A DNA stretch of 64,000 bases from an uncultured Alphaproteobacteria bacterium (GTDB lineage Bacteria > Pseudomonadota > Alphaproteobacteria > HIMB59 > GCA-002718135), in NCBI GenBank assembly GCA_902515745.1, contig CABXWB010000003.1, positions 62,001 to 126,000 on the forward strand. Direction: 5' to 3'. Below are positions 1-64,000 of this stretch, piece after piece. The notes beneath the pieces are model-generated. The model saw only the letters and a list, made by a program, of their open reading frames with translations, was not told where the DNA came from and searched no databases. The number at the start of each line of letters is the position of its first letter. Within the stretch, counting starts at the first letter, position 1. A program made the translations under genes and the position numbers.

Positions 1-1230
1 CATTTAAGTGAATTTAAACTTCCAAAAGTCCATTCGTTAATTAATCCAAATAGATTTGATGAAAACAATGATTATAAAGATTTTGCTGCAGTAGCAGTAA
101 CCTTTCTTTTTTTGATGGGTTTAAGAAAGCAAATTAGAGAATTAAAATTATTTCCAAATATAAAAGAACCAAATTTGATGTCATATTTAGACTTAGTTGC
201 TGTTGGAACAATTTGTGATATTGTTAATATTAACAATTACAATAGATCAATTGTTAGTAAAGGTTTAGAGCTCATTAGAGGCCGAAAAAATAAATCAATA
301 ACGAAAATATTAGATAACTCTAATATAAATCATGAACCTTTAGCTAAAGATATTGGTTTTATCTTAGGACCACAAATTAATGCCGCAAGTAGAATTGATG
401 ATTCTTCTTTATCCTCCAAACTTCTGATATCAAATGATGATTCTGAAATAGAAAGTATTTCTAGAAAACTATTTTTAATTAATGAAAAAAGAAAATTAAT
501 TGAACAAAATATATTCAATGAAGCAATTGAACAAATAAAAGATCAAGAAAATAAAAAATTTATTATTGTTTATAAAGAGAATTGGCACCAAGGTGTTTTA
601 GGTATAGTTGCTAGTAAAATAGTAGCTCTTTATAACAAGCCAACATTTGTATTTTCTTTTATTAATAATGTTGGATCTGGCTCTGGTAGATCTATAGATC
701 AAATTGATATTGGTAGTATTGTTCTTGAACTTAAGGCTAATGATTTGATTGAAGATGGGGGTGGTCATAAAATGGCAGTAGGTTTAAAAATAAATAAAAA
801 AAAATTAGATAAAATTGATAAATTTTTAGTTAAAAAATTTGATTTATATCATGATAATTTTTTTGAAAAAAAAATATTTTATGACAGTGAAATTTCTGTT
901 AATCAAATAAACAAAGATTTTTTAGATAATTTAGAATTATTAGAACCTCACGGCAAAGGTAATGAAGAACCTCAATTTTTAATCAAAGATATAGTAATCG
1001 ATCAGGTAAAAAATCTAAAAAATAAACATATTTTAATTTTTTTTAAAAATGATTTAGGTGAAAATATAAAAGGGATTTCATTCAACAGCATTAATACCCC
1101 GGTTGGTGATTATCTTATGAAGTTTAATAAATTTAAATTTCATATATTGTGTTCTATTAAAAAAGATAACTTTTCAAATAGTCAGATGCCTCAAATACTT
1201 ATCCATGACTTGAAAGCATCAATTAAATAA
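1..1230 (+). CDS. recJ: Single-stranded-DNA-specific exonuclease RecJ (5' end missing)
   Basis: C-terminal 409 codons of RecJ, a 5'-3' single-strand DNA exonuclease of recombination and mismatch repair. The reading frame is open from base 1, so the gene starts outside the window. Visible family marks are the VNPNR-like stretch just inside the window (INPNR), the DLVAVGTICDIV motif, and the DHHA1 substrate-binding part with GSGRS (window codons about 225-229) and GGGHKMAVGL (about 253-262), followed by the OB-fold-like tail. The N-terminal DHH catalytic part is mostly not visible. A TTG at 112 is not the true start because conserved sequence lies upstream of it in the same frame. Confidence 0.93.
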   Translation, partial: HLSEFKLPKVHSLINPNRFDENNDYKDFAAVAVTFLFLMGLRKQIRELKLFPNIKEPNLMSYLDLVAVGTICDIVNINNYNRSIVSKGLELIRGRKNKSITKILDNSNINHEPLAKDIGFILGPQINAASRIDDSSLSSKLLISNDDSEIESISRKLFLINEKRKLIEQNIFNEAIEQIKDQENKKFIIVYKENWHQGVLGIVASKIVALYNKPTFVFSFINNVGSGSGRSIDQIDIGSIVLELKANDLIEDGGGHKMAVGLKINKKKLDKIDKFLVKKFDLYHDNFFEKKIFYDSEISVNQINKDFLDNLELLEPHGKGNEEPQFLIKDIVIDQVKNLKNKHILIFFKNDLGENIKGISFNSINTPVGDYLMKFNKFKFHILCSIKKDNFSNSQMPQILIHDLKASIK

Positions 1231-1231
1231 T

Positions 1232-1260
1232 TTGAAAAAAATCAAAATATCTACTATATA
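1232..1260 (+). promoter_or_regulatory. Putative sigma-70 promoter of tRNA-Glu
   Basis: TTGAAA (1232-1237), 17-nt spacer, TATATA (1255-1260). The predicted start, near 1267, lies a few bases before the mature tRNA 5' end at 1271. Assigned by pattern and position only. Confidence 0.5.
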
Positions 1261-1270
1261 CCAATCACGT

Positions 1271-1345
1271 GTCCCCTTCGTCTATCGGTTAGGACATCAG
1301 GTTTTCATCCTGAAAAGAGGAGTTCGACTCTCCTAGGGGATGCCA
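1271..1345 (+). tRNA. tRNA-Glu (anticodon TTC)
   Basis: Complete cloverleaf with a 7-bp acceptor stem (closing pair G-U), a TCAGG/CCTGA anticodon stem, loop TTTTCAT with anticodon TTC, T-loop GTTCGAC and an encoded CCA end. The stop codon of the convergent oxidoreductase gene lies only 5 nt downstream. Confidence 0.96.
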
Positions 1346-1350
1346 CTAAT

Positions 1351-2337
1351 CTAGGGGCATAGAATTATTGACCCTACCGAATTCCTTGATTGTATTAACT
1401 CATGAGCCTCACTAGCTTCGGATAATTTAAATTTTTTGAATATATTAGGCTTAATTTCTTTATTTTTAATTTTTGAAAACAATTTATTACTACATTCTGT
1501 TAGCTCTTCTGAATTACGAATATAATGCATTAATGTTGGTCTAGTATAATATAAACTTTTAGGATTAAATGTACTATGAAGATTTACATCATTTACCATT
1601 CCGGAAGATTGTCCGAAAGATACCATTAGCCCTCTAAATTTTAAGCATTTTAAAGATGTATCAAACGTATCTTTGCCCACTCCATCATAAACAACATTAA
1701 CTCCCTCATTGTTTGTTAATTTTAAAACATTACTATGAACATCCTCTTGTTTATAATTAATAGCGAATTCACATCCGTTTTCTTTTGCTAATGATGCTTT
1801 TTCATCAGTACTAACAGTACCTATCATTTTAGCTCCTATGGATTTTGCCCATTGACTAGCAATTAATCCTACACCTCCAGCAGCTGCATGAAATAAAAAA
1901 ACTTCATCTTTTTGTAATTTATACAACCTTTCAAAAAGGTATTCGACTGTCATTCCCTGCAATAATATTGAAGCAGCTTCATCATTTGAAATATATTCTG
2001 GTAATTTTACAACTCTTTGAGCATCAAAATCTCTAACTTCGCAATAAGCACCAATTGGAGGACTGAAGGAGTACGCTACTCTATCACCAACTTTTAAGTT
2101 TGATACATTATCTCCAATTTCTATTACATCTCCTGCTGCTTCTACTCCTAAACAAAAAGGGATTTCTACAGGTAACGGGTATATTCCTGTTCTATGATAA
2201 GTATCTATGTAATTAATACCAATTGAAGTTTGGTTAATTCTGACCATGTTTTCTTCAACATTTTTAGGTAAGTCATAGTTTTCGTATTTTAAAACTTCTG
2301 GACCACCTAGTTTACTGACTATAACTCTATTTGCCAT
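1351..2337 (-). CDS. qor: Zinc-independent quinone oxidoreductase (MDR family)
   Basis: 328-aa medium-chain dehydrogenase/reductase resembling NADPH:quinone reductase (Qor), which reduces quinones or enals with NADPH in the cytoplasm. The GroES-like N-terminal half contains the GVEAAGDVIEIG segment (64-75). The Rossmann half has AAGGVG (152-157) for NADPH binding. The Cys/His set of zinc alcohol dehydrogenases is absent. Length is normal. Its start overlaps the 3' end of acetoacetyl-CoA synthetase by 11 nt, so the two are probably co-transcribed. The physiological substrate cannot be read from the sequence. Confidence 0.85.
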   Translation of the reverse strand: MANRVIVSKLGGPEVLKYENYDLPKNVEENMVRINQTSIGINYIDTYHRTGIYPLPVEIPFCLGVEAAGDVIEIGDNVSNLKVGDRVAYSFSPPIGAYCEVRDFDAQRVVKLPEYISNDEAASILLQGMTVEYLFERLYKLQKDEVFLFHAAAGGVGLIASQWAKSIGAKMIGTVSTDEKASLAKENGCEFAINYKQEDVHSNVLKLTNNEGVNVVYDGVGKDTFDTSLKCLKFRGLMVSFGQSSGMVNDVNLHSTFNPKSLYYTRPTLMHYIRNSEELTECSNKLFSKIKNKEIKPNIFKKFKLSEASEAHELIQSRNSVGSIILCP

Positions 2338-4276
2338 AATTATTCTTTAAGTTTTTATATACTAATTCGAATTCTTTTAAACATTCTGGATTTGCCAATG
2401 ATTCTTCATTTTCAATACTTTCACCATTAATTAATTTTTTAATTAAAATTTCAACTATTTTACCACTTCTAGTTCTAGGTATTTCACTAACAGCATATAT
2501 TTGTGAGGGTATATGCTTGAAAGAAAGATTAATTTTTATTTCATCTATTATTTTAGATCTTAAATTTTCATTAAATTCATAATTATAATTCAAGACAACA
2601 AATAATATAATTTGTGTATCATTTTTTAATTTATATTCCACTGCAACTGCTTCCTGAACTTCTCTAATATTTTCAATTACTCTATAAATTTCTGCAGTAC
2701 CTATTCTTACTCCTCCAGAATTTAGAGTTGCATCTGATCGACCATAAATTACATAACCACCATTTATAGTTTTTTCAATATAATCTCCATGATACCAAAT
2801 GTTTTCATATTTACTGAAATAAGAATTAAAATATTTTTTATTATCAGGATCGTTCCAAAAATATAATGGCATTGATGGGAAAGATGACTTGCATACTAGT
2901 TCTCCCTTTTGATTTTCGATTGAATTTCCTTTTTCATCAAATACATCAACATCCATTCCAAGAGCTTTACACTGAATTTCTCCACTATAGACATCCATTA
3001 ATGGATTACCGGTAACAAAACACGAAACTAAATCAGTGCCACCACTTATAGATTCAAGATGGATATTTGATTTTATGTTTTCATAAACGTATTCAAATGA
3101 TTCATTAACTAAAGGAGATCCTGTTGAAGCCAGTGTATTTAAACTTTTTAATTTAAAACTTTCCTTAATTTTAATTTTATTATTTTTTATAGTATCTAAA
3201 AATTTTGCACCAGTGCCAAAAAAATTAATGCCTTCTTCTTCTGCTATTTCAAAAAGATGTTTATTGTTGGGAGTAAAAGGCGATCCATCATATAAAATTA
3301 TTGTTGCTTTTGATGCTAAAGCAGAAACTAACCAATTCCACATCATCCAACCACAAGTAGTAAAATAAAAAACTCTATTTTTTTCATTAATATCACAATG
3401 AAGTACATGTTCTTTTTTGTGTTGTATTAGCGCTCCACCAGAACTGTGAACAATACATTTTGGTACTCCGGTAGTTCCACTTGAATAAAGAATATACAGT
3501 GGGTGATTAAAATTAAACTTTTCAAATTTACTATATTCAATTTCTTGTTGTAAAATATTGTATAAATTATCGTATTCAAAATCTAGTTGATAATCCGTTT
3601 CAATAAATTCATATGGTATTAAAATAATTTTTTCTATACTTGGAATATTATATATTACATCTTTTATAACTTTTGTTGTATCAACTTTTTTATTGTTATA
3701 AAAATAATAATCTGAAAATAATAATACTTTTGGTTCAATTTGTTTAAATCTATCTATAATTGCTTTTTTACCAAAATCTGATGAACATGATGACCAAATA
3801 GCACCTAATTGTGCTGTAGATAAAAATGAAATTACAGTTTCAGGTATATTAGGAAGTATAGCAGCTACCCTATCATTTTTTTCAATGTTATTATTTTTTA
3901 AATAATTTGCAAATTTAAAAACTGCACTTCTAAGCTCTTTCCAAGAGTAGTTTCTTTTTATTTTTTTTTCAGAGTGAAATATTATTGAATCATCATTATC
4001 TTCTCTTGTTAAACAATTTTCAGCATAATTTATTTCACATTCGTCAAAAAATTTATTTTTAGTAAATTCAGGTGCTGATTTAAAAATTTTACCTTTTTTT
4101 TTACCAACTAAATTTGTAAAATCCCATACATTGCTCCAAAATTCATTTTTATTTTTTATGCTCCAATTATGCAAGTCATCATAATTTTTTATTTTTAAAT
4201 GTTTATCTAATTGATTAATAAACTTTTGAAGGTTTGTGTTTTTATTATTTGGAGACCACAACTTAATGTTGTGCAT
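2327..4276 (-). CDS. aacS: Acetoacetyl-CoA synthetase
   Basis: 649-aa ANL-superfamily ligase that activates acetoacetate with ATP and CoA. The N-terminal extension (WSPNNKNTNLQKFINQL...) and overall length fit acetoacetyl-CoA synthetase rather than acetyl-CoA synthetase. The P-loop-like YSSGTTGVPK lies at 264-273. The C-terminal SGKIVE carries the presumed adenylation lysine near residue 606. It sits between the irr-like gene (6 nt away) and qor (11-nt overlap), suggesting one operon for use of ketone bodies or storage-polymer products. Substrate specificity is by family resemblance. Confidence 0.87.
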   Translation of the reverse strand: MHNIKLWSPNNKNTNLQKFINQLDKHLKIKNYDDLHNWSIKNKNEFWSNVWDFTNLVGKKKGKIFKSAPEFTKNKFFDECEINYAENCLTREDNDDSIIFHSEKKIKRNYSWKELRSAVFKFANYLKNNNIEKNDRVAAILPNIPETVISFLSTAQLGAIWSSCSSDFGKKAIIDRFKQIEPKVLLFSDYYFYNNKKVDTTKVIKDVIYNIPSIEKIILIPYEFIETDYQLDFEYDNLYNILQQEIEYSKFEKFNFNHPLYILYSSGTTGVPKCIVHSSGGALIQHKKEHVLHCDINEKNRVFYFTTCGWMMWNWLVSALASKATIILYDGSPFTPNNKHLFEIAEEEGINFFGTGAKFLDTIKNNKIKIKESFKLKSLNTLASTGSPLVNESFEYVYENIKSNIHLESISGGTDLVSCFVTGNPLMDVYSGEIQCKALGMDVDVFDEKGNSIENQKGELVCKSSFPSMPLYFWNDPDNKKYFNSYFSKYENIWYHGDYIEKTINGGYVIYGRSDATLNSGGVRIGTAEIYRVIENIREVQEAVAVEYKLKNDTQIILFVVLNYNYEFNENLRSKIIDEIKINLSFKHIPSQIYAVSEIPRTRSGKIVEILIKKLINGESIENEESLANPECLKEFELVYKNLKNNYGK

Positions 4277-4282
4277 AATAAA

Positions 4283-4738
4283 TTAATTCTTTTTTTGGTC
4301 TTCTTTAAGAGATCTGACTCTTACAATAACATCAATATTATGCAATGAAAGACAAGCTGGTATAGAAGGTATATCGAGATTAATATTTTTTGTAGGTATA
4401 TCATGGATTTTACCTTCATCTTCAATATACAAATGATAATGAGATTTATTATTATTACAATAGAGCGATTTATTTTGATCAACAACTATTTCTCTTATTA
4501 ATCCTAATGACGTAAATTGTTTTAGGGTGTTGTAAATTGTAGCCATAGAAATTTTTCTATCTTCTTTTTTTACTTCATCAAAAAGATTTTCAGCAGATAT
4601 ATGCCTGTCACCTTTTTCAAAAATTAATTTAGCTAAAATTCTTCTTTGTTTTGTCGGTCTTATACCACTTTCTTCTATTTTTTTCAGTGCACGACTGTAA
4701 GGACTCAGAGGATCAATTACTTTGTTTTCCATTCTCAT
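4283..4738 (-). CDS. irr: Fur-family transcriptional regulator, Irr-like
   Basis: 151-aa Fur-superfamily repressor with a winged-helix N-terminal domain (GIRPTKQRRILAKLIF; MATIYNTLKQF as the recognition region). The C-terminal half has SHYHLYIEDEGKIHDIP and a VDV-like IDVIVRVR ending, the pattern of alphaproteobacterial Irr (haem-responsive iron regulator). The CxxC zinc pairs of classical Fur are absent. It reads as first gene of the minus-strand group with aacS and qor, which is unusual company for Irr. Two start codons (MRMEN or MEN) are possible. Irr versus another Fur subgroup is inference. Confidence 0.75.
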   Translation of the reverse strand: MRMENKVIDPLSPYSRALKKIEESGIRPTKQRRILAKLIFEKGDRHISAENLFDEVKKEDRKISMATIYNTLKQFTSLGLIREIVVDQNKSLYCNNNKSHYHLYIEDEGKIHDIPTKNINLDIPSIPACLSLHNIDVIVRVRSLKEDQKKN

Positions 4739-4749
4739 AATTTTATAAT
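4722..4749 (+). promoter_or_regulatory. Putative promoter of the serine hydrolase gene
   Basis: TTGTTT (4722-4727), 16-nt spacer, perfect TATAAT (4744-4749), with the ATG at 4760. Predicted transcription would begin about 4 nt before the ATG, giving an almost leaderless mRNA. The -35 lies inside the 5' end of the divergent irr-like gene. Confidence 0.45.
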
Positions 4750-4759
4750 ATAATAAGTA

Positions 4760-5557
4760 ATGAATTACATTTTTTCTGCAATTTTTCTATATTTTTTTTT
4801 AGGTTTTCTCTTGTATATCTTTCAAAGACGGATTGTTTTTAATAAATCAGGCTATCCAGGCGCACCAAAGGATTATAACTTGGATAATACAGAGGAAATT
4901 TATATTAAAACTGAGGATAACTTAAAGTTGTTATCATGGTATCATAAAGGGAATAATTCTCTCCCATTACTAGTTTATTTTCATGGAAATTCCTTTCATA
5001 TTGGAGATAGAGCTTACAGAATCCAGAGGTATATTGAAAAGAATTGGAGTGTTCTTTTAGTTTCCTGGAGGGGTTTTGGAGGTAACCAAGGAAATCCAAC
5101 GGAAAAAAATTTATATAAAGATGCAGAAGCAGTATTAAAATGGATTAAAAATAATACTGAATTTAAATTCAAAGAATTAGTGATTTACGGAGAATCACTC
5201 GGATCAGGCGCTGCAGTAGAAATAGGCACAAAGTATGAATTTTTATCTATTGTTTTAGAGGCGCCATTTACGTCTATCAATGATATTGCAAAAAAAAGAT
5301 ATAAAATATTTCCAACAAAATATTTAGTCAAAGATAAATTTGATAATTTCAGTAAAATTGATAAAATAACTTCTCCATTACTTATCATTAGTGGAAAAAA
5401 GGATGAAATTGTACCACATGAGCACAGTATCAAGCTTTATGATAAAGCAAAAGTTATAAAAAAAAGTGTTTTTATTGACGAAGCAATACACAATAATCTA
5501 TATGATTTCGGGATTGAAAAAGACGTAATTGGCTTTAATTTAAAATTATGGAAATAG
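4760..5557 (+). CDS. Membrane-anchored alpha/beta hydrolase (Bem46/ABHD13-like)
   Basis: 265-aa serine hydrolase. Residues 3-20 form an N-terminal membrane anchor. The oxyanion region is YFHGN (73-77), the nucleophile elbow is GESLGSG with Ser146, and the probable acid and base are Asp215 (GKKDEIVP) and His244. This layout matches the Bem46/ABHD13 group found widely in bacteria, whose natural substrates are mostly unknown. Its last 10 nt overlap the start of nhaD, implying coupled translation. Confidence 0.85.
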   Translation: MNYIFSAIFLYFFLGFLLYIFQRRIVFNKSGYPGAPKDYNLDNTEEIYIKTEDNLKLLSWYHKGNNSLPLLVYFHGNSFHIGDRAYRIQRYIEKNWSVLLVSWRGFGGNQGNPTEKNLYKDAEAVLKWIKNNTEFKFKELVIYGESLGSGAAVEIGTKYEFLSIVLEAPFTSINDIAKKRYKIFPTKYLVKDKFDNFSKIDKITSPLLIISGKKDEIVPHEHSIKLYDKAKVIKKSVFIDEAIHNNLYDFGIEKDVIGFNLKLWK

Positions 5558-6849
5558 ATCTAACAACATCATACGTAGGCATTTTAAGTCTTATTGTATT
5601 CGTTCTTGCATATGCTGTTGTAATGGCTGAAGAATTTAGCCATTTAAGAAAATCCAAACCAGTTATTATTTCAGCTGCTGTAATTTGGGGTATTATAGCA
5701 TTCCATTTTTCTTCTGATAAGCAATATGCCAAAGAAATTGAATATGCCTTAGAGCATAATATTTTAGAATTTGCAGAACTTTTCCTATTTCTTCTCGTAG
5801 CTATGACTTACATCAATGCTCTAGAAGAAAGAAAAGTTTTTGATGTAGTCAGATACCAATTAACATCAAGGGGATTTAGCTTTAGGCAATTATTTATATT
5901 CACAGGTATCATTACTTTTTTCCTATCTCCTATAGCTGATAATTTAACAACTGCACTAGTCATGTGCTCTGTAGTCATGGCCTGTGGTAAAGGTAATACA
6001 AAATTTATATCGATTGGTTGTATTAATATAGTTGTTGCAGCAAATGCAGGTGGTGCTTTTAGCCCATTTGGAGATATAACAACTTTAATGGTATGGCAGG
6101 CTGGTATAGTTGAATTTTTTACATTTTTTAAAATATTTTTTCCTTCTGTGATTAATTACATAATACCTGCAGCAGTTATGTATTTCTTTATTCCAAATGA
6201 AAAACCACAAATTAGTTCTGATAGAGAATATATGAAAAGAGGTGGACGAATAATTATCTTTTTAGGTTTGTTTACAATTTTTAGCGCTGTAAACTTCCAT
6301 AATATTCTTCACTTACCTCCAATGCTTGGCATGATGTTTGGTCTTGGTCTTCTTGGTTTATATTCTTTTTATTTACAAATTACACATGATCCATCTGTTG
6401 AAGATGAAAAATTTGATTTCTTTAGAAAAGTTTCAAGAGCTGAATGGGACACTTTGTTATTCTTCTTTGGAGTTATTCTAAGTGTAGGTGGATTAGGATT
6501 TATAGGTTATCTGACTGTTGTTTCTGAGTTCTTATATATTGGTCTTGGTCCAACAATGGCTAATTCTATTGTAGGTGTTCTGTCAGCTATTGTAGATAAT
6601 ATACCGGTGATGTTTGCTGTAATTACTATGCGACCGGAAATGTCAATTGATCAATGGTTATTAGTTACATTAACAACAGGGGTGGGTGGCAGTTTATTGT
6701 CCATTGGTTCAGCTGCAGGTGTAGCACTTATGGGACAAGCTAGAGGATATTATACATTTTTTGGACATTTAAAATGGACTCCAGTTATATTTATTGGTTA
6801 TGTAGCAAGTATTTATCTTCATGTTTTAATGGCTGACTTGCCTTGGTGA
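5548..6849 (+). CDS. nhaD: Na+/H+ antiporter NhaD
   Basis: 433-aa inner-membrane antiporter of the ion transporter (NhaD/ArsB) superfamily that expels Na+ in exchange for H+. About twelve hydrophobic segments are visible. The conserved SPIADNLTTALVM and GGAFSPFGDITTLM stretches carry the charged residues typical of NhaD. Its start overlaps the hydrolase gene. Its 3' end overlaps the convergent thiP by 31 nt. A sodium pump of this type suits a marine cell. Confidence 0.9.
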   Translation: MEIDLTTSYVGILSLIVFVLAYAVVMAEEFSHLRKSKPVIISAAVIWGIIAFHFSSDKQYAKEIEYALEHNILEFAELFLFLLVAMTYINALEERKVFDVVRYQLTSRGFSFRQLFIFTGIITFFLSPIADNLTTALVMCSVVMACGKGNTKFISIGCINIVVAANAGGAFSPFGDITTLMVWQAGIVEFFTFFKIFFPSVINYIIPAAVMYFFIPNEKPQISSDREYMKRGGRIIIFLGLFTIFSAVNFHNILHLPPMLGMMFGLGLLGLYSFYLQITHDPSVEDEKFDFFRKVSRAEWDTLLFFFGVILSVGGLGFIGYLTVVSEFLYIGLGPTMANSIVGVLSAIVDNIPVMFAVITMRPEMSIDQWLLVTLTTGVGGSLLSIGSAAGVALMGQARGYYTFFGHLKWTPVIFIGYVASIYLHVLMADLPW

Positions 6850-8408
6850 TTTAAATTATCAACTAATAAAAAAATAATCATACTTAGTATTAAAATTATA
6901 CCAGCAACAAAAGATGCTTCATTAAATTTGTAAACACTAATCAATTTGTATAAGTAAGATGGCAAGGTATCAAAATTTTGATCTTTAAAAAATGATATTA
7001 TTGTAAAATCACCAAAAGTAATAACAGTCGAAAATGCAAAAACAAAAATTATATTTTTCTTAATCATTGGGAGTAAAATAATAAAATAATTTTTTATGCT
7101 AATACGAAAAGTTTGCTGAAAATTTTCAAAATTTAAAAAAATATTTTTCAAGTTATTAAAAAGTATTAATATAGAAAATGGTAATAAGAAAAGACAATTT
7201 ATCAAAACTATCACAAAATATTTAAAAAACTGAAGATATCTTAATTCACCCAATACAATAAAATAACCGAGACTAAATATAATTGGTGAAATAATTATTA
7301 TTGAAGAGCTTATTAAAAAAATTGATTGCTGAAAAATTATATTTTTATAATTTATTACAAGTATAGATGAAATTATAAATCCGAATATACTAACAATTAT
7401 ACCTGTAATAATTGAAATAATAAGAGAATTAAAAAAAGATTCTAAAAATTTTTCATTAATTAAAGATAAATAAATACCATTATTTATAAAATGATAAATT
7501 ACAGTAAGTATTGGTGAAAAAAGAAATATCGAAAAAAATATAATTATTAAAAAATCTATAATTTTTATAGCTTTGTATTCTTTATGAGGATGAATAAAAT
7601 TAATTTGATCTATTTCAAAAAAATTTGAACCTTTTAATTTGTAAAACCCAATAAATAAAAAAAATAAACAAATAAAAATTTGTAAAAAACTTAGTAAAAT
7701 TGCTTTATTAAAATTTAATTCAAAAAGTGCATATTGATAAATCGCCACTTCAATAGTTGAATACATAGGTCCACCACCTAATGCCATTACTATTGCAAAA
7801 CTTAAAAAACAAAGAGAGAATATTATTGAGAACACAGTAAAAAAATTTTGCCTTATATAAGGTATTTCTAATTTAAGAAGATTACCAAAAAAAGTAATGT
7901 TTAGAGAACTAGATATTTCATAATATTTTAAAGGAATACTATTTAAGGATTGAAAAAATAATCGAGTCGCAAATGGTGTGTTAAGAAGTATATGGGCAAT
8001 TAAAATTGCTTTTATTCCAAAAATTGTCTCTATCGATAAATTCTCGTACAAATTAAAATATGAGTTATAAAAACCATTGTTTCCAAAGAGTTTAATTACT
8101 GCAAACACTATTAATATTGTTGGTATCACAAAGCAAAAACCACAAAGAGAAATGATAAATTTAATAATTTTTAAATTCTTATGCCTATTTAATGCTAATG
8201 CGAATGGAATAGCTAATAAACAACTTAGTAGTGCTGAAAGAAAAGCCTGATATAATGAAAAATAGATTAAACGATGTGTATATGAATTTTGAAAAAAATT
8301 ATAAATATTGTCTAAATCAAAATTAATTTTTGAAAAAATACCTATGAAAGGTAATAGGATAATTAATCCAAAAAAAAATAATACTGAATAATTATGTTTA
8401 TAATACAA
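6819..8408 (-). CDS. thiP: Thiamine ABC transporter permease ThiP
   Basis: 529-aa permease with two fused BPD-transport domains and about twelve membrane segments, the architecture of ThiP. It follows thiB by 5 nt under a TPP riboswitch, which fixes the substrate as thiamine or a precursor. The cytoplasmic EAA loops that contact the ATPase are recognisable but weak (for example YYEISSSLNITFFGNLLKLEIP). No ThiQ ATPase gene follows; the next gene is convergent and overlaps it by 31 nt. Composition is extreme in Phe, Ile and Lys, as expected at this AT content. Confidence 0.88.
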   Translation of the reverse strand: MYYKHNYSVLFFFGLIILLPFIGIFSKINFDLDNIYNFFQNSYTHRLIYFSLYQAFLSALLSCLLAIPFALALNRHKNLKIIKFIISLCGFCFVIPTILIVFAVIKLFGNNGFYNSYFNLYENLSIETIFGIKAILIAHILLNTPFATRLFFQSLNSIPLKYYEISSSLNITFFGNLLKLEIPYIRQNFFTVFSIIFSLCFLSFAIVMALGGGPMYSTIEVAIYQYALFELNFNKAILLSFLQIFICLFFLFIGFYKLKGSNFFEIDQINFIHPHKEYKAIKIIDFLIIIFFSIFLFSPILTVIYHFINNGIYLSLINEKFLESFFNSLIISIITGIIVSIFGFIISSILVINYKNIIFQQSIFLISSSIIIISPIIFSLGYFIVLGELRYLQFFKYFVIVLINCLFLLPFSILILFNNLKNIFLNFENFQQTFRISIKNYFIILLPMIKKNIIFVFAFSTVITFGDFTIISFFKDQNFDTLPSYLYKLISVYKFNEASFVAGIILILSMIIFLLVDNLNHQGKSAIKT

Positions 8409-8413
8409 TTTAT

Positions 8414-9397
8414 TTATGAGGCATTAAGCCACTCATCAATCCATTTTTCTTTATTCTTATTAATTTCTTTTGGATCCATTTGAATAAAGTTAGGAACATC
8501 TAGTTTTTCAAATGCTTCAGGTAAATCTTTTATATTAGTAACAGGGTACATAATATTTGTTGATGGTATGACTGATTGAAACTCTTCTGATAACATAAAG
8601 TTAAGAAATTTATTTGCTAAATCTTTATTTTGTGAATTATTTAAAATTCCTGCAAATTCAATTGTTATATAATTTCCCTCTTCAAAAGTTGTAGCAAGAA
8701 TATCATACCTTTCTTCAAACATTATATGTGCGGCTGGAGATGTAGTATAACTTAATACCATGTCAGCTTCTCCTGCCATAAAAAAATTATAATAGGCATC
8801 TGTCCAACCTTTGGTAACGGAAATAATTTTTTTATTTAATTTTTTCCATTCATCTCCAGCTTTATCTCCATATAATGCTTTCATCCAAGTTAATAATCCT
8901 AATCCAGGGGTAGAGGTTCTTGGGTCTTGAATTACAATTCTTGCATTAGTAGAATTAATTAATTCATCCATAGATTTTGGAGGTGATTCTAAATTAGCTT
9001 CATTATATACAAAAGAAAAGTACCCATAATTATATGGAACAAATTTATTGCTTTCCCATTTTAGTGGCACATTAATAATATTGTTTATGTTATTAATATT
9101 ATGAGATGTAAAAAGCTCAGATTGTTCGGCTAAATCAAATAAATTCATATCGAGTCCTAAAACTATATCTGCCTTGGTAGTATCACCTTCTAAAATAACT
9201 TTATTCAATAATGTTGCTGCACTGTCTACAGCAACAAATTCTATATCCGCATTATGTTTCTCTTCAAATATTTTTTCAATGATGGGTCCAGGACCCCATT
9301 CTGAAACAAAAGAATCGTAAGTATAAATAGTTAGTTTCTCTGCATAGATTGATAAAGAGATAAATAAGGTAGTAAAAAAAATTAGTATTATTTTCAT
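8414..9397 (-). CDS. thiB: Thiamine-binding periplasmic protein ThiB
   Basis: 327-aa solute-binding protein with a signal peptide (MKIILIFFTTLFISLSIYA). The mature start LTIYTYDSFVSEWGPG and the ADIVLGLDMNLFDLAE segment match ThiB/TbpA, which captures thiamine, thiamine phosphate or TPP. First gene of thiB-thiP. Its GGAGGA ribosome-binding site lies in the 3' strand of the TPP riboswitch, so translation is probably shut off when TPP is abundant. Confidence 0.92.
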   Translation of the reverse strand: MKIILIFFTTLFISLSIYAEKLTIYTYDSFVSEWGPGPIIEKIFEEKHNADIEFVAVDSAATLLNKVILEGDTTKADIVLGLDMNLFDLAEQSELFTSHNINNINNIINVPLKWESNKFVPYNYGYFSFVYNEANLESPPKSMDELINSTNARIVIQDPRTSTPGLGLLTWMKALYGDKAGDEWKKLNKKIISVTKGWTDAYYNFFMAGEADMVLSYTTSPAAHIMFEERYDILATTFEEGNYITIEFAGILNNSQNKDLANKFLNFMLSEEFQSVIPSTNIMYPVTNIKDLPEAFEKLDVPNFIQMDPKEINKNKEKWIDEWLNAS

Positions 9398-9398
9398 G

Positions 9399-9466
9399 TT
9401 TCCTCCGCTGGCATTATCCAGATCAGGTTAAAAGGGTATAAATCTCAGCATTTAAGCACCCCTAAA
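9399..9466 (-). promoter_or_regulatory. TPP riboswitch (THI element)
   Basis: Read on the minus strand it shows the conserved TPP aptamer blocks in order: GGGGTGC, CTGAGA, ACCC, then AACCTGATCTGGATAATGCC and GCGGAGGAA. The start codon of thiB follows immediately. GGAGGA of the 3' arm doubles as the Shine-Dalgarno site and there is no separate terminator, so translational control is inferred. Confidence 0.96.
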
Positions 9467-9509
9467 ATAATTATAATAAATATAATCTTAGAATACAAAC
9501 ATAAAAGAA

Positions 9510-9537
9510 TTGTTTTTAGTTTATTTATGAATATAAC
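9510..9537 (+). promoter_or_regulatory. Putative promoter of tRNA-Pro
   Basis: TTGTTT (9510-9515), 16-nt spacer, TATAAC (9532-9537). Predicted initiation near 9544 is just before the tRNA at 9547. Transcripts would probably continue into the dehydrogenase gene. Confidence 0.5.
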
Positions 9538-9546
9538 AATTTTTTT

Positions 9547-9623
9547 CGGGGAGTAGCGCAGCCTGGTAGCGCACCTGGTTTGGGACCAGGGGGTCGAAGG
9601 TTCGAATCCTTTCTCCCCGACCA
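9547..9623 (+). tRNA. tRNA-Pro (anticodon TGG)
   Basis: Cloverleaf with acceptor CGGGGAG/CTCCCCG, anticodon stem CCTGG/CCAGG, loop TTTGGGA with anticodon TGG, T-arm GGTTCGAATCC and an encoded CCA. The next gene starts only 7 nt after the CCA. Confidence 0.96.
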
Positions 9624-9630
9624 AAGATAA

Positions 9631-10788
9631 ATGTTTAATTTTTATTCAACAGCTAGCTTGATTTTTGGTAATGAAACAGCAGTTAATTCAACTGATCAAA
9701 TTGTAAATTTATTAGGAAAAAATATTTTCGTAATCACTGATGAAGGATTAACAGAATTAGGATTGTACGATCAAACAATTAAAAAACTTCAATCATTTGC
9801 AAATATAAATATATTTAATAAAGTTGAGTCTGATCCTTCAAAATCTACTTTATTAAAAGCATTTGGTGATGCAACAGATTTCAAAACGACTGGTGTTTTA
9901 GGTTTTGGTGGTGGCTCATCAATGGATGTTGCAAAACTTGTATCTTTAATGCTTGGTTCTGGACAAGATATTGAAACAGTATGGGGTGTAAATAATGTAA
10001 AAGGTCCAAGGCTACCACTTGTACTAATTCCTACAACTGCAGGAACTGGTTCAGAAGTTACACCAATTTCAATAATTACGATGGATGATAAAGAAAAAAA
10101 AGGTGTTTCTTCAAAGCTTATTTTACCTGATCTTGCTATTTTAGATCCATTATTAACTATTAAACTGCCTCCAAATATAACTGCATCAACTGGAATAGAT
10201 GCAATGGTTCATGCAATCGAAGCTTACACTTCTATAAATCCCAACAACAATCCTATTTCAAAAATGTTATCTATAGAAGCACTTAAGCTTCTCGGATCAT
10301 CAATTAAAACTGCTGTATTTGAGGGACATAACATAAATGCAAGATCTAATATGCTACTTGGGTCAATGTTAGCAGGTAAAGCTTTTGCAAATTCTCCAGT
10401 AGCAGCAGTACATGCTTTGGCATATCCAATAGGAGGTCTATTTAATATTTCTCATGGACTTTCAAACTCTTTGGTTCTCACAAATGTTATGAAATTCAAT
10501 TCCATAAATGAAGAAACAAAAAAAAATTACGCTAATCTTGCACCCTACGTATTTAAAGATTTAGATAATAGCAACAGTGATGAGATTATGTGTAACAATT
10601 TTATAGATAGTTTAGAAAGTTTGTCTAAGGAACTTAAATTACCTTATAGACTAAGAGATTTAGAAATTCCTGAGGAAGCTTGCCAGTTGATGGCTAGTGA
10701 AGCAATGAAACAAACTAGATTATTAGTTAATAATCCACGTAAAATTGAAGAATCTGACGCCTTTAATATATACAAATCTGTTTGGTAG
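9631..10788 (+). CDS. Iron-containing alcohol dehydrogenase
   Basis: 385-aa group III (Fe-dependent) alcohol dehydrogenase, NAD(P)-linked. GFGGGSSMD (91-99) binds the cofactor. Metal ligands fit Asp190 and His194 ([12 protein letters not shown]), His261 and His275. Length is typical. The substrate (ethanol, methanol, lactaldehyde, maleylacetate and others are used by relatives) cannot be told. It starts 7 nt behind tRNA-Pro and is probably expressed by read-through from the tRNA promoter, then released by tRNA processing. Confidence 0.9.
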
Positions 10789-10838
10789 ATTTTGTTTACT
10801 TATAACTTAATTTACCTATTTAAATAAAATAGACCTTA

Positions 10839-12449
10839 ATGATAAAATCAACAGTTAATCAATTTGCAAATTCTCTTGGGTTGAACAAAGATGAATATAT
10901 TCCAGAGGGCAGAGCTTCCTTTTCACTGTTTAAAATTGAAATTCTATCTGGATTAACTGTTGCAATAGCCCTTGTTCCAGAAGCAATTGCATTTGCTTTT
11001 GTAGCAGGTGTAGCACCTCTTTCAGGTTTGTACGCAGCTTTCATTGTAGGATTAGTAACTGCAATTTTTGGTGGGAGACCTGGAATGATATCGGGAGCAA
11101 CAGGAGCATTGGCTGTTGTTATGGTTTCATTAGTATCGGAACATGGAGTTCAATATTTATTTGCCACAGTAATACTTATGGGAATCTTACAATTTCTTGC
11201 AGGAATTTTTAAATTAGGAAAATTTATGAGAATGGTTCCTCAACCTGTAATGCTAGGTTTTGTAAACGGGTTAGCTATAGTAATTGGTTTATCACAATTA
11301 CATCAATTTCAAATATATAACTTTGATGGAACATTTACATGGATGTCAGGGGAAGTGCTTACATATTCTATAGTATTAGTTTTCTTAACCATGTTAATCA
11401 TATGGTACTTACCAAGGGTTACTAAATTCATACCATCTACATTAGCTGCAATTCTTCTTGTGACTTTTTTAGTTTTACTTTTAGATTTACCTGTTCCAAG
11501 AGTTGGTGATTTAGCAAGTGTAGCAGGAGGACTTCCAAATTTTTCTATTCCAACAGTCCCACTTAATTTAGATACTTTTTTTATTATTTTTCCATATGCA
11601 ATTATTTTGGCAGCTATTGGATTAATTGAAAGTCTTTTAACGCTTAATCTAGTAGGGGAAATCACTAACAAAAAGGGTGGGACAAGACAAGAATGTTTAG
11701 CTCAAGGTGTCGCTAATGGAATTACTGGCTTTTTTGGTGGTATGGGTGGTTGTGCTATGATTGGACAATCAATGATAAATGTAAAATCAGGAGGCAGAAC
11801 AAGAATTGCTGGCATTTCAGCAGCAATTTTTTTACTAATTTTTATTCTTTATACTTCAAATTTAATTGAACTTATTCCTATTGCATCATTAGTTGGGGTT
11901 ATGTTTATGGTCGTAATTGGAACATTTGCTTGGAATTCACTAAAATTATTATTTGTTGTTCCTCGTTCGGATGCATTGGTAATTGTTTTAGTTACTTTAA
12001 TAACTGTATTAGAAGATTTAGCTGTTGCTGTAGTTGCTGGTGTCATTATTAATGCACTAGTATTTGCTTGGAAATCTGCTTCAAGAATTAGAGCAATTGA
12101 AAGACAATCGAGAACAGAAAAGGGTGCTAAGGTATATGAAATTGAAGGACCTCTTTTTTTTAGCTCAACTAATAGTTTTTTAGAAATTTTTAAACCTGCC
12201 GAAGATCCTAATTTAGTAATAATAGATTTTGCAAATTCAAAAGTTATTGATCAATCTGCTTTAAAAGCAATTGAGGATATTGCAGAAAGATATTCTAAAT
12301 TAGGCAAACAAGTAAAGTTAAGACGTCTTACGAAGGACTGCCACAGCCTTTTAAGAAAAACAGGTCAATTGATAGTTGATAGTGATGATGATCCAGATTA
12401 CGGTATAGCTGTAGATTATAGTGTTAAGCTTGGCATATTTGGTAAATAA
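10839..12449 (+). CDS. SulP-family anion transporter with STAS domain
   Basis: 536-aa inner-membrane anion transporter. The membrane domain begins with the SulP signature (LVPEAIAFAFVAGVAPLSGLY, about 41-61) and GGRPGMISGATGAL. A cytoplasmic STAS domain occupies about 440-525. Relatives carry sulfate or bicarbonate; neither can be chosen here, since no sulfate-assimilation or carbonic-anhydrase gene is next to it. Confidence 0.88.
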   Translation: MIKSTVNQFANSLGLNKDEYIPEGRASFSLFKIEILSGLTVAIALVPEAIAFAFVAGVAPLSGLYAAFIVGLVTAIFGGRPGMISGATGALAVVMVSLVSEHGVQYLFATVILMGILQFLAGIFKLGKFMRMVPQPVMLGFVNGLAIVIGLSQLHQFQIYNFDGTFTWMSGEVLTYSIVLVFLTMLIIWYLPRVTKFIPSTLAAILLVTFLVLLLDLPVPRVGDLASVAGGLPNFSIPTVPLNLDTFFIIFPYAIILAAIGLIESLLTLNLVGEITNKKGGTRQECLAQGVANGITGFFGGMGGCAMIGQSMINVKSGGRTRIAGISAAIFLLIFILYTSNLIELIPIASLVGVMFMVVIGTFAWNSLKLLFVVPRSDALVIVLVTLITVLEDLAVAVVAGVIINALVFAWKSASRIRAIERQSRTEKGAKVYEIEGPLFFSSTNSFLEIFKPAEDPNLVIIDFANSKVIDQSALKAIEDIAERYSKLGKQVKLRRLTKDCHSLLRKTGQLIVDSDDDPDYGIAVDYSVKLGIFGK

Positions 12450-12493
12450 TTAATTCTTGCTTTTTAAATTCCAAAATATAACGTTTAGTAGAA

Positions 12494-12949
12494 ATGACTC
12501 TTATCGGAAAATGTGCGTGCGGTTCAGTAAATTATAAAATAAAAGATAAACCTTTGTTCACTCAAGCTTGTCATTGTAATAACTGTAAAATTTCTACAGG
12601 CTCTTCTTTTGTTATACATACAATGATTTTTGAAGATGATTTTGAATTAAATGGTAATGTTGAATCTACACTACTCCCTACAGGCAGTGGAAAAGGTTAT
12701 CGAGCATATTTTTGTAATAATTGTGGTGTTTATTTATATTGTAAATACAATGTTGCAAAATCTCGAATTGCAATCAGAACAGCTACACTCGACCAACCAA
12801 TAACACCGCAAGCACATATTTTTGTGAAAGATAAAGATCCTTGGATTGAAATTATTAACAAAGATATTTGCCATGAAGCCATGTATGATCGAGAAACAAC
12901 TTGGCCAAAAGAGAGCTTAAGAAGACTGTCAGAAAAAGAAAATAATTAA
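12494..12949 (+). CDS. GFA / CENP-V-like zinc protein
   Basis: 151-aa member of the GFA (glutathione-dependent formaldehyde-activating-like) fold. Zinc-binding cysteines are seen in GKCACGSVNY, CHCNNCKISTGS and FCNNCGVYLY. Characterised GFA homologues are few and the formaldehyde role is disputed, so function is open. A shorter relative lies at 24704-25045. Confidence 0.85.
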   Translation: MTLIGKCACGSVNYKIKDKPLFTQACHCNNCKISTGSSFVIHTMIFEDDFELNGNVESTLLPTGSGKGYRAYFCNNCGVYLYCKYNVAKSRIAIRTATLDQPITPQAHIFVKDKDPWIEIINKDICHEAMYDRETTWPKESLRRLSEKENN

Positions 12950-12950
12950 T

Positions 12951-13400
12951 TTATATTTTACCTTGTAAAGTATATTGTAAAATTTTTACAACTTCATCGG
13001 TATTTTTTGTTATAGCATGAGCTGCTGCATCAACTTCTTTTAAAGCATGTTGATGTTCATCACTATGCATTATTATGAGAGATTTATTCAAGGCTGATGC
13101 ATATCCTGCATCAAAAGCAGCATTCCATTGTTTATATTTCTCACCAAAACGTACTACAACTATATCTGCTTTTTCAATCGAATTTCTAGTTCGTATAGCA
13201 TTTATTTTTGCTCCTTTGTTATCGTGCCAAAATTTTTTTTCTTCATCACCAAGTATTTTTACACCAACATCATCTGATAATTCATGATTAGTAGTCGGGC
13301 TTGAAAATTTTATTTCTAAATTTTTTGATTTACATTTATCTATAATCTCATCTCGCCAATTAGTATGAATTTCACCGGATAAGTAAACTTTTAATTTCAT
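12951..13400 (-). CDS. ytoQ: YtoQ family protein
   Basis: 149-aa protein starting KVYLSGEIHTNWRDEI, with KADIVVVRFGEKYKQWNAAFDAGYA later, the pattern of the YtoQ family. This is a nucleoside 2-deoxyribosyltransferase-like Rossmann fold of unknown function. It is followed at 8 nt spacing, on the same strand and upstream, by a methyltransferase gene, so the pair may be co-transcribed. Confidence 0.8.
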   Translation of the reverse strand: MKLKVYLSGEIHTNWRDEIIDKCKSKNLEIKFSSPTTNHELSDDVGVKILGDEEKKFWHDNKGAKINAIRTRNSIEKADIVVVRFGEKYKQWNAAFDAGYASALNKSLIIMHSDEHQHALKEVDAAAHAITKNTDEVVKILQYTLQGKI

Positions 13401-13408
13401 TTTTAAAA

Positions 13409-14179
13409 TTAACCTAAATATGCTGTAGTTAATACCGGAAAACTTGTAAATCCAAAATTACCTACTTTTTCAGATTTATTTAATTGTTTTTTCCAATCAT
13501 CTACTTTGTCTTCTGAAACACCTTGGCTTAAAGCAAACTTACTTAACATAGTTTCATAAAAAATTGCTGGTGAATTATTATCTCTATTTGTAATTAAATA
13601 CGATAAATTTTGAGAACTTATATTTTTATATCCAAGTTTTTTTAATTTACCATTTAAATCGAGTGGAAGCATTTGGTGAAAACAATGCGCTCTAAATGCT
13701 TCATGAATGAGATCATTAATTTCTTTTTCTGGTCCATAAAATCTAAAATAGTCCCAAAGAATTGAGACATTAACAAATTTAGAATTAGTTTTAGAAATTC
13801 TTTTTATCTCCTTTAAGGATGTATCTATATCTTCAATATATTCTAATGTTTGAGTAGCTGTAATTTTATCACATGAAGCATCATCTATATTGATATTATC
13901 GGCTGTAGTACAAATAAGTTCCACATTATTTTGATCTTTACATTTATCGCTTGCAACATCTAACTGATCTTGACTTGGATCAATTCCTATTACTTTGCCT
14001 TGTTCTCCTATTGATAATGAAATTTCTTCGACTAAATGACCACCGCCACAACCAATATCAATAACAGTTTCATTAGTTTCTAAATTTAAGGCATTTACAA
14101 TAGCTAGTCTTCGTGAAACTCCAGCATAACCATTAGCTATTTTTTGTTGAATAATACTAGTTTCATTATCAAATTTCAT
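13409..14179 (-). CDS. Class I SAM-dependent methyltransferase
   Basis: 256-aa methyltransferase of the UbiE/Methyltransf_11 type. SAM-binding motif I is VIDIGCGGGHLVEEI (about 35-49), the acidic loop is GKVIGIDPSQ, and motif post-II includes TATQTLEYIED. The C-terminal part, which would determine the substrate, is not recognised. It probably leads the short minus-strand unit with ytoQ. Confidence 0.82.
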   Translation of the reverse strand: MKFDNETSIIQQKIANGYAGVSRRLAIVNALNLETNETVIDIGCGGGHLVEEISLSIGEQGKVIGIDPSQDQLDVASDKCKDQNNVELICTTADNINIDDASCDKITATQTLEYIEDIDTSLKEIKRISKTNSKFVNVSILWDYFRFYGPEKEINDLIHEAFRAHCFHQMLPLDLNGKLKKLGYKNISSQNLSYLITNRDNNSPAIFYETMLSKFALSQGVSEDKVDDWKKQLNKSEKVGNFGFTSFPVLTTAYLG

Positions 14180-14228
14180 TTTATTATTTTTCTTATATAT
14201 TTTTTAGTTATATAAAAAATACATATAA

Positions 14229-14639
14229 ATGGAATATCAAATAACAAAAATATTAATTATTTCTTTTTTTAGCTCGATATTGATTTTGTTATTTTTAAAC
14301 ACAAGATACATGATTTTTTTCAAAAAATTTTCAAAAAATAAAAAAATCTTATTAAATTTATTTATTTATTCTTTTTCTTTTTTGACATTAATTTTTATTA
14401 ATTATTTATTGAGTCTTAATGGATTGACTTCTTTAATAATCTTCAATGCTGCAATCATTACACTTATATACTTTGAATTAGCTCTATATTTAGAAAAGGT
14501 TTTTTGGGATGATTTTTTAGGAAATTCACTTCCAAAATCAATCAATATGCTTATCAGTTTCGTTGTAATGATGAATTTTGGTTATTTTACTCTTATGTTT
14601 TACATAAAGATCTTAGATATTGATTATTTTGTCACATAA
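14229..14639 (+). CDS. Uncharacterised small membrane protein
   Basis: 136-aa protein with about four hydrophobic segments (about 8-25, 42-64, 67-88, 105-128) and a basic cytoplasmic loop after the first (KKFSKNKK). I do not recognise the family. It stands alone between a divergent methyltransferase gene and the amidotransferase gene. The 90-bp gap after it holds only AT-rich inverted repeats. Confidence 0.6.
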   Translation: MEYQITKILIISFFSSILILLFLNTRYMIFFKKFSKNKKILLNLFIYSFSFLTLIFINYLLSLNGLTSLIIFNAAIITLIYFELALYLEKVFWDDFLGNSLPKSINMLISFVVMMNFGYFTLMFYIKILDIDYFVT

Positions 14640-14729
14640 GTATCAACCTAGATTAATGTATAAAATAGTTATAATTTTTATGAAATAATATTTTCATATT
14701 AATAAAATATTTATTATTAATAATTTAGT

Positions 14730-15428
14730 ATGAATAAGGTTTTGTTTATATTACATCAAAAAACTTCGGTTCCTGGAGATGTAGGAAATAAATTTAGAGA
14801 TAGGGGATATGTTGCTGAAATATGTAGACCACCTTTAGGTGAAGAACTTCCTTTAAATATTAATCAATACTCAGCAATAGTTGTATTTGGTGCACCAGGA
14901 AGCATAAACGATGAAGATGAATATATAAATAAAGAATTAGAATGGATAAACAAAGTTATAAAAACTGACATTCCTTATCTTGGAATTTGTTTTGGCGCAC
15001 AGTTATTAGCTAAATGTTTAGGTTCAGAAATAACAACTAATAAAGACGGGCTTTCAGAAATTGGTTTTTATAAAATTGAACCAACTGAAAATGCAAAAAA
15101 ACTTTTTAATTCTCAAAAGATTTTTTTTCAATTTCATTCTGAAGGATTTTCACTTCCTACAGGCTGTGAGTTATTAGCAAGGGGTGATATTTTTAATAAT
15201 CAAGCTTTTAAATATCAAAATTGTTATGCGCTCCAATTTCATCCAGAAGTAAATTTTAAACTTCATATGAGATGGCTGTATTTAGTTTTATTAAAAAATC
15301 CTAAAAAATTATTCGTCAAAGGTGCTCAAAATATATTTGTTCAACTTTATTATCGTTATAAATATAATAAGAATATATCAAATTGGTTAGATTCATTTTT
15401 AGATCAGTATTTTTTAAAAAAAACTTAA
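14730..15428 (+). CDS. Type 1 glutamine amidotransferase (GMP-synthase-like)
   Basis: 232-aa class I glutamine amidotransferase domain protein. The nucleophile elbow GICFGAQL gives Cys87, and QFHPEVN gives His171 and Glu173, completing the triad. Stand-alone proteins of this type include gamma-glutamyl-polyamine and GMP-synthase-like hydrolases. No synthase partner is beside it, so the acceptor is unknown. Confidence 0.85.
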   Translation: MNKVLFILHQKTSVPGDVGNKFRDRGYVAEICRPPLGEELPLNINQYSAIVVFGAPGSINDEDEYINKELEWINKVIKTDIPYLGICFGAQLLAKCLGSEITTNKDGLSEIGFYKIEPTENAKKLFNSQKIFFQFHSEGFSLPTGCELLARGDIFNNQAFKYQNCYALQFHPEVNFKLHMRWLYLVLLKNPKKLFVKGAQNIFVQLYYRYKYNKNISNWLDSFLDQYFLKKT

Positions 15429-15440
15429 ATGCTAATATAA

Positions 15441-16199
15441 GTGAAAATTAAAAACCTATATTTTTCACCTGTAAAATCTCTTTCTTTTAATAATGTTGAT
15501 AACTTAGAGATAATTAAAAATATTGGTATAAAAAATGATCGAATATTTGCTTTCACTAATAATCTTAATCTTAAAGATATAGAATTAATAAAAAATAATC
15601 CTTTAAAACGAGAAATATACAAATTTTTATCATTAAAAAAATATCCTGAGTTAAATCAATATAATTTTTTATTAGAAGATAATTTTTTAATACTAGAATT
15701 TGAAAATAAAATAATTTTAAAAATAGATATTGATAATCAACATGAAGTAAAAATCTTATGTAGTAAACTTGAGGATATTTTACCAAATATAAATAAAATT
15801 AATTTATTAAAAGATAGTAAGAATCCTTTTTTTGATACAATGCCCAATAAATCAATATCATTAATAAATTTAAACAGTATTAAAGACTTTGAAAACCTAT
15901 CTAATCTTCAAGTTGAACATGAGCGTTTTAGAGGAAATATATATGTAGAAGATTTAGATAAATGGGAAGAAAGGAAGCTAGTAGGTAAAGTTTTATCAAT
16001 TAATAATTTAAAATTTAAAGTAATTAAAGAAATTCCCAGATGTTCAGCAACCAATATAAAACCCAAAACTTCTGATATAAATCTTAATATTCCTTTAAAA
16101 TTAAAAAAAATATACAACCATATAAATTTAGGAATATATTTAGATCCTTTAAATGATGGTAAAATAAATAAAGGTGATCTTATAAAAATTAATGAATAA
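15441..16199 (+). CDS. MOSC domain protein
   Basis: 252-aa protein with an N-terminal MOSC beta-barrel (KIKNLYFSPVKSLSFNN) and a C-terminal MOSC domain with the conserved cysteine in IPRCSATNIKPKTSD. Relatives (YcbX, mARC) move molybdenum-cofactor sulfur or reduce N-hydroxylated compounds. Start is GTG. The last 8 nt overlap the first permease gene of the sugar transporter, though a functional link is doubtful. Confidence 0.82.
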   Translation: MKIKNLYFSPVKSLSFNNVDNLEIIKNIGIKNDRIFAFTNNLNLKDIELIKNNPLKREIYKFLSLKKYPELNQYNFLLEDNFLILEFENKIILKIDIDNQHEVKILCSKLEDILPNINKINLLKDSKNPFFDTMPNKSISLINLNSIKDFENLSNLQVEHERFRGNIYVEDLDKWEERKLVGKVLSINNLKFKVIKEIPRCSATNIKPKTSDINLNIPLKLKKIYNHINLGIYLDPLNDGKINKGDLIKINE

Positions 16200-17316
16200 A
16201 TTCTTATTAAATCATTCAGAAAAACTTACAGGATATCTTTTAATTCTTCCTGCTGTTTTAATAATCAGTCTATTTGGAATTTTTCCTGTTTTTTTTGGAA
16301 TGTACATGAGTGTACACAAGTGGAAAGTTTTTAAAGGGAGATTTTTAGGATTTGAAAATTACCAAAGAATACTTGGAGACATACCAGCTTTTTGGTTATT
16401 TGTTTTAGGATTATTATTATTGATATTGAGTTATGGATTGTGGAGTGAATTTAAAAATAGAGTAAAAAATAAAATCTATTTAGCATTTTTATCTATAGCA
16501 ATATTAATTATTGGAATAATATTAATTAATATCAACTGGGAAAAAATGCTTCTAACAGGTGATGAAGACTATCTTTACTCTCTAATTTATACTTTTTATT
16601 ATTCGTTTTTTACTATTATTTTTGAGGTTGGATTAGGATTAATTATAGCATTTGCTTTGTATCAAAAATTAGCTGGTAAACAATTCTTTCAAATGATTTT
16701 ACTATTTCCTTACATTACTCCAGCAGTAATGGGTGCTGCTGTATTTTTTTTAATATTTGGTAAAGCTGAAAATTCTTTTTTAAATCAGCTAATAGGAATA
16801 TTTGGTTTTGAGCCTCAAATGTGGTTATTTGATAAAAGACCTATTACCGAAGTTTTATTTGGTATAAAAATAGAAGGCCTACTAGCTGGACCAAGTTTAG
16901 CTCTAATGTCATCAATCATATATGGAATATGGTCTTATACTGGCTACTATGCAATAATTTTACTCGCGGGTTTATCAATTATACCTTCTGACTTGTATGA
17001 GGCAGCTAAAGCAGAGGGAGCTAGTCGTTGGCAAACATTTATTAAAATTACCATACCATTATTAATGCCCATTATTTTTTTTCTAATGTTGACTGGTTTT
17101 ATAAATACTTTTCAAGCCTTCAATAGTATTTTTGTTATGCAAACTTCTTCTGCTGGAGATACAATGGATGTTGTTACAATAGAAATTTTTGATCATTTTT
17201 GGGGAAGAGTTAAATATGGTTATGCTGCAGCTGAAGGAGTAATTTTATTTATACTTTTAAATATTTTAGCAATATCGCAATATGTAATTTTTAGAAAAAG
17301 GTTAAGTTATGATTAA
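16192..17316 (+). CDS. Sugar ABC transporter permease 1 (MalF/UgpA type)
   Basis: 374-aa inner-membrane permease. The EAA loop (DLYEAAKAEGASRWQTFIKI) lies in the C-terminal third. At 374 aa it is longer than the usual 290-310 because the first periplasmic region carries two extra hydrophobic segments (about 62-110), as in MalF-like proteins. Overlaps its neighbours by 8 nt on both sides. Works with permease 2 and the binding protein below. Confidence 0.9.
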   Translation: MNKFLLNHSEKLTGYLLILPAVLIISLFGIFPVFFGMYMSVHKWKVFKGRFLGFENYQRILGDIPAFWLFVLGLLLLILSYGLWSEFKNRVKNKIYLAFLSIAILIIGIILININWEKMLLTGDEDYLYSLIYTFYYSFFTIIFEVGLGLIIAFALYQKLAGKQFFQMILLFPYITPAVMGAAVFFLIFGKAENSFLNQLIGIFGFEPQMWLFDKRPITEVLFGIKIEGLLAGPSLALMSSIIYGIWSYTGYYAIILLAGLSIIPSDLYEAAKAEGASRWQTFIKITIPLLMPIIFFLMLTGFINTFQAFNSIFVMQTSSAGDTMDVVTIEIFDHFWGRVKYGYAAAEGVILFILLNILAISQYVIFRKRLSYD

Positions 17317-18154
17317 AATTCTTAATGCAGAAACAAGGATACCTTATTTAATTTTATTAATAGTTTTTATTATTTCAATTTACCCATTTTTTTACATGAT
17401 CTCAACATCATTGATGACAGCTGGAGAAGCATCAAATCAATATTTATTTCCAAAAAAATTGATGTTTGAAAATTATTATGAAGTTTGGACATCTAATAGA
17501 TTTCAACGTTATACATTTAATAGTTTAATAATAAGTTCAATAATTGTCATTGGGGTTTTATTAACTAGTATACCAGCAGCATACTCTTTTGCTAAAATAG
17601 AATTTCCATTTAAAAATATCATATTCTACATGTTGTTACTTTCATTAATGATTCCAGAAATCATTACACTATTACCTCACTTATTAATTATTAGAGGGGA
17701 AATTATTCCATTACCTTTTGGGCCATCCTGGATGAATAGTCTTCAAGGTTTAACAGTTCCATTTATGGGAAATATATTTGTAATTTTCTTATTAAGGCAA
17801 TATTTTAAAAAGATACCAAATGAACTCTGGGATGCTGCAAGACTTGATGGATCTTCTCATTTAAATTTTTTACTCAAGGTGGTAATCCCAATGAGTAAAC
17901 CTATTATTGTGACAGTCTCTTTATTTACTTTTATTATAGCATGGAATAGTTTTGCTTGGCCTTTACTTATATTAACTAGAGATGATTGGTATCCTGTAAC
18001 AGTTTCTATCTATAGTTTTGTGAGAGAAGTGGGACCTAATTTTAATTTATTGATGGCTGCTTGCTTAATTGCAATTTTCCCGATTTTAGTATTATACTTT
18101 TTTACTCAGAAGTTATTCATAGAAAGTATATCAAACTTTGGATTAAAAGAATAA
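17309..18154 (+). CDS. Sugar ABC transporter permease 2 (MalG/UgpE type)
   Basis: 281-aa permease with six membrane segments and an EAA loop at ELWDAARLDGSSHLNFLLKVVIPMSKP. Length is typical of MalG/UgpE. Starts inside the end of permease 1 (8-nt overlap). No ATPase gene follows. Confidence 0.9.
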   Translation: MIKILNAETRIPYLILLIVFIISIYPFFYMISTSLMTAGEASNQYLFPKKLMFENYYEVWTSNRFQRYTFNSLIISSIIVIGVLLTSIPAAYSFAKIEFPFKNIIFYMLLLSLMIPEIITLLPHLLIIRGEIIPLPFGPSWMNSLQGLTVPFMGNIFVIFLLRQYFKKIPNELWDAARLDGSSHLNFLLKVVIPMSKPIIVTVSLFTFIIAWNSFAWPLLILTRDDWYPVTVSIYSFVREVGPNFNLLMAACLIAIFPILVLYFFTQKLFIESISNFGLKE

Positions 18155-18222
18155 ATCAGTAAATTTTTTGTAACAAAACTTTAACTTTCCTCTATTATGA
18201 TTAATAATTTTACGGGGTGATT

Positions 18223-19557
18223 ATGAAATTTTATAAATATATTTTAAATTTCTTCTTAGTTTCTATATTCTTTATCTCCTCGCAATCATTCGCAATTACT
18301 GCACAAGATATTGAAAATGCAGATCCTTCAGGTCAAACTGTTGAATTCTGGGTACAATATTCAGATGAAAGATTAGATGCAATGATGGCAAGAGCTGAAA
18401 GATTTGAAGCTGAAACAGGAATAAAAGTTAATGTTGTTCACAAAGGGCATTATGGAAAAGTTCAATCTGCTATGATGTCTGCTGCTGGAACTAAAGATAT
18501 AGCTGATGTTGCTAGAGGTTATGGTAATGCTGCTGCTGATATGTACTTAATAGGCGCTTCAATTGATCAAAACATTCTAGCAGACAGTAAAAAATGGGGT
18601 GTGTCTCAAGATGATATAGCTGATTGGGGTGCAAACTGGACTGTTGGCTTTTCACCATATTTTGATGGAAATCCAAAACTATTACATGAAGTTGGAAAAT
18701 CAATAGAGATCCTTTATTACAACGCAGATTGGTTAAAGGAACTTGGTTTAGATGCTCCTAAAAGTCCAGCTGATTTTGCAGAAGCAGCATGTGCTGCGAC
18801 CAATCAAGATTATAGCGGTAAGATGGGTGAAGATGTTCCAAGTTATGGATATGAAATAGATACTGATGCAAGTAACTTTGCAGCATGGGTGTTTGCTCAT
18901 GGAGGTGATGTATTTGATTATGATAATGGTCAGTATATTTACAATGGCCCTAAAGCTATTGAAGCTATGGAATTCATTCAAGGAATGGCTAATAAAGGAT
19001 GCGCAATAGTTGCAAGAGGTAAATATACTGACCAGCAATACTTAGGACAAGGTTCTGTTTTATTTGCTGCTGGCTCTACTTCAGGTATTACTTATTTCCA
19101 GAAAGCTATTGAAGAAGGTTACAATGGTAATTGGGATGTGGCTCCAATATCATACACAACTAGTGAACCAGTGCTTAATTTATATGGCGGTGGTTTAATC
19201 ATGGGAAATTCAGGTGATGCTAATAGAATGGTAGCAGCATATCAGTGGATGAAATATATTTCTAATACTGAGAACTCAGCAGTTTGGTCAACTGAAAGTG
19301 GGTATGGTTTTGTTAGAACTTCTTCTGCAGATCATCCATTAATTGCTGAAAAAAGAGCTGAATTACCTCAATATGATAAATCATTAACAATGGTTCAATA
19401 CGGAAAAGGTGAACCATCTGTTCCTGGATATTATTCAGTTAGAGGTGAGGTTGAAAAAGCTTATGCAGCAATCATTAATGGTGATGATATCATTTCAACA
19501 TTAAATCAATTAAATGAAGATGCTAATGCAATATTAGCTGATGCAACTGCAGAGTAG
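18223..19557 (+). CDS. Extracellular sugar-binding protein (family 1)
   Basis: About 444-aa periplasmic binding protein with a signal peptide (MKFYKYILNFFLVSIFFISS, cleavage near QSFA). The mature part begins with VEFWVQYSDERLDAMMARAE and carries the carbohydrate-binding pattern of the MalE/UgpB group. I prefer the ATG at 18223 because GGGGTGA directly precedes it; a GTG at 18217 is in frame. It lies after both permease genes with a 68-bp gap and a terminator behind it, which allows separate, stronger expression. Substrate not determinable. Confidence 0.9.
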   Translation: MKFYKYILNFFLVSIFFISSQSFAITAQDIENADPSGQTVEFWVQYSDERLDAMMARAERFEAETGIKVNVVHKGHYGKVQSAMMSAAGTKDIADVARGYGNAAADMYLIGASIDQNILADSKKWGVSQDDIADWGANWTVGFSPYFDGNPKLLHEVGKSIEILYYNADWLKELGLDAPKSPADFAEAACAATNQDYSGKMGEDVPSYGYEIDTDASNFAAWVFAHGGDVFDYDNGQYIYNGPKAIEAMEFIQGMANKGCAIVARGKYTDQQYLGQGSVLFAAGSTSGITYFQKAIEEGYNGNWDVAPISYTTSEPVLNLYGGGLIMGNSGDANRMVAAYQWMKYISNTENSAVWSTESGYGFVRTSSADHPLIAEKRAELPQYDKSLTMVQYGKGEPSVPGYYSVRGEVEKAYAAIINGDDIISTLNQLNEDANAILADATAE

Positions 19558-19578
19558 TTTAATTATTTTACTTTTATT

Positions 19579-19605
19579 AAGGGTGGTTTATACCACCCTT
19601 TTTTT
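19579..19605 (+). terminator. Rho-independent terminator of the sugar transporter operon
   Basis: Nine-bp stem (AAGGGTGGT/ACCACCCTT) with a TTAT loop followed by a T run. It ends directly against the ATG of the next gene. Confidence 0.9.
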
Positions 19606-20166
19606 ATGATCATAGTTTGTTCTCTTAATGATTTACCGAATGTGTGTGAAAGCATACAGCCCAAATATCTTGTATCAGTAATTGATCCTGGATATGCACC
19701 AGAAACACCCAAGGGTGTAAAAAATCATTTAAAGTTAGGATTTGACGATATTATTGAAATTAGTAGCAATAATAAAATATTTCGATTGAATACTGATGAA
19801 ATACCACAAATTCTACCTGCGGTAGAACATGTAAATTCAATAGCTAATTTTACTTCTTCATATACTTATGATGAAGATATCGTTATTCATTGTTGGTGTG
19901 GTGTCTCAAGATCAATGGCAACAGCTACTTATTTACTATGTAGAGAAAACAAAACTAATATTGAAAATACAATTAAATATATTCGAAATCTTGCACCGCA
20001 TGCAAACCCAAATAAATTATTGATAAATCACTTTGAAAAGAAATTAGATGTTAGCAATCAAATCTCAAAATCATTTTTAAAATTCCCTTATACTAAAGCA
20101 TACGATTGTTCTTCAAATTTTGCACCTGTTACTTTATTTGATATAAAAGACATTGAAAAAAACTAA
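19606..20166 (+). CDS. Protein tyrosine phosphatase-like protein
   Basis: 186-aa protein with the CX5R phosphatase signature HCWCGVSRS (Cys96 to Arg102), as in a group of alphaproteobacterial dual-specificity-phosphatase-like proteins (more often HCWAGISRS). An acid residue loop cannot be placed with confidence. The ATG abuts the T run of the preceding terminator, so there is no room for a leader. Its stop codon overlaps the start of apt by 1 nt. Confidence 0.75.
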   Translation: MIIVCSLNDLPNVCESIQPKYLVSVIDPGYAPETPKGVKNHLKLGFDDIIEISSNNKIFRLNTDEIPQILPAVEHVNSIANFTSSYTYDEDIVIHCWCGVSRSMATATYLLCRENKTNIENTIKYIRNLAPHANPNKLLINHFEKKLDVSNQISKSFLKFPYTKAYDCSSNFAPVTLFDIKDIEKN

Positions 20167-20681
20167 TGAAAGAATACGTTCGAACAATTGCTGATTATCC
20201 TGTTGAAGGAATTCAATTCAGAGATATTACAACATTGTTGCAAAATGCAGGACACTTTAAACAAGTCATTGATGACATGGTAAAACCATGGCAAAATAAA
20301 AAAATAGATGCAGTTTTAAGCATAGAATCACGTGGATTTATTATGGCAGGCGCAATAGCTTATTTTTTAAATGCAGCATTTATCCCTTTGAGAAAACCTC
20401 ATAAACTTCCATTTGATACTTTCAAAACCTCATACGAATTAGAATATGGATCAACTGAAATGCATATTCATACAGATGCCTTAGATGGTCATAAAGATTT
20501 ACTAATTATTGATGATCTTTTAGCAACAGGTGGAACCGCACTTGCGGCAGTAGATTTAATTAAAAAGTTTGAAGACAAAAATATTGTTGGTGCAGGTTTT
20601 ATAATAAATTTACCAGAATTAAGTGGTGATAAAAAACTAAATGAAAAAGGAATTGAGATACATTCTTTAATGGAGTTTTAA
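20166..20681 (+). CDS. apt: Adenine phosphoribosyltransferase
   Basis: 171-aa Apt, converting adenine and PRPP to AMP. Shows YPVEGIQFRDITTLL, the ESRGFIMAGAIA adenine-pocket segment and the PRPP loop LLIIDDLLATGGTA. Length is typical. In this window it could recycle adenine released by MtnP (27707-28591). TAATG overlap with the phosphatase-like gene and direct abutment to the thiolase gene suggest one transcript. Confidence 0.95.
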   Translation: MKEYVRTIADYPVEGIQFRDITTLLQNAGHFKQVIDDMVKPWQNKKIDAVLSIESRGFIMAGAIAYFLNAAFIPLRKPHKLPFDTFKTSYELEYGSTEMHIHTDALDGHKDLLIIDDLLATGGTALAAVDLIKKFEDKNIVGAGFIINLPELSGDKKLNEKGIEIHSLMEF

Positions 20682-21821
20682 ATGAGAAATGCAGTTATAG
20701 TGGGTTACAAAAGATCACCCTTCACTTTTGCTCGTAAAGGTGAAATGGCTAATATAAGACCAGAGGACATTCTATCACAAACAATAAATCAATTACTTAA
20801 TGAAATTCAAATTAATAAAAATGACATAGAGGACATTATTACTGGCTGTGCCTATCCTGAAGGAGCACAGGGTAATAATATTGCTAAAATTGTCTCTTTC
20901 ATGACAGATATGCCAGAACATGTCGCAGGTATGACAGTCAACAGATGGTGTGGTTCTTCAATGCAAGCTATTCATGATGCAACTGGTGCGATTTCAATTA
21001 ACTCTGGAGACGTTTTTTTATGTTGTGGTGTAGAAAGTATGACATTTATACCTATGAATGGATTAACATACGATCCTCATCCTCAATTAAGTAAAGATAA
21101 TCCAAATGTATATATGTCTATGGGTATTACAGCTGAAAATGTAGCAAAAAAATTTGATATTTCTCGCAAAGAACAACAAGACTTTGCTATTAGCAGTCAT
21201 TCTAAAGCTAATTCAGCTAGAGAAGCAAGCATGTTCGAAAACGAGATTGTTCCTATTAAGAATAATGATCAAATAATTAATATAGATGGAGGAATTAGAC
21301 CTAATACCTCACATGAAATTTTAGACGGGTTAAAACTTGCTTTTGATGAGAATGGAACAGTTACAGCTGGTACAGCCTCACCACTAACAGATGGTGCATC
21401 AGCAGTAATTGTGTGTGAAGAAGAATATGCAAAAAAAAACCATCTAAATATTTTAGCTCGTATCAGATCTACAGCTGTAGTCGGTTGTCCTCCAGAATTA
21501 ATGGGCCTTGGCCCAATTAATGCATCCAAAAAAGCTCTTAAAAGAGCTAATTTATCTATTACCGATATTGATATTGTGGAACTAAATGAGGCATTTGCTT
21601 CTCAATCTTTAGCATGTATTAAAGGATTAGATATGGATATAAGTAAAGTAAATATACATGGTGGAGCAATAGCATTAGGCCATCCTTTAGGTGCAACTGG
21701 AGCAAGGATTACTGGTAAAGTTGCAACTTTATTGCAAAATAATAATAAAAAGTATGGATTAGCGACACAATGTATAGGTTTAGGTCAAGGTATTGCAACT
21801 GTGTTAGAAAATATTAATTAA
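20682..21821 (+). CDS. fadA: Acetyl-CoA C-acyltransferase (thiolase)
   Basis: 379-aa thiolase, the last step of beta-oxidation (3-ketoacyl-CoA to acetyl-CoA). Nucleophile Cys90 in NRWCGSSMQ, His333 in GHPLGATGAR and Cys364 in TQCIGLGQG complete the active site. Five nt before the acyl-CoA dehydrogenase gene. Biosynthetic thiolase (acetoacetyl-CoA forming) is less likely because of the dehydrogenase partner. Confidence 0.9.
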   Translation: MRNAVIVGYKRSPFTFARKGEMANIRPEDILSQTINQLLNEIQINKNDIEDIITGCAYPEGAQGNNIAKIVSFMTDMPEHVAGMTVNRWCGSSMQAIHDATGAISINSGDVFLCCGVESMTFIPMNGLTYDPHPQLSKDNPNVYMSMGITAENVAKKFDISRKEQQDFAISSHSKANSAREASMFENEIVPIKNNDQIINIDGGIRPNTSHEILDGLKLAFDENGTVTAGTASPLTDGASAVIVCEEEYAKKNHLNILARIRSTAVVGCPPELMGLGPINASKKALKRANLSITDIDIVELNEAFASQSLACIKGLDMDISKVNIHGGAIALGHPLGATGARITGKVATLLQNNNKKYGLATQCIGLGQGIATVLENIN

Positions 21822-21826
21822 ATACC

Positions 21827-23602
21827 ATGCAAATTTATAAAACACCTCTACGTGAGTTTAAATTTTTAATTGAAGATTTTTTAAATCTTAAGGAAAGTGA
21901 AACATTAAAAAAATTAGATTTAGAAACAAGTGATCTAATGCTTATAATTGAAGAAGCAGCAAAACTATGTGAAGAAACTTTACTCCCACTTAATCAAAGT
22001 GGAGATAGTGAAGGGTGTTCTTTTAATAATGGAGTTGTCACTGCACCAAAAGGATTTAAAGAAGCTTATAAAACTTTTTCTGAAAATGGCTGGCAGGGAC
22101 TGAAAGTAAAAGAGGAATTTGGTGGTCAAAACCTACCTTATATTATGAATATGATTTTAGATGAAATGATAAGCTCTACTAATATGTCATTTGGTCTTTA
22201 TCCAGGTCTGACAGCAAATGCAATCGATGCAATTGAAAAGAGCGCTAATGAAGATTTGAAAAATACTTATTTGCCAAATTTAACTAGTGGTAAGTGGACA
22301 GGAACAATGAATTTAACTGAACCTCAATGCGGAACAGATCTTGGATTAAGTAAAACAATGGCAGCACCATTAGATGATGGAAGTTATAGCATTACTGGTA
22401 CCAAAATTTTTATTACATGCGGAGAGCATGATCTAAGTGATAACATTATTCATTTAGTACTAGCAAGGACACCAAATGCCCCCCCTGGTATAAAAGGTAT
22501 AAGTTTATTCCTGGTTCCTAAATTTTTACCAAATGAAAGTGGTGATTTTGTTGATAGAAATAAAGTTGAATGTGGATCAATAGAAAAGAAGATGGGTATT
22601 CATGCTAGTCCAACCTGTGTAATGCATTACAATGAAGCTAAGGGCTGGCTAGTAGGCGATATTAATAAAGGAATGAGAGCGATGTTTATAATGATGAATG
22701 GAGCTCGTTTGTTTGTAGGTATACAAGGCTTAGGTTTATCAGAAACTGCTTATCAATCAGCACTTTATTATTCGAAAGAGCGTCTACAAGGGAAATTATC
22801 TTCCAGTAATCAGGTAGCTGATCCTATAATTGTTCATCCTGAAATAAGAAAAAACTTATTGTATATAAAATCCATTAATGAAGCAGTTAGGGGTTTAACT
22901 TTATTGGCTGGAAATCACTTTGATAATATTGAGAATTCTTCAGATGATAAAGAAAAGAAATTATCTGAAAATTTTATAGCACTCATGACGCCAATTATTA
23001 AATCGTATGCTTCAGATAAATCTGTAGAAAATACAAATAGAGCTATGCAAATCTATGGTGGTCATGGTTTTATTACTGACCATGGAATGGAACAATTAGT
23101 AAGAGATGCTAGAATTACAACAATCTATGAAGGAACGAACGGAATTCAAGCTCTAGATTTGATAGGAAGAAAATTACAAACTGACAATGGTGCATTATTT
23201 AATGAATTTTTTACTATGATTGATAATTATCAAGTTAAAATTTCTAATAATCAAGATATGAAAAAATATATTGATTTATTTATGCCTTCATATGATTCTT
23301 ACAAAAGTATTTTTGAATATATTAAATCGTTAAATGATGAAAATGAGATTAATTCTCATGCTGTAGAATTTCTAAACTTATCATCTTTGATTTCTCTAGG
23401 TTACATTTGGTTGCACTATATAGAAATTTCATTAGCAAAATTAGAAAAGCATGATGAAAGTTTTTATAAATCTAAAATTGAAACTGGTAACTTTTTTTTA
23501 ACTAAATTATTAAGTGAAACACAAGTTCTTTGTCAAAATATAAGATCTGGTGGAAAATACTATAATGATTACAATGATAAATATTTTGAAACAGCAATCT
23601 AA
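21827..23602 (+). CDS. Acyl-CoA dehydrogenase (long, DmdC-type subfamily)
   Basis: 591-aa FAD-dependent acyl-CoA dehydrogenase with an N-terminal extension (MQIYKTPLREFKFLIED) and a C-terminal domain beyond the usual 380-aa core. Catalytic Glu435 lies in TTIYEGTNGIQ. FAD/substrate motifs MNLTEPQCGTDLG and IYGGHGFITDHG are visible. The subfamily includes DmdC (3-methylmercaptopropionyl-CoA dehydrogenase of DMSP breakdown) and general beta-oxidation enzymes. The thiolase neighbour favours fatty-acid use; DmdB and DmdD are not beside it. Confidence 0.88.
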   Translation: MQIYKTPLREFKFLIEDFLNLKESETLKKLDLETSDLMLIIEEAAKLCEETLLPLNQSGDSEGCSFNNGVVTAPKGFKEAYKTFSENGWQGLKVKEEFGGQNLPYIMNMILDEMISSTNMSFGLYPGLTANAIDAIEKSANEDLKNTYLPNLTSGKWTGTMNLTEPQCGTDLGLSKTMAAPLDDGSYSITGTKIFITCGEHDLSDNIIHLVLARTPNAPPGIKGISLFLVPKFLPNESGDFVDRNKVECGSIEKKMGIHASPTCVMHYNEAKGWLVGDINKGMRAMFIMMNGARLFVGIQGLGLSETAYQSALYYSKERLQGKLSSSNQVADPIIVHPEIRKNLLYIKSINEAVRGLTLLAGNHFDNIENSSDDKEKKLSENFIALMTPIIKSYASDKSVENTNRAMQIYGGHGFITDHGMEQLVRDARITTIYEGTNGIQALDLIGRKLQTDNGALFNEFFTMIDNYQVKISNNQDMKKYIDLFMPSYDSYKSIFEYIKSLNDENEINSHAVEFLNLSSLISLGYIWLHYIEISLAKLEKHDESFYKSKIETGNFFLTKLLSETQVLCQNIRSGGKYYNDYNDKYFETAI

Positions 23603-23907
23603 TGACTATAAAAATTTATAAACCTTCAAAAACTTCCATGCAATCGGGTTTTAAAAAAACCAAATTATGGTTAGCTGAATATATTTCTGAAGTAGGAAAA
23701 GTAAAAGATTCTTTAATGGGGTGGAATAGTTCATTAGACACCAAATCTCAGATTAAACTTTTTTTTGACACGAAAGAACAAGCTATTGAATGGGCAAAAA
23801 AAAATAATTATCAATATTTTGTCGAAGAACCAAAGCAAAGAAAAATTAAACCAAAAAGTTATGCTTCAAATTTTGATACAAATAGAAAAGAGCCTTGGAC
23901 ACATTAA
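23602..23907 (+). CDS. Complex I accessory subunit, NDUFS4-like
   Basis: 101-aa protein of the ETC complex I subunit family (mitochondrial NDUFS4, 18-kDa subunit). Typical features are the KIYKPSKTSMQSG start, TKLWLAEY, the LMGWNSSLDTKSQIKLFF core and the KSYASNFDTNRKEPWTH tail. In Alphaproteobacteria this accessory subunit is often encoded away from the nuo operon. Starts on the last base of the dehydrogenase stop codon. Confidence 0.9.
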   Translation: MTIKIYKPSKTSMQSGFKKTKLWLAEYISEVGKVKDSLMGWNSSLDTKSQIKLFFDTKEQAIEWAKKNNYQYFVEEPKQRKIKPKSYASNFDTNRKEPWTH

Positions 23908-23954
23908 GTATAATTTCTTTCTTTATTTTTTAGACTATGATAAATGCAAACTAT

Positions 23955-24030
23955 GCGCCCGTAGCTCAGTGGATAGAGCAACCGCCTTCTAAGCGGTAGG
24001 TCAAATGTTCGAATCATTTCGGGCGCGCCA
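23955..24030 (+). tRNA. tRNA-Arg (anticodon TCT)
   Basis: Acceptor GCGCCCG/CGGGCGC, anticodon stem ACCGC/GCGGT with loop CTTCTAA giving TCT, T-arm GTTCGAATC and an encoded CCA. Four nt separate it from the stop codon of the convergent oxygenase gene. Confidence 0.96.
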
Positions 24031-24034
24031 AATA

Positions 24035-24655
24035 TTATAATTTTGCTACTTTCTCATCTATAAATGCATTGAAAGAAACTGATCTTCTTTCCTCATCAGA
24101 AAAGAACGGATAGACTGTATGCATCATATAACTAGGAAATATAAATAAATCTCCAACTTCAGGTTTAACATCATACACGGAGGAAACTAAAAGCTGTGTT
24201 GATCCATGTATAAATGCAATTTTTCCATTCTTATTTTGATCTTTGTATGATGACCCTAAATCCTTTGGCATTTTTGTATACATTACTCCTGACAGATGAC
24301 CATCATGCCAATGAATTGGATTATAATCACTCTCAAATTGACAAACAGCCCAACTAGATTTTAAATCAAAATTCTTAATTTCTTTTTGTAATGTTGATTT
24401 AACAAAATTAAATACAAATTTATAAAGAACATCTTTTAAATTTTGATCAAGAAATTCTTTTGTTAATCTAATTTCATATTTAATTTCGCCTGCTAATTGT
24501 TTGCCATGGTATAATTCATCAATTTTATTTTCATCTTTCAATATTTCATCAATATGATTGTTGAGTGTAGTTATTGTATCATCTGATAGTTTATATTTAC
24601 CTATAGCTGGTGAAAATGGTCGTATAATTTGACCTTGAATCATGCTTTTGTTCAT
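24035..24655 (-). CDS. Putative 2-oxoglutarate/Fe(II) oxygenase
   Basis: 206-aa protein resembling the small '2OG-Fe(II) oxygenase' family (TIGR02466 type). Iron ligands fit the HWHDG motif and the distal His in YMMHTVYPF. The Arg of RRSVSFNAF would bind 2-oxoglutarate. Substrate unknown. It is divergent from the GFA-iol-mtn operon with 48 bp between, so they may share a control region. Confidence 0.75.
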   Translation of the reverse strand: MNKSMIQGQIIRPFSPAIGKYKLSDDTITTLNNHIDEILKDENKIDELYHGKQLAGEIKYEIRLTKEFLDQNLKDVLYKFVFNFVKSTLQKEIKNFDLKSSWAVCQFESDYNPIHWHDGHLSGVMYTKMPKDLGSSYKDQNKNGKIAFIHGSTQLLVSSVYDVKPEVGDLFIFPSYMMHTVYPFFSDEERRSVSFNAFIDEKVAKL

Positions 24656-24703
24656 ATTTTATTAACTTTAATTATATTAAATATTATAATATAGTTAAAT
24701 AAA

Positions 24704-25045
24704 ATGAAATATAATTTAAACTGTCATTGTGGTGCGGTTCAATTAGAAGTTTTATCAGACTTAGAAATCATTAAACAGTGTAACTGCTCTATTTGTATAA
24801 GAAAAAACGCTAAAATGTGTATGGTCCCTAAAGAAGCAATAAATATTCTTAAAGGAAAAGAAAACTTAACTTCTTACAAATTTAATACAATGATTGCTGA
24901 ACATTTTTTTTGTAAGATTTGTGGCATCTATACTCATCATCATAGGAGAAGTGATCCAAATGGTGCAGCAATAAATATTGGATGTATAGATTCAATTGAT
25001 CCTTTTAAATATGATGCTGACTTTATTGATATGAAAAATAAATAA
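24704..25045 (+). CDS. Small GFA-family zinc protein
   Basis: 113-aa GFA-fold protein with cysteine motifs NCHCGAVQL, QCNCSICIRKN and FCKICGIYTHH. Shorter than the 12494 paralogue. Four nt before iolC, so it is probably the first gene of the iol-mtn operon. Its role there is not known; a zinc- or thiol-adduct-handling function is a guess from the family. Confidence 0.83.
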   Translation: MKYNLNCHCGAVQLEVLSDLEIIKQCNCSICIRKNAKMCMVPKEAINILKGKENLTSYKFNTMIAEHFFCKICGIYTHHHRRSDPNGAAINIGCIDSIDPFKYDADFIDMKNK

Positions 25046-25049
25046 TTTT

Positions 25050-26036
25050 ATGTCGTTTGAATTTTTAATTTCGAAAATTCAAAAAAATAATTTTTTACTC
25101 ATAGGTAGAGCAGGGATTGATATTTATCCTGATCCACCGGGGACTAAAACTGAAAACGCCAAATCCTTTGTTACCCATCTTGGAGGATCTTCTGCAAATA
25201 TGGGTGTCCAATTAACTTTATTTGGAGGTAATTGTAATTTACTGACGAGAGTATCTGATGATGCTTTAGGTAAATTGGCTATTAATCAACTAAATCATTA
25301 TGGCGTTAAAAACAAATTAGTAGAATTTGAAAAAAATGAATCAAGAATTTCTTTTGCTATTGTTGAATCCACAGTTAAAAATCATCAATCAATTATTTAT
25401 AGACATAAAGCTTCTGATTTATTTTTAAATAAAGATGATGTTGAAAATGCTAATATACAAAATTTTGATTGTTTATTAATTACTGGAACTTCTTTAGCAG
25501 CTGAGCCTTCGAGAAGTGCTACTTTATATGCCTTAGATATAGCAAATAAAAATAATATTCCTGTAATTATGGATATTGATTATAGACCATATACTTGGGA
25601 GTCATCAAATAAAGCAAAAGAAGTTTATAATTTAGCAGCAAGTAAATGTAGTGGTGTAATTGGAAATGATGATGAGTTTGGAGTTTTAGCTGGTGATTAC
25701 AACATTGGTTTGGAACATGCTAAAAAATTAGCTAAAAATGTAAGCTTAATTATTTATAAAAAAGGTGAAAAAGGTTCAATTACTTTTGCAATGAACAAAG
25801 TAATTAAAAAAGGAATATTTCCCGTTAAGCCTTTGAAACCAACTGGAGCTGGTGATGCATTTATGGGTTCATTAATAGGATCAATTTTAAAGGATAATGA
25901 TTTAGAAAAATCTATAGAAATAGGCTCAGCCGCAGCAGCTATTGTAGTAACAAAAGTTGGTTGTGCGCCAGCAATGCCAAATTTAAATGAAATTTTAGAG
26001 TTTATGAAATATAATAAAATTAATGAAGGAGAATAA
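25050..26036 (+). CDS. iolC: PfkB-family sugar kinase, IolC-like
   Basis: 328-aa PfkB kinase resembling 5-dehydro-2-deoxygluconokinase, which phosphorylates the product of IolB. Matches include IGRAGIDIYPDPPG (18-31), LGGSSANMG (44-52), VIMDIDYRPYTW (172-183), and the catalytic base Asp269 in PTGAGDAFMG. Followed directly by iolB. Upper inositol genes are absent, so the true substrate may be another deoxy-sugar acid or deoxypentose. Confidence 0.85.
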   Translation: MSFEFLISKIQKNNFLLIGRAGIDIYPDPPGTKTENAKSFVTHLGGSSANMGVQLTLFGGNCNLLTRVSDDALGKLAINQLNHYGVKNKLVEFEKNESRISFAIVESTVKNHQSIIYRHKASDLFLNKDDVENANIQNFDCLLITGTSLAAEPSRSATLYALDIANKNNIPVIMDIDYRPYTWESSNKAKEVYNLAASKCSGVIGNDDEFGVLAGDYNIGLEHAKKLAKNVSLIIYKKGEKGSITFAMNKVIKKGIFPVKPLKPTGAGDAFMGSLIGSILKDNDLEKSIEIGSAAAAIVVTKVGCAPAMPNLNEILEFMKYNKINEGE

Positions 26037-26037
26037 T

Positions 26038-26880
26038 ATGCATATTCCACCATTTGATAATAAGAACAAGCCAATTGTAGATATTGAAGATAGTAGAGTT
26101 CCTTTAAATTATTTTAACATAGTAAAATTAAATAAAGATCAATCTTTTGAATATCAAACACCTGGTTATGAAACATGTATCGTACCTGCTACTGGAACAA
26201 TTAATGTAGAAATTGAAGGAATAAAAGTTGAGTCATTAGGTACTAGAACAGTTGATGTGTGGGATGGAGAGCCAGAAGGTGTTTATGTTCCCTCTAATAC
26301 AAAAGCTCAATTTACATCTTTATTAGATAATTCAGAAATTTTTATTGCTGGCGCAAAGTATGATAAAACTCTTGAACCATTTGCTGTTCGAACAAATGAA
26401 ATTGATTTAGTTCAGTATGGCTCCGATGATACAAAAACTCATAGAAAAATTAAACATATTCTAGGTGCTAAGCATCATGATAAAGTTGGAAGATTACTTT
26501 GTAATGAGCTTTATACAGTAGGGCAGGGAGGTTGGTCAGGTTTTCCACCCCATAAGCATGATACAGATCGTCTACCTGATGAAACTAGACATGATGAAAC
26601 ATATAATTATAGATTTAAACCTAATAATGGATTTGGTTTTCAGATGTTTCAGCAAGTTGATGATAAAGTTGGTAAAGCTGAACATATAATTGATGGCTCA
26701 ACCATCATGATTAGAACGGGCTATCATCCTTGTGTTGTGGCACCAGGGTATGAGATGTATTATTTCACAATTCTTGGTGGACTATCTCAAAGATCGCTTG
26801 TGCAATTTTTTCAACCTGAACATGCATATCAAGTTGAAACCATTCCTGGTATTAAAGATATGATTGCTAAATATAAATGA
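26038..26880 (+). CDS. iolB: 5-deoxy-glucuronate isomerase, IolB-like
   Basis: About 280-aa two-cupin IolB, converting 5-deoxy-D-glucuronate to 5-dehydro-2-deoxy-D-gluconate in the known pathway. The metal site is in GFPPHKHDTDRLPDETRHDE, with a further His in TGYHPCVVAPG. The ATG at 26038 is preferred because AAGGAGAA (26026-26033) lies just before it; an ATG at 26023 is in frame but would sit on that site. Ends in an ATGA overlap with the aldolase. Confidence 0.88.
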   Translation: MHIPPFDNKNKPIVDIEDSRVPLNYFNIVKLNKDQSFEYQTPGYETCIVPATGTINVEIEGIKVESLGTRTVDVWDGEPEGVYVPSNTKAQFTSLLDNSEIFIAGAKYDKTLEPFAVRTNEIDLVQYGSDDTKTHRKIKHILGAKHHDKVGRLLCNELYTVGQGGWSGFPPHKHDTDRLPDETRHDETYNYRFKPNNGFGFQMFQQVDDKVGKAEHIIDGSTIMIRTGYHPCVVAPGYEMYYFTILGGLSQRSLVQFFQPEHAYQVETIPGIKDMIAKYK

Positions 26881-27707
26881 CAGCGGTAAATTTAAAAACT
26901 TTACTTACCAAAGCAAATCGTAATAAATATTCTGTAGCTGGATTAGTCGTAATTAGTTGGGAAGATGCTATTGCTTACACAGAGGCTGCACATGAAACAA
27001 AAATTCCAATTATTTTACAAGCAGGACCTTCTTGTAGACAATATACTCCTGTTTCTATTTTGGGAAAAATGTTTAGACATCTTGCTGAACAAACTAAAAC
27101 GCCTATTTGTTGTCATTTAGATCATGGATTTTCATATGATGAATGTATCGAAGGAATAGAATCTGGTTTTACATCAGTAATGTTTGACGGATCAAAACTT
27201 CCATTAAATAAAAATATCAAAATTAGTTCAAAAATATCAAATATTGCACATAAACATAATATTTCAGTTGAAGGCGAAGTAGGTATAGTAGGCTATCAAA
27301 ATGGCAATACATCTTTTGGAACAGATATTGAGGAAGCAAAAAAATATAGTTTAGAGAGTGGAGTAGATGCTATGGCAATATCAGTTGGTAATACACATTT
27401 ACAACAATCAAAGATAGCAAAAATAGATTATAATAAAATCATAAAAATTCAAAAAATATCCAAACTACCTTTAGTTTTACATGGTAGTAGTGGTATAAAT
27501 TCTAATATGAGAAAAAAAATAGCAAGAAACACAAAAGTAGCTAAATTTAACATAGGCACCGAATTAAGAATAACAGCATGTAAAAGTTTAAGAAAAAGTT
27601 ATAATAAAAAAAAATCAAGTTTTGATAAAATAGAAATAATAAAACCTTCAATAATTGAATTAAAAAAACATACAAAAAAAATAATAAAAAATATTGGGCC
27701 AATATAA
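26877..27707 (+). CDS. iolJ: Class II (zinc) ketose-bisphosphate aldolase, IolJ-like
   Basis: 276-aa class II aldolase of the Fba/GatY/IolJ family. Zinc and catalytic residues are seen in CCHLDHGFSYDEC (His80, Asp82, His83), a later His in VGNTHLQQ and another in LVLHGSSGI. The usual GNxHG reads GNTHL here. Position after iolC and iolB makes 6-phospho-5-dehydro-2-deoxygluconate aldolase (giving DHAP and malonate semialdehyde) the natural guess. FBP or tagatose-bisphosphate cleavage is an alternative. Confidence 0.8.
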   Translation: MTAVNLKTLLTKANRNKYSVAGLVVISWEDAIAYTEAAHETKIPIILQAGPSCRQYTPVSILGKMFRHLAEQTKTPICCHLDHGFSYDECIEGIESGFTSVMFDGSKLPLNKNIKISSKISNIAHKHNISVEGEVGIVGYQNGNTSFGTDIEEAKKYSLESGVDAMAISVGNTHLQQSKIAKIDYNKIIKIQKISKLPLVLHGSSGINSNMRKKIARNTKVAKFNIGTELRITACKSLRKSYNKKKSSFDKIEIIKPSIIELKKHTKKIIKNIGPI

Positions 27708-28591
27708 TGAATGTCTTGGGCTTTATCGGTGGAAGTGGAATTTATAAACTAGAATTTTTAACTGATATAAAAGAACATCAAATTAAATCTTCATTTGGCG
27801 ATCCCTCAGGTCCAATTATTGAAGGTAAAATAGATAATAATACTGTATATTTTTTATCACGCCATGGAGAGGGTCATACTTTGTCACCATCTTCCATTAA
27901 CTATTGTGCCAATATTGATTGTTTAAAACAAGTTGGTGTAACCGATTTGATATCTCTTTCAGCCGTAGGTTCTTTAAAAGATAATTTAAAACCAGGTACA
28001 TTTGTTATTGTTGATCAGTTTATAGATAGAACAATAAATAGAAAAAAAAGTTTTTTTGATAAAGGAATAGTTGCTCATGTTCCTATGGCTCATCCAACAT
28101 GTGAAGTTTTGATGAATTTATCAAAAAATATATGTGAAAATATTAGAATCAATTATTCATTTGGCGGTACTTATCTTGCAATGGAAGGGCCTCAGTTTTC
28201 AACTTATGCTGAGTCAAATCTTTATATTGATTGGGGTTGTGATGTTATAGGAATGACAAATATGCCAGAAGCAAAATTAGCAAGAGAAGCGGAAATTAGA
28301 TATTGTTCTATTTCCATGGTTACAGATTATGATTGCTGGCATCCAGATCATGATAAAGTAGATTTAAGTATGATTATAAAAACCTTAAATGATAATGTTG
28401 ATAATTCAAAAAATTTTATTAAAAATTTTAGCTCAAAATACTATGAAGGTGCATCTTTTGAAAATGATAACACATCAAATATTTTAGATACATCTATAAT
28501 TACAAAAAAAGAATTTTGGGATAAAGACTTAGAGAATAATTTAACCAATATATTAAAAAGATATAAGAAAAATTCTAATGCTAGTAAATGA
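27707..28591 (+). CDS. mtnP: S-methyl-5'-thioadenosine phosphorylase
   Basis: 294-aa purine-nucleoside phosphorylase of the MTAP type. It splits 5'-methylthioadenosine (and often 5'-deoxyadenosine) with phosphate into adenine and the 5-substituted ribose-1-phosphate. Motifs are GFIGGSGIY, LSRHGEGH, LSAVGSL, AMEGPQFST and the VTDYDCWH base-specificity loop. Starts on the last base of the aldolase stop codon (TAATG) and overlaps mtnA by 14 nt. Confidence 0.92.
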   Translation: MNVLGFIGGSGIYKLEFLTDIKEHQIKSSFGDPSGPIIEGKIDNNTVYFLSRHGEGHTLSPSSINYCANIDCLKQVGVTDLISLSAVGSLKDNLKPGTFVIVDQFIDRTINRKKSFFDKGIVAHVPMAHPTCEVLMNLSKNICENIRINYSFGGTYLAMEGPQFSTYAESNLYIDWGCDVIGMTNMPEAKLAREAEIRYCSISMVTDYDCWHPDHDKVDLSMIIKTLNDNVDNSKNFIKNFSSKYYEGASFENDNTSNILDTSIITKKEFWDKDLENNLTNILKRYKKNSNASK

Positions 28592-29657
28592 TAAACATTT
28601 AACAACTATTTGGTATGATCAACCTAAAGAACTTGTAAAAATAATAGATCAAAGGTTTCTACCATTTGAATTAAAGATTGTAGAATTAAAAACACTAGAA
28701 GATTTTTGTTTTGCAATTAAAGAAATGCAAGTTAGGGGCGCACCCCTAATAGGTGTTACTGCTGCATATGGAATGTATGTAGCATCTAAAACTACTAAAA
28801 ATTTTTCAGAATTAGAAAAAGCAGGTGATAGCCTTAAGTCAACAAGACCTACAGCAGTTAATTTATCCTGGGCAGTAGATAAAATTATCACTGAAATTAA
28901 AGATATGGAAAAATCCAACTTACAGGAAATAATTCTTTCAATAGCTAACGAGATCAGAGATCAAGATATAATTAATTGCAAAGCTATAGGTGAAAATGGT
29001 TCTAAACTTATTGAAAATATTTATAAAAAAACGCAAAAAAAAGTAAATGTTTTGACTCACTGTAATGCTGGGTGGTTAGCTGCTGTTGATTGGGGAACCG
29101 CTTTAGCACCAATATTTATTGCAAATCAAAAAAAAATCCCGATACATGTTTGGATTGACGAAACCAGACCTAGAAATCAAGGTTTCAGTCTTACAGCTTG
29201 GGAATTAATGCATGAAAAGATTGAAAATTCATTAATCGTAGACAACGTTGGCGGTCATTTAATGCAAAATGGCATGATAGATCTTTGTATAACCGGAACA
29301 GACAGAACCTCTTTAAATGGTGATGTTTGTAATAAAATTGGCACATATTTAAAGGCTCTAGCTGCAAAAGATAATGAAATTCCTTTTTACGTTGCAGCAC
29401 CAATTTCTAGTATAGATTTTAATATTAAAAATGGAGTAAAAGAAATACCTATAGAAGAAAGAGATCCAGACGAAGTATCCATTATTGAAGGTATTGATGA
29501 AAATAATAATAGAAAGAAAATTAAAATTATACCTGAAGGTTCAAACTGTAAGAACTTTGCCTTTGATATAACTCCAGCAAAATATATTACTAAATTGATT
29601 ACAGAAAAAGGAGTTGTAGATAGTAATGAAGAATCTATAGGTGGATTAAAAAATTAA
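28578..29657 (+). CDS. mtnA: Methylthioribose-1-phosphate isomerase
   Basis: 359-aa MtnA, isomerising 5-methylthioribose-1-P (or 5-deoxyribose-1-P) to the ribulose-1-P form. Catalytic Cys162 in THCNAGWL and Asp242 in TGTDRTSLNGDV, plus MQVRGAPLIGV and NKIGTY, agree with the family. The ATG lies within the last 14 nt of mtnP, so translation is coupled. One nt separates it from the aldolase-dehydrogenase fusion. Confidence 0.94.
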   Translation: MLVNDKHLTTIWYDQPKELVKIIDQRFLPFELKIVELKTLEDFCFAIKEMQVRGAPLIGVTAAYGMYVASKTTKNFSELEKAGDSLKSTRPTAVNLSWAVDKIITEIKDMEKSNLQEIILSIANEIRDQDIINCKAIGENGSKLIENIYKKTQKKVNVLTHCNAGWLAAVDWGTALAPIFIANQKKIPIHVWIDETRPRNQGFSLTAWELMHEKIENSLIVDNVGGHLMQNGMIDLCITGTDRTSLNGDVCNKIGTYLKALAAKDNEIPFYVAAPISSIDFNIKNGVKEIPIEERDPDEVSIIEGIDENNNRKKIKIIPEGSNCKNFAFDITPAKYITKLITEKGVVDSNEESIGGLKN

Positions 29658-29658
29658 A

Positions 29659-31671
29659 ATGAACAATGAGTGGAAAGAGAGTTTAGCTAAAAAATATATC
29701 AAAGAATATCAGTTAAAGAAAGTCAGCAAAGATTTAGCATTAAGAATATACTCAACACATTTACTAGGAAGTAATCCAGAACTTGTTTTACATGGTGGAG
29801 GCAATACATCTGTAAAATCAATTAAAAAAAATTTATTTGGAAAAGAGAACGATGTACTTTTTGTCAAAGGAAGTGGATGGGATATGTCTAATCTAAATGA
29901 AAGAGGTTTACCAGGTCTGTATCTTGATCCTTTACTGAAAACTCTATCCTTAAAAAAAATGAGTGATGAAAAAATGGTTAATTATTTGAGATTAAACTTA
30001 CTTGATTCAAGTTCTCCTAATCCATCAATTGAAACTCTTTTACATGCTTATTTACCATTTAAATATGTTGATCATACACATTCAAATGCGATTTTAAGTT
30101 TAGTCAATCTAGATAATTCAAAAGAGATTTTAAATAAAATTTATAAAGATAAAATTGCAATAGTTCCTTATGTAATGCCAGGATTTGAACTTGCTAAATT
30201 ATGTCATCAGGTAATTTCAAACAATCATAAAGTTGAAGGATTAATGCTTTTAAATCATGGCATTTTCACTTTTGGAAGTTCAGCAAAACAAAGTTATGAT
30301 AGAATGATTAAGCTTGTAACATTAGCTGAAAATTTTTTAAATAAGCAAAAAAAATTAATAAAATATAATATTTATAACAAAAAAATAGATTTAACTGATG
30401 TTCAATTATATATTAGAAATTTATACCATTCTATTACAAACAAAAGATGGATAATAAAATTTAATAATAAGGTTGAAGATGTAAAATTTACAAATCGAAA
30501 AGATTTGTTTAATTTATTTAATAAAGGACCTGTTACACCAGATCATGTTATTAGAATAAAATCAGAACCACTAATTATACCTAACAAACATTTATCATCG
30601 AGCAAAATGTTATCTAATTATATTGATGCATATATTAAAAAATATAAAAATTATTTTAAAAAATATAAAAAAAATATTATAAATTCCAAAATTGCTGATC
30701 CTTTACCAAGAATTATTATTTTAGAAGGAATAGGTTTTCTTTCAATGGGTCTTAATAAAAAAGAAATGCAAGTTTCCTACGATATATTTGATGCAATGAA
30801 AAAAGTTATAATTAAAGCGAATTTAGTTTCAAAATTTAAATCAATTAACAATAGAGATATTTTTAAAATGGAATACTGGCCATTAGAAAGAGCAAAATTG
30901 AATAATAAAAATTCAAAAAAATTTAATGGAAATGTTGCAGTGATTACAGGTGGCGCTGGTAAAATTGGAAGCGCGATTGCAAATAAATTTATAAATGAAA
31001 ATATCGAAGTTATACTTTTAGATAAAAACTTTAAAAATCTTGATAAAAATATTAAAAAAAAATGTCTATGTATTGAATGCGATTTAACTAATAATTCTCA
31101 AATTAATAAAGCGTTAAATAAGATATTAAAATTATTCGGTGGTATAGATATTCTAATAGCAAACTCTGGTGCAGCATTTCATGGTAGTATGCTAAATGTA
31201 AAAAAAGACATTTTAGAAAAAAGTTTAGAGGTAAATTTTTATAGTCATCATAACATTGTCCAAAAAATTGCAAATATTATGGTATCACAAGGTTTTGGAG
31301 GTTCAATTTCTCTTAATTTGTCAAAACAATCTATAAATCCTGGTAAGGATTTTGGACCATATGGTATTGCAAAAGCTAGCTCATTGTTTTCTATGAAACA
31401 ATATGCTTTAGAATTTGGAAAATATAACATTCGAGTTAATGGAATTAATGCTGATCGTATAAAAAGTGGTTTATTAACTGATCAGTTTATTAAAGAAAGA
31501 GCAAAAGCAAGAAATATGTCTTCAACTGAATATTTAAATAATAATTTACTTCAAAAGCAAGTAACTGCAGAAGATGTTGCTGAAGCATTTTTTGCACAAT
31601 TATCTTTTGAAAAAACAACTGGGAATATTATTACTGTTGATGGCGGTAATATTGAAGCTAGTTTAAGATAA
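29659..31671 (+). CDS. Class II aldolase / short-chain dehydrogenase fusion
   Basis: 670-aa bifunctional protein. The N-terminal AraD/RhaD-like aldolase (about 25-400) shows GGGNTSVK, KGSGWDM, Glu125 and zinc ligands His139, His141 (DHTHSNA) and His200 (LNHGIFTFG). The C-terminal SDR (about 424-670) shows TGGAGKIG (430-437), NSG (502-504) and YGIAK (Tyr568, Lys572). The architecture matches rhamnulose-1-phosphate aldolase/dehydrogenase fusions. Directly after mtnA, it could cleave a 5-substituted ribulose-1-P to DHAP plus an aldehyde and then oxidise or reduce the aldehyde; this is inference. Confidence 0.85.
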   Translation: MNNEWKESLAKKYIKEYQLKKVSKDLALRIYSTHLLGSNPELVLHGGGNTSVKSIKKNLFGKENDVLFVKGSGWDMSNLNERGLPGLYLDPLLKTLSLKKMSDEKMVNYLRLNLLDSSSPNPSIETLLHAYLPFKYVDHTHSNAILSLVNLDNSKEILNKIYKDKIAIVPYVMPGFELAKLCHQVISNNHKVEGLMLLNHGIFTFGSSAKQSYDRMIKLVTLAENFLNKQKKLIKYNIYNKKIDLTDVQLYIRNLYHSITNKRWIIKFNNKVEDVKFTNRKDLFNLFNKGPVTPDHVIRIKSEPLIIPNKHLSSSKMLSNYIDAYIKKYKNYFKKYKKNIINSKIADPLPRIIILEGIGFLSMGLNKKEMQVSYDIFDAMKKVIIKANLVSKFKSINNRDIFKMEYWPLERAKLNNKNSKKFNGNVAVITGGAGKIGSAIANKFINENIEVILLDKNFKNLDKNIKKKCLCIECDLTNNSQINKALNKILKLFGGIDILIANSGAAFHGSMLNVKKDILEKSLEVNFYSHHNIVQKIANIMVSQGFGGSISLNLSKQSINPGKDFGPYGIAKASSLFSMKQYALEFGKYNIRVNGINADRIKSGLLTDQFIKERAKARNMSSTEYLNNNLLQKQVTAEDVAEAFFAQLSFEKTTGNIITVDGGNIEASLR

Positions 31672-32088
31672 GTGTTATTAAAATTATTAGAAAAACTTGG
31701 AAGGAAGAAAATTGTTCTAGATAGAGGACCATCTCATCCAGAATTTCATAATGCAAAACCATGGATGGAAAGATATTACCTTTTATTTAGAAAAAGGCCA
31801 AAATGGTTTCCATTTAATATTCTGATTCATAAAATGTTAGATGATGACCATGGTGAAGGAGTTCATAATCATCTTTGTCCATATATAACAATTATTTTAA
31901 AAGGCGGTTATTGGGAAACAACGAATAAAGGTAAATTTTGGAGATCTCCAGGCTACATTGGTTTTAGATCTGCAGATCATTTACATAGAGTTGACTTAAA
32001 ACCAAATACAAATACTATGACGTTATTTATTCCAGGTCCCTTTGGGTTTAGAAAAACTAAAAGAGCTGATTATAAAACAAAAATTTAA
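31672..32088 (+). CDS. Cupin-like protein of unknown function
   Basis: 138-aa protein, start GTG immediately after the stop codon of the fusion gene, so coupled translation is likely. A single cupin fold is suggested by DDDHGEGVHNHLCPYITIILKGGYWE (His pair) and a later His in FRSADHLHRVDL. No resemblance to MtnD acireductone dioxygenase is evident. Last gene of the iol-mtn operon. The substrate is unknown. Confidence 0.7.
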   Translation: MLLKLLEKLGRKKIVLDRGPSHPEFHNAKPWMERYYLLFRKRPKWFPFNILIHKMLDDDHGEGVHNHLCPYITIILKGGYWETTNKGKFWRSPGYIGFRSADHLHRVDLKPNTNTMTLFIPGPFGFRKTKRADYKTKI

Positions 32089-32101
32089 TTAGTTATTTGT
32101 T

Positions 32102-32836
32102 TTAAGTTATACCGTCATATATCAACTTACATCCACTTAAAAAAAGTAAAACATAAACAATATTAAAAAATAATTTTTCTGGAATTCTTTTTTGCAGAAA
32201 ATATCCAATTAAAACACTAATAAAAGCTAGTGGAAGCAAATAGAGAGAAATCATAAGATTTGAAGATGCCAATAATCCAACGTAATAATAAGGAACCAAT
32301 TTTACTAGATTTATAACCATAAATGCTAAGGTCATGGTTCCTATAAATGAAATTTTATCAAGCTTTAATGGCAGCATATAAAAATTAATAGGAGGGTTTC
32401 CTGCATGAATTAAAAAACTTGTATATCCTGCTACAGATGACCAAAAGTATCCTTTAAATCTTGTTGGTTTTAGTAAATAATTATTTTTCTGAATAAATGA
32501 AACAAGAACAAAAATAATTGAAATTATACCTACCATTATTCTTATCTGATCTTCATTGGTAAATTCAAAAGTGAGGGTTCCAAATAAAATACCAATTATA
32601 GATGCAGGGATTATAATTTTTAAAATACTATTTATCCATTTTTTCCAATACAAGTAGATTGCTGAAAAATCCATTATAATTAAAAGTGGCAACAAAATAC
32701 CAGCAGCTTGCAGAGGACTCATAGCAAAAGACATTACAGGTACTGCTAACATCGCTATTGGCCCAGGCACACCACCTTTAGAGATACCAAATACAAAAAC
32801 ACCTAAGGATGCAAAAAAATAAAAATAAAAATCCAT
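32102..32836 (-). CDS. TauE/SafE-family membrane exporter
   Basis: 244-aa membrane protein with seven or eight hydrophobic segments. It starts FASLGVFVFGISKGGVPGPIAMLAVP, the TauE/SafE signature, with GYTSFLIHAGNPPINFYMLP at mid-length. Relatives export sulfite, sulfoacetate or other organic anions. Its ATG abuts the stop codon of the PLP lyase gene, so the two form an operon, perhaps tied to organosulfur handling. Confidence 0.85.
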   Translation of the reverse strand: MDFYFYFFASLGVFVFGISKGGVPGPIAMLAVPVMSFAMSPLQAAGILLPLLIIMDFSAIYLYWKKWINSILKIIIPASIIGILFGTLTFEFTNEDQIRIMVGIISIIFVLVSFIQKNNYLLKPTRFKGYFWSSVAGYTSFLIHAGNPPINFYMLPLKLDKISFIGTMTLAFMVINLVKLVPYYYVGLLASSNLMISLYLLPLAFISVLIGYFLQKRIPEKLFFNIVYVLLFLSGCKLIYDGIT

Positions 32837-33997
32837 TTAATTTAAAACTTTTAATGCACTTTTTATGTCTTTTATTTGATCATCAATATCTTCCAGCCCA
32901 CAATACAATCTTATTAAAGTTCCAGTATTTTTATTTTTAAATGTTCTTTTATCTAGTGGAGGAAAGGTAATGAGACTATCAAAACCACCCCAACTGTATC
33001 CTAATTTAAAAACTTTAAGTTTGTTAAAAAACTTTTCAATTTGTTTATTTGAATATTTCTTTTTTAGCATGAATGAAAATAAACCCGAGCTTCCAGAGAA
33101 ATCTCTTTTCCATATTTTATGGTTCTTAGTATGAGGTAATGCTGGATGAAATACATCTGCTACAAGACCATGTTCTAATAAATATTTTGCCAGTAACAAT
33201 GCATTTTTTTCAATTTCTCTCATTCGAATTTCAAGTGTTGGCAATCCTCTAATGGCCAAATATACTTCATCTGATCCAGGACATATTCCTAAAGTTTTTG
33301 CAGCAGTTCTAATTTTTCTAGCATATTTTTTATTTGATGAAACAAAACCGATTAATACGTCCGAGTGACCATTTATATACTTAGTCCCCGCATCGATTAT
33401 AATGTCTATTCCCAGTTTAATTGGATTGCAAAATAATGGTGATGCCCATGTATTATCCATTACAGTTGGTATATTATTTTTTTTAGCTATATTTGTTATG
33501 AAAGGTATATCAATTATATCAAATGTAGCAGTTCCAGGAGATTCTAAATAAATAAGTTTTGTTTTTTTATTTATTAATTTTTCAAAATTATTAATTTTAT
33601 TTATTGGATGAAAATATTTTATTTTTACTTTGTACTGTTTAAGAATATTTTCACAAAAAGTTCTTGTTGGGCTGTAGACACTATCATTTATTAAAACTTC
33701 ATCTCCAGATTTTAATATAGCAAAAAAAGGAATTATTATTGAAGCAAGTCCTGAAGGGGACAAGACAGTATCATTACAATGATATAATTCTGTGATACTA
33801 TCTTCTAATTGTTTGTGAAAAGGATTTTGATTAATTCCGTAAAATGTTCTTCTATCATCTGCATTTTTAATATCATTTAAGTAATCCTGATAACTGTTAA
33901 AAATCATAGTCGATCCTTTGTATGTACCAGGATTAATGAAACCTTTTTGTTCAAGAGGATTTCTTCCTATTTTTGTAAGTTTTGTTTTAATTTTCAC
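32837..33997 (-). CDS. metC: Cystathionine beta-lyase-like PLP enzyme
   Basis: 386-aa Cys/Met-metabolism PLP enzyme. The Schiff-base Lys is in DAGTKYINGHSDVLIG, and VMDNTWASPLFCNP is the PLP-ring segment. The N-terminal RNPLEQKGFINPGTYKGST and ESPGT features fit cystathionine beta-lyase (cystathionine to homocysteine). A gamma-lyase or methionine gamma-lyase role is not excluded. Convergent with the iol-mtn operon through the exporter gene. Confidence 0.85.
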   Translation of the reverse strand: MKIKTKLTKIGRNPLEQKGFINPGTYKGSTMIFNSYQDYLNDIKNADDRRTFYGINQNPFHKQLEDSITELYHCNDTVLSPSGLASIIIPFFAILKSGDEVLINDSVYSPTRTFCENILKQYKVKIKYFHPINKINNFEKLINKKTKLIYLESPGTATFDIIDIPFITNIAKKNNIPTVMDNTWASPLFCNPIKLGIDIIIDAGTKYINGHSDVLIGFVSSNKKYARKIRTAAKTLGICPGSDEVYLAIRGLPTLEIRMREIEKNALLLAKYLLEHGLVADVFHPALPHTKNHKIWKRDFSGSSGLFSFMLKKKYSNKQIEKFFNKLKVFKLGYSWGGFDSLITFPPLDKRTFKNKNTGTLIRLYCGLEDIDDQIKDIKSALKVLN

Positions 33998-34071
33998 TAT
34001 ATCAATATGTAGTATGTGATTAATATTTAAGCACTAATTGTAGAAAAATATTAAAATACAAAATGTATCAT

Positions 34072-34099
34072 TTGGATTAGCTTATTAATTTGCTATAGG
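34072..34099 (+). promoter_or_regulatory. Putative promoter of aapJ
   Basis: TTGGAT (34072-34077), 16-nt spacer, TATAGG (34094-34099) preceded by TGC as an extended -10. The start near 34106 gives a leader of about 48 nt with GGAGA before the ATG at 34154. Confidence 0.5.
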
Positions 34100-34153
34100 G
34101 AAGCAATCTTTGTAAAAAGATATTTAAATAATTATTTAAACGGAGAAAATAAT

Positions 34154-35158
34154 ATGAAAAAACTACTATCTATTTTCGCAGTTGTAGCTTTTGCATTTAC
34201 TGCAAATGCTGGAACTCTAGATGATGTAAAAAATAGAGGTTTTCTAAAATGTGGTGTAACCACTGGTCTAATTGGTTTCGCAGCACCTGATGATGCTGGA
34301 AACTGGGCTGGTTTTGACGTAGACGTATGTCGTGCAGTTGCAGCAGCAATTTTTGGAGACTCAAGTAAAGTAGAATTTACAACAACAACTGGTAAGTCAC
34401 GTTTCCCAACTTTAGCGTCTGGTGAAATTGATATGCTTGCAAGAAATACTACGTGGACTCTAAGTCGTGACGTTAATCTTGGTTTTGAGTTTGTTGGTGT
34501 AAACTACTATGACGGACAAGGTTTCATGATTCCATCTGCTCTAGGTGTTGATGATGCAACTGGTCTTGACGGTGCTACAGTTTGTATTCAAACAGGAACA
34601 ACTACTGAGTTAAACTTAGCAGATTTCTTCAGAGCTAATAATATTAGTTACGAAGCACTTCCAATTGAAACGAATGATGAAGCAAGAGAGAACTTATTTG
34701 CTGGTAGATGTGATGTATATACTACTGATGCATCAGGTCTTTCTGCTACAAGAGCACAAGCAGATAATCCAAACAAATGGGTTGTTCTACCAAATATCAT
34801 TTCAAAAGAACCTCTTGGACCACTTGTAAGACACGGTGATCACCAATGGGGTGACGTTGTGAGATGGTCTCTAAACACTATGATTATTGCTGAGGAACTT
34901 GGAGTATCTTCTTCAAACGTAGATGACAGCAAAGGTTCCAACATACCTGAAGTTTTAAGACTTCTTGGTGTTGAAGGTGGTTATGGTGAAATGTTAGAAT
35001 TAAGTAATGATTTTGCTTATAATATCATTAAACAAGTTGGTAACTATTCAGAGTCTTTTGATAGAAATATCGGACCTGATACACCACTTGGAATTGGAAG
35101 AAATCTAAACGCATTATGGACTGACGGAGGTATTTTATACGCTCCACCATTTAGATAG
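34154..35158 (+). CDS. aapJ: General L-amino-acid-binding protein AapJ
   Basis: 334-aa periplasmic binding protein with a signal peptide ending ANA (about residue 19). The mature protein begins GTLDDVKNRGFLKCGVTTGLIGFAAPD, and DMLARNTTWTLSRDVNLGFEFVGVNYYDGQGFM is the AapJ/YhdW pattern. Codon use looks less AT-extreme than the neighbours, consistent with high expression. A strong hairpin follows, so this gene is probably made in excess over the permeases. Confidence 0.96.
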   Translation: MKKLLSIFAVVAFAFTANAGTLDDVKNRGFLKCGVTTGLIGFAAPDDAGNWAGFDVDVCRAVAAAIFGDSSKVEFTTTTGKSRFPTLASGEIDMLARNTTWTLSRDVNLGFEFVGVNYYDGQGFMIPSALGVDDATGLDGATVCIQTGTTTELNLADFFRANNISYEALPIETNDEARENLFAGRCDVYTTDASGLSATRAQADNPNKWVVLPNIISKEPLGPLVRHGDHQWGDVVRWSLNTMIIAEELGVSSSNVDDSKGSNIPEVLRLLGVEGGYGEMLELSNDFAYNIIKQVGNYSESFDRNIGPDTPLGIGRNLNALWTDGGILYAPPFR

Positions 35159-35185
35159 AAACTAATTAGTTTTTAATATAATAAA

Positions 35186-35216
35186 TGGGGGGATGAAAAT
35201 CCCCCCAATTTTTTTT
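35186..35216 (+). terminator. Intercistronic terminator/attenuator after aapJ
   Basis: Nine-bp stem (TGGGGGGAT/ATCCCCCCA) closed by a GAAA tetraloop, then A and eight T. It lies between aapJ and aapQ, where partial termination would set a high ratio of binding protein to permease. Confidence 0.9.
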
Positions 35217-35223
35217 AGTAGAA

Positions 35224-36381
35224 ATGCAAAATAATTTATTTCAAGATCAAAAATTTAGAGGTATTTTATATCAGACTCTTGTTGTTGGTTTTTTTGCATT
35301 AGGTTTATATTTTGTAATTAATACAACTGCCTACAATCTTGAAAAGAGAAATATTGCAACTGGATTTGGTTTTTTAAATAACCCGGCTGGGTTTGATATT
35401 AGTTTTTCTCCCTTTCTTGATTTTAAGTCAACAGATACTCATTTAAAAGTTTATTTTGTTGGAGTTTTAAATACACTTTTAGTTTCTTTTTGTGGATGTA
35501 TAGCTGCAACAATTCTAGGTTTTATAGTTGGCATAATAAGACTATCTTCCAATTGGCTCTTAAGTAGAATTGCTTATATCTATGTTGAGTTTACTAGAAA
35601 TACACCTTTGCTTCTTCAAATTATATTATGGTATGCAATTTTAATTCAATTACCAAGAATAAAACAAGCTCCACAAATTTGGGAAACATTTTATATTTCT
35701 AACAGAGGATTATTTGGACCAAAACCAATTTTTCTTGAGGGTTCAAACATTGTTATTCTTAGTCTTATCTTAGGCTTTATTATAAGTTTTTTTATAGCTA
35801 GATGGGCTAAGAAAAGACAAGATACTACTGGTCAACAATTTCCAACTTTTACAACTAACTTAAGTATAATAGTTTTTTTACCTTTAGTTGTATTTTTTAT
35901 CATGGGATCTCCTATAACTTTAGAATATCCAGTTTTAAAAGGTTTTAATTTTAAAGGAGGCGCAGTCATTAGACCTGAATTTATAGCAATGTTTCTCGCC
36001 TTATCAATTTACACTGCAGCTTTTATTTCTGAAACAGTAAGATCTGGAATTTTATCTGTTACTAAAGGACAAAGAGAAGCTTCAGGAGCATTAGGATTGA
36101 AAAAAAATTGGATTATGAGATTAATTATTATTCCTCAAGCATTAAGAGTAATAGTACCGCCTTTAACAAGTCAGTATCTAAATTTAACAAAAAATTCTTC
36201 TCTAGGAATTGCTGTTGGATATGCAGATCTTGTCCATGGCTTTGGTGGAATTAGTTTAAACCAAACGGGTCAAGCTATTGAATGTATGGCTATAACTATG
36301 GCAACTTATTTACTAATAAGTTTAACAATTTCTTTTTTTATGAACATTTATAACAGAAGCATTCAATTTAAGGAAAAATAA
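35224..36381 (+). CDS. aapQ: General L-amino-acid ABC permease AapQ
   Basis: 385-aa HisM-type permease. The long periplasmic insert between the first segments and the transport core is typical of AapQ. The core has EFTRNTPLLLQ and EAA-type SGALGLKKNWIMRLIIIPQALRV. Starts 8 nt after the terminator T run and shares one base with aapM. Confidence 0.93.
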   Translation: MQNNLFQDQKFRGILYQTLVVGFFALGLYFVINTTAYNLEKRNIATGFGFLNNPAGFDISFSPFLDFKSTDTHLKVYFVGVLNTLLVSFCGCIAATILGFIVGIIRLSSNWLLSRIAYIYVEFTRNTPLLLQIILWYAILIQLPRIKQAPQIWETFYISNRGLFGPKPIFLEGSNIVILSLILGFIISFFIARWAKKRQDTTGQQFPTFTTNLSIIVFLPLVVFFIMGSPITLEYPVLKGFNFKGGAVIRPEFIAMFLALSIYTAAFISETVRSGILSVTKGQREASGALGLKKNWIMRLIIIPQALRVIVPPLTSQYLNLTKNSSLGIAVGYADLVHGFGGISLNQTGQAIECMAITMATYLLISLTISFFMNIYNRSIQFKEK

Positions 36382-37523
36382 TGGAAAATAATTCAAATTT
36401 TGAAACAAGGAAACCGCCTGTTGCAACAACTGGTATTATTGGTTGGAGTAGACAACATTTATTTTCAAATTGGGTAAATTCATTTATTACACTTCTTGTC
36501 ATATATTTTCTATATCAATTAATACCTTGGTTTTTAGATTGGTCTGTATTTAGTGCAGATTTTTGGACAAATTATAAAGGAGAATTAATCGTAGATAGAA
36601 CGTTTTGTTCTAGAGTAGCTGATCCTGAAGGTGATCATGGGGCATGTTGGGCAATTATTATTGTACGTTTTTATCAATTTATGTATGGATTTTATCCGTC
36701 AGAACAAGTTTGGAGAGTAAACTTAACATATTTCCTTCTTGTAGTTGCTCTACTTCCTTTGTTGATAGAAAAAATCCCTGGAAGAAAACACTTAATTAAA
36801 TTTACTATCGCCTTTCCAATAATAGCGTTTATTTTGCTTTATGGAGGATTTGGATTTCAAGTTATTCCTACTAATAAATGGGGAGGCTTATTAGTAACTC
36901 TTGTCCTTGGTGTATTTGGCATTGCTATAGCATTCCCATTAGGCATCTTACTCGCACTCGGTAGAAGATCTCAGTTACCAGTAATAAGTATGTTTTGTAC
37001 TTTGTTTATAGAATTTATAAGAGGTGTTCCATTAATTACACTTCTTTTTTTTGGTATGGTAATGCTTCCTTTGTTTTTACCGGAAGGTTTAAATTTAGAT
37101 GGATTGGTGAGAGTACTTGTTGCTGTAACATTATTTCAAGCTGCTTATATGGCTGAAGTTATTCGTGGAGGTTTACAAGCAATTCCAAGGGGTCAATATG
37201 AAGCTGCTCAATCAGTTGGATTGAGTTATTGGCAAATGAATAGAAAAATTATACTTCCTCAAGCTATTAGAATTTCAATACCATCTATTGTAAATACTTC
37301 TATTGGATTGTTCAAAGATACAACTCTAGTAATTATTATAGGTTTACTTGATTTACTTGGAATAGGAAGAGGGGCATTAGCTGATGCTACTTGGATGGGT
37401 TTATCCAATGAAGTTTACGTCTTTGTTGCGTTAGTTTTTTTTATTTTCACTTTTTCAATGTCCAGATATAGTTTGTATTTGGAAAAGAAACTAAAAACGG
37501 GTATTAATATGGGAGCAGATTAA
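36381..37523 (+). CDS. aapM: General L-amino-acid ABC permease AapM
   Basis: 380-aa HisM-type permease with the N-terminal [14 protein letters not shown] segment seen in AapM/YhdY. The core has [13 protein letters not shown] and the EAA loop [25 protein letters not shown]. Pairs with AapQ; one-base overlap with aapQ and 2-nt gap to aapP. Confidence 0.93.
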
Positions 37524-37525
37524 TT

Positions 37526-38269
37526 ATGTCAGAAAATTCAATAATTTCATTACAAAATGTTAACAAATGGTTTGGTGATTTCCAAGTTCTAAAAGATGTG
37601 AATTTAGAGGTAAAAAAGAAAGAAAGAATAGTTGTCTGTGGTCCTTCAGGATCAGGTAAATCAACAATGATAAGATGCATTAATCGATTAGAAGAACATC
37701 AGGAAGGAAAAATTGTCGTAGATGGAATTGAACTTACAGGTAATCTAAAAAATATCGACAGTGTTAGAAAAGAAGTAGGTATGGTATTTCAACAGTTTAA
37801 CTTGTTTCCTCATTTATCTGTAAAAGAAAACATAACGTTAGCTCCAATCTGGGTAAAAAAAATGCCTAAAGCTGAAGCAGAAGAGCTCGCAATGAAACAA
37901 TTAGAGATTGTTAAGATCCCAGAGCAAGCAAATAAATATCCCGGTCAACTATCTGGAGGTCAGCAACAAAGAGTGGCTATTGCAAGATCCCTTGCAATGA
38001 ACCCTAACATTATGCTTTTTGATGAACCAACATCTGCTCTTGATCCTGAAATGATTAAAGAAGTTTTAGATGTTATGGTTGATTTAGCTGAAGGCGGAAT
38101 GACTATGATCGTTGTTACACACGAAATGGGTTTTGCTAAAACTGTTGCTGATAGAATGGTATTTATGGATGAAGGAAAAATTGTTGAGGAAGCTAGCCCA
38201 GATAAGTTTTTTAATAATCCAGAGAGTGATCGTACAAAGTTATTTTTAAGTCAAATTCTTCATCAGTAA
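37526..38269 (+). CDS. aapP: General L-amino-acid ABC ATPase AapP
   Basis: 247-aa ATPase. Walker [11 protein letters not shown]-loop [14 protein letters not shown], signature [13 protein letters not shown], Walker [15 protein letters not shown] and the switch His in VVTHEMGF are all present. Completes aapJQMP. It is the only ABC ATPase in the window. Confidence 0.96.
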
Positions 38270-38270
38270 T

Positions 38271-38972
38271 TTAAGAAGATAACAATAAATTAACTCTTCT
38301 ATTCATTTTACCTTTGTTTTCTATTTTGCCGATTTGAATTTTACCAATCTCATTAGTTGATTTCACATGTGTACCACCACAAGGTTGTAAATCAATATCA
38401 CCAATTCTAATTAATCTTATTTTACCATCTACTTGCGGAGGTTTTACTGACATAGTTCTGATTAGCTCAGGTTTTTCTTCCAATATACTACTTTCAATTA
38501 CTTCACTAGTAACGGTATGACTATCTTCAACCAACAAATTTATTTTTTCTTCTAATTCTTCTTTATTTATTTGTTTATCTGGATCATTAAAATCTAATCG
38601 ACTTTTTTCATAACCAATTTGACCGCCAGTTACTCCTAAAGGGACTATAGAACACAACAAGTGCAACGCAGTATGCATTCTCATATGCTTGTATCGTAAA
38701 TCCCAATTTATTTTTCCAATTATATCAACATTTTCCTTAAGATCTTTGAGATCATCTACTATATTTATGATTTTATTATTTTCTTTAATAGTATCTAAAA
38801 CTTGTATTTTTACACTTTCAGCTTCTATTGTACCTGTGTCTCCAGGTTGACCACCACTTTTTCCATAAAATGCTGTCTTATTTAATTCAATTCGATTTTC
38901 TTCTTTTATAATTCCTATAATTTTTGCTTTAAATTCTTTAAGGTATGCGTCATCTTCGAATAATTTTGTCAT
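38271..38972 (-). CDS. alaX: Alanyl-tRNA editing protein AlaX
   Basis: 233-aa stand-alone editing domain that removes Ser or Gly mischarged on tRNA-Ala. The zinc site is formed by HTALH and CGGTHV. The N-terminal GKSGGQPGDTGTI matches the second (C-Ala-adjacent) AlaX type. Convergent with aapP with one base between the stop codons. Confidence 0.92.
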   Translation of the reverse strand: MTKLFEDDAYLKEFKAKIIGIIKEENRIELNKTAFYGKSGGQPGDTGTIEAESVKIQVLDTIKENNKIINIVDDLKDLKENVDIIGKINWDLRYKHMRMHTALHLLCSIVPLGVTGGQIGYEKSRLDFNDPDKQINKEELEEKINLLVEDSHTVTSEVIESSILEEKPELIRTMSVKPPQVDGKIRLIRIGDIDLQPCGGTHVKSTNEIGKIQIGKIENKGKMNRRVNLLLSS

Positions 38973-39005
38973 AGCGTTTTTTAACAGTATTTTAAAAATA
39001 TTATA

Positions 39006-39033
39006 TTGACTTTTTTGTCATTCTGAATAAATT
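39006..39033 (+). promoter_or_regulatory. Putative umuDC promoter
   Basis: TTGACT (39006-39011), 16-nt spacer, TAAATT (39028-39033). It is followed immediately by the LexA-type repeat, so a bound repressor would cover the start region. Confidence 0.55.
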
Positions 39034-39034
39034 A

Positions 39035-39049
39035 GAACAAAAGTAGAAC
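39035..39049 (+). promoter_or_regulatory. LexA (SOS) operator, direct-repeat type
   Basis: GAAC-N7-GAAC, an exact copy of the direct-repeat operator known for alphaproteobacterial LexA. It sits next to the -10 of umuDC and 62 bp before the umuD start. Confidence 0.85.
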
Positions 39050-39111
39050 AAATAATTTTATAAATAACATAACTATTATTTATCAATTATTTAAATATTT
39101 TTTTTAATACT

Positions 39112-39549
39112 ATGTCTAAAAAAATAGAAAACTTAATATTTAAAGCTGAATCCAAAGGAGATCTAATAACACCTTATTTTCTTGACACAGTATCTGCAGG
39201 TTTTCCATCTCCAGCTACTGATTATATGGAAAACAAACTTGATCTTAATGAATATTTGGTCCAACGTCCAACAGCAACGTATATAGTTAAGGCTAATGGC
39301 CCTTCTATGACCGATGCAGGCATATTATCAGGTGATCTACTTATTGTTGATAGAAGTGTTACGCCTCGTAATGACAATATTGTTATAGCCTCTATCTTTG
39401 GTGACCTAACAGTTAAAAAACTGAAAAAGAAAGATCAGTCACTATTTTTAATTTCTGCCAATAGTGAGTATCCTAGTATTCAAGTTAAAGAAGAAATGGA
39501 GTGTTTTATATGGGGGGTAGTGACATATGTCATACACAAAACTACTTAA
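39112..39549 (+). CDS. umuD: UmuD-like self-cleaving SOS protein
   Basis: 145-aa S24 peptidase-like protein, the regulatory partner of polymerase V. Cleavage would occur at Ala29-Gly30 (SAGFPSP). The catalytic Ser65 is in ANGPSMTDAG and Lys102 in LTVKKL. Length equals E. coli UmuD plus a few residues. No DNA-binding domain, so it is not LexA itself. Overlaps umuC by 23 nt. Confidence 0.93.
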   Translation: MSKKIENLIFKAESKGDLITPYFLDTVSAGFPSPATDYMENKLDLNEYLVQRPTATYIVKANGPSMTDAGILSGDLLIVDRSVTPRNDNIVIASIFGDLTVKKLKKKDQSLFLISANSEYPSIQVKEEMECFIWGVVTYVIHKTT

Positions 39550-40831
39550 TAGAAATCATAGTTCAGTAAATCAATCTATAGCATTGATAGATTGCAATAA
39601 TTTTTATGCGTCATGTGAAAGAATATTTAACCCCAAACTTATAGGAAAACCAATTGTCGTACTTTCCAATAATGATGGCTGTATCATTGCACGATCAAAA
39701 GAAGCAAAAAAATTAGGGATAAAAATGGGTGAACCTTATTTTAAAGCAAAAAATATTATTGAAAAAAATGATGTTAAAGTTTTCTCATCTAATTATTCTT
39801 TGTATGGTGATATTTCTCAGAGAGTAATGGAGACATTATCAAGTTTTTCCTCAGAGATAGAAATCTACTCCATAGATGAGGCATTTCTTGGTTTAAATGG
39901 TTTTGAGAACTATGAGTTAAACACTTATTGCAGACATATTAGGCAAACAATTAAGAAGTGGGTTGGTATTCCAGTTAGTATTGGAGTGGGTCCAACAAAA
40001 ACACTATCCAAAATAGCTAATCACCTAGCAAAAAAACAACCGGACTATAAAGGTGTGTGCATACTAAAAAACAAAATAGAAATAAAAAAAGCATTAGAGT
40101 TAACATCTATTGAAGAAGTATGGGGTATTGGAAAAAGATTATCTCTTTTTCTAAAAAAATATAATATTCATAATGCTTATCAATTTTCACAAATGGACAG
40201 AGGATGGATAAGAAAAAATATGGGTGTAGTAGGAGAGAAGACATACCTAGAATTAAATAGTGTATCGTGTCTAGACCTTGATTTGGTTCCAAGTGATAAA
40301 CAAAGTTGTTGTGTCTCAAGATCATTTAGTCAGCCAATAGAAAAATTATTTGATTTGGAGGAATCAATATCAACTTATGGATCAAGAGTATCAGAGAAGA
40401 TAAGAGAAGAGGGGTTAGTGGCTGAGTCAATGAGTGTTTTTGTTTTGACTAATCATTTTAATAGAAGAGAGAAACAATATTCAAATTCAATAAAATTACA
40501 TTTACCTTTTCCAACAAATAATAGCATAAAAATTGTTAAAAGAGCTCTTGAAGGAATTAGAAAAATATACCGACCAGGATTTCGTTATAAAAAAGCAGGA
40601 ATTATATTATATGGTCTTAGTAGGCACAATGTAACTAGAGGATTGCTTGATTATGACCGTGATACATCGGATAGAATAATGAATACTATTGATAATATTA
40701 ATTCTAGATATGGAAGTTCAACGTTAAAGATAGCTTCTGAAGGTATAGAAAAAATATGGAAGATGAAAAGAGAAAACGTATCCCCATGTTACACAACACG
40801 TTTTGAAGAATTGGTGGAAGTTAAGGCTTAG
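39527..40831 (+). CDS. umuC: DNA polymerase V catalytic subunit UmuC
   Basis: 434-aa Y-family translesion polymerase. IALIDCNNFYASCERIF (18-34) holds the first metal Asp, YSIDEAFLGL the second acidic cluster, and SIGVGPTKTLSKIANHLAK the palm/finger end. The little-finger region and the UmuC-type C-terminus (DUF4113-like) are present. Expressed with umuD under SOS control. Confidence 0.94.
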   Translation: MSYTKLLNRNHSSVNQSIALIDCNNFYASCERIFNPKLIGKPIVVLSNNDGCIIARSKEAKKLGIKMGEPYFKAKNIIEKNDVKVFSSNYSLYGDISQRVMETLSSFSSEIEIYSIDEAFLGLNGFENYELNTYCRHIRQTIKKWVGIPVSIGVGPTKTLSKIANHLAKKQPDYKGVCILKNKIEIKKALELTSIEEVWGIGKRLSLFLKKYNIHNAYQFSQMDRGWIRKNMGVVGEKTYLELNSVSCLDLDLVPSDKQSCCVSRSFSQPIEKLFDLEESISTYGSRVSEKIREEGLVAESMSVFVLTNHFNRREKQYSNSIKLHLPFPTNNSIKIVKRALEGIRKIYRPGFRYKKAGIILYGLSRHNVTRGLLDYDRDTSDRIMNTIDNINSRYGSSTLKIASEGIEKIWKMKRENVSPCYTTRFEELVEVKA

Positions 40832-40837
40832 ATAAAA

Positions 40838-40912
40838 TGGCTCCCCGGGCCGGGCTCGAACCAGCGACCGATCGGTTAACAGCCGATTGCTCTACCACTG
40901 AGCTACCGAGGA
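40838..40912 (-). tRNA. tRNA-Asn (anticodon GTT)
   Basis: Minus strand: acceptor TCCTCGG/CCGGGGA, anticodon stem ATCGG/CCGAT with loop CTGTTAA giving GTT, T-arm GGTTCGAGCC and an encoded CCA. Six nt from the umuC stop codon; 47 nt downstream of tRNA-Cys on the same strand. Confidence 0.95.
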
Positions 40913-40959
40913 ACACAATTTTGTTCATAATAAAAAAAAATTAAAAAACAAGAAAAATT

Positions 40960-41033
40960 TGGAGGCTCGGAGCGGAATCGAACCGCTGTGCAAGGCTTTG
41001 CAGGCCCCTACATCACCACTCTGCCACCGAGCC
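40960..41033 (-). tRNA. tRNA-Cys (anticodon GCA)
   Basis: Minus strand: acceptor GGCTCGG/CCGAGCC, discriminator T, encoded CCA, anticodon loop CTGCAAA giving GCA, T-arm GGTTCGATTCC. Likely co-transcribed with tRNA-Asn. Confidence 0.95.
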
Positions 41034-41044
41034 TAAAAAAATGA

Positions 41045-41072
41045 CAATTATCACTATATTATTTCTAGTCAA
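41045..41072 (-). promoter_or_regulatory. Putative promoter of tRNA-Cys/tRNA-Asn
   Basis: On the minus strand TTGACT (41072-41067), 16-nt spacer, TAATTG (41050-41045), with initiation expected a few bases before the tRNA-Cys 5' end at 41033. Confidence 0.45.
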
Positions 41073-41156
41073 TTAATGAAAAAAAATTCTAAAGATTAAT
41101 AATATCATTTAAATAATTGATTATATAATAGGTTTATATAAAGCATCCTTAAAGAA

Positions 41157-41816
41157 ATGAGTGAAACATTTGAAATTGCAAGAAAAAATATGGTTGTTAA
41201 TCAATTAAGACCAAACAAAATTAATGAAGAAAAAATCTTACAAATATTTGAAAATACTCCCAAAGAAAATTATTTGGATGTCAGCTTAGGTAAGAATTGT
41301 TACCTAGATAATAATTTAGATATAACTGAGAAAAGAGGATATCTTAAAAATTTACATCTAGCTCAAATTATAAAATATTCGAAAATTTTACCTAATGATA
41401 AGGTATTACATATAGGTGGCTTAACGGGCTACTTTTCTGCTCTAATTAGCTCACTATGTAAAGAACTTCATGTTGTAGAAGAAAATAGAGAACTATTTAA
41501 ATTATTAGAACATAATATTAACAATACTAATAATACTAATATTAGTTTATTTAACCATAATTTATTAGATGGATTATCTGATAAAGCTCCATTTAGCTTA
41601 ATTATTATTGATGGACCTATATTTAAAATAACTGATAAGTTAAAGAATCAACTAGCAATGAATGGAGGAAGGTTAATATATATTAAAAAAATATATGATA
41701 ATTTGGGTAAAGCTTATAAAATTATAAGAAATGAAGATTTGTATTCATCTGAGTATTTATTTGATGTAATGAGTAGTTATCAAATTCAAGAACAACAAGA
41801 GGATTTTAAATTTTAA
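41157..41816 (+). CDS. Protein-L-isoaspartate methyltransferase-like protein
   Basis: 219-aa PCMT-fold methyltransferase. The start ARKNMVVNQLRPNKINEEKIL and SAM motif HIGGLTGYFSALISSL are typical of the paralogue that lies before tolC in many Alphaproteobacteria. It diverges from the true Pcm at 56337-56963. The repair activity is not assured. Direct abutment with tolC. Confidence 0.85.
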   Translation: MSETFEIARKNMVVNQLRPNKINEEKILQIFENTPKENYLDVSLGKNCYLDNNLDITEKRGYLKNLHLAQIIKYSKILPNDKVLHIGGLTGYFSALISSLCKELHVVEENRELFKLLEHNINNTNNTNISLFNHNLLDGLSDKAPFSLIIIDGPIFKITDKLKNQLAMNGGRLIYIKKIYDNLGKAYKIIRNEDLYSSEYLFDVMSSYQIQEQQEDFKF

Positions 41817-43103
41817 ATGAGATTATTTATATTATTGTTATTACTTATTTATTCTAAATCTATATTTGCTCTATCCATTGATGATTCTGTAAAAAGTACG
41901 ATTGCAAATAATTTGAAAGTAAAAATTGCTTTTGAAAAACTGAATGAAAGCAAAGAAACTATTGAGGTAGCTATAGGCAAAAGACTTCCAACAGTTACTG
42001 GCACAATTTCTGGTACATATAGTAATAATGACACAACATCAGCAGCTGGTGTATCAACAACACCAGAGACTTTTACAGATAAATATAAAATTAGTATTAC
42101 TCAAAATTTGTATGATGGTGGTGAAAAAAGTTTAGAAATAGAAAGATCAAAAATTATTTACGAAAATGCAGTTATAAACTTTTATAAAACAGTTCAAGAT
42201 TTATCGCTAACAGCTGTAGAAGGTTATTTAACAGTAATAAATTATGAAAAATCATTAGAGGCTTCCAAAAAAAATTTTGACACTGTTTCAAGATTTTTAG
42301 AAGAAGTAAAATTAAAATATGAATTGGGATCAGCAACCATAACTGAATTGAAAAATGCTGAGGGTGCTTTTTCAATTGCTGAAACAAATCTTTTTTCAGC
42401 CAAACAAAACTACAAAGTCAGTTTAAAAACATTTAAATCAATTGTTGGTAAAGAAGCTATTAATTTAGAAGATTATGTAAATATAGAAGAGGATTTGAAT
42501 TTTGATAACATACTTTCTGAAGTTTATAAGAATAATTTTAATATTTTAATTGCTCAAAATAATATTAAAATTAAAGAACTTGATCTCTCAAAAGAAAAAG
42601 GCTCTAATAGACCTACCTTAGATATAACAGCTTCCACTGAGTATTCGGATGGTTCACGAATAGATGCAGGAAGTGAAAATACCAATGCAACATTAGGGTT
42701 AACTTTGACAATTCCTATATTTCAGCAAAACATTGACAAATCAGACATTAGAAAAATAAATTCTCAAATTTTACAAACTGAAATTGAATTAGAGGATCTT
42801 AAAGAAAGTTTAAATATTGAGGTATCAAACTATTATAAAAACTATTTAGTTAGTAAATCAAATTTAAATACATCGTTATTAACTATAGACTATGCAAATA
42901 CACTTCTAGAAAGTACTCAAGAGGAATACAACCTTGGAACAAAATCTATCACTGATCTAATAGAAGCAGAAACTAATCTTTTAAACGTAAATGTTGAATA
43001 TTTTAATGCAAATAAAAACTATCTGATTAATTATTTTAATTTACTAGCTTTAGATGGTTCACTGATTAAATTATTTGAGGAGTATCTTCCAAGCTATAAT
43101 TAG
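41817..43103 (+). CDS. tolC: Outer-membrane efflux protein TolC
   Basis: 428-aa outer-membrane channel with a signal peptide (to about residue 18, SIFA) and two OEP repeats made of long helices plus beta strands (NDTTSAAGVSTTP region; SDGSRIDAGSENTNATLGLTLTIPIF). The channel serves RND/MFS/ABC efflux and type I secretion. Starts directly after the stop codon of the Pcm-like gene, as in other Alphaproteobacteria. Confidence 0.92.
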   Translation: MRLFILLLLLIYSKSIFALSIDDSVKSTIANNLKVKIAFEKLNESKETIEVAIGKRLPTVTGTISGTYSNNDTTSAAGVSTTPETFTDKYKISITQNLYDGGEKSLEIERSKIIYENAVINFYKTVQDLSLTAVEGYLTVINYEKSLEASKKNFDTVSRFLEEVKLKYELGSATITELKNAEGAFSIAETNLFSAKQNYKVSLKTFKSIVGKEAINLEDYVNIEEDLNFDNILSEVYKNNFNILIAQNNIKIKELDLSKEKGSNRPTLDITASTEYSDGSRIDAGSENTNATLGLTLTIPIFQQNIDKSDIRKINSQILQTEIELEDLKESLNIEVSNYYKNYLVSKSNLNTSLLTIDYANTLLESTQEEYNLGTKSITDLIEAETNLLNVNVEYFNANKNYLINYFNLLALDGSLIKLFEEYLPSYN

Positions 43104-43140
43104 AGTTTTATTAATTTAATTAAACATTTATAATAACTAT

Positions 43141-43425
43141 ATGAATACAAAAAATTCTATCAATGAATCTCTTGAAGTCATACGAAGAGCGCTTGAAGAT
43201 GAAAAAAACGATTCAAATAAACATTCTTCATCTAATATTTTAATACTTAATCAAAAGGTTAACAGTGATGGTACAATAAAATTACTTCAAAAAGATGAAG
43301 AGATAAATAGTGAAATTAATGATATTATAGATCAAAAACTCTCCTATCTTGTAGAAAATAAAATTGAAAAAATACTTGATGAGAAAATCCCAAAATTACT
43401 AAAAAATTATTTCGATTCAAAATAG
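43141..43425 (+). CDS. popZ: PopZ-like (DUF2497) polar organising protein
   Basis: 94-aa acidic, low-complexity protein. An N-terminal helix (SINESLEVIRRALEDE) resembles the short conserved helix of PopZ. A C-terminal helical part (IIDQKLSYLVENKIEKIL) ends in PKLLKNYFDSK. Its place between tolC and valS matches popZ of Caulobacter and relatives. At 94 aa it is about half the Caulobacter length, mostly through loss of the disordered linker. Identification relies on synteny and weak sequence pattern. Confidence 0.7.
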   Translation: MNTKNSINESLEVIRRALEDEKNDSNKHSSSNILILNQKVNSDGTIKLLQKDEEINSEINDIIDQKLSYLVENKIEKILDEKIPKLLKNYFDSK

Positions 43426-43430
43426 TTACG

Positions 43431-46058
43431 ATGAAGCTTGATAAATTTTTTGATTTTTTAAAAGATGAAAAAAATCTTTATTCGCAATGGGAGCGATCAA
43501 ATTGTTTTAAACCACAAAAAGGAGGTGAGCCTTATTCTATAATGATGCCACCACCTAATGTTACAGGAAGCTTACATATGGGTCATGCTTTAACCTTCAC
43601 AATTCAAGATATATTAATCAGATACCATAGAATGAAGGGTATGGAAGTATTGTGGCAAGCAGGGACAGATCATGCAGGAATAGCTACTCAGATGGTGGTT
43701 GAAAGAAAATTAAGTGACTCAAACCTAGATCGACGATCTCTAGGTAGAGAAAAGTTTATTGAAAAAGTATGGGAATGGAAAAAAGAGTCGGGTGGTCAGA
43801 TAAGTAATCAATTAAGAAGACTTGGTGCTTCTGCAGATTGGTCAAGAGAAAGATTTACTATGGATGAAGGACTTTCTAATGCGGTTAAGAAAGTTTTTGT
43901 TAATTTATTTAATGAAGGAATTATTTATAAAGATAAGAGATTGGTGAATTGGGATCCAAAACTTTTAACAGCTATTTCTGATCTAGAAGTAGAGCAAAGA
44001 GATACTGTAGGAAGTTTATGGCATATTAAATATCCTATAGATGAAAATAATCATATCATTGTTGCAACAACAAGACCTGAGACAATGTTAGGTGATACTG
44101 CAGTTGCCGTTCATCCAGATGATGAAAAATATAAAAATCTAATTGGCAAATTTTGTAACTTACCAATTTCAAATAAGAAAATACCAATCATTGCTGATGA
44201 ATATGCAGATCCTGAAAAAGGTTCTGGAGCTGTAAAAATTACACCTGCACATGACTTTAATGATTTTGAGGTAGGAAAGAGACATGATTTAGAATTCATT
44301 AATATTTTTGATGAAAATGCTAAACTCAACTCAAATGTGCTTGAAGAATTTCAAAATTTAGATCGATTTGAAGCAAGAAAACTAATTTTAAAAAAATTGG
44401 ATGAAATGAATTTATTAATTAAAGAAGAAAAACAGCAAATGGTCATACCATATGGTGATAGATCAGGTGTTGTTATTGAGCCATGGCTGACAGACCAATG
44501 GTTTTGCGATGCAAAAAAATTATCAGTTGATCCAATATCAGCTGTTAAAGATAATAGTTCTAAATTTATTCCCAAACAATGGGAAAATACATTTTATAAT
44601 TGGATGGAAAATATTCAACCGTGGTGTATTTCAAGACAGTTATGGTGGGGTCATCAAATTCCTGCATGGTATGGTCCTGATAAAAAATATTTTGTTAGTG
44701 AAACTCTAGAAGGGGCAAAAAATCAAGCAAAAGAATTTTATGGAAAGGATGTTGAGCTTAGACAAGATGAAGACGTTCTAGATACCTGGTTTTCTTCTGC
44801 TCTATGGACATTCTCTACTTTAGATTGGCCAAATAAAACTTATGAATTAGATAAATTTTATCCTGGTAACGTTTTGGTTACTGGTTTTGATATCATATTT
44901 TTTTGGGTCGCTCGGATGATGATGATGGGTTCTTATTTTATGAAGGAAACTCCATTTAAAGATATTTATATTCATCCTTTAATACGTGATGAAAAAGGAC
45001 AAAAAATGTCTAAATCAAAAGGGAACATAATTGATCCTTTAGAGTTATTAGATAAATATGGCGCTGATACATTAAGATTTACACTAACAGCACTATTAAA
45101 TCCTGGACGAGATGTAAAATTATCTGAAGCTAGAGTTAAAGGATATAAATCATTCACAAATAAAATTTGGAATGCTGGAAAATTTTTACAATTGAATAAT
45201 TCAATTTTTATAGATGATATTTCAATTGATTCAATAATTTTTGATGCAAACAAATGGATAATAAAAGAATTGAATGATTTGAACACTCAACTTGATAAAT
45301 TAACTAAAAAGTATTTGTTTCATGAAATAGCCAATAAAATTTATCATTTCGTATGGCATACTTATTGTGATTGGTACATTGAAATTATTAAACAAAATTT
45401 TGAAAATGAAAAATTTGCTGATGAAATTAAAAAAGTTTCTGGGTGGACATTTATTCAAGTTTTAAAGATCATACATCCAATTATGCCATTTATAAGTGAA
45501 AAATTATGGAGATCTTTAGTTGACGATAAATCATATTTAATGAACCAAGTTTATCAAAATTATTCAACAAATAATTCTTTTAATAATTCTAAAAAAAACT
45601 TCGAAATATTTATTGAATTCATAACATCTATTAGAAATTTGAGATCAGAACTAAATATACCCTATAAACAATTAATTAATATCTCCATAGAAGCAAAAAA
45701 TGATGGACTTAATAATTTTCTAATTGCCTATAAAAATGAAATAAGTAATTTTTTAAAAACCAAAGATATTAGTTTTGATAAAATTCAACCTAATAAGAAT
45801 TCAGCTTTAATTGTGTTAACATCATTATCAGTTTTAATCCCTTTAGATGGTATTATTGACTCAGAAGTAGAATTAAAAAAATTAAATAAGAAAAAGCAAG
45901 TTGAGCAAGAAAAATTTAATAAAGTTAACGACAAATTAAAAAATGATAACTTCATGAATAAAGCTTCAGAAGAAATTATTAATAAATTTAAAAATGAGGC
46001 AAATATTTATAAATCTTCTATTGAAAAAATTGATCAAATAATAAATACTATCAAATAG
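43431..46058 (+). CDS. valS: Valyl-tRNA synthetase
   Basis: 875-aa class I aminoacyl-tRNA synthetase. HIGH-type motif [15 protein letters not shown] (about 40-54), an editing CP1 domain ([15 protein letters not shown]), KMSKSKGN, an anticodon-binding domain and the ValRS C-terminal coiled coil (about 810-875). Five nt after the PopZ-like gene and one nt before ilvD. Confidence 0.97.
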
Positions 46059-46059
46059 A

Positions 46060-47790
46060 ATGGAAGATAAGGGCTCAAATAGAAAATCTAATCTACCTAG
46101 TAGATATGTTAGTGTAGGGCCTAAAAGTGCGCCTCATAGATCCTATTATTATGCTATGGGTTTGAAAGAACATGAAATTTATCAACCATTTGTTGGCGTT
46201 GTTAGCACCTGGAATGAATCAGCTCCTTGCAACATTACTCTTCAGGATCAAGCGCAACATGTGAAGACAGGTGTCAAAGATGCCGGAGGAACACCGAGAG
46301 AATTTACAACTATAACTGTAACAGATGGAATTGCCATGGGCCATGAGGCAATGAAATCCTCTCTTATTAGTAGAGAAGTTATTGCAGATTCCATTGAATT
46401 ATCTGTGAGAGGTCACTGTTATGATGCAATAGTTGGACTTGCTGGCTGTGATAAATCTTTGCCAGGTTTAATGATGGCTATGGTTAGATTAAATGTACCA
46501 TCTGTATTCATTTATGGAGGTTCAATCTTACCAGGAAAATACAAGGGTAAAGATGTTACTGTTATTGATGTTTTTGAAGCAGTTGGAAAACATGCTGCTG
46601 GAACTATCTCAGATCAAGATTTAAAAGATATTGAACAAGTTGCTTGCCCATCTGCTGGATCATGTGGAGGTCAGTTTACAGCAAATACAATGGCATGTAT
46701 TTCTGAAGCAGTTGGTTTAGCTCTAACAAATTCAGCGATGCCACCAGCAGTTAATACTGAAGAAAGAAAAGTTTATGGTGAAAAGAGCGGTAAAGCTATA
46801 ATGAATTTATTAGAAAAGAATATAAGACCAAGGGATATAGTAACTATTGATTCATTAGTAAACGCTGCAAGAGTAGTTGCAGCTACTGGAGGTTCAACTA
46901 ATGCAGCACTACATCTTCCTGCGATAGCTAATGAAGCGGGTTTAAAATTTACATTAAGAGATGTTGTAGAAATTTATAATTCGACTCCTTATATTGGAGA
47001 TATGCAACCTGGTGGAAAGTATGTTGCTAAAGATTTATATGATGTAGGAGGTGTGCCAGTTGTTATAAAATCTTTATTAGATGGTGGTTATATAAACGGA
47101 GACTGCATAACTGTTACAGGAAAAACAATAGCTGAAAATCATAAAGAAGTAATATTTCCTACAAATCAAGATGTTGTTTATAAATGTGATAATCCAATTA
47201 GTGAAAATAGTTCAGTCGTAGGGTTGTGGGGTAATCTTGCTCCAGATGGATGTATATCAAAAATAGCAGGTTTAAAAAATTTAACTTTTAAAGGGAAAGC
47301 TAAATGTTTTGACTCAGAAGAAGATGCTTTAACCGCAGTTTTAAAAAATGAAATTAAAGCCGGAGATGCGGTAATAATTAGATATGAAGGTCCTAAAGGA
47401 GGACCTGGTATGCGTGAAATGCTTTCAACAACAGGTGCAATATATGGGCAAGGGTTAGGTGAAACTGTTGCTTTAATTACAGACGGACGGTTTTCAGGTG
47501 GCACAAGAGGATTTTGCATTGGTCATGTAGGACCAGAAGCAGCTGTAGGAGGTATGATAGGTTTACTTAAAGATGGCGATGAGATTATTATTGATGCTGT
47601 TAAAGGCGAAATCAACGTTACGCTCTCTGATCAAGAAATAGAAAAGAGAAAAAAAGTTTGGAAGCCAAGAAAAACTAATCATAATTCTGGATCTATATGG
47701 AAATATTCTCAAACTGTTGGACCAGCTTACGAGGGTGCTGTTACTCAACCAGGAGCAAAAGACGAAACACATACATACGCTGATATTTAA
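46060..47790 (+). CDS. ilvD: Dihydroxy-acid dehydratase
   Basis: 576-aa IlvD, dehydrating dihydroxy-acids in valine, leucine and isoleucine synthesis. Cluster ligands fit Cys57 (APCNITL), Cys130 ([10 protein letters not shown]) and Cys202 (SAGSCGGQF). [12 protein letters not shown] and [21 protein letters not shown] are present near the C-terminus. One nt after valS, giving a transcript that links valine synthesis with valine charging. Confidence 0.97.
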
Positions 47791-47792
47791 TA

Positions 47793-48578
47793 TTAATTAA
47801 CTAATTCAATCGTAACTGGTGTGTGATCAGAAGCTTTTTCCCATCCTCTTGGTTCACGATTAACATTAACTGATTTAATCAAATCAGTTACTTCTGGTGT
47901 AGTAAGAAAATGATCAATTCGTAGACCATTACCTTTTTGCCAATTTCCACCTCTATAACCCCAAAAGGTCCAGTTTGTATTTCCATCAACAAAGTATTTA
48001 ACTGTATCAACAAAACCTAAATTCAAAAGATTTCTAAATTTTTCTCTTGTTAATGGATGGGCACAAGCATCATTTTTAAAATTTTCTGGTGAATACACAT
48101 CTTCATCATTAGGTATTACATTAAAATCTCCACCTATAATAATTGGTTGATTATTATCAATTAATTCTTTGATATATTTATTAAAATTTATCATCCAATC
48201 AATTTTGTAATCAAATTTTTCTGTTTCAATTGGATTTCCATTTGGAAGATAAATATTTATTAATTTAATTTTATTTTTTATATTTTTTAAGGATATTTCT
48301 GTTTCAATAAATCTGGAATTTACATCTTGGTAATTAGGAATTTTTAAGTTTGAAATTTCAATAATTTCTTTGCTGAGTATGGCTACCCCATTCCAAGCTT
48401 TTTGCCCATTCACATAACATTTATAATTAATATTTTCTAATTCCTCTTTAGGAAAACTTTCATTTGTGCATTTTAATTCTTGAATTAAATATAAATCTGA
48501 TTGATCTTTTTTTATAAATTTAATTAAATGCTCTATTCTAGCATTAACTGAATTTACATTCCATGTAGTAATTTTCAT
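47793..48578 (-). CDS. xthA: Exodeoxyribonuclease III / AP endonuclease
   Basis: 261-aa XthA-type Mg-dependent nuclease of base-excision repair. Motifs TTWNVNSVNARIEHL, QELK, IIGGDFNVIP, LRIDHFL and the final SDHTPV are in place. Its start abuts the stop codon of the Fe-S carrier gene, so the two are co-transcribed. Convergent with ilvD. Confidence 0.95.
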   Translation of the reverse strand: MKITTWNVNSVNARIEHLIKFIKKDQSDLYLIQELKCTNESFPKEELENINYKCYVNGQKAWNGVAILSKEIIEISNLKIPNYQDVNSRFIETEISLKNIKNKIKLINIYLPNGNPIETEKFDYKIDWMINFNKYIKELIDNNQPIIIGGDFNVIPNDEDVYSPENFKNDACAHPLTREKFRNLLNLGFVDTVKYFVDGNTNWTFWGYRGGNWQKGNGLRIDHFLTTPEVTDLIKSVNVNREPRGWEKASDHTPVTIELVN

Positions 48579-48905
48579 TTATATTGAAAAAGAAGTACCA
48601 CACCCACATGATGAAGATGCTAGTGGGTTAGAAATTTTAAACGATGATCCAATCAATTCATTAACATAATCAATTTTAGATCCTTTGATTAATTCAATTG
48701 AAGTTTTATCTATTAATACATCAGCATTTTTATAATTAAAGATTAAATCATCATCATTTGGTTTATCAGAAAAATCAAATTTGTATTGAAATCCAGCACA
48801 ACCACCACCTAAAACGGTAATTCTGAAATATTTAGATTTTTCAGATAGAAGTATCTTATTGATATGACTTTGAGCACTTTCAGTTACTTCAATTATATTG
48901 TCCAT
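48579..48905 (-). CDS. erpA: A-type iron-sulfur carrier (ErpA/IscA)
   Basis: 108-aa HesB-like protein that delivers Fe-S clusters to apoproteins. The three ligand cysteines are in GGGCAGFQ and SCGCGTSFSI. ErpA rather than IscA is suggested by placement away from an isc/suf operon and by the chromosomal pairing with xthA and dgt seen in Alphaproteobacteria. Confidence 0.9.
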   Translation of the reverse strand: MDNIIEVTESAQSHINKILLSEKSKYFRITVLGGGCAGFQYKFDFSDKPNDDDLIFNYKNADVLIDKTSIELIKGSKIDYVNELIGSSFKISNPLASSSCGCGTSFSI

Positions 48906-48941
48906 TTATCTAAATATTGTTATTAGTTATTTTTATACAAC

Positions 48942-48947
48942 TATAAT
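48942..48947 (+). promoter_or_regulatory. Putative -10 element of dgt operon
   Basis: Perfect TATAAT 13 bp before the dgt ATG (48960), in the 54-bp gap to the divergent erpA gene. A TTGTTA at 48917-48922 is a possible -35 but at 19-nt spacing. Transcription would begin about 6 nt before the ATG. Confidence 0.4.
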
Positions 48948-48959
48948 ATAAATTTCATT

Positions 48960-50078
48960 ATGTTCAAACATTTAGCTTCCAATCCAGATAATTCAAATGG
49001 AAGATTATATAATGAGCTAGATGATGATTTGAGAAATCCATTTGAAAGAGATAGAGCTAGAGTTATTCACTCTAATTCTTTTAGAAAATTAAAACACAAA
49101 ACCCAAGTTTTTATTGAAAGTGAGAGTGATTATTTCAGGACTAGACTAACTCATTCTTTGGAAGTTGCCCAAATATCAAGATCAATTTGTAGATTACTTG
49201 AATTAGATGAAGATCTAGGTGAAACAGTTGCTCTCGCACATGATTTAGGTCATCCTCCTTTTGGTCATATTGGCGAAGATGCACTTGATAATTCAATGAA
49301 AAAGTTTGGAGGTTTTAATCATAATGATCAAACCTTAAGAGTTTTAACATTTATAGAAAAAAGACACCCTGATTTTGACGGATTAAATCTAACATGGGAG
49401 AGTTTAGAGGGAATAATAAAACATAATGGAATTTTGAGTGATCATTTACCTTATCACTTAGGTAATTATTCAAAATTACACAATCTAAATCTAACTGATC
49501 AACCTTATTTAGAATCACAGATAGCAAGTATATCTGATGATATTGCTTATAATAATCACGATGTAGAGGATGCTATTAGAGCAAACTTAATATCATTAGA
49601 TGATATTGCAGAGTTAAGTTTTTTTGAAAAAATTATAATTAATTTAAAGGATCACTACAAAGATATTCCAAATAAACTTCTAGTGTATCAAGTTTTAAGA
49701 AACTCCATATCTAATATGATAAATGATATATATGAAACTACAAAAAAAAATTTAATTGAAAATAATATTAATTCTATTGATGATATACGTAAAAAAAATA
49801 ATTTTGTTGTTTCATTTTCAAATCAAATGAAGAAAAATTGTGACATAATTAAAAAATTCTTATTTGATAAAGTTTATAACCACAGTCATTTATCAGATAA
49901 GAGACAGTATTCAAAAAAGGTTATATCTACTTTGTTTACTTATTTCGTAAAAAATAATAATAAACTACCAGTAGATTGGAGAAATCAAAATATTGAAATT
50001 GAAAGATTAATTTGTGATTATATTTCAGGAATGACGGATAGATTTGCTCTAAATTTGTATAAGGAGATTAGTGAATAA
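48960..50078 (+). CDS. dgt: dGTP triphosphohydrolase-like protein
   Basis: 372-aa HD-domain dNTPase removing triphosphate from dGTP. The N-terminal FERDRARVIHSNSFRKLKHKTQVF and the HD metal motif ALAHDLGHPPFGHIGEDAL are diagnostic. Length and the argS neighbour fit the alphaproteobacterial type. Its 3' end overlaps argS by 8 nt. Confidence 0.94.
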   Translation: MFKHLASNPDNSNGRLYNELDDDLRNPFERDRARVIHSNSFRKLKHKTQVFIESESDYFRTRLTHSLEVAQISRSICRLLELDEDLGETVALAHDLGHPPFGHIGEDALDNSMKKFGGFNHNDQTLRVLTFIEKRHPDFDGLNLTWESLEGIIKHNGILSDHLPYHLGNYSKLHNLNLTDQPYLESQIASISDDIAYNNHDVEDAIRANLISLDDIAELSFFEKIIINLKDHYKDIPNKLLVYQVLRNSISNMINDIYETTKKNLIENNINSIDDIRKKNNFVVSFSNQMKKNCDIIKKFLFDKVYNHSHLSDKRQYSKKVISTLFTYFVKNNNKLPVDWRNQNIEIERLICDYISGMTDRFALNLYKEISE

Positions 50079-51801
50079 TTTTATAAAAGAACTTTCAGAT
50101 TTTTTAATTGATTTTACAGATTTTTTAGAGAGAAATAAATTCATATCTCCAATCAATAAAAAACAAATTAGCATCGATTATTCTTCAAATAATAAACAAG
50201 GCGATTTAGCAACAAACTTTTATTTAATAGTTAAAAGAAAAATAATTAATGAAGATTTTAATATTGAAAAAAAATTAAATGAAAGAATTAAATCAATTGG
50301 ATTTATAGATTATTTTGAAGTTTCAAAAAATGGGTTTATAAATTTTTTTCTAAAAGATGAATTTGTATTAAGAAGTTTAAAAGAAATTTATAGTAAAAAT
50401 TTTTTAAATTATATTAATTATGGTGCAGATAAAAAAATAAATGTCGAATTTGTTTCAGCTAATCCAACTGGACCATTGCATATAGCTCATATAAGAGGTG
50501 CTGTATTTGGAGATGTACTAAGCTCTCTTTATACTAAAACAGGTTTTGATGTTACTAGAGAGTATTACGTAAATGATGCAGGTTCTCAAATTGATAAATT
50601 ATCAAATTCTCTTTTTAAACGATATTTACAATTATTTGATAAAAAAATTGAGTTAGAAGAAGACGAGTATCCTGGTGAATATTTAATAGATATTGCCAAA
50701 AAAATTAAAAATGAAGACGGTGATAAGTGGTTAAATTTTCAACATGAAGAAACTATTAAATATTTTAAGAATTTTGCATTAAAAAATATACTTATAAACA
50801 TAAAATCAGATTTAGAATTAATAAACATAAAATTTGATATATTTACTCACGAAACAGAAATAGAAAAAAGTAAAATTATTGATGAACTTTTTACAATTTT
50901 GGATGAAAAAAAACTATTATATGAAGGTATTTTAGAGAAACCTAAAGGTGATGATTCTGATTGGGAACCAAGAGCGCAATTATTATTTAGATCCTCTAAA
51001 TTACTAGACAATGAAGATAGAGCATTAAAAAAATCAAATGGCGAATGGACCTATTTTGCAAATGATGCAGCATATCATTTAGATAAATGTAAAAGAAATT
51101 TTGATAGCTTAGTCAATATCTGGGGATCTGATCATATTGGCTATGTTCAAAGAATGAACTCCTTAATTAAAGCTATTAAAGATGATGAAACTTATTTAAA
51201 TATCTTAACTTGTCAGATTGTAAGTCTAATTCAAAATAAACAAAAAATTAAAATGTCAAAAAGATCTGGAAATTTTGTGACATTAGCTAATGTTCATTCT
51301 AAAGTTGGTAAAGATCCTATAAGGTACTATATGATATCTACTAAAAATGAGACAGCAATTGACTTTGATTTAGATGCTGTTGTTGAAAAAAATAAAGATA
51401 ATAAAGTTTTTTACTGTCAATACGCATATGCCAGAGCTTCATCAGTAATTAATAAAGCAAACGAATTAGGTATAAGTATTAAAAATGATTATAATTTTAC
51501 TGAAATACAAAATCTATCTGATGAGGAGTTAAAATTAATTAAAAAGTTAATTTCTTATCCTTATTTATTGTATCAATCATCACACTATAATGAACCACAT
51601 CGACTAATCAATTACTTAGAAGAAATATCGGCTGATTTTCATTCAATTTGGAATAAAGGTAAAGATAATGAATCACTTCGTTTTATAGATGAAAAAAATA
51701 CTGAAAAGACAATCTCAAAAATATTTTGGTTGGAGTCATTTAGAGTTATTTTAAAAGATATATTTTCAATAATTGATATAAGTGCACCTGAAACAATGTA
51801 A
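50071..51801 (+). CDS. argS: Arginyl-tRNA synthetase
   Basis: 576-aa class Ia synthetase. N-terminal tRNA D-loop domain, HIGH-type motif NPTGPLHIAHIRGAVFGD (about 131-148), the KMSK-type KIKMSKRSGN and a DALR anticodon-binding C-terminus (YCQYAYARASS onward). Start GTG inside dgt. First base of the next ATG is the last base of its stop codon. Confidence 0.96.
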   Translation: MNNFIKELSDFLIDFTDFLERNKFISPINKKQISIDYSSNNKQGDLATNFYLIVKRKIINEDFNIEKKLNERIKSIGFIDYFEVSKNGFINFFLKDEFVLRSLKEIYSKNFLNYINYGADKKINVEFVSANPTGPLHIAHIRGAVFGDVLSSLYTKTGFDVTREYYVNDAGSQIDKLSNSLFKRYLQLFDKKIELEEDEYPGEYLIDIAKKIKNEDGDKWLNFQHEETIKYFKNFALKNILINIKSDLELINIKFDIFTHETEIEKSKIIDELFTILDEKKLLYEGILEKPKGDDSDWEPRAQLLFRSSKLLDNEDRALKKSNGEWTYFANDAAYHLDKCKRNFDSLVNIWGSDHIGYVQRMNSLIKAIKDDETYLNILTCQIVSLIQNKQKIKMSKRSGNFVTLANVHSKVGKDPIRYYMISTKNETAIDFDLDAVVEKNKDNKVFYCQYAYARASSVINKANELGISIKNDYNFTEIQNLSDEELKLIKKLISYPYLLYQSSHYNEPHRLINYLEEISADFHSIWNKGKDNESLRFIDEKNTEKTISKIFWLESFRVILKDIFSIIDISAPETM

Positions 51802-52313
51802 TGATTAAAAAAATTATTTTTAAAAGAAAAAATAATTACATATTAAAATATTCTTTATTATTATTGCTATTTATTATTATTCTTTATCTTATCTCATTTT
51901 ATTATTTTATTAATAGGGAATATTTTATCATTCCCCAATTTACTGATAAATATTTTATTATTCCTGCCAATAAAGAAGGTGAAGTTGTTGATTATTTAGA
52001 CAAGAAAAGTTTAAATAATATAGATAATGAAATTCAATATTATGAATTTAAAAATATAAGCGAAGTTGATTTTACAATTCAATTATATAGCAATGATAAT
52101 TTTGAAAAAATTAATAAATACTTGAATAATTTATTAGAAAATAAAAAAGAAATTATAGATCATGAAGATATTTTTGTTTTTTTTAAAAAAACTGAAATAG
52201 GTACACAATATTTTATTACTTATAAAAATTACATTTCTAAGAATAATGCTTCTGAAGCTTGTGATTTATTAACTTTTGTTAAGAGTTGCTTAATACTTAA
52301 TTTACAAAATTAA
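51801..52313 (+). CDS. Membrane-anchored SPOR-like protein
   Basis: 170-aa protein with one N-terminal membrane segment (about 15-36), a linker with IIPANKEGEVVDYLDKKSLN, and a C-terminal domain (about 92-168) starting DFTIQLYSNDNF and containing TQYFITYKNYISKNNASEACDLL. These resemble a degenerate SPOR (peptidoglycan-binding) repeat. Alphaproteobacteria usually carry a SPOR protein gene at this point, after argS. Likely at the division septum or envelope, by inference. Confidence 0.65.
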   Translation: MIKKIIFKRKNNYILKYSLLLLLFIIILYLISFYYFINREYFIIPQFTDKYFIIPANKEGEVVDYLDKKSLNNIDNEIQYYEFKNISEVDFTIQLYSNDNFEKINKYLNNLLENKKEIIDHEDIFVFFKKTEIGTQYFITYKNYISKNNASEACDLLTFVKSCLILNLQN

Positions 52314-52352
52314 TAATATTGAGAGAATCTCAATAATTTTATATAAAAAATT

Positions 52353-53120
52353 ATGTTAAATATTCCAGATACAGAAATAAAAGAAGGTCAATTTAACCTA
52401 TTATTAGACAATTTTGAGGGTCCCATAGACCTTTTGTTGGTTTTGGCTAGATCACAGAAGGTTGATTTATCTGATATATCCATATCCGAATTAGCTGATC
52501 AATATATTAATTTTATTAATCAATATAGAAATATTCATATTGAAATAGCTGCAGATTATTTAGTGATGGCAGCATGGTTAACGTATTTGAAATCGAGATT
52601 ACTATTGCCAAAAGAAGAAAAAACAGATGAATATACAACCGACGAGTTAGAAGAGGCTTTAAAATATCAATTACAGAGACTAGAGGCTTTTCAAAATATT
52701 TCTAAAATCATATACTCAAGACCTCTTGTTAATAGAGATGTGTTTTATGGAGGGTCATCTGAAGGTCTCAAAGTTAAATATAATATAAATTATACTTCTA
52801 ATTTATATGACTTACTAAAATCATATAGTCAAATACTTAAATCGAAGGAACAGGTAAAACAATTAACTATTGAGTATTCAGAACTTTATTCAGTTGATCA
52901 AGCAATTAAAAGATTAAAAGGTATTTTTGGAAATATTATAGAATGGACTAATTTTTTAAATATAATTCCAAATTTAATTAAAGCTAATAAAACAATTAAT
53001 AAATCCATTATCTCATCTAACTTTGTTGCTTCTTTAGAATTATCAAAAAATGGCTTTATTGACTTAAAACAAGATGAAAGTTTTGGTAATATTTATATAA
53101 AATTTAATCAAAATGGATAA
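52353..53120 (+). CDS. scpA: Segregation and condensation protein A
   Basis: 255-aa kleisin that bridges SMC heads in chromosome condensation. The start LLLDNFEGPIDLLLVLARSQKVDLSDISI and AADYLVMAAWLTYLKSRLLLP are the ScpA signature; a winged-helix end contacts SMC. Overlaps scpB by 8 nt. The usual upstream nagZ is missing here. Confidence 0.95.
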   Translation: MLNIPDTEIKEGQFNLLLDNFEGPIDLLLVLARSQKVDLSDISISELADQYINFINQYRNIHIEIAADYLVMAAWLTYLKSRLLLPKEEKTDEYTTDELEEALKYQLQRLEAFQNISKIIYSRPLVNRDVFYGGSSEGLKVKYNINYTSNLYDLLKSYSQILKSKEQVKQLTIEYSELYSVDQAIKRLKGIFGNIIEWTNFLNIIPNLIKANKTINKSIISSNFVASLELSKNGFIDLKQDESFGNIYIKFNQNG

Positions 53121-53748
53121 TAAAGATATTAAAATTTTAGAAGCAATATTATTTGCATCAGGAGAGCCACTTGATGAAAATGATTTAAAAGAAAAAATTA
53201 AAGATAAAAATAATATATGTAAGCTATTACTAGAAATTAAAGATTTATATAAAAATAGAGGTATTAATTTAATCAAAACTGGCAACAAATGGTCTTTTAG
53301 AACTGCTGAAGATCTCAGTGATGAATTAACTATTTTTAAAACACAGAAAAGAAAATTATCAAGAGCAGCACTGGAAACATTATCCATAATTGCTTACCAA
53401 CAACCAATAACAAGATCAGAAATTGAAAATATTAGAGGTGTTCAAATGGGTAGAGGCTCTCTAGATCATTTGATGGAAATAGGATGGATACGTCCTTCAG
53501 GTAGAAAAAGTATACCTGGTAAACCTACTTTATGGTCTACCACAGATTTGTTTGTTGAACATTTTGGATTGAATAGTTTATCCGATTTACCTAATAAAGA
53601 GGAGCTAAAGGCAAGTGGTTTTCTAGATAAACGTGCTGCGATTGCAACTATAAGTGATCTTGCTAAAAATGATGAAAATTTACAAAGTAATGATAATATA
53701 GAACAGGATGATGAAAATAATATTGATGATTTTATTCAAAATACTTAG
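53113..53748 (+). CDS. scpB: Segregation and condensation protein B
   Basis: 211-aa ScpB, two winged-helix domains plus an acidic tail rich in Asp/Asn. ILEAILFASGEPL and LETLSIIAYQQPITRSEIENIRG are typical. Works as a dimer on ScpA in the SMC complex. Confidence 0.95.
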   Translation: MDNKDIKILEAILFASGEPLDENDLKEKIKDKNNICKLLLEIKDLYKNRGINLIKTGNKWSFRTAEDLSDELTIFKTQKRKLSRAALETLSIIAYQQPITRSEIENIRGVQMGRGSLDHLMEIGWIRPSGRKSIPGKPTLWSTTDLFVEHFGLNSLSDLPNKEELKASGFLDKRAAIATISDLAKNDENLQSNDNIEQDDENNIDDFIQNT

Positions 53749-53798
53749 TTAACTTATTACTTCTTGTTTTTTTCCTATAGTTTCCGTATAAGCCTTTT

Positions 53799-53984
53799 AT
53801 GACTCCTAGTATTTGGCAATTATTAATAGTACTCGTTATTGTTCTACTTCTTTTCGGTAGAGGTAAAATACCTCAACTTATGGGTGATATGGCAAAAGGT
53901 ATCAAATCATTCAAGAGAGGAATGTCTGACGAAGAAAAAAAAGAAGATAAAAATTTAGAGAATAAAAACGACGAAGAAAAGTAA
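53799..53984 (+). CDS. tatA: Twin-arginine translocase TatA
   Basis: 61-aa TatA: a single membrane helix (about 5-19), [23 protein letters not shown] amphipathic helix, and a charged tail. Pore-forming component of the Tat exporter. Five nt before tatB. Shorter than usual (about 75-90) through a reduced tail. Confidence 0.93.
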
Positions 53985-53989
53985 ATACA

Positions 53990-54304
53990 ATGTTTACTTT
54001 TGGTTGGAGTGAAATTTTCTTAATTGGGATAATAGTTGTTGTTGTTATTGGACCAAAAGATCTTCCAAAATTCATTAAACAAGTTGGATCTTTTACTAAA
54101 TATATTAAAAAAATGTCTTCTGAATTTAAGTCATCTATAAACGAAATTGCTGAAGAGGAAGAAATTAAAGAATTAGCTAAATCAGTTAAAGAAGTAAAAA
54201 AAATAAAAGATGGCATTAATATCAAAAAAAATTTTGAAAATGAGATTAAAGAAGTTCAAGAAACAGTGAAAATGACCGAGAATGAATTTTCAAAAAAAAA
54301 TTAA
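53990..54304 (+). CDS. tatB: Twin-arginine translocase TatB
   Basis: 104-aa TatB. FGWSEIFLIGIIVVVVIGPKDLPKFIKQVG is the membrane helix plus hinge with the TatB-type Glu near the N-terminus, followed by a Lys/Glu-rich helix. Part of the substrate receptor with TatC. Confidence 0.93.
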   Translation: MFTFGWSEIFLIGIIVVVVIGPKDLPKFIKQVGSFTKYIKKMSSEFKSSINEIAEEEEIKELAKSVKEVKKIKDGINIKKNFENEIKEVQETVKMTENEFSKKN

Positions 54305-54319
54305 TTTATAATTTTTGTA

Positions 54320-55075
54320 ATGGCTGAAGAAAAATTTGAAGAAATGTCTCTAATAGGGCATCTCACTGAGTTACGAAAAAGACTACTATGGAGTTTTCTA
54401 TATATTTTATTAATCTTCATTGTTTGTTTTTACTTTGCAGATGAATTATTTGCCTTTTTAGCCAGTCCTCTAGTAGAACTATTTGATAAAGATAAAGGTC
54501 AAGGTTTTATTTATACAGCTTTACAAGAAGCTTTTTTTACAGAATTAAAAATAGCTTTTTTCTTTGCTTTATTTTTTTCATTTCCATTAATTGCAATACA
54601 AATATGGAGATTTATTGCACCAGGATTATACAAAAAGGAAAAGAGAGCTTTTTTACCCTATTTAGTTGCGACACCAATTTTATTTTTTGCAGGTGGATCA
54701 ATGGTTTATTATATTATTGCGCCATTGGCATGGTCTTTTTTCCTATCTTATCAAAATCTTGGCTCTAGTGGAGTTCCTATTCGATTAGAAGCTAAGATGG
54801 GAGAATATTTATCTCTTATGATGCGATTTATTTTTGCTTTTGGTTTAGCATTTCAGCTTCCTGTTGTTTTATCTTTAATGGCGAGAGTAGGGATGGTTAC
54901 TTATGAATCACTTAAAAAATTTAGAAAATATGCAATTGTATTAGCATTTTTATCAGCAGCATTCTTAACTCCACCTGATCCATTTAGTCAAATAAGTTTA
55001 GCTCTACCAATTATATTTTTATACGAAGTTTCAATTTATATTGCAAAACTAATACAAAAAAATAAAGATAAGTAA
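54320..55075 (+). CDS. tatC: Twin-arginine translocase TatC
   Basis: 251-aa six-helix TatC, which recognises the RR signal peptide. Shows MSLIGHLTELRKRLLWS (10-26), the FxxEPFFTELK-equivalent LQEAFFTELK, and SAAFLTPPDPFSQ. Stop codon overlaps serS start (TAATG). Confidence 0.96.
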   Translation: MAEEKFEEMSLIGHLTELRKRLLWSFLYILLIFIVCFYFADELFAFLASPLVELFDKDKGQGFIYTALQEAFFTELKIAFFFALFFSFPLIAIQIWRFIAPGLYKKEKRAFLPYLVATPILFFAGGSMVYYIIAPLAWSFFLSYQNLGSSGVPIRLEAKMGEYLSLMMRFIFAFGLAFQLPVVLSLMARVGMVTYESLKKFRKYAIVLAFLSAAFLTPPDPFSQISLALPIIFLYEVSIYIAKLIQKNKDK

Positions 55076-56337
55076 TGCATAATATTAATTTTATAAGAGA
55101 AAATCCTACAGAGTTTGATAATTATATGAAACAAAGAGGTGAGCATCCAATATCAAATAAAATATTAGAACTAGATAAAGTTAAAAGAGAAACTCAGACT
55201 GTTCTTCAGAACCTTTTAGCAGAAAGAAACTCTTTTTCTAAAAATATTGGTAAACTGAAAAGTGAAAATAAAGATGCTTCATCAGAAATGAGTAAAGTTG
55301 ATGAAATTAAAAATAAAATTAATAATTTAAAGGAACTTGAGACTATTAAAGACGAGGAGCTAAAAACTATCCTCTCTAGACTTCCAAATATAGCTGATAA
55401 GACTGTACCTTTAGGAAGTAATGAAGAAGATAATACAAAGTATAGAGAATGGGGTGAAAAACCAGGATTTGAATTTAAGCCTAAAACACATTTTGAATTA
55501 GGGGAAGATTTAGGTTTAATGAATTTTGAAACCGCATCTAAATTATCCGGATCTAGATTTGTTTTATTAAAAAATCAGCTTTCTAAGTTGGAAAGAGCAA
55601 TAGCAAATTATATGTTAGATAAACATACGAATGATAATGGTTATATTGAGATGCATGTTCCTTATTTAGTAAAAGCAGATACGTTATACGGGACCGGCCA
55701 ATTACCTAAGTTTGCAGAAGACTTATTTACCGCAGGTGATGACCACTGGCTGATACCAACTGCTGAAATACCGCTGACCGCCCTGCATAGTAATGAAATA
55801 CTAAATATTAATCAGCTACCTATGCGTGTTACTTCCTATACACCATGTTTTAGATCTGAAGCTGGTGCAGCTGGAAAAGATACGAGAGGTATGCTTAGAC
55901 AACATCAATTTACTAAAGTTGAATTAGTATCACTAGTGGAACCAGAGCATTCAAAAGATGAGCTCGAGAGAATGTTAAGTTGTGCTGAAGGAATTCTTCA
56001 AGACTTACATCTTCACTATAGAGTAATGACTTTATGTACAGGGGATATGGGTTTTAATGCTAATAAAACCTATGACATAGAGGTGTGGCTTCCTGGTGAA
56101 GATAAATATAGAGAAATATCAAGTTGTTCAAATTGTGGTGATTTTCAAGCTAGAAGAATGAATACTAGATATAAATTAGAAAATAAAAATATTTTTGTTC
56201 ATACCCTTAATGGATCTGGGTTAGCAGTAGGAAGAACACTAATTGCTATTCTTGAAAATTATCAAATGAAAGATGGAAATATTAAAATTCCAGAAGTTTT
56301 GAAAAAATATTTCAATAATTCTGATACTCTTATCTAG
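55075..56337 (+). CDS. serS: Seryl-tRNA synthetase
   Basis: 420-aa class II synthetase. N-terminal coiled-coil arm (about 30-110) for tRNA-Ser, motif 2 TPCFRSEAGAAGKDTRGMLRQHQF and motif 3 NGSGLAVGRTLIAILENYQ. Final base is the first base of the GTG start of pcm. Confidence 0.97.
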   Translation: MHNINFIRENPTEFDNYMKQRGEHPISNKILELDKVKRETQTVLQNLLAERNSFSKNIGKLKSENKDASSEMSKVDEIKNKINNLKELETIKDEELKTILSRLPNIADKTVPLGSNEEDNTKYREWGEKPGFEFKPKTHFELGEDLGLMNFETASKLSGSRFVLLKNQLSKLERAIANYMLDKHTNDNGYIEMHVPYLVKADTLYGTGQLPKFAEDLFTAGDDHWLIPTAEIPLTALHSNEILNINQLPMRVTSYTPCFRSEAGAAGKDTRGMLRQHQFTKVELVSLVEPEHSKDELERMLSCAEGILQDLHLHYRVMTLCTGDMGFNANKTYDIEVWLPGEDKYREISSCSNCGDFQARRMNTRYKLENKNIFVHTLNGSGLAVGRTLIAILENYQMKDGNIKIPEVLKKYFNNSDTLI

Positions 56338-56963
56338 TGCTTGATGTAAGGAAAATAAGATTGATACTCGAGTTACGAGAGTCAGGTATTAGTAATGCTG
56401 AAGTTCTCTCTGCAATAGAAAAAATTCCAAGAGAAAAGTTTATTAGTGAATCTTACAGAAATCAAGCTTATGAAAATATAGCTTTACCAATTGAAAATAA
56501 TCAAACAATTAGTCAACCCTACGTTGTAGCAAGGATGACTGAATTACTTGATGTTAAAAGTAACCACAAGGTATTAGAAATAGGCACTGGTAGTGGATAT
56601 CAGTGTGCAGTATTATCAATCTTGGCAAGACGTGTTTACACGATTGAAAGAATTAAAAATTTACATGAAGGTTCTAATAATATTTTTGAGAAATTAAAAT
56701 TAACTAATATTGTTTCAAAATACGATGATGGTAATAATGGTTGGATTGAGCAAATACCTTTTGATAGAATAATATTTACAGCAGCATCAAAAAAAATAAA
56801 TAATGAAATTTTTTCTCATATTGAAAATGAAGGAATTATTGTTTCTCCTATTGTTAAAAATAACAAGCAAATACTTGTAAAATATATAAAACAAAATAAT
56901 AAAATTATTTCTGAAGAATACGATGATGTTTTATTTGTTCCAAATCTTCAAGGTGTAGTATAG
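56337..56963 (+). CDS. pcm: Protein-L-isoaspartate O-methyltransferase
   Basis: 208-aa Pcm repairing isoaspartyl residues. IPREKFISESYRNQAYENIALPI and QTISQPYVVARMTELL are the substrate region; EIGTGSGYQCAVLS (SAM motif I) follows. GTG start. Compared with other Alphaproteobacteria, surE is missing between serS and pcm. Its 3' end overlaps the convergent MATE gene by 16 nt. Confidence 0.92.
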   Translation: MLDVRKIRLILELRESGISNAEVLSAIEKIPREKFISESYRNQAYENIALPIENNQTISQPYVVARMTELLDVKSNHKVLEIGTGSGYQCAVLSILARRVYTIERIKNLHEGSNNIFEKLKLTNIVSKYDDGNNGWIEQIPFDRIIFTAASKKINNEIFSHIENEGIIVSPIVKNNKQILVKYIKQNNKIISEEYDDVLFVPNLQGVV

Positions 56964-58321
56964 CTACTTTGAATATTTCGAATTTTATTTGAAGAATAAA
57001 AATAATATAAGACACCAATTATCCAATGAACAAGAGTTAACCCAATAAACATATAGATATAGTTTTCTTCTATAAAATTATTTACAAATAATATTACAAT
57101 TATAGGCACTAATACAAACCTAAGTATGGCCATATACATTACTATTATTGCTTTTTTTAGCCCTTGGAATGAAGCATTAGAAATAAAGAAGAATGGAAAA
57201 GCTGGAAAACCAAGTGCGTATATTTTAAGATATATTGATCCATAGTAAATTACTTCATTATCATCAGTAAATAATCTCATTGAATCTTCTGCAGTTATAA
57301 ATAAAATTAATCCTGCTATGGTTAATATTATTACTCCAGTAATCATAGCTTTATTATAAGTTTCTAAAATTCTTTCATAGTTTTTAGCGCCAAAATTTTG
57401 ACCCACAATTGCAGTTACTGCTGTACTTAATCCTAACAAGGGTAAGAAAAGCAGTTGTTCGTATCTTCCAGCAGAGGAAAAACCTGCGATTGCATCATTA
57501 CCAAAACGACTTACAAAAAATAATAATATATATGATCCGAGAGCAATCATCATCAATCCTAATGCTGCTGGAATAGCCTGAAATGAAATTTCCTTAATTA
57601 AACTTAATTTAGGAATTAAATAATTATTTTTAAAGTTTTCAAAAATCTCTGTTTTATAAATTTTATATAGTAAATATAACAGACCAATTATTTGAGATAG
57701 TATGGTAGCTATTGCTATTCCAGTTATACCCATTGGCGCAAATAATTCTAAATTAATTATTTTTCCTGTGATTAATATTGGATTTAAAATTATATTAAGA
57801 AAAAAACTAAAAATTAAAACATTTCTATAACTTTTAGTATCTCCTTGAGCAGATAAACAAGAATTACATACCATGAGTAAGAGAATTATGACTGATCCTA
57901 AATATATTACGTTCATATATAATGATGAAAGTTTAAGAGTTTTTGGATCATCATTTATTGATTCTAAAATTATGTTTCCAAAATAAAGTCCAAAAATTGT
58001 TATACATAAGCCTACTAATATTGTTAAAACAAAAGATTGTGAAAATGCATGACTTGCTTTTTTAATTTTTTTTTCTCCTAAAGAATTAGCAACATTACTT
58101 GTTGTAGCTATGCTCAGTCCTATTCCAAGTGCAATAATTATAAAATATACAGGAAATGTTTGACCAATAGCTGCTAAAGCTGTTTCAGAAATCATTCTAC
58201 CTGCAAAAATAGTATCCACTAAAGAATACAGATTATTAAATATAGTTCCAATTGAGGCTGGCAAAGCAATTTTTATAAAAAGCTTATAGATATCTTCATC
58301 AAGTAAATTAATTTTTTTCAT
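56948..58321 (-). CDS. MATE-family efflux transporter
   Basis: 457-aa membrane protein with twelve hydrophobic segments in two repeats. FNNLYSLVDTIFAGRMISETALAAIG and the second-repeat AAIPAALGLMMIALGSYILLFFVSRFGNDAIAGFS fit the MATE (DinF/NorM) fold that exports organic cations against Na+ or H+. Substrate unknown. Two nt after rlmJ on the same strand. Confidence 0.88.
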   Translation of the reverse strand: MKKINLLDEDIYKLFIKIALPASIGTIFNNLYSLVDTIFAGRMISETALAAIGQTFPVYFIIIALGIGLSIATTSNVANSLGEKKIKKASHAFSQSFVLTILVGLCITIFGLYFGNIILESINDDPKTLKLSSLYMNVIYLGSVIILLLMVCNSCLSAQGDTKSYRNVLIFSFFLNIILNPILITGKIINLELFAPMGITGIAIATILSQIIGLLYLLYKIYKTEIFENFKNNYLIPKLSLIKEISFQAIPAALGLMMIALGSYILLFFVSRFGNDAIAGFSSAGRYEQLLFLPLLGLSTAVTAIVGQNFGAKNYERILETYNKAMITGVIILTIAGLILFITAEDSMRLFTDDNEVIYYGSIYLKIYALGFPAFPFFFISNASFQGLKKAIIVMYMAILRFVLVPIIVILFVNNFIEENYIYMFIGLTLVHWIIGVLYYFYSSNKIRNIQSSYTTP

Positions 58322-58323
58322 AA

Positions 58324-59154
58324 TTATAAAAATCTTAACTTAAATCTAGTACTATTTTCCTCTTGTTTTAGAATATTTTGAATTTCGTGTATTACCTCTT
58401 TGAGGTTTTTAATTATAGATCTATTTGAAAAATTTATTAATAATAAGCCACTACCTTGCATTCCAACATTGTCACCATATTTCATAATAGGAACTTCAAC
58501 ATTGATAATATTACTTATACCTTTTTTTCTAATATTCTGAATAAAAGTATCATTTTCCAAAATATTCAAAACTGGATACCATATGATGATTTTGGATTTT
58601 GAGAATAAATTTTCAATATTATTTAGTATCTCCTCTACTTTTTCAAAATCATCCTTTATTTCATATGATGGATCTATAAATACAAAATAATTCTTGTCTT
58701 TTTTAATTTTATTAAAAATAAAATTAAATCCATCAGCATTTAAAATTTTTGCATTGGTATATTTGTTTAAGTTTTTTTTTAATAATTCATATTCATTCTT
58801 GTGTAGTTCACAAAAAAATAATCTATCTTTTTCATTAGCTATGGACGAGATAAATATGGGTGATCCAGGATAAAAATTATTTTTTTCAGTAATTTTAGAA
58901 ATGGTTGAAAGATAATTTTTAATTAAAATATTATTGCCTTTGTAATTTTGTATCTTTTTAATTCCTTCTTTATACTCTTTATTTTTATCCATATACTTTG
59001 ATATATATTTATAAATCCCATTACCAGAATGAGTATCAATATAACTTATTGAATTATTTACTTTTTTTTCAAGATTATATAAGTAAAGCATTATAATGTG
59101 CTTCATAACATCTGCATGATTTCCAGCATGATATCCGTGTTTGTAGCTAAGCAT
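58324..59154 (-). CDS. rlmJ: 23S rRNA (adenine-N6)-methyltransferase RlmJ
   Basis: 276-aa RlmJ, methylating A2030 (E. coli numbering). The N-terminal YKHGYHAGNHADVMKH signature is clear. The catalytic motif reads FIDPSYE instead of the common DPPYE. SAM-binding and helical subdomains cover the rest. Leads an operon with the MATE pump. Confidence 0.9.
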   Translation of the reverse strand: MLSYKHGYHAGNHADVMKHIIMLYLYNLEKKVNNSISYIDTHSGNGIYKYISKYMDKNKEYKEGIKKIQNYKGNNILIKNYLSTISKITEKNNFYPGSPIFISSIANEKDRLFFCELHKNEYELLKKNLNKYTNAKILNADGFNFIFNKIKKDKNYFVFIDPSYEIKDDFEKVEEILNNIENLFSKSKIIIWYPVLNILENDTFIQNIRKKGISNIINVEVPIMKYGDNVGMQGSGLLLINFSNRSIIKNLKEVIHEIQNILKQEENSTRFKLRFL

Positions 59155-59280
59155 AAAAATAAAAAAATGTGTTGAAATTAATTTCTTATTAGTTATTTAA
59201 AGTATTAAATTAATCAATATAGAATATTTATATAAGTTAAATAAATTTAATCCCCCAATAATAAATAAGGAGAATACAAT

Positions 59281-59484
59281 ATGCCTAGTGGTAAAATTAA
59301 ATGGTTTAATCCGACCAAAGGTTATGGATTTATAGAAAATGATGATGGAGGAAAAGATGTTTTTCTTCATGTCTCAGCTTTAGAAGCTGCTGGTATTGAT
59401 ACTTTAGAAGAAGGTATGCCAGTTGAATTTGAAATTGGTGAAAACCGAGGAAAAGAAAACGCTATTAATATTAAGAAAAAATAA
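59281..59484 (+). CDS. cspA: Cold-shock domain protein
   Basis: 67-aa single cold-shock domain binding RNA or single-stranded DNA. RNP1 KGYGFIEND and RNP2 DVFLHVSAL are intact. AAGGAGAA precedes the ATG. The 126-bp upstream gap would hold the promoter and a long leader, common for csp genes; I see no clear thermosensor fold. Confidence 0.95.
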
Positions 59485-59491
59485 TATTTAA

Positions 59492-59719
59492 TTGAATTCA
59501 AACAAACTTTTAGAATGGATTGGCGTAACAACAGCCATCCTTTATTCCCTACTAGTTGCATTTAACATTGGATTAGAATTTATTGGTTTTTCATTATTAT
59601 TTCTATCAGCATTATTAATTGGAGTCTGGGCCTATAAATTAAAACACAATGGGATATTGTTTTTACAATTCTTCTACGCTGGTGCAGGTATTATAGGAAT
59701 GTATAGATGGTTTGGATAA
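59492..59719 (+). CDS. Small two/three-helix membrane protein
   Basis: 75-aa protein with three hydrophobic segments, ending ILFLQFFYAGAGIIGMYRWFG. The ending and the EWIGVTTAILYSLLVAFNI start resemble small YgjV/PnuC-like membrane proteins, without proof of transport. TTG is the only reasonable start and no clear ribosome-binding site is visible. Last 13 nt overlap the EF-hand gene. Confidence 0.6.
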   Translation: MNSNKLLEWIGVTTAILYSLLVAFNIGLEFIGFSLLFLSALLIGVWAYKLKHNGILFLQFFYAGAGIIGMYRWFG

Positions 59720-59955
59720 AAATAGTTTGTTTATTTTTACTTTTACATTCTTCTATCGCGTTTTCTGCTGAATTAAATGAAGAAGAAGAAATGTACTTTA
59801 ATTTTGTTGATTTAAATAATGATGGAGTTATTTCTTATGAAGAAATTGAACAATCATTAAATCTACTCTTTCAAATTATAGATCTGAATCAAGATAATAA
59901 AATTTCGCAAAATGAGATAAATGAATTAAAAGGTATAATTGAATCTTTAAGATGA
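59707..59955 (+). CDS. Exported EF-hand calcium-binding protein
   Basis: 82-aa protein with a signal peptide (to about residue 20, FSA) and two EF-hand loops: DLNNDGVISYEE (35-46) is canonical, DLNQDNKISQNE (58-69) has Asn instead of the central Gly. Likely periplasmic. Overlaps genes on both sides (13 nt and 4 nt). Confidence 0.78.
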   Translation: MVWIKIVCLFLLLHSSIAFSAELNEEEEMYFNFVDLNNDGVISYEEIEQSLNLLFQIIDLNQDNKISQNEINELKGIIESLR

Positions 59956-60695
59956 CTATTTGGGGAAGAGTTATAGGTGGGGCAGCAGGATTTGCTTTAG
60001 GCGGACCTATAGGCGCTATATTAGGTGTAATGGCTGGCGGTGCTTTTGACAGAAGATCTAAATCAAAATCATCATTTAACTTTAATCGAATAAATAATAA
60101 TCAAAAACAACAAATTTTTACATTAAGTTTTATTATTTTAGCTGCAAAATTAGCTAAATCAGATGGAATTGTATCAGATGATGAAATCAGAGCATTTAAA
60201 GAAAAATTTAAAGTTCCAAAATCTGAAATTCCTAAAGTTGCTAAAATTTTCAATGAGGCAAAAAAAGATACGTATGGCTACAAACAAATAGCAAATCAAG
60301 TAGGAGATTTATTTTCAGCTAATAAAATTTTATTGGAAGAACTATTAAATAATTTATTTTATATTGCTGCATCTGATGGAAAGATATCTATTAGCGAAAT
60401 AGATTTTTTAAGATCAATTTCTAAATCATTTAAATTTAGTGAGAAAGATTTCCAAAGAATTTTCCAATCAAATTTAAAAAACAGTGAATCTGACCCTTAC
60501 AAAATATTGGGTGTGAATAGATCGAGCACTGATAATGAGATAAGAAAAAAATGGATAAAATTAAATAAAGAACATCACCCAGATAATTTAATTGCCAAAG
60601 GTATGCCGCAAGAATTTATTAAACAATCTAATAAAGAATTAGCAGCTATTAATATTGCTTACGATAAAATTAAAGAAATTAGAGGAATTGCTTGA
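59952..60695 (+). CDS. djlA: DjlA-like TerB/J-domain co-chaperone
   Basis: 247-aa protein with a glycine-rich N-terminal membrane segment (GGAAGFALGGPIGAILGVMAGGA), a TerB-like helical domain (about 50-165, KLAKSDGIVSDDE and ASDGKISISE) and a C-terminal J-domain with the HPD motif (EHHPDNLIAKG). This is the DjlA architecture; it recruits DnaK at the membrane. ATGA overlap with both neighbours. Confidence 0.88.
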   Translation: MTIWGRVIGGAAGFALGGPIGAILGVMAGGAFDRRSKSKSSFNFNRINNNQKQQIFTLSFIILAAKLAKSDGIVSDDEIRAFKEKFKVPKSEIPKVAKIFNEAKKDTYGYKQIANQVGDLFSANKILLEELLNNLFYIAASDGKISISEIDFLRSISKSFKFSEKDFQRIFQSNLKNSESDPYKILGVNRSSTDNEIRKKWIKLNKEHHPDNLIAKGMPQEFIKQSNKELAAINIAYDKIKEIRGIA

Positions 60696-61663
60696 TACCT
60701 AAAGATTTATCTGTCGATAATATTAGTAAAATTTATAAAAAAATTAGACCATTTATTAATCAGACCCCTTTTTTGAAGTGTCCTGATGATATTGATAATT
60801 ATTTTTCTACTAATTTATTTTTTAAATGTGAATTTTTACAAAAATCTGGTTCATTTAAGGCAAGAGGTGCTATTAATAATATAATTTCTCAAAATAAGAG
60901 TAAATTTAATAAAGGAATTACAGCAGTTAGTGCTGGAAATCATGCAATCGCTGCTTCATTTGTGGCCAATCAATTTAAATTGAAAAATAAAATTTTCTTA
61001 TACGAAAGTGCAAACAAATATAGAGTTCAAACTTGTAAAAATTATGGTGCTAACATTATCTTTACAAATCCAAAACAAGCTTTTCTTGATGCTGAAAATG
61101 CTAAAAATGAAGGTTACTATTTTATTCACCCTTTTGATGGCCCATTGACATTACAAGGTAGTGCTACCTTGGGATTAGAAATTGTAGAATATTTAAATTC
61201 AATTAATACTAAAATTGACAATTTACTAATTTCAGTTGGAGGAGGGGGATTAATAAGTGGTGTTTCATCGTACATAAAACAATTTTATCCTAAGATTAAA
61301 ATTATTGGTGTTGAACCTGAAAATGCTAATGGTTTAAATCAAAGTTTAAGAGCTAACAAACCACTAAATAATGTTAATGTAAATAGTATTGCAGACAGTC
61401 TTTCAGCACCTTTACATATGCAATATTCTTTTGATGTAGCAAAAGAAGTAATTGATGAAATGGTAACTGTTTCTGATGATGAAATGAAAAAAATTATGGT
61501 TTTTTGTTATAAAAAATTTAAGTTATTTCTTGAGCCTGCATGTGTTGCTGGACTTGCTGCTTTAAAATATAAAATCAATAATAAGCTTTTTGGCAAAAAT
61601 ACAATGGTGATATTGTGTGGATCAAATATTGATAAAAAAACTTGGTCAGATTTAAATAATTAA
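60692..61663 (+). CDS. Threonine/serine dehydratase (PLP)
   Basis: 323-aa fold-type II PLP enzyme without the ACT domain of biosynthetic IlvA. PLP Lys in KSGSFKARGA, phosphate loop SVGGGGLISG, and EPACVAGLAAL are present. Catabolic threonine dehydratase, serine dehydratase and serine racemase share this size. TTG start inside the stop of djlA; 3' end overlaps anmK by 4 nt. Confidence 0.85.
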   Translation: MIPKDLSVDNISKIYKKIRPFINQTPFLKCPDDIDNYFSTNLFFKCEFLQKSGSFKARGAINNIISQNKSKFNKGITAVSAGNHAIAASFVANQFKLKNKIFLYESANKYRVQTCKNYGANIIFTNPKQAFLDAENAKNEGYYFIHPFDGPLTLQGSATLGLEIVEYLNSINTKIDNLLISVGGGGLISGVSSYIKQFYPKIKIIGVEPENANGLNQSLRANKPLNNVNVNSIADSLSAPLHMQYSFDVAKEVIDEMVTVSDDEMKKIMVFCYKKFKLFLEPACVAGLAALKYKINNKLFGKNTMVILCGSNIDKKTWSDLNN

Positions 61664-62766
61664 TCCGGAAAATATAAAATACCACCACTTAAATTTTTTT
61701 TCACACCTGTAGTATTTTTATTACTTATTTCTAAATTTTTAAATGATCTCATGCCAATATATGCAAACATTTGAGCTTCTACTAAATCACCATTTATTTT
61801 ATATTTATCAATAAGTTCAATTTTTTTATTTAGTTTATTCATTAATATTTCTTTGAGTAATTTATTTTTTCTTCCTCCCCCAGTAAGTAAAATTCTTTCA
61901 ATCTTAAATTTTTTATTTTTTAATAATTCTTTAAATCCAATATAAGTCATGTAGTTAGCAGTCATTAGCGCATCATATTTGTTCAATTTAATTAGCTTAT
62001 TAAAGTAATTTCTAAAATAATTTCTATCTAATGATTTTGGGAACTTTTTCTTAAAGAATTTATCTTTTTTGAACTTTTCGATTAATTTATTATCAATCTT
62101 ACCTTTTCTTGCATAATTTCCATCATTATCAAATTTTTTTTTAAAAAAATAATTGCAAAGATCATCACTTAAGCAATTTGCAGGACCTATATCCGATGAT
62201 AATAATGTTCTTGAAACTACAGTTGAAAAATTTGCTATACCTCCAAGATTTACTATAATTGCTTTTTCCTTAAATTGTTGTATTAAAAACTTATGATAAT
62301 ATGATCCAATTGGTGCTCCCTGACCACCATTTTTAATATCATTATCTCTTAAATTACTTATAGTTTTAACTTTAAGATTTTTTGCAATTTTGTTTCCATT
62401 TCCTAATTGTATAGATATTTTATTTGATGGGTCGTGGTAAACAGTCTGTCCACTAATTGATATTAAATCGATATTTTTTTTATTAATTTTTTTTTGTTTC
62501 AGAAATAAAATTATTTTTTTTTCTAAAATATCTGTAACGAAATTATCTTTTTTTAAAAAATATTCTTTAATTTTATTATTAGTTTTTGGTTTATTTAATA
62601 TTAGATTGTTTATTGTTTTTTGATAATTTTTATCAAATTTATATGATTTTTCACATTTAATTTTTACAAAGTCAGTCCCATTTGTATTAATCAAACTGAT
62701 ATCAACTCCATCCATTGATGTGCCTGTCATAACTCCTAAGACATTAAGTTTTGAATTTTTACTCAT
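61660..62766 (-). CDS. anmK: Anhydro-N-acetylmuramic acid kinase
   Basis: 368-aa AnmK, phosphorylating and opening 1,6-anhydro-MurNAc in cell-wall recycling. GVMTGTSMDGVDISL (N-terminus) and DIGPANCL with a later LLTGGGRKN are family marks. Very Lys/Phe-rich. The partner glycosidase nagZ, usually after argS, is not in this window. Confidence 0.92.
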   Translation of the reverse strand: MSKNSKLNVLGVMTGTSMDGVDISLINTNGTDFVKIKCEKSYKFDKNYQKTINNLILNKPKTNNKIKEYFLKKDNFVTDILEKKIILFLKQKKINKKNIDLISISGQTVYHDPSNKISIQLGNGNKIAKNLKVKTISNLRDNDIKNGGQGAPIGSYYHKFLIQQFKEKAIIVNLGGIANFSTVVSRTLLSSDIGPANCLSDDLCNYFFKKKFDNDGNYARKGKIDNKLIEKFKKDKFFKKKFPKSLDRNYFRNYFNKLIKLNKYDALMTANYMTYIGFKELLKNKKFKIERILLTGGGRKNKLLKEILMNKLNKKIELIDKYKINGDLVEAQMFAYIGMRSFKNLEISNKNTTGVKKNLSGGILYFPD

Positions 62767-62851
62767 TTTTAATCAAATTTAATTTTGCACATTTTATTAA
62801 CAAACATATCAACAAAAAAAGATTATTTACTTTTAAAAATACATTTTTTTA

Positions 62852-62880
62852 TTGATTGATTAATAACAAATAGTTAAATT
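62852..62880 (+). promoter_or_regulatory. Putative promoter of the intergenic RNA
   Basis: TTGATT (62852-62857), 17-nt spacer, TAAATT (62875-62880). Transcription from about 62887 would produce the structured segment listed next. Confidence 0.45.
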
Positions 62881-62887
62881 ATTTTTA

Positions 62888-63002
62888 ATTATTACACGCA
62901 AAGGTAATAATCAATTTAATAAAAGGAAACGATTATTAAATTGTATCGGGAGGAAATGCACGATACACAAAAGGGCCTAGCTTGCTGGGTCCTTTTTTTT
63001 TT
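62888..63002 (+). ncRNA. Unassigned structured RNA (sRNA or riboswitch-like leader)
   Basis: In the 280-bp gap between divergent anmK and the deaminase gene. Successive hairpins are CAATTTAATAA/TTATTAAATTG (62912-62922 with 62933-62943, loop AAGGAAACGA) and TGTATCG/CGATACA (62942-62948 with 62961-62967, loop GGAGGAAATGCA), then a terminator stem. An alternative pairing TAATAATC/GATTATTA (62905-62912 with 62931-62938) excludes the first hairpin. No plus-strand gene lies upstream that would need this terminator. It could be a stand-alone sRNA or a conditional leader of the deaminase gene. I recognise no known family. Confidence 0.6.
62970..63002 (+). terminator. Rho-independent terminator of the intergenic RNA
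   Basis: Eleven-bp stem (62970-62980 with 62985-62995, two G-U pairs), loop CTTG, then a run of T to about 63002. It ends about 45 bp before the deaminase ATG. Confidence 0.85.
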
Positions 63003-63046
63003 GTTTTATGGACAAATTTAATAAATAAACTATCAGATATTTCATA

Positions 63047-63619
63047 ATGATAACAAATTATGAAAGAATTTTAGATATTATTTTGGATGATCTAATCCCA
63101 TTAACAAAAATTTCAATTAATGAAGGAAATAAAATATTTGGCGGATTTATTGTTAAAAAATCTGACCTAAGTCTTGTTTGTCTAGGTACAAACCAGGAAA
63201 TCAAAAATCCTTTATTTCACGGAGAAATTTCAACTCTTTTTAATTTATTTGAAAAAAAACTGTTTAATACAAAAGATTATTACTTTATAAGCACACATCA
63301 GCCTTGTTCTATGTGTTTATCAGCTATAACCTGGGCTGGATTTGACAATTTTTACTATTTTTTTTCCTATACCGACACAAAAGAAGGTTTTCATATTCCG
63401 CACGATCTTAAAATTTTGACGGAGGTATTTAAGATCAAAGATGGTAAATACAATACTAATAATGATTATTGGGAGAGTTTTTCAATTTTATCGGAAATTA
63501 AAAGATTAGGCATAGAGGGCTCATTATCAGATAAAATTTATCAGATTAGAGAGGAGTACCAAAAAATGTCAAAAATTTATCAAAAATCAAAAATTGATAA
63601 TAAAATTCCTCTAAATTAA
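63047..63619 (+). CDS. Nucleoside/cytidine-deaminase-fold protein
   Basis: 190-aa zinc deaminase of the CDA/guanine deaminase superfamily. Zinc ligands and catalytic Glu are in FHGEIS (His58, Glu60) and QPCSMC (Cys87, Cys90). The C-terminal half (FSYTDTKEGFHIPHDLKILTEVF) is not assignable to a subfamily, so the substrate is unknown. It lies behind the structured RNA and before the glycine riboswitch. Confidence 0.8.
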   Translation: MITNYERILDIILDDLIPLTKISINEGNKIFGGFIVKKSDLSLVCLGTNQEIKNPLFHGEISTLFNLFEKKLFNTKDYYFISTHQPCSMCLSAITWAGFDNFYYFFSYTDTKEGFHIPHDLKILTEVFKIKDGKYNTNNDYWESFSILSEIKRLGIEGSLSDKIYQIREEYQKMSKIYQKSKIDNKIPLN

Positions 63620-63651
63620 TTGTTAAATTATAAAAATAAGTATAGAAATAA

Positions 63652-63790
63652 TTAACGGGAGATACTGTAATTTCAGAGCCGAAGGAGCAACGACCCGGAA
63701 ACTCTCAGGCACAATGGACCGTTAAATAAACTCTGGAAAAGAGCATTTAGCTCTACCGAAGGTGAAAAGCTCTCAGGTAAAAAGACAGAG
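63652..63790 (+). promoter_or_regulatory. Tandem glycine riboswitch
   Basis: Two glycine aptamers. The first is closed by TTAACGG/CCGTTAA (63652-63658 with 63719-63725) and contains GCCGAAGGAGCAA and CTCTCAGGCA. The second is closed by CTCTG/CAGAG (63731-63735 with 63786-63790) and contains ACCGAAGGTGAAA and CTCTCAGGTAAAAAGACAGAGGGG. Upstream, TATAGA (63641-63646) could serve as -10. It precedes gcvT, the known target of this class. Confidence 0.96.
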
Positions 63791-63810
63791 GGGTGACTTG
63801 GAGAATTTAT

Positions 63811-64000
63811 TTGAACCAGTTACCAATAGACATTCCACTGAAAAATTTTCATCTAAATAATGGTGCAAAGATATTGCCATTTGCAGGTTTTAATATGCCT
63901 ATTAATTATAAAACTGGAATAATTAATGAACACAAAAACGTTAGAAATCATTCTGGTATTTTTGATGTCAGTCATATGGGACAAATTTTAATTGAAAATA
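63811..64000 (+). CDS. gcvT: Glycine cleavage system T protein (3' end missing)
   Basis: First 63 codons of aminomethyltransferase GcvT, which moves the C1 unit of glycine onto tetrahydrofolate. GAKILPFAGFNMPINY and HSGIFDVSHMGQ are the family N-terminus. TTG at 63811 with GGAG at 63800-63803 is preferred; a GTG at 63793 is in frame but touches the riboswitch. No terminator is seen between aptamer and gene, so control may be translational. The gene runs out of the window. Confidence 0.92.
   Translation, partial: MNQLPIDIPLKNFHLNNGAKILPFAGFNMPINYKTGIINEHKNVRNHSGIFDVSHMGQILIEN

Follow-up and report, generated by a model that had tools for sequence, protein, structure and literature searches.

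A probable composite operon of inositol-breakdown and DHAP-shunt genes in an uncultured marine alphaproteobacterium

Why should genes of the lower myo-inositol route stand in one tightly packed unit with genes for the salvage of MTA and 5'-deoxyadenosine? The question is raised by a locus in a 64,000-nucleotide stretch of DNA (the window) from an uncultured alphaproteobacterium of the HIMB59 lineage, where seven genes follow one another in the order iolC-iolB-iolJ-mtnP-mtnA-aldolase/SDR-cupin. A literature search found no description of a joint iol-mtn arrangement in the papers searched. We consider it quite probable that the unit is a composite operon of two known catabolic modules, both ending in DHAP plus an aldehyde, and not a new pathway; on our best reading, each half carries out known chemistry, and the two have come to share one exchangeable operon.

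The gene unit and its neighbours

All seven open reading frames lie on the same strand (+) between positions 25050 and 32088 (Table 1), and inspection of the junction sequences gave overlaps or gaps of 0-1 nt throughout, as the first-pass annotation had described. Its gene-type calls were borne out as well, namely a kinase, an IolB-type isomerase, a class II FBA-type aldolase, MtnP, MtnA, a fusion of a PF00596 aldolase to a short-chain dehydrogenase (SDR), and a 138-aa cupin-like protein. The start of iolB is probably the inner ATG at 26038, since relatives also begin MHIPP... and AAGGAG lies six bases upstream; this start leaves a gap of 1 nt after iolC, versus a 14-nt overlap from ATG 26023. 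The unit may comprise eight genes, because the GFA gene ends 4 nt before iolC and holds that place in relatives, adjoining iolC in nearly all of them. A scan of the locus for promoters and terminators gave results at chance level, with promoter-like sites no commoner than chance, and we therefore infer co-transcription from the spacing.

Table 1. Features of the unit and its neighbours, in window positions
Feature	Position	Strand	Family evidence
apt, adenine phosphoribosyltransferase	20166..20681	+	TIGR01090 198 bits, cut-off 186
GFA-family (glutathione-dependent formaldehyde-activating-like) protein	24704..25045	+	PF04828, 52 bits
iolC	25050..26036	+	PfkB-family 5-dehydro-2-deoxygluconokinase-like kinase; TIGR04382 293 bits
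iolB	26038..26880	+	IolB/KduI-family aldose-ketose isomerase; PF04962 252 bits; ORF open also from ATG 26023
iolJ, 'BC' allele	26877..27707	+	class II FBA-type aldolase, PF01116 236 bits
mtnP, MTA / 5'-deoxyadenosine phosphorylase	27707..28591	+	PRK08931 403 bits; TIGR01694 274.5 bits
mtnA, methylthioribose-1-phosphate isomerase	28578..29657	+	TIGR00512 410 bits, cut-off 279
aldolase-SDR fusion, 670 aa	29659..31671	+	PRK08324.1-6 771 bits, cut-off 639; PF00596 + PF13561
small cupin-like protein	31672..32088	+	no Pfam or NCBIfam match

The cupin-like protein is 80-86% identical across genera and is retained in the outgroups and in every state of the exchangeable slot described below. A profile search found no relative of it in the PDB, and a single-sequence fold prediction was unreliable (mean pLDDT 43). 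Upstream of the unit, apt is a conserved neighbour that keeps its place in relatives, and Apt could take up the adenine released.

Inositol genes in the unit and elsewhere in the genome

When the rest of the genome (G000) was judged against curated family cut-offs, IolE (G000:C2:28670-29533; 374 bits, cut-off 290), IolD (C1:164720-166540; 763, cut-off 715), IolG (C2:103522-104511; 386, cut-off 355) and MmsA/IolA (C12:25704-27134; 675, cut-off 448.5) all scored above them. An earlier statement that iolG, iolE and iolD are absent thus holds for the window only, and their absence from the genome is ruled out. The related idea of an inositol-independent branch lacks support, given this full set and the occurrence of the iolC-iolB-iolJ trio inside iolD/iolG operons in other Alphaproteobacteria genomes. 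Since the other enzymes are encoded elsewhere and the only IolB of the genome is the one in the unit, the likeliest reading of iolCBJ is that the lower half of the inositol route was relocated and now precedes an MtnP-type DHAP shunt. A family genome without iolB, iolD, iolE and iolG (G109) retains mtnP-mtnA-aldSDR-cupin; this pattern, the genome-wide iolG/E/D/A set and the operons of other Alphaproteobacteria together mean that the deoxy-sugar acid handled is most simply 5-deoxyglucuronate from inositol. The system resembles bacterial myo-inositol catabolism (iolG-E-D-B-C-J-A) in its IolB, IolC and IolJ types and in having the other enzymes in the same genome. Its genes, however, lie scattered on several contigs, and iolCBJ has been separated from the others and stands ahead of mtn genes.

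The trio's own family scores are less clear-cut. IolC, which lacks the C-terminal DUF2090 aldolase domain, reaches 293.4 bits on TIGR04382 (cut-off 300), while an outgroup orthologue reaches 319. IolB reaches 167.6 bits on TIGR04378 (cut-off 205), and its orthologue from the inositol operon of a sister genus (G001) likewise falls short at 169.4, so the cut-off may exclude this IolB subfamily; the window's IolB can be aligned with 2QJV across the HKHD...E and GYHP motifs. IolJ is a presumed DKG-6-phosphate aldolase. The trio might instead act on another inositol isomer, or on a sugar acid different from the 5-deoxyglucuronate that myo-inositol yields, as the sub-threshold scores (IolB 168/205, IolC 293/300 on NCBIfam models) would allow. 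The same IolB type also occurs together with a canonical IolB in G321, G380 and G418, the two types lying within about 3-17 kb of each other in three Alphaproteobacteria cases, and a fused IolC-DUF2090 is found in the same region as this IolB type. The window's genome, however, has no second IolB and does have IolE, IolD and IolG above cut-off, and we regard another substrate as unlikely.

The salvage half and the exchangeable slot

MtnP scores a hair under the cut-off of the MTAP equivalog TIGR01694 (274.5 vs 274.85) and preserves the TDYDCW motif in an alignment with MTA phosphorylases in the PDB; in MtnA, aligned with 1T9K, the catalytic Cys and Asp regions are preserved. The fusion has its PF00596 class II aldolase at the N-terminus, alignable with 3M4R, and the SDR at the C-terminus, and falls below the RhaD equivalog cut-off (412/568); its aldolase domain may have an Ald2/DrdA-like role. 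Its family and domain order are those of the RhaD_aldol-ADH (PRK08324) rhamnulose-1-phosphate aldolase/SDR fusions, although its partners are mtnP-mtnA or, in some relatives, mtnK-mtnA and not rhamnose genes.

The DHAP shunt has MtnP and MtnN/MtnK variants (PMC10986504), the former (MtnP-MtnA-Ald2) in Rhodospirillum rubrum and Rhodopseudomonas palustris and the latter in E. coli ATCC 25922 (PMC10986504, PMC12632272). Our locus matches it in having an enzyme that splits MTA or 5'-deoxyadenosine, MtnA and a PF00596 aldolase, with no later methionine-salvage dioxygenase, but differs in the fusion of the aldolase to an SDR, in the operon shared with iolCBJ, and in that close relatives carry the phosphorylase and nucleosidase forms as alternative alleles at a single locus. 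With drdKIA, a 5-deoxyribose disposal and salvage system of Bacillus thuringiensis (PMC6079011), it shares an isomerase and a PF00596 aldolase, which in our locus would likewise give DHAP and acetaldehyde, whereas a phosphorylase here replaces the kinase. No kinase of that type scored above cut-off in the window's genome, and the acireductone dioxygenase MtnD (PF03079), the mark of canonical methionine salvage, was found in 0 of 110 family genomes.

We defined the slot as the stretch between iolB and the cupin gene, which could be read in 73 relatives. It holds iolJ and a nucleosidase of the MTA type, a 176-aa protein, in 42, iolJ-mtnP-mtnA-aldolase in 23, and iolJ-mtnP-mtnA without the fusion in 8. 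The window's gene order is found again in 20 or more related genomes, and its repetition in many independent single-cell genomes rules out an assembly error or a fusion that arose by chance in a single genome. The first-pass annotation had held that a complete iol set elsewhere, combined with no conserved linkage, would indicate a chance joining of two operons: the set is there, but the linkage is conserved. Among genomes with mtnK, a second mtnA-aldSDR accompanies it in 4/4 with the nucleosidase state versus 0/7 with the shunt state (Fisher p = 0.003). Because, in mtnK-bearing genomes, a separate mtnA-aldolase thus occurs in just those cases in which the slot has none, and MtnD was found in none of the 110 genomes, we favour a DHAP shunt of the MtnP type, as first proposed for these genes; the accompanying claim of two branches ending in DHAP is probably correct in its main lines.

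The IolJ type follows the slot module exactly, with 1 state change on the IolJ tree versus 17 on flanking-gene trees (such trees call for at least 13-17 changes of the block). In the main clade, IolJ proteins are 97% identical when their genomes share a state and 65% when they do not. For IolB and IolC the state makes no difference to how close the proteins are, and identity falls at the iolB/iolJ junction, a pattern that points to swapping of the module. This tracking, read alone, could mean that IolJ, and perhaps IolB and IolC, was recruited into 5'-deoxynucleoside salvage. In the nucleosidase state, IolB would act first, as isomerase, on free 5-deoxyribose or methylthioribose, IolC would phosphorylate the product and IolJ would cleave it, and in the mtnP-mtnA-only genomes IolJ would stand in for the missing aldolase. 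General chemistry permits this, as DKG-6-phosphate, 5-deoxyribulose-1-phosphate and methylthioribulose-1-phosphate have one skeleton in common. In these relatives, most of them incomplete single-cell assemblies, mtnK was not detected in 37 of 41 nucleosidase-state genomes, and 3 of the 8 mtnP-mtnA-only genomes lack any strong fusion homologue. Fusion homologues (47-50%) in mtnP-mtnA-only genomes lie in other sugar operons (with PfkB kinase, Gfo/Idh and dihydroxyacetone kinase genes) or beside unrelated genes, and none was found beside mtn genes as a candidate relocated aldolase in the 8.

Against recruitment, the trio has an ordinary job in a genome with all other inositol genes, and the mtnK-bearing nucleosidase-state genomes carry their own mtnA-aldolase, as if IolJ were insufficient. 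The two IolJ types show 8 fixed differences, 0 of them in catalytic motifs, and linkage would carry iolJ along with the module in any case, because recombination is difficult between alleles that share only about 70% DNA identity. The 3R,4R stereochemistry inferred for the ribulose-type substrate, moreover, fits FucA/DrdA-type and not FBA-type aldolases (PMC6079011). We therefore find recruitment decidedly unlikely. Its more specific form, a second, isomerase-first job for IolB-IolC-IolJ on free 5-deoxyribose or 5-methylthioribose from the nucleosidase form, with IolJ as common aldolase for three 5-substituted 5-deoxypentulose phosphates, is a longer shot still; if true, it would be an isomerase-then-kinase alternative to DrdK/MtnK salvage, with enzymes common to inositol breakdown.

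Origin, proposed pathway and significance

In outgroup genomes the iol and mtn modules are apart. In G001, iolC-iolB-iolJ-HpaI adjoins iolE and a Gfo/Idh gene, iolD and iolG lie some 13 kb from there together with a sugar ABC transporter, and mtnP-mtnA-aldolase is on another contig; no iol-mtn neighbours were seen outside the family in the class sample. These observations would suit a functionally meaningless neighbourhood, in which two operons joined by rearrangement are kept together by descent and by recombination in conserved flanks, and linkage would also account for the iolJ tracking. The fused order, however, survives those slot-state changes, both common block types encode an enzyme cleaving 5'-deoxyadenosine or MTA, and the tight packing suggests that co-expression is maintained. 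We think a meaningless neighbourhood somewhat doubtful, though it deserves real weight.

Returning to the composite operon, we infer substrates and reaction directions as follows. IolB, IolC and IolJ would complete the myo-inositol breakdown begun by IolG, IolE and IolD, taking 5-deoxyglucuronate to 2-deoxy-5-ketogluconate, its 6-phosphate, and finally DHAP and malonic semialdehyde, which MmsA/IolA would consume. In the second module, a putative MtnP-type DHAP shunt, MtnP would convert MTA or 5'-deoxyadenosine and Pi to adenine, presumably recovered by Apt, and 5-(methylthio/deoxy)ribose-1-phosphate, which MtnA would isomerise to the ribulose-1-phosphate and the aldolase domain would cleave to DHAP and (methylthio)acetaldehyde; the SDR part of the fusion probably reduces the aldehyde and in this way draws forward an aldol cleavage that is itself unfavourable. 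The trio probably left an inositol operon and entered an older mtnP-mtnA-aldolase-cupin operon before the g1/g4 genus split. Since that time the segment that begins with iolJ and stops short of the cupin gene has been exchanged many times between phosphorylase and nucleosidase forms.

MTA and 5'-deoxyadenosine are waste products of S-adenosylmethionine reactions, and few studies have asked what becomes of 5'-deoxynucleosides in marine bacteria with streamlined genomes. Dissolved MTA has been measured in open-ocean water (PMC8957919). The locus offers a natural experiment, in that close relatives carry either a phosphorylase-isomerase-aldolase set or a single nucleosidase in one slot, and the inositol aldolase changes with the set. 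This allows a test of whether the same class II aldolase deals with both inositol and S-adenosylmethionine waste, and of which form pays where.

The operon and its surroundings

The first-pass annotation had proposed that iolC-iolB-iolJ, mtnP-mtnA, an aldolase-SDR gene and a cupin gene form one operon, and the seven genes do constitute a tight unit, in which consecutive genes overlap or lie 0-1 nt apart. By alignment, the catalytic motifs of IolB, MtnP and MtnA match those of solved structures, and the aldolase domain of the fusion is alignable with 3M4R. The inner iolB ATG at 26038 is the likelier start, because AAGGAG lies six bases upstream and the resulting MHIPP N-terminus is common to relatives. 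The cupin-like protein, without a match in Pfam, NCBIfam or PDB, is 80-86% identical between genera and always neighbors mtn or nucleosidase genes. The two genes downstream, possibly tied to MTA sulfur, are kept in all locus states and outgroups, while the upstream oxygenase-like gene is found here in some relatives only.

Features of the operon and adjacent genes in the window
Feature	Position	Strand	Evidence
2OG-Fe(II) oxygenase-like gene	24035-24655	opposite	PF13759
Seven-gene unit	25050-32088	+	
iolC-like PfkB kinase		+	NCBIfam best match IolC, 293 bits (cut-off 300)
iolB, IolB/KduI-family isomerase		+	Pfam 252 bits; IolB equivalog 168 (cut-off 205)
iolJ-like class II FBA-type aldolase		+	NCBIfam/Pfam
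mtnP		+	PRK08931, 403 bits
mtnA		+	NCBIfam, 410 bits
PF00596 aldolase + SDR fusion		+	PRK08324.1-6, 771 bits
Cupin-like protein, 138 aa	31672-32088	+	
TauE/SafE-type exporter, cystathionine beta-lyase-like gene	32102-33997		

Origin of the iolC-iolB-iolJ trio

The supposed lack of iolG, iolE and iolD did not hold at the genome level. The assembly to which the window belongs, 1.62 Mb in 42 contigs and 90% complete, encodes on other contigs IolE (374 bits, cut-off 290), IolD (763, cut-off 715), IolG (386, cut-off 355) and MmsA/IolA (675, cut-off 448.5), and its one IolB lies in this operon. The trio therefore most likely supplies the final steps of an inositol route whose genes are scattered. 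In a sister genus (G001), iolC-iolB-iolJ-HpaI has iolE and a Gfo/Idh gene as neighbors, and about 13 kb separate it from iolD, iolG and a sugar ABC transporter; mtnP-mtnA-aldolase is on a different contig, in an apt neighborhood. Genome G109, without iolB/D/E/G, has the order mtnP-mtnA-aldSDR-cupin-TauE-metC, G103 has mtnP-mtnA-cupin, and in other Alphaproteobacteria the trio sits among iolD and iolG. The simplest history would be insertion of iolCBJ between the GFA gene and mtnP in an ancestor of genera g1 and g4. In three other Alphaproteobacteria (L255 in G321, L256 in G380, L257 in G418), this divergent trio occurs together with the fused IolC-DUF2090 route, and the same region also encodes a canonical IolB at another place, which suggests two parallel inositol-type routes.

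An exchangeable block between iolB and the cupin gene

Our survey of IolB loci among relatives found three unmixed states of this block: iolJ plus a 176-aa nucleosidase (A, 42 genomes), iolJ-mtnP-mtnA-fusion (B, 23 genomes including the window's, a few ending at contig edges) and iolJ-mtnP-mtnA (C, 8 genomes). IolJ sequences in the main clade share 97% identity when the state is the same and 65% when it differs, while neither IolB nor IolC sets the states apart, and DNA identity falls at the iolB/iolJ junction. The IolJ tree, which splits A from B/C with support 98/91, requires one state change; the metC tree requires 13, and the iolC+iolB and upstream acyl-CoA dehydrogenase trees 17 (shuffled labels, 23 and 19). 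The block of G106 is a cassette replacement, since its backbone matches genus mates (91-99%, iolJ just 67-68%) while its iolJ and nucleosidase match another genus (up to 93% and 86%).

Function of the salvage half

The 176-aa protein is a member of the PNP/MTAN superfamily and retains the GTAG, DMEAYS and ISDYAN motifs in alignment with MTA/SAH nucleosidases. Its relatives elsewhere in the class directly adjoin apt in 4 of 11 cases (L190, L193, L197, L198), supporting adenine release. Acireductone dioxygenase was found in none of 110 family genomes, and canonical methionine salvage is therefore ruled out.

MtnK is encoded in 11 genomes, where its neighbors are a gene resembling nucleoside hydrolases and a sugar ABC transporter. 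All four A-state genomes with mtnK have a second mtnA (65-67% identical) and fusion (56-57%), right after the transporter on the mtnK contig in three and on a separate contig in G006; none was found in the seven genomes that combine state B with mtnK, two of whose mtnK contigs end early (Fisher p = 0.003). Because the second copy accompanies mtnK in state A and not in state B, the mtnA-fusion of the window locus probably does the same work as the copy beside mtnK, namely the DHAP shunt, whose published entry variants are MtnP and MtnN+MtnK (PMC10986504). A 5-deoxyribose route has also been published, and aldol cleavage equilibria lie toward the sugar phosphate (PMC6079011), so a fused SDR that would consume the aldehyde makes sense. 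The mtnK accessory operons (L174, L175, L181, L215-L223), with or without mtnA-aldolase/SDR according to iol-locus state, look like systems that take up methylthioribose, 5-deoxyribose or nucleosides from outside the cell and use them. A second fusion type, 46-50% identical, is grouped with Gfo/Idh, PfkB kinase and dihydroxyacetone kinase genes in what look like sugar operons (L173 in G043, L185 in G103).

IolJ could be an aldolase common to the inositol and salvage branches, as 2-deoxy-5-ketogluconate-6-phosphate (its presumed substrate), 5-deoxyribulose-1-phosphate and methylthioribulose-1-phosphate share one skeleton, C-state blocks are without a fusion, and iolJ moves with the salvage module, although linkage by itself accounts for the last. 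Against this, A-state genomes with mtnK carry an aldolase of their own, and for the deoxyribulose route the inferred stereochemistry matches FucA-type aldolases (PMC6079011). That IolB, IolC and IolJ together serve salvage we consider improbable.

The iolJ-mtnA link appears in none of the literature searched, which mostly leaves out subscription papers. We find the operon genuine, conserved and unusual; what is new is how known pathways are arranged and exchanged as modules, the chemistry being already known.
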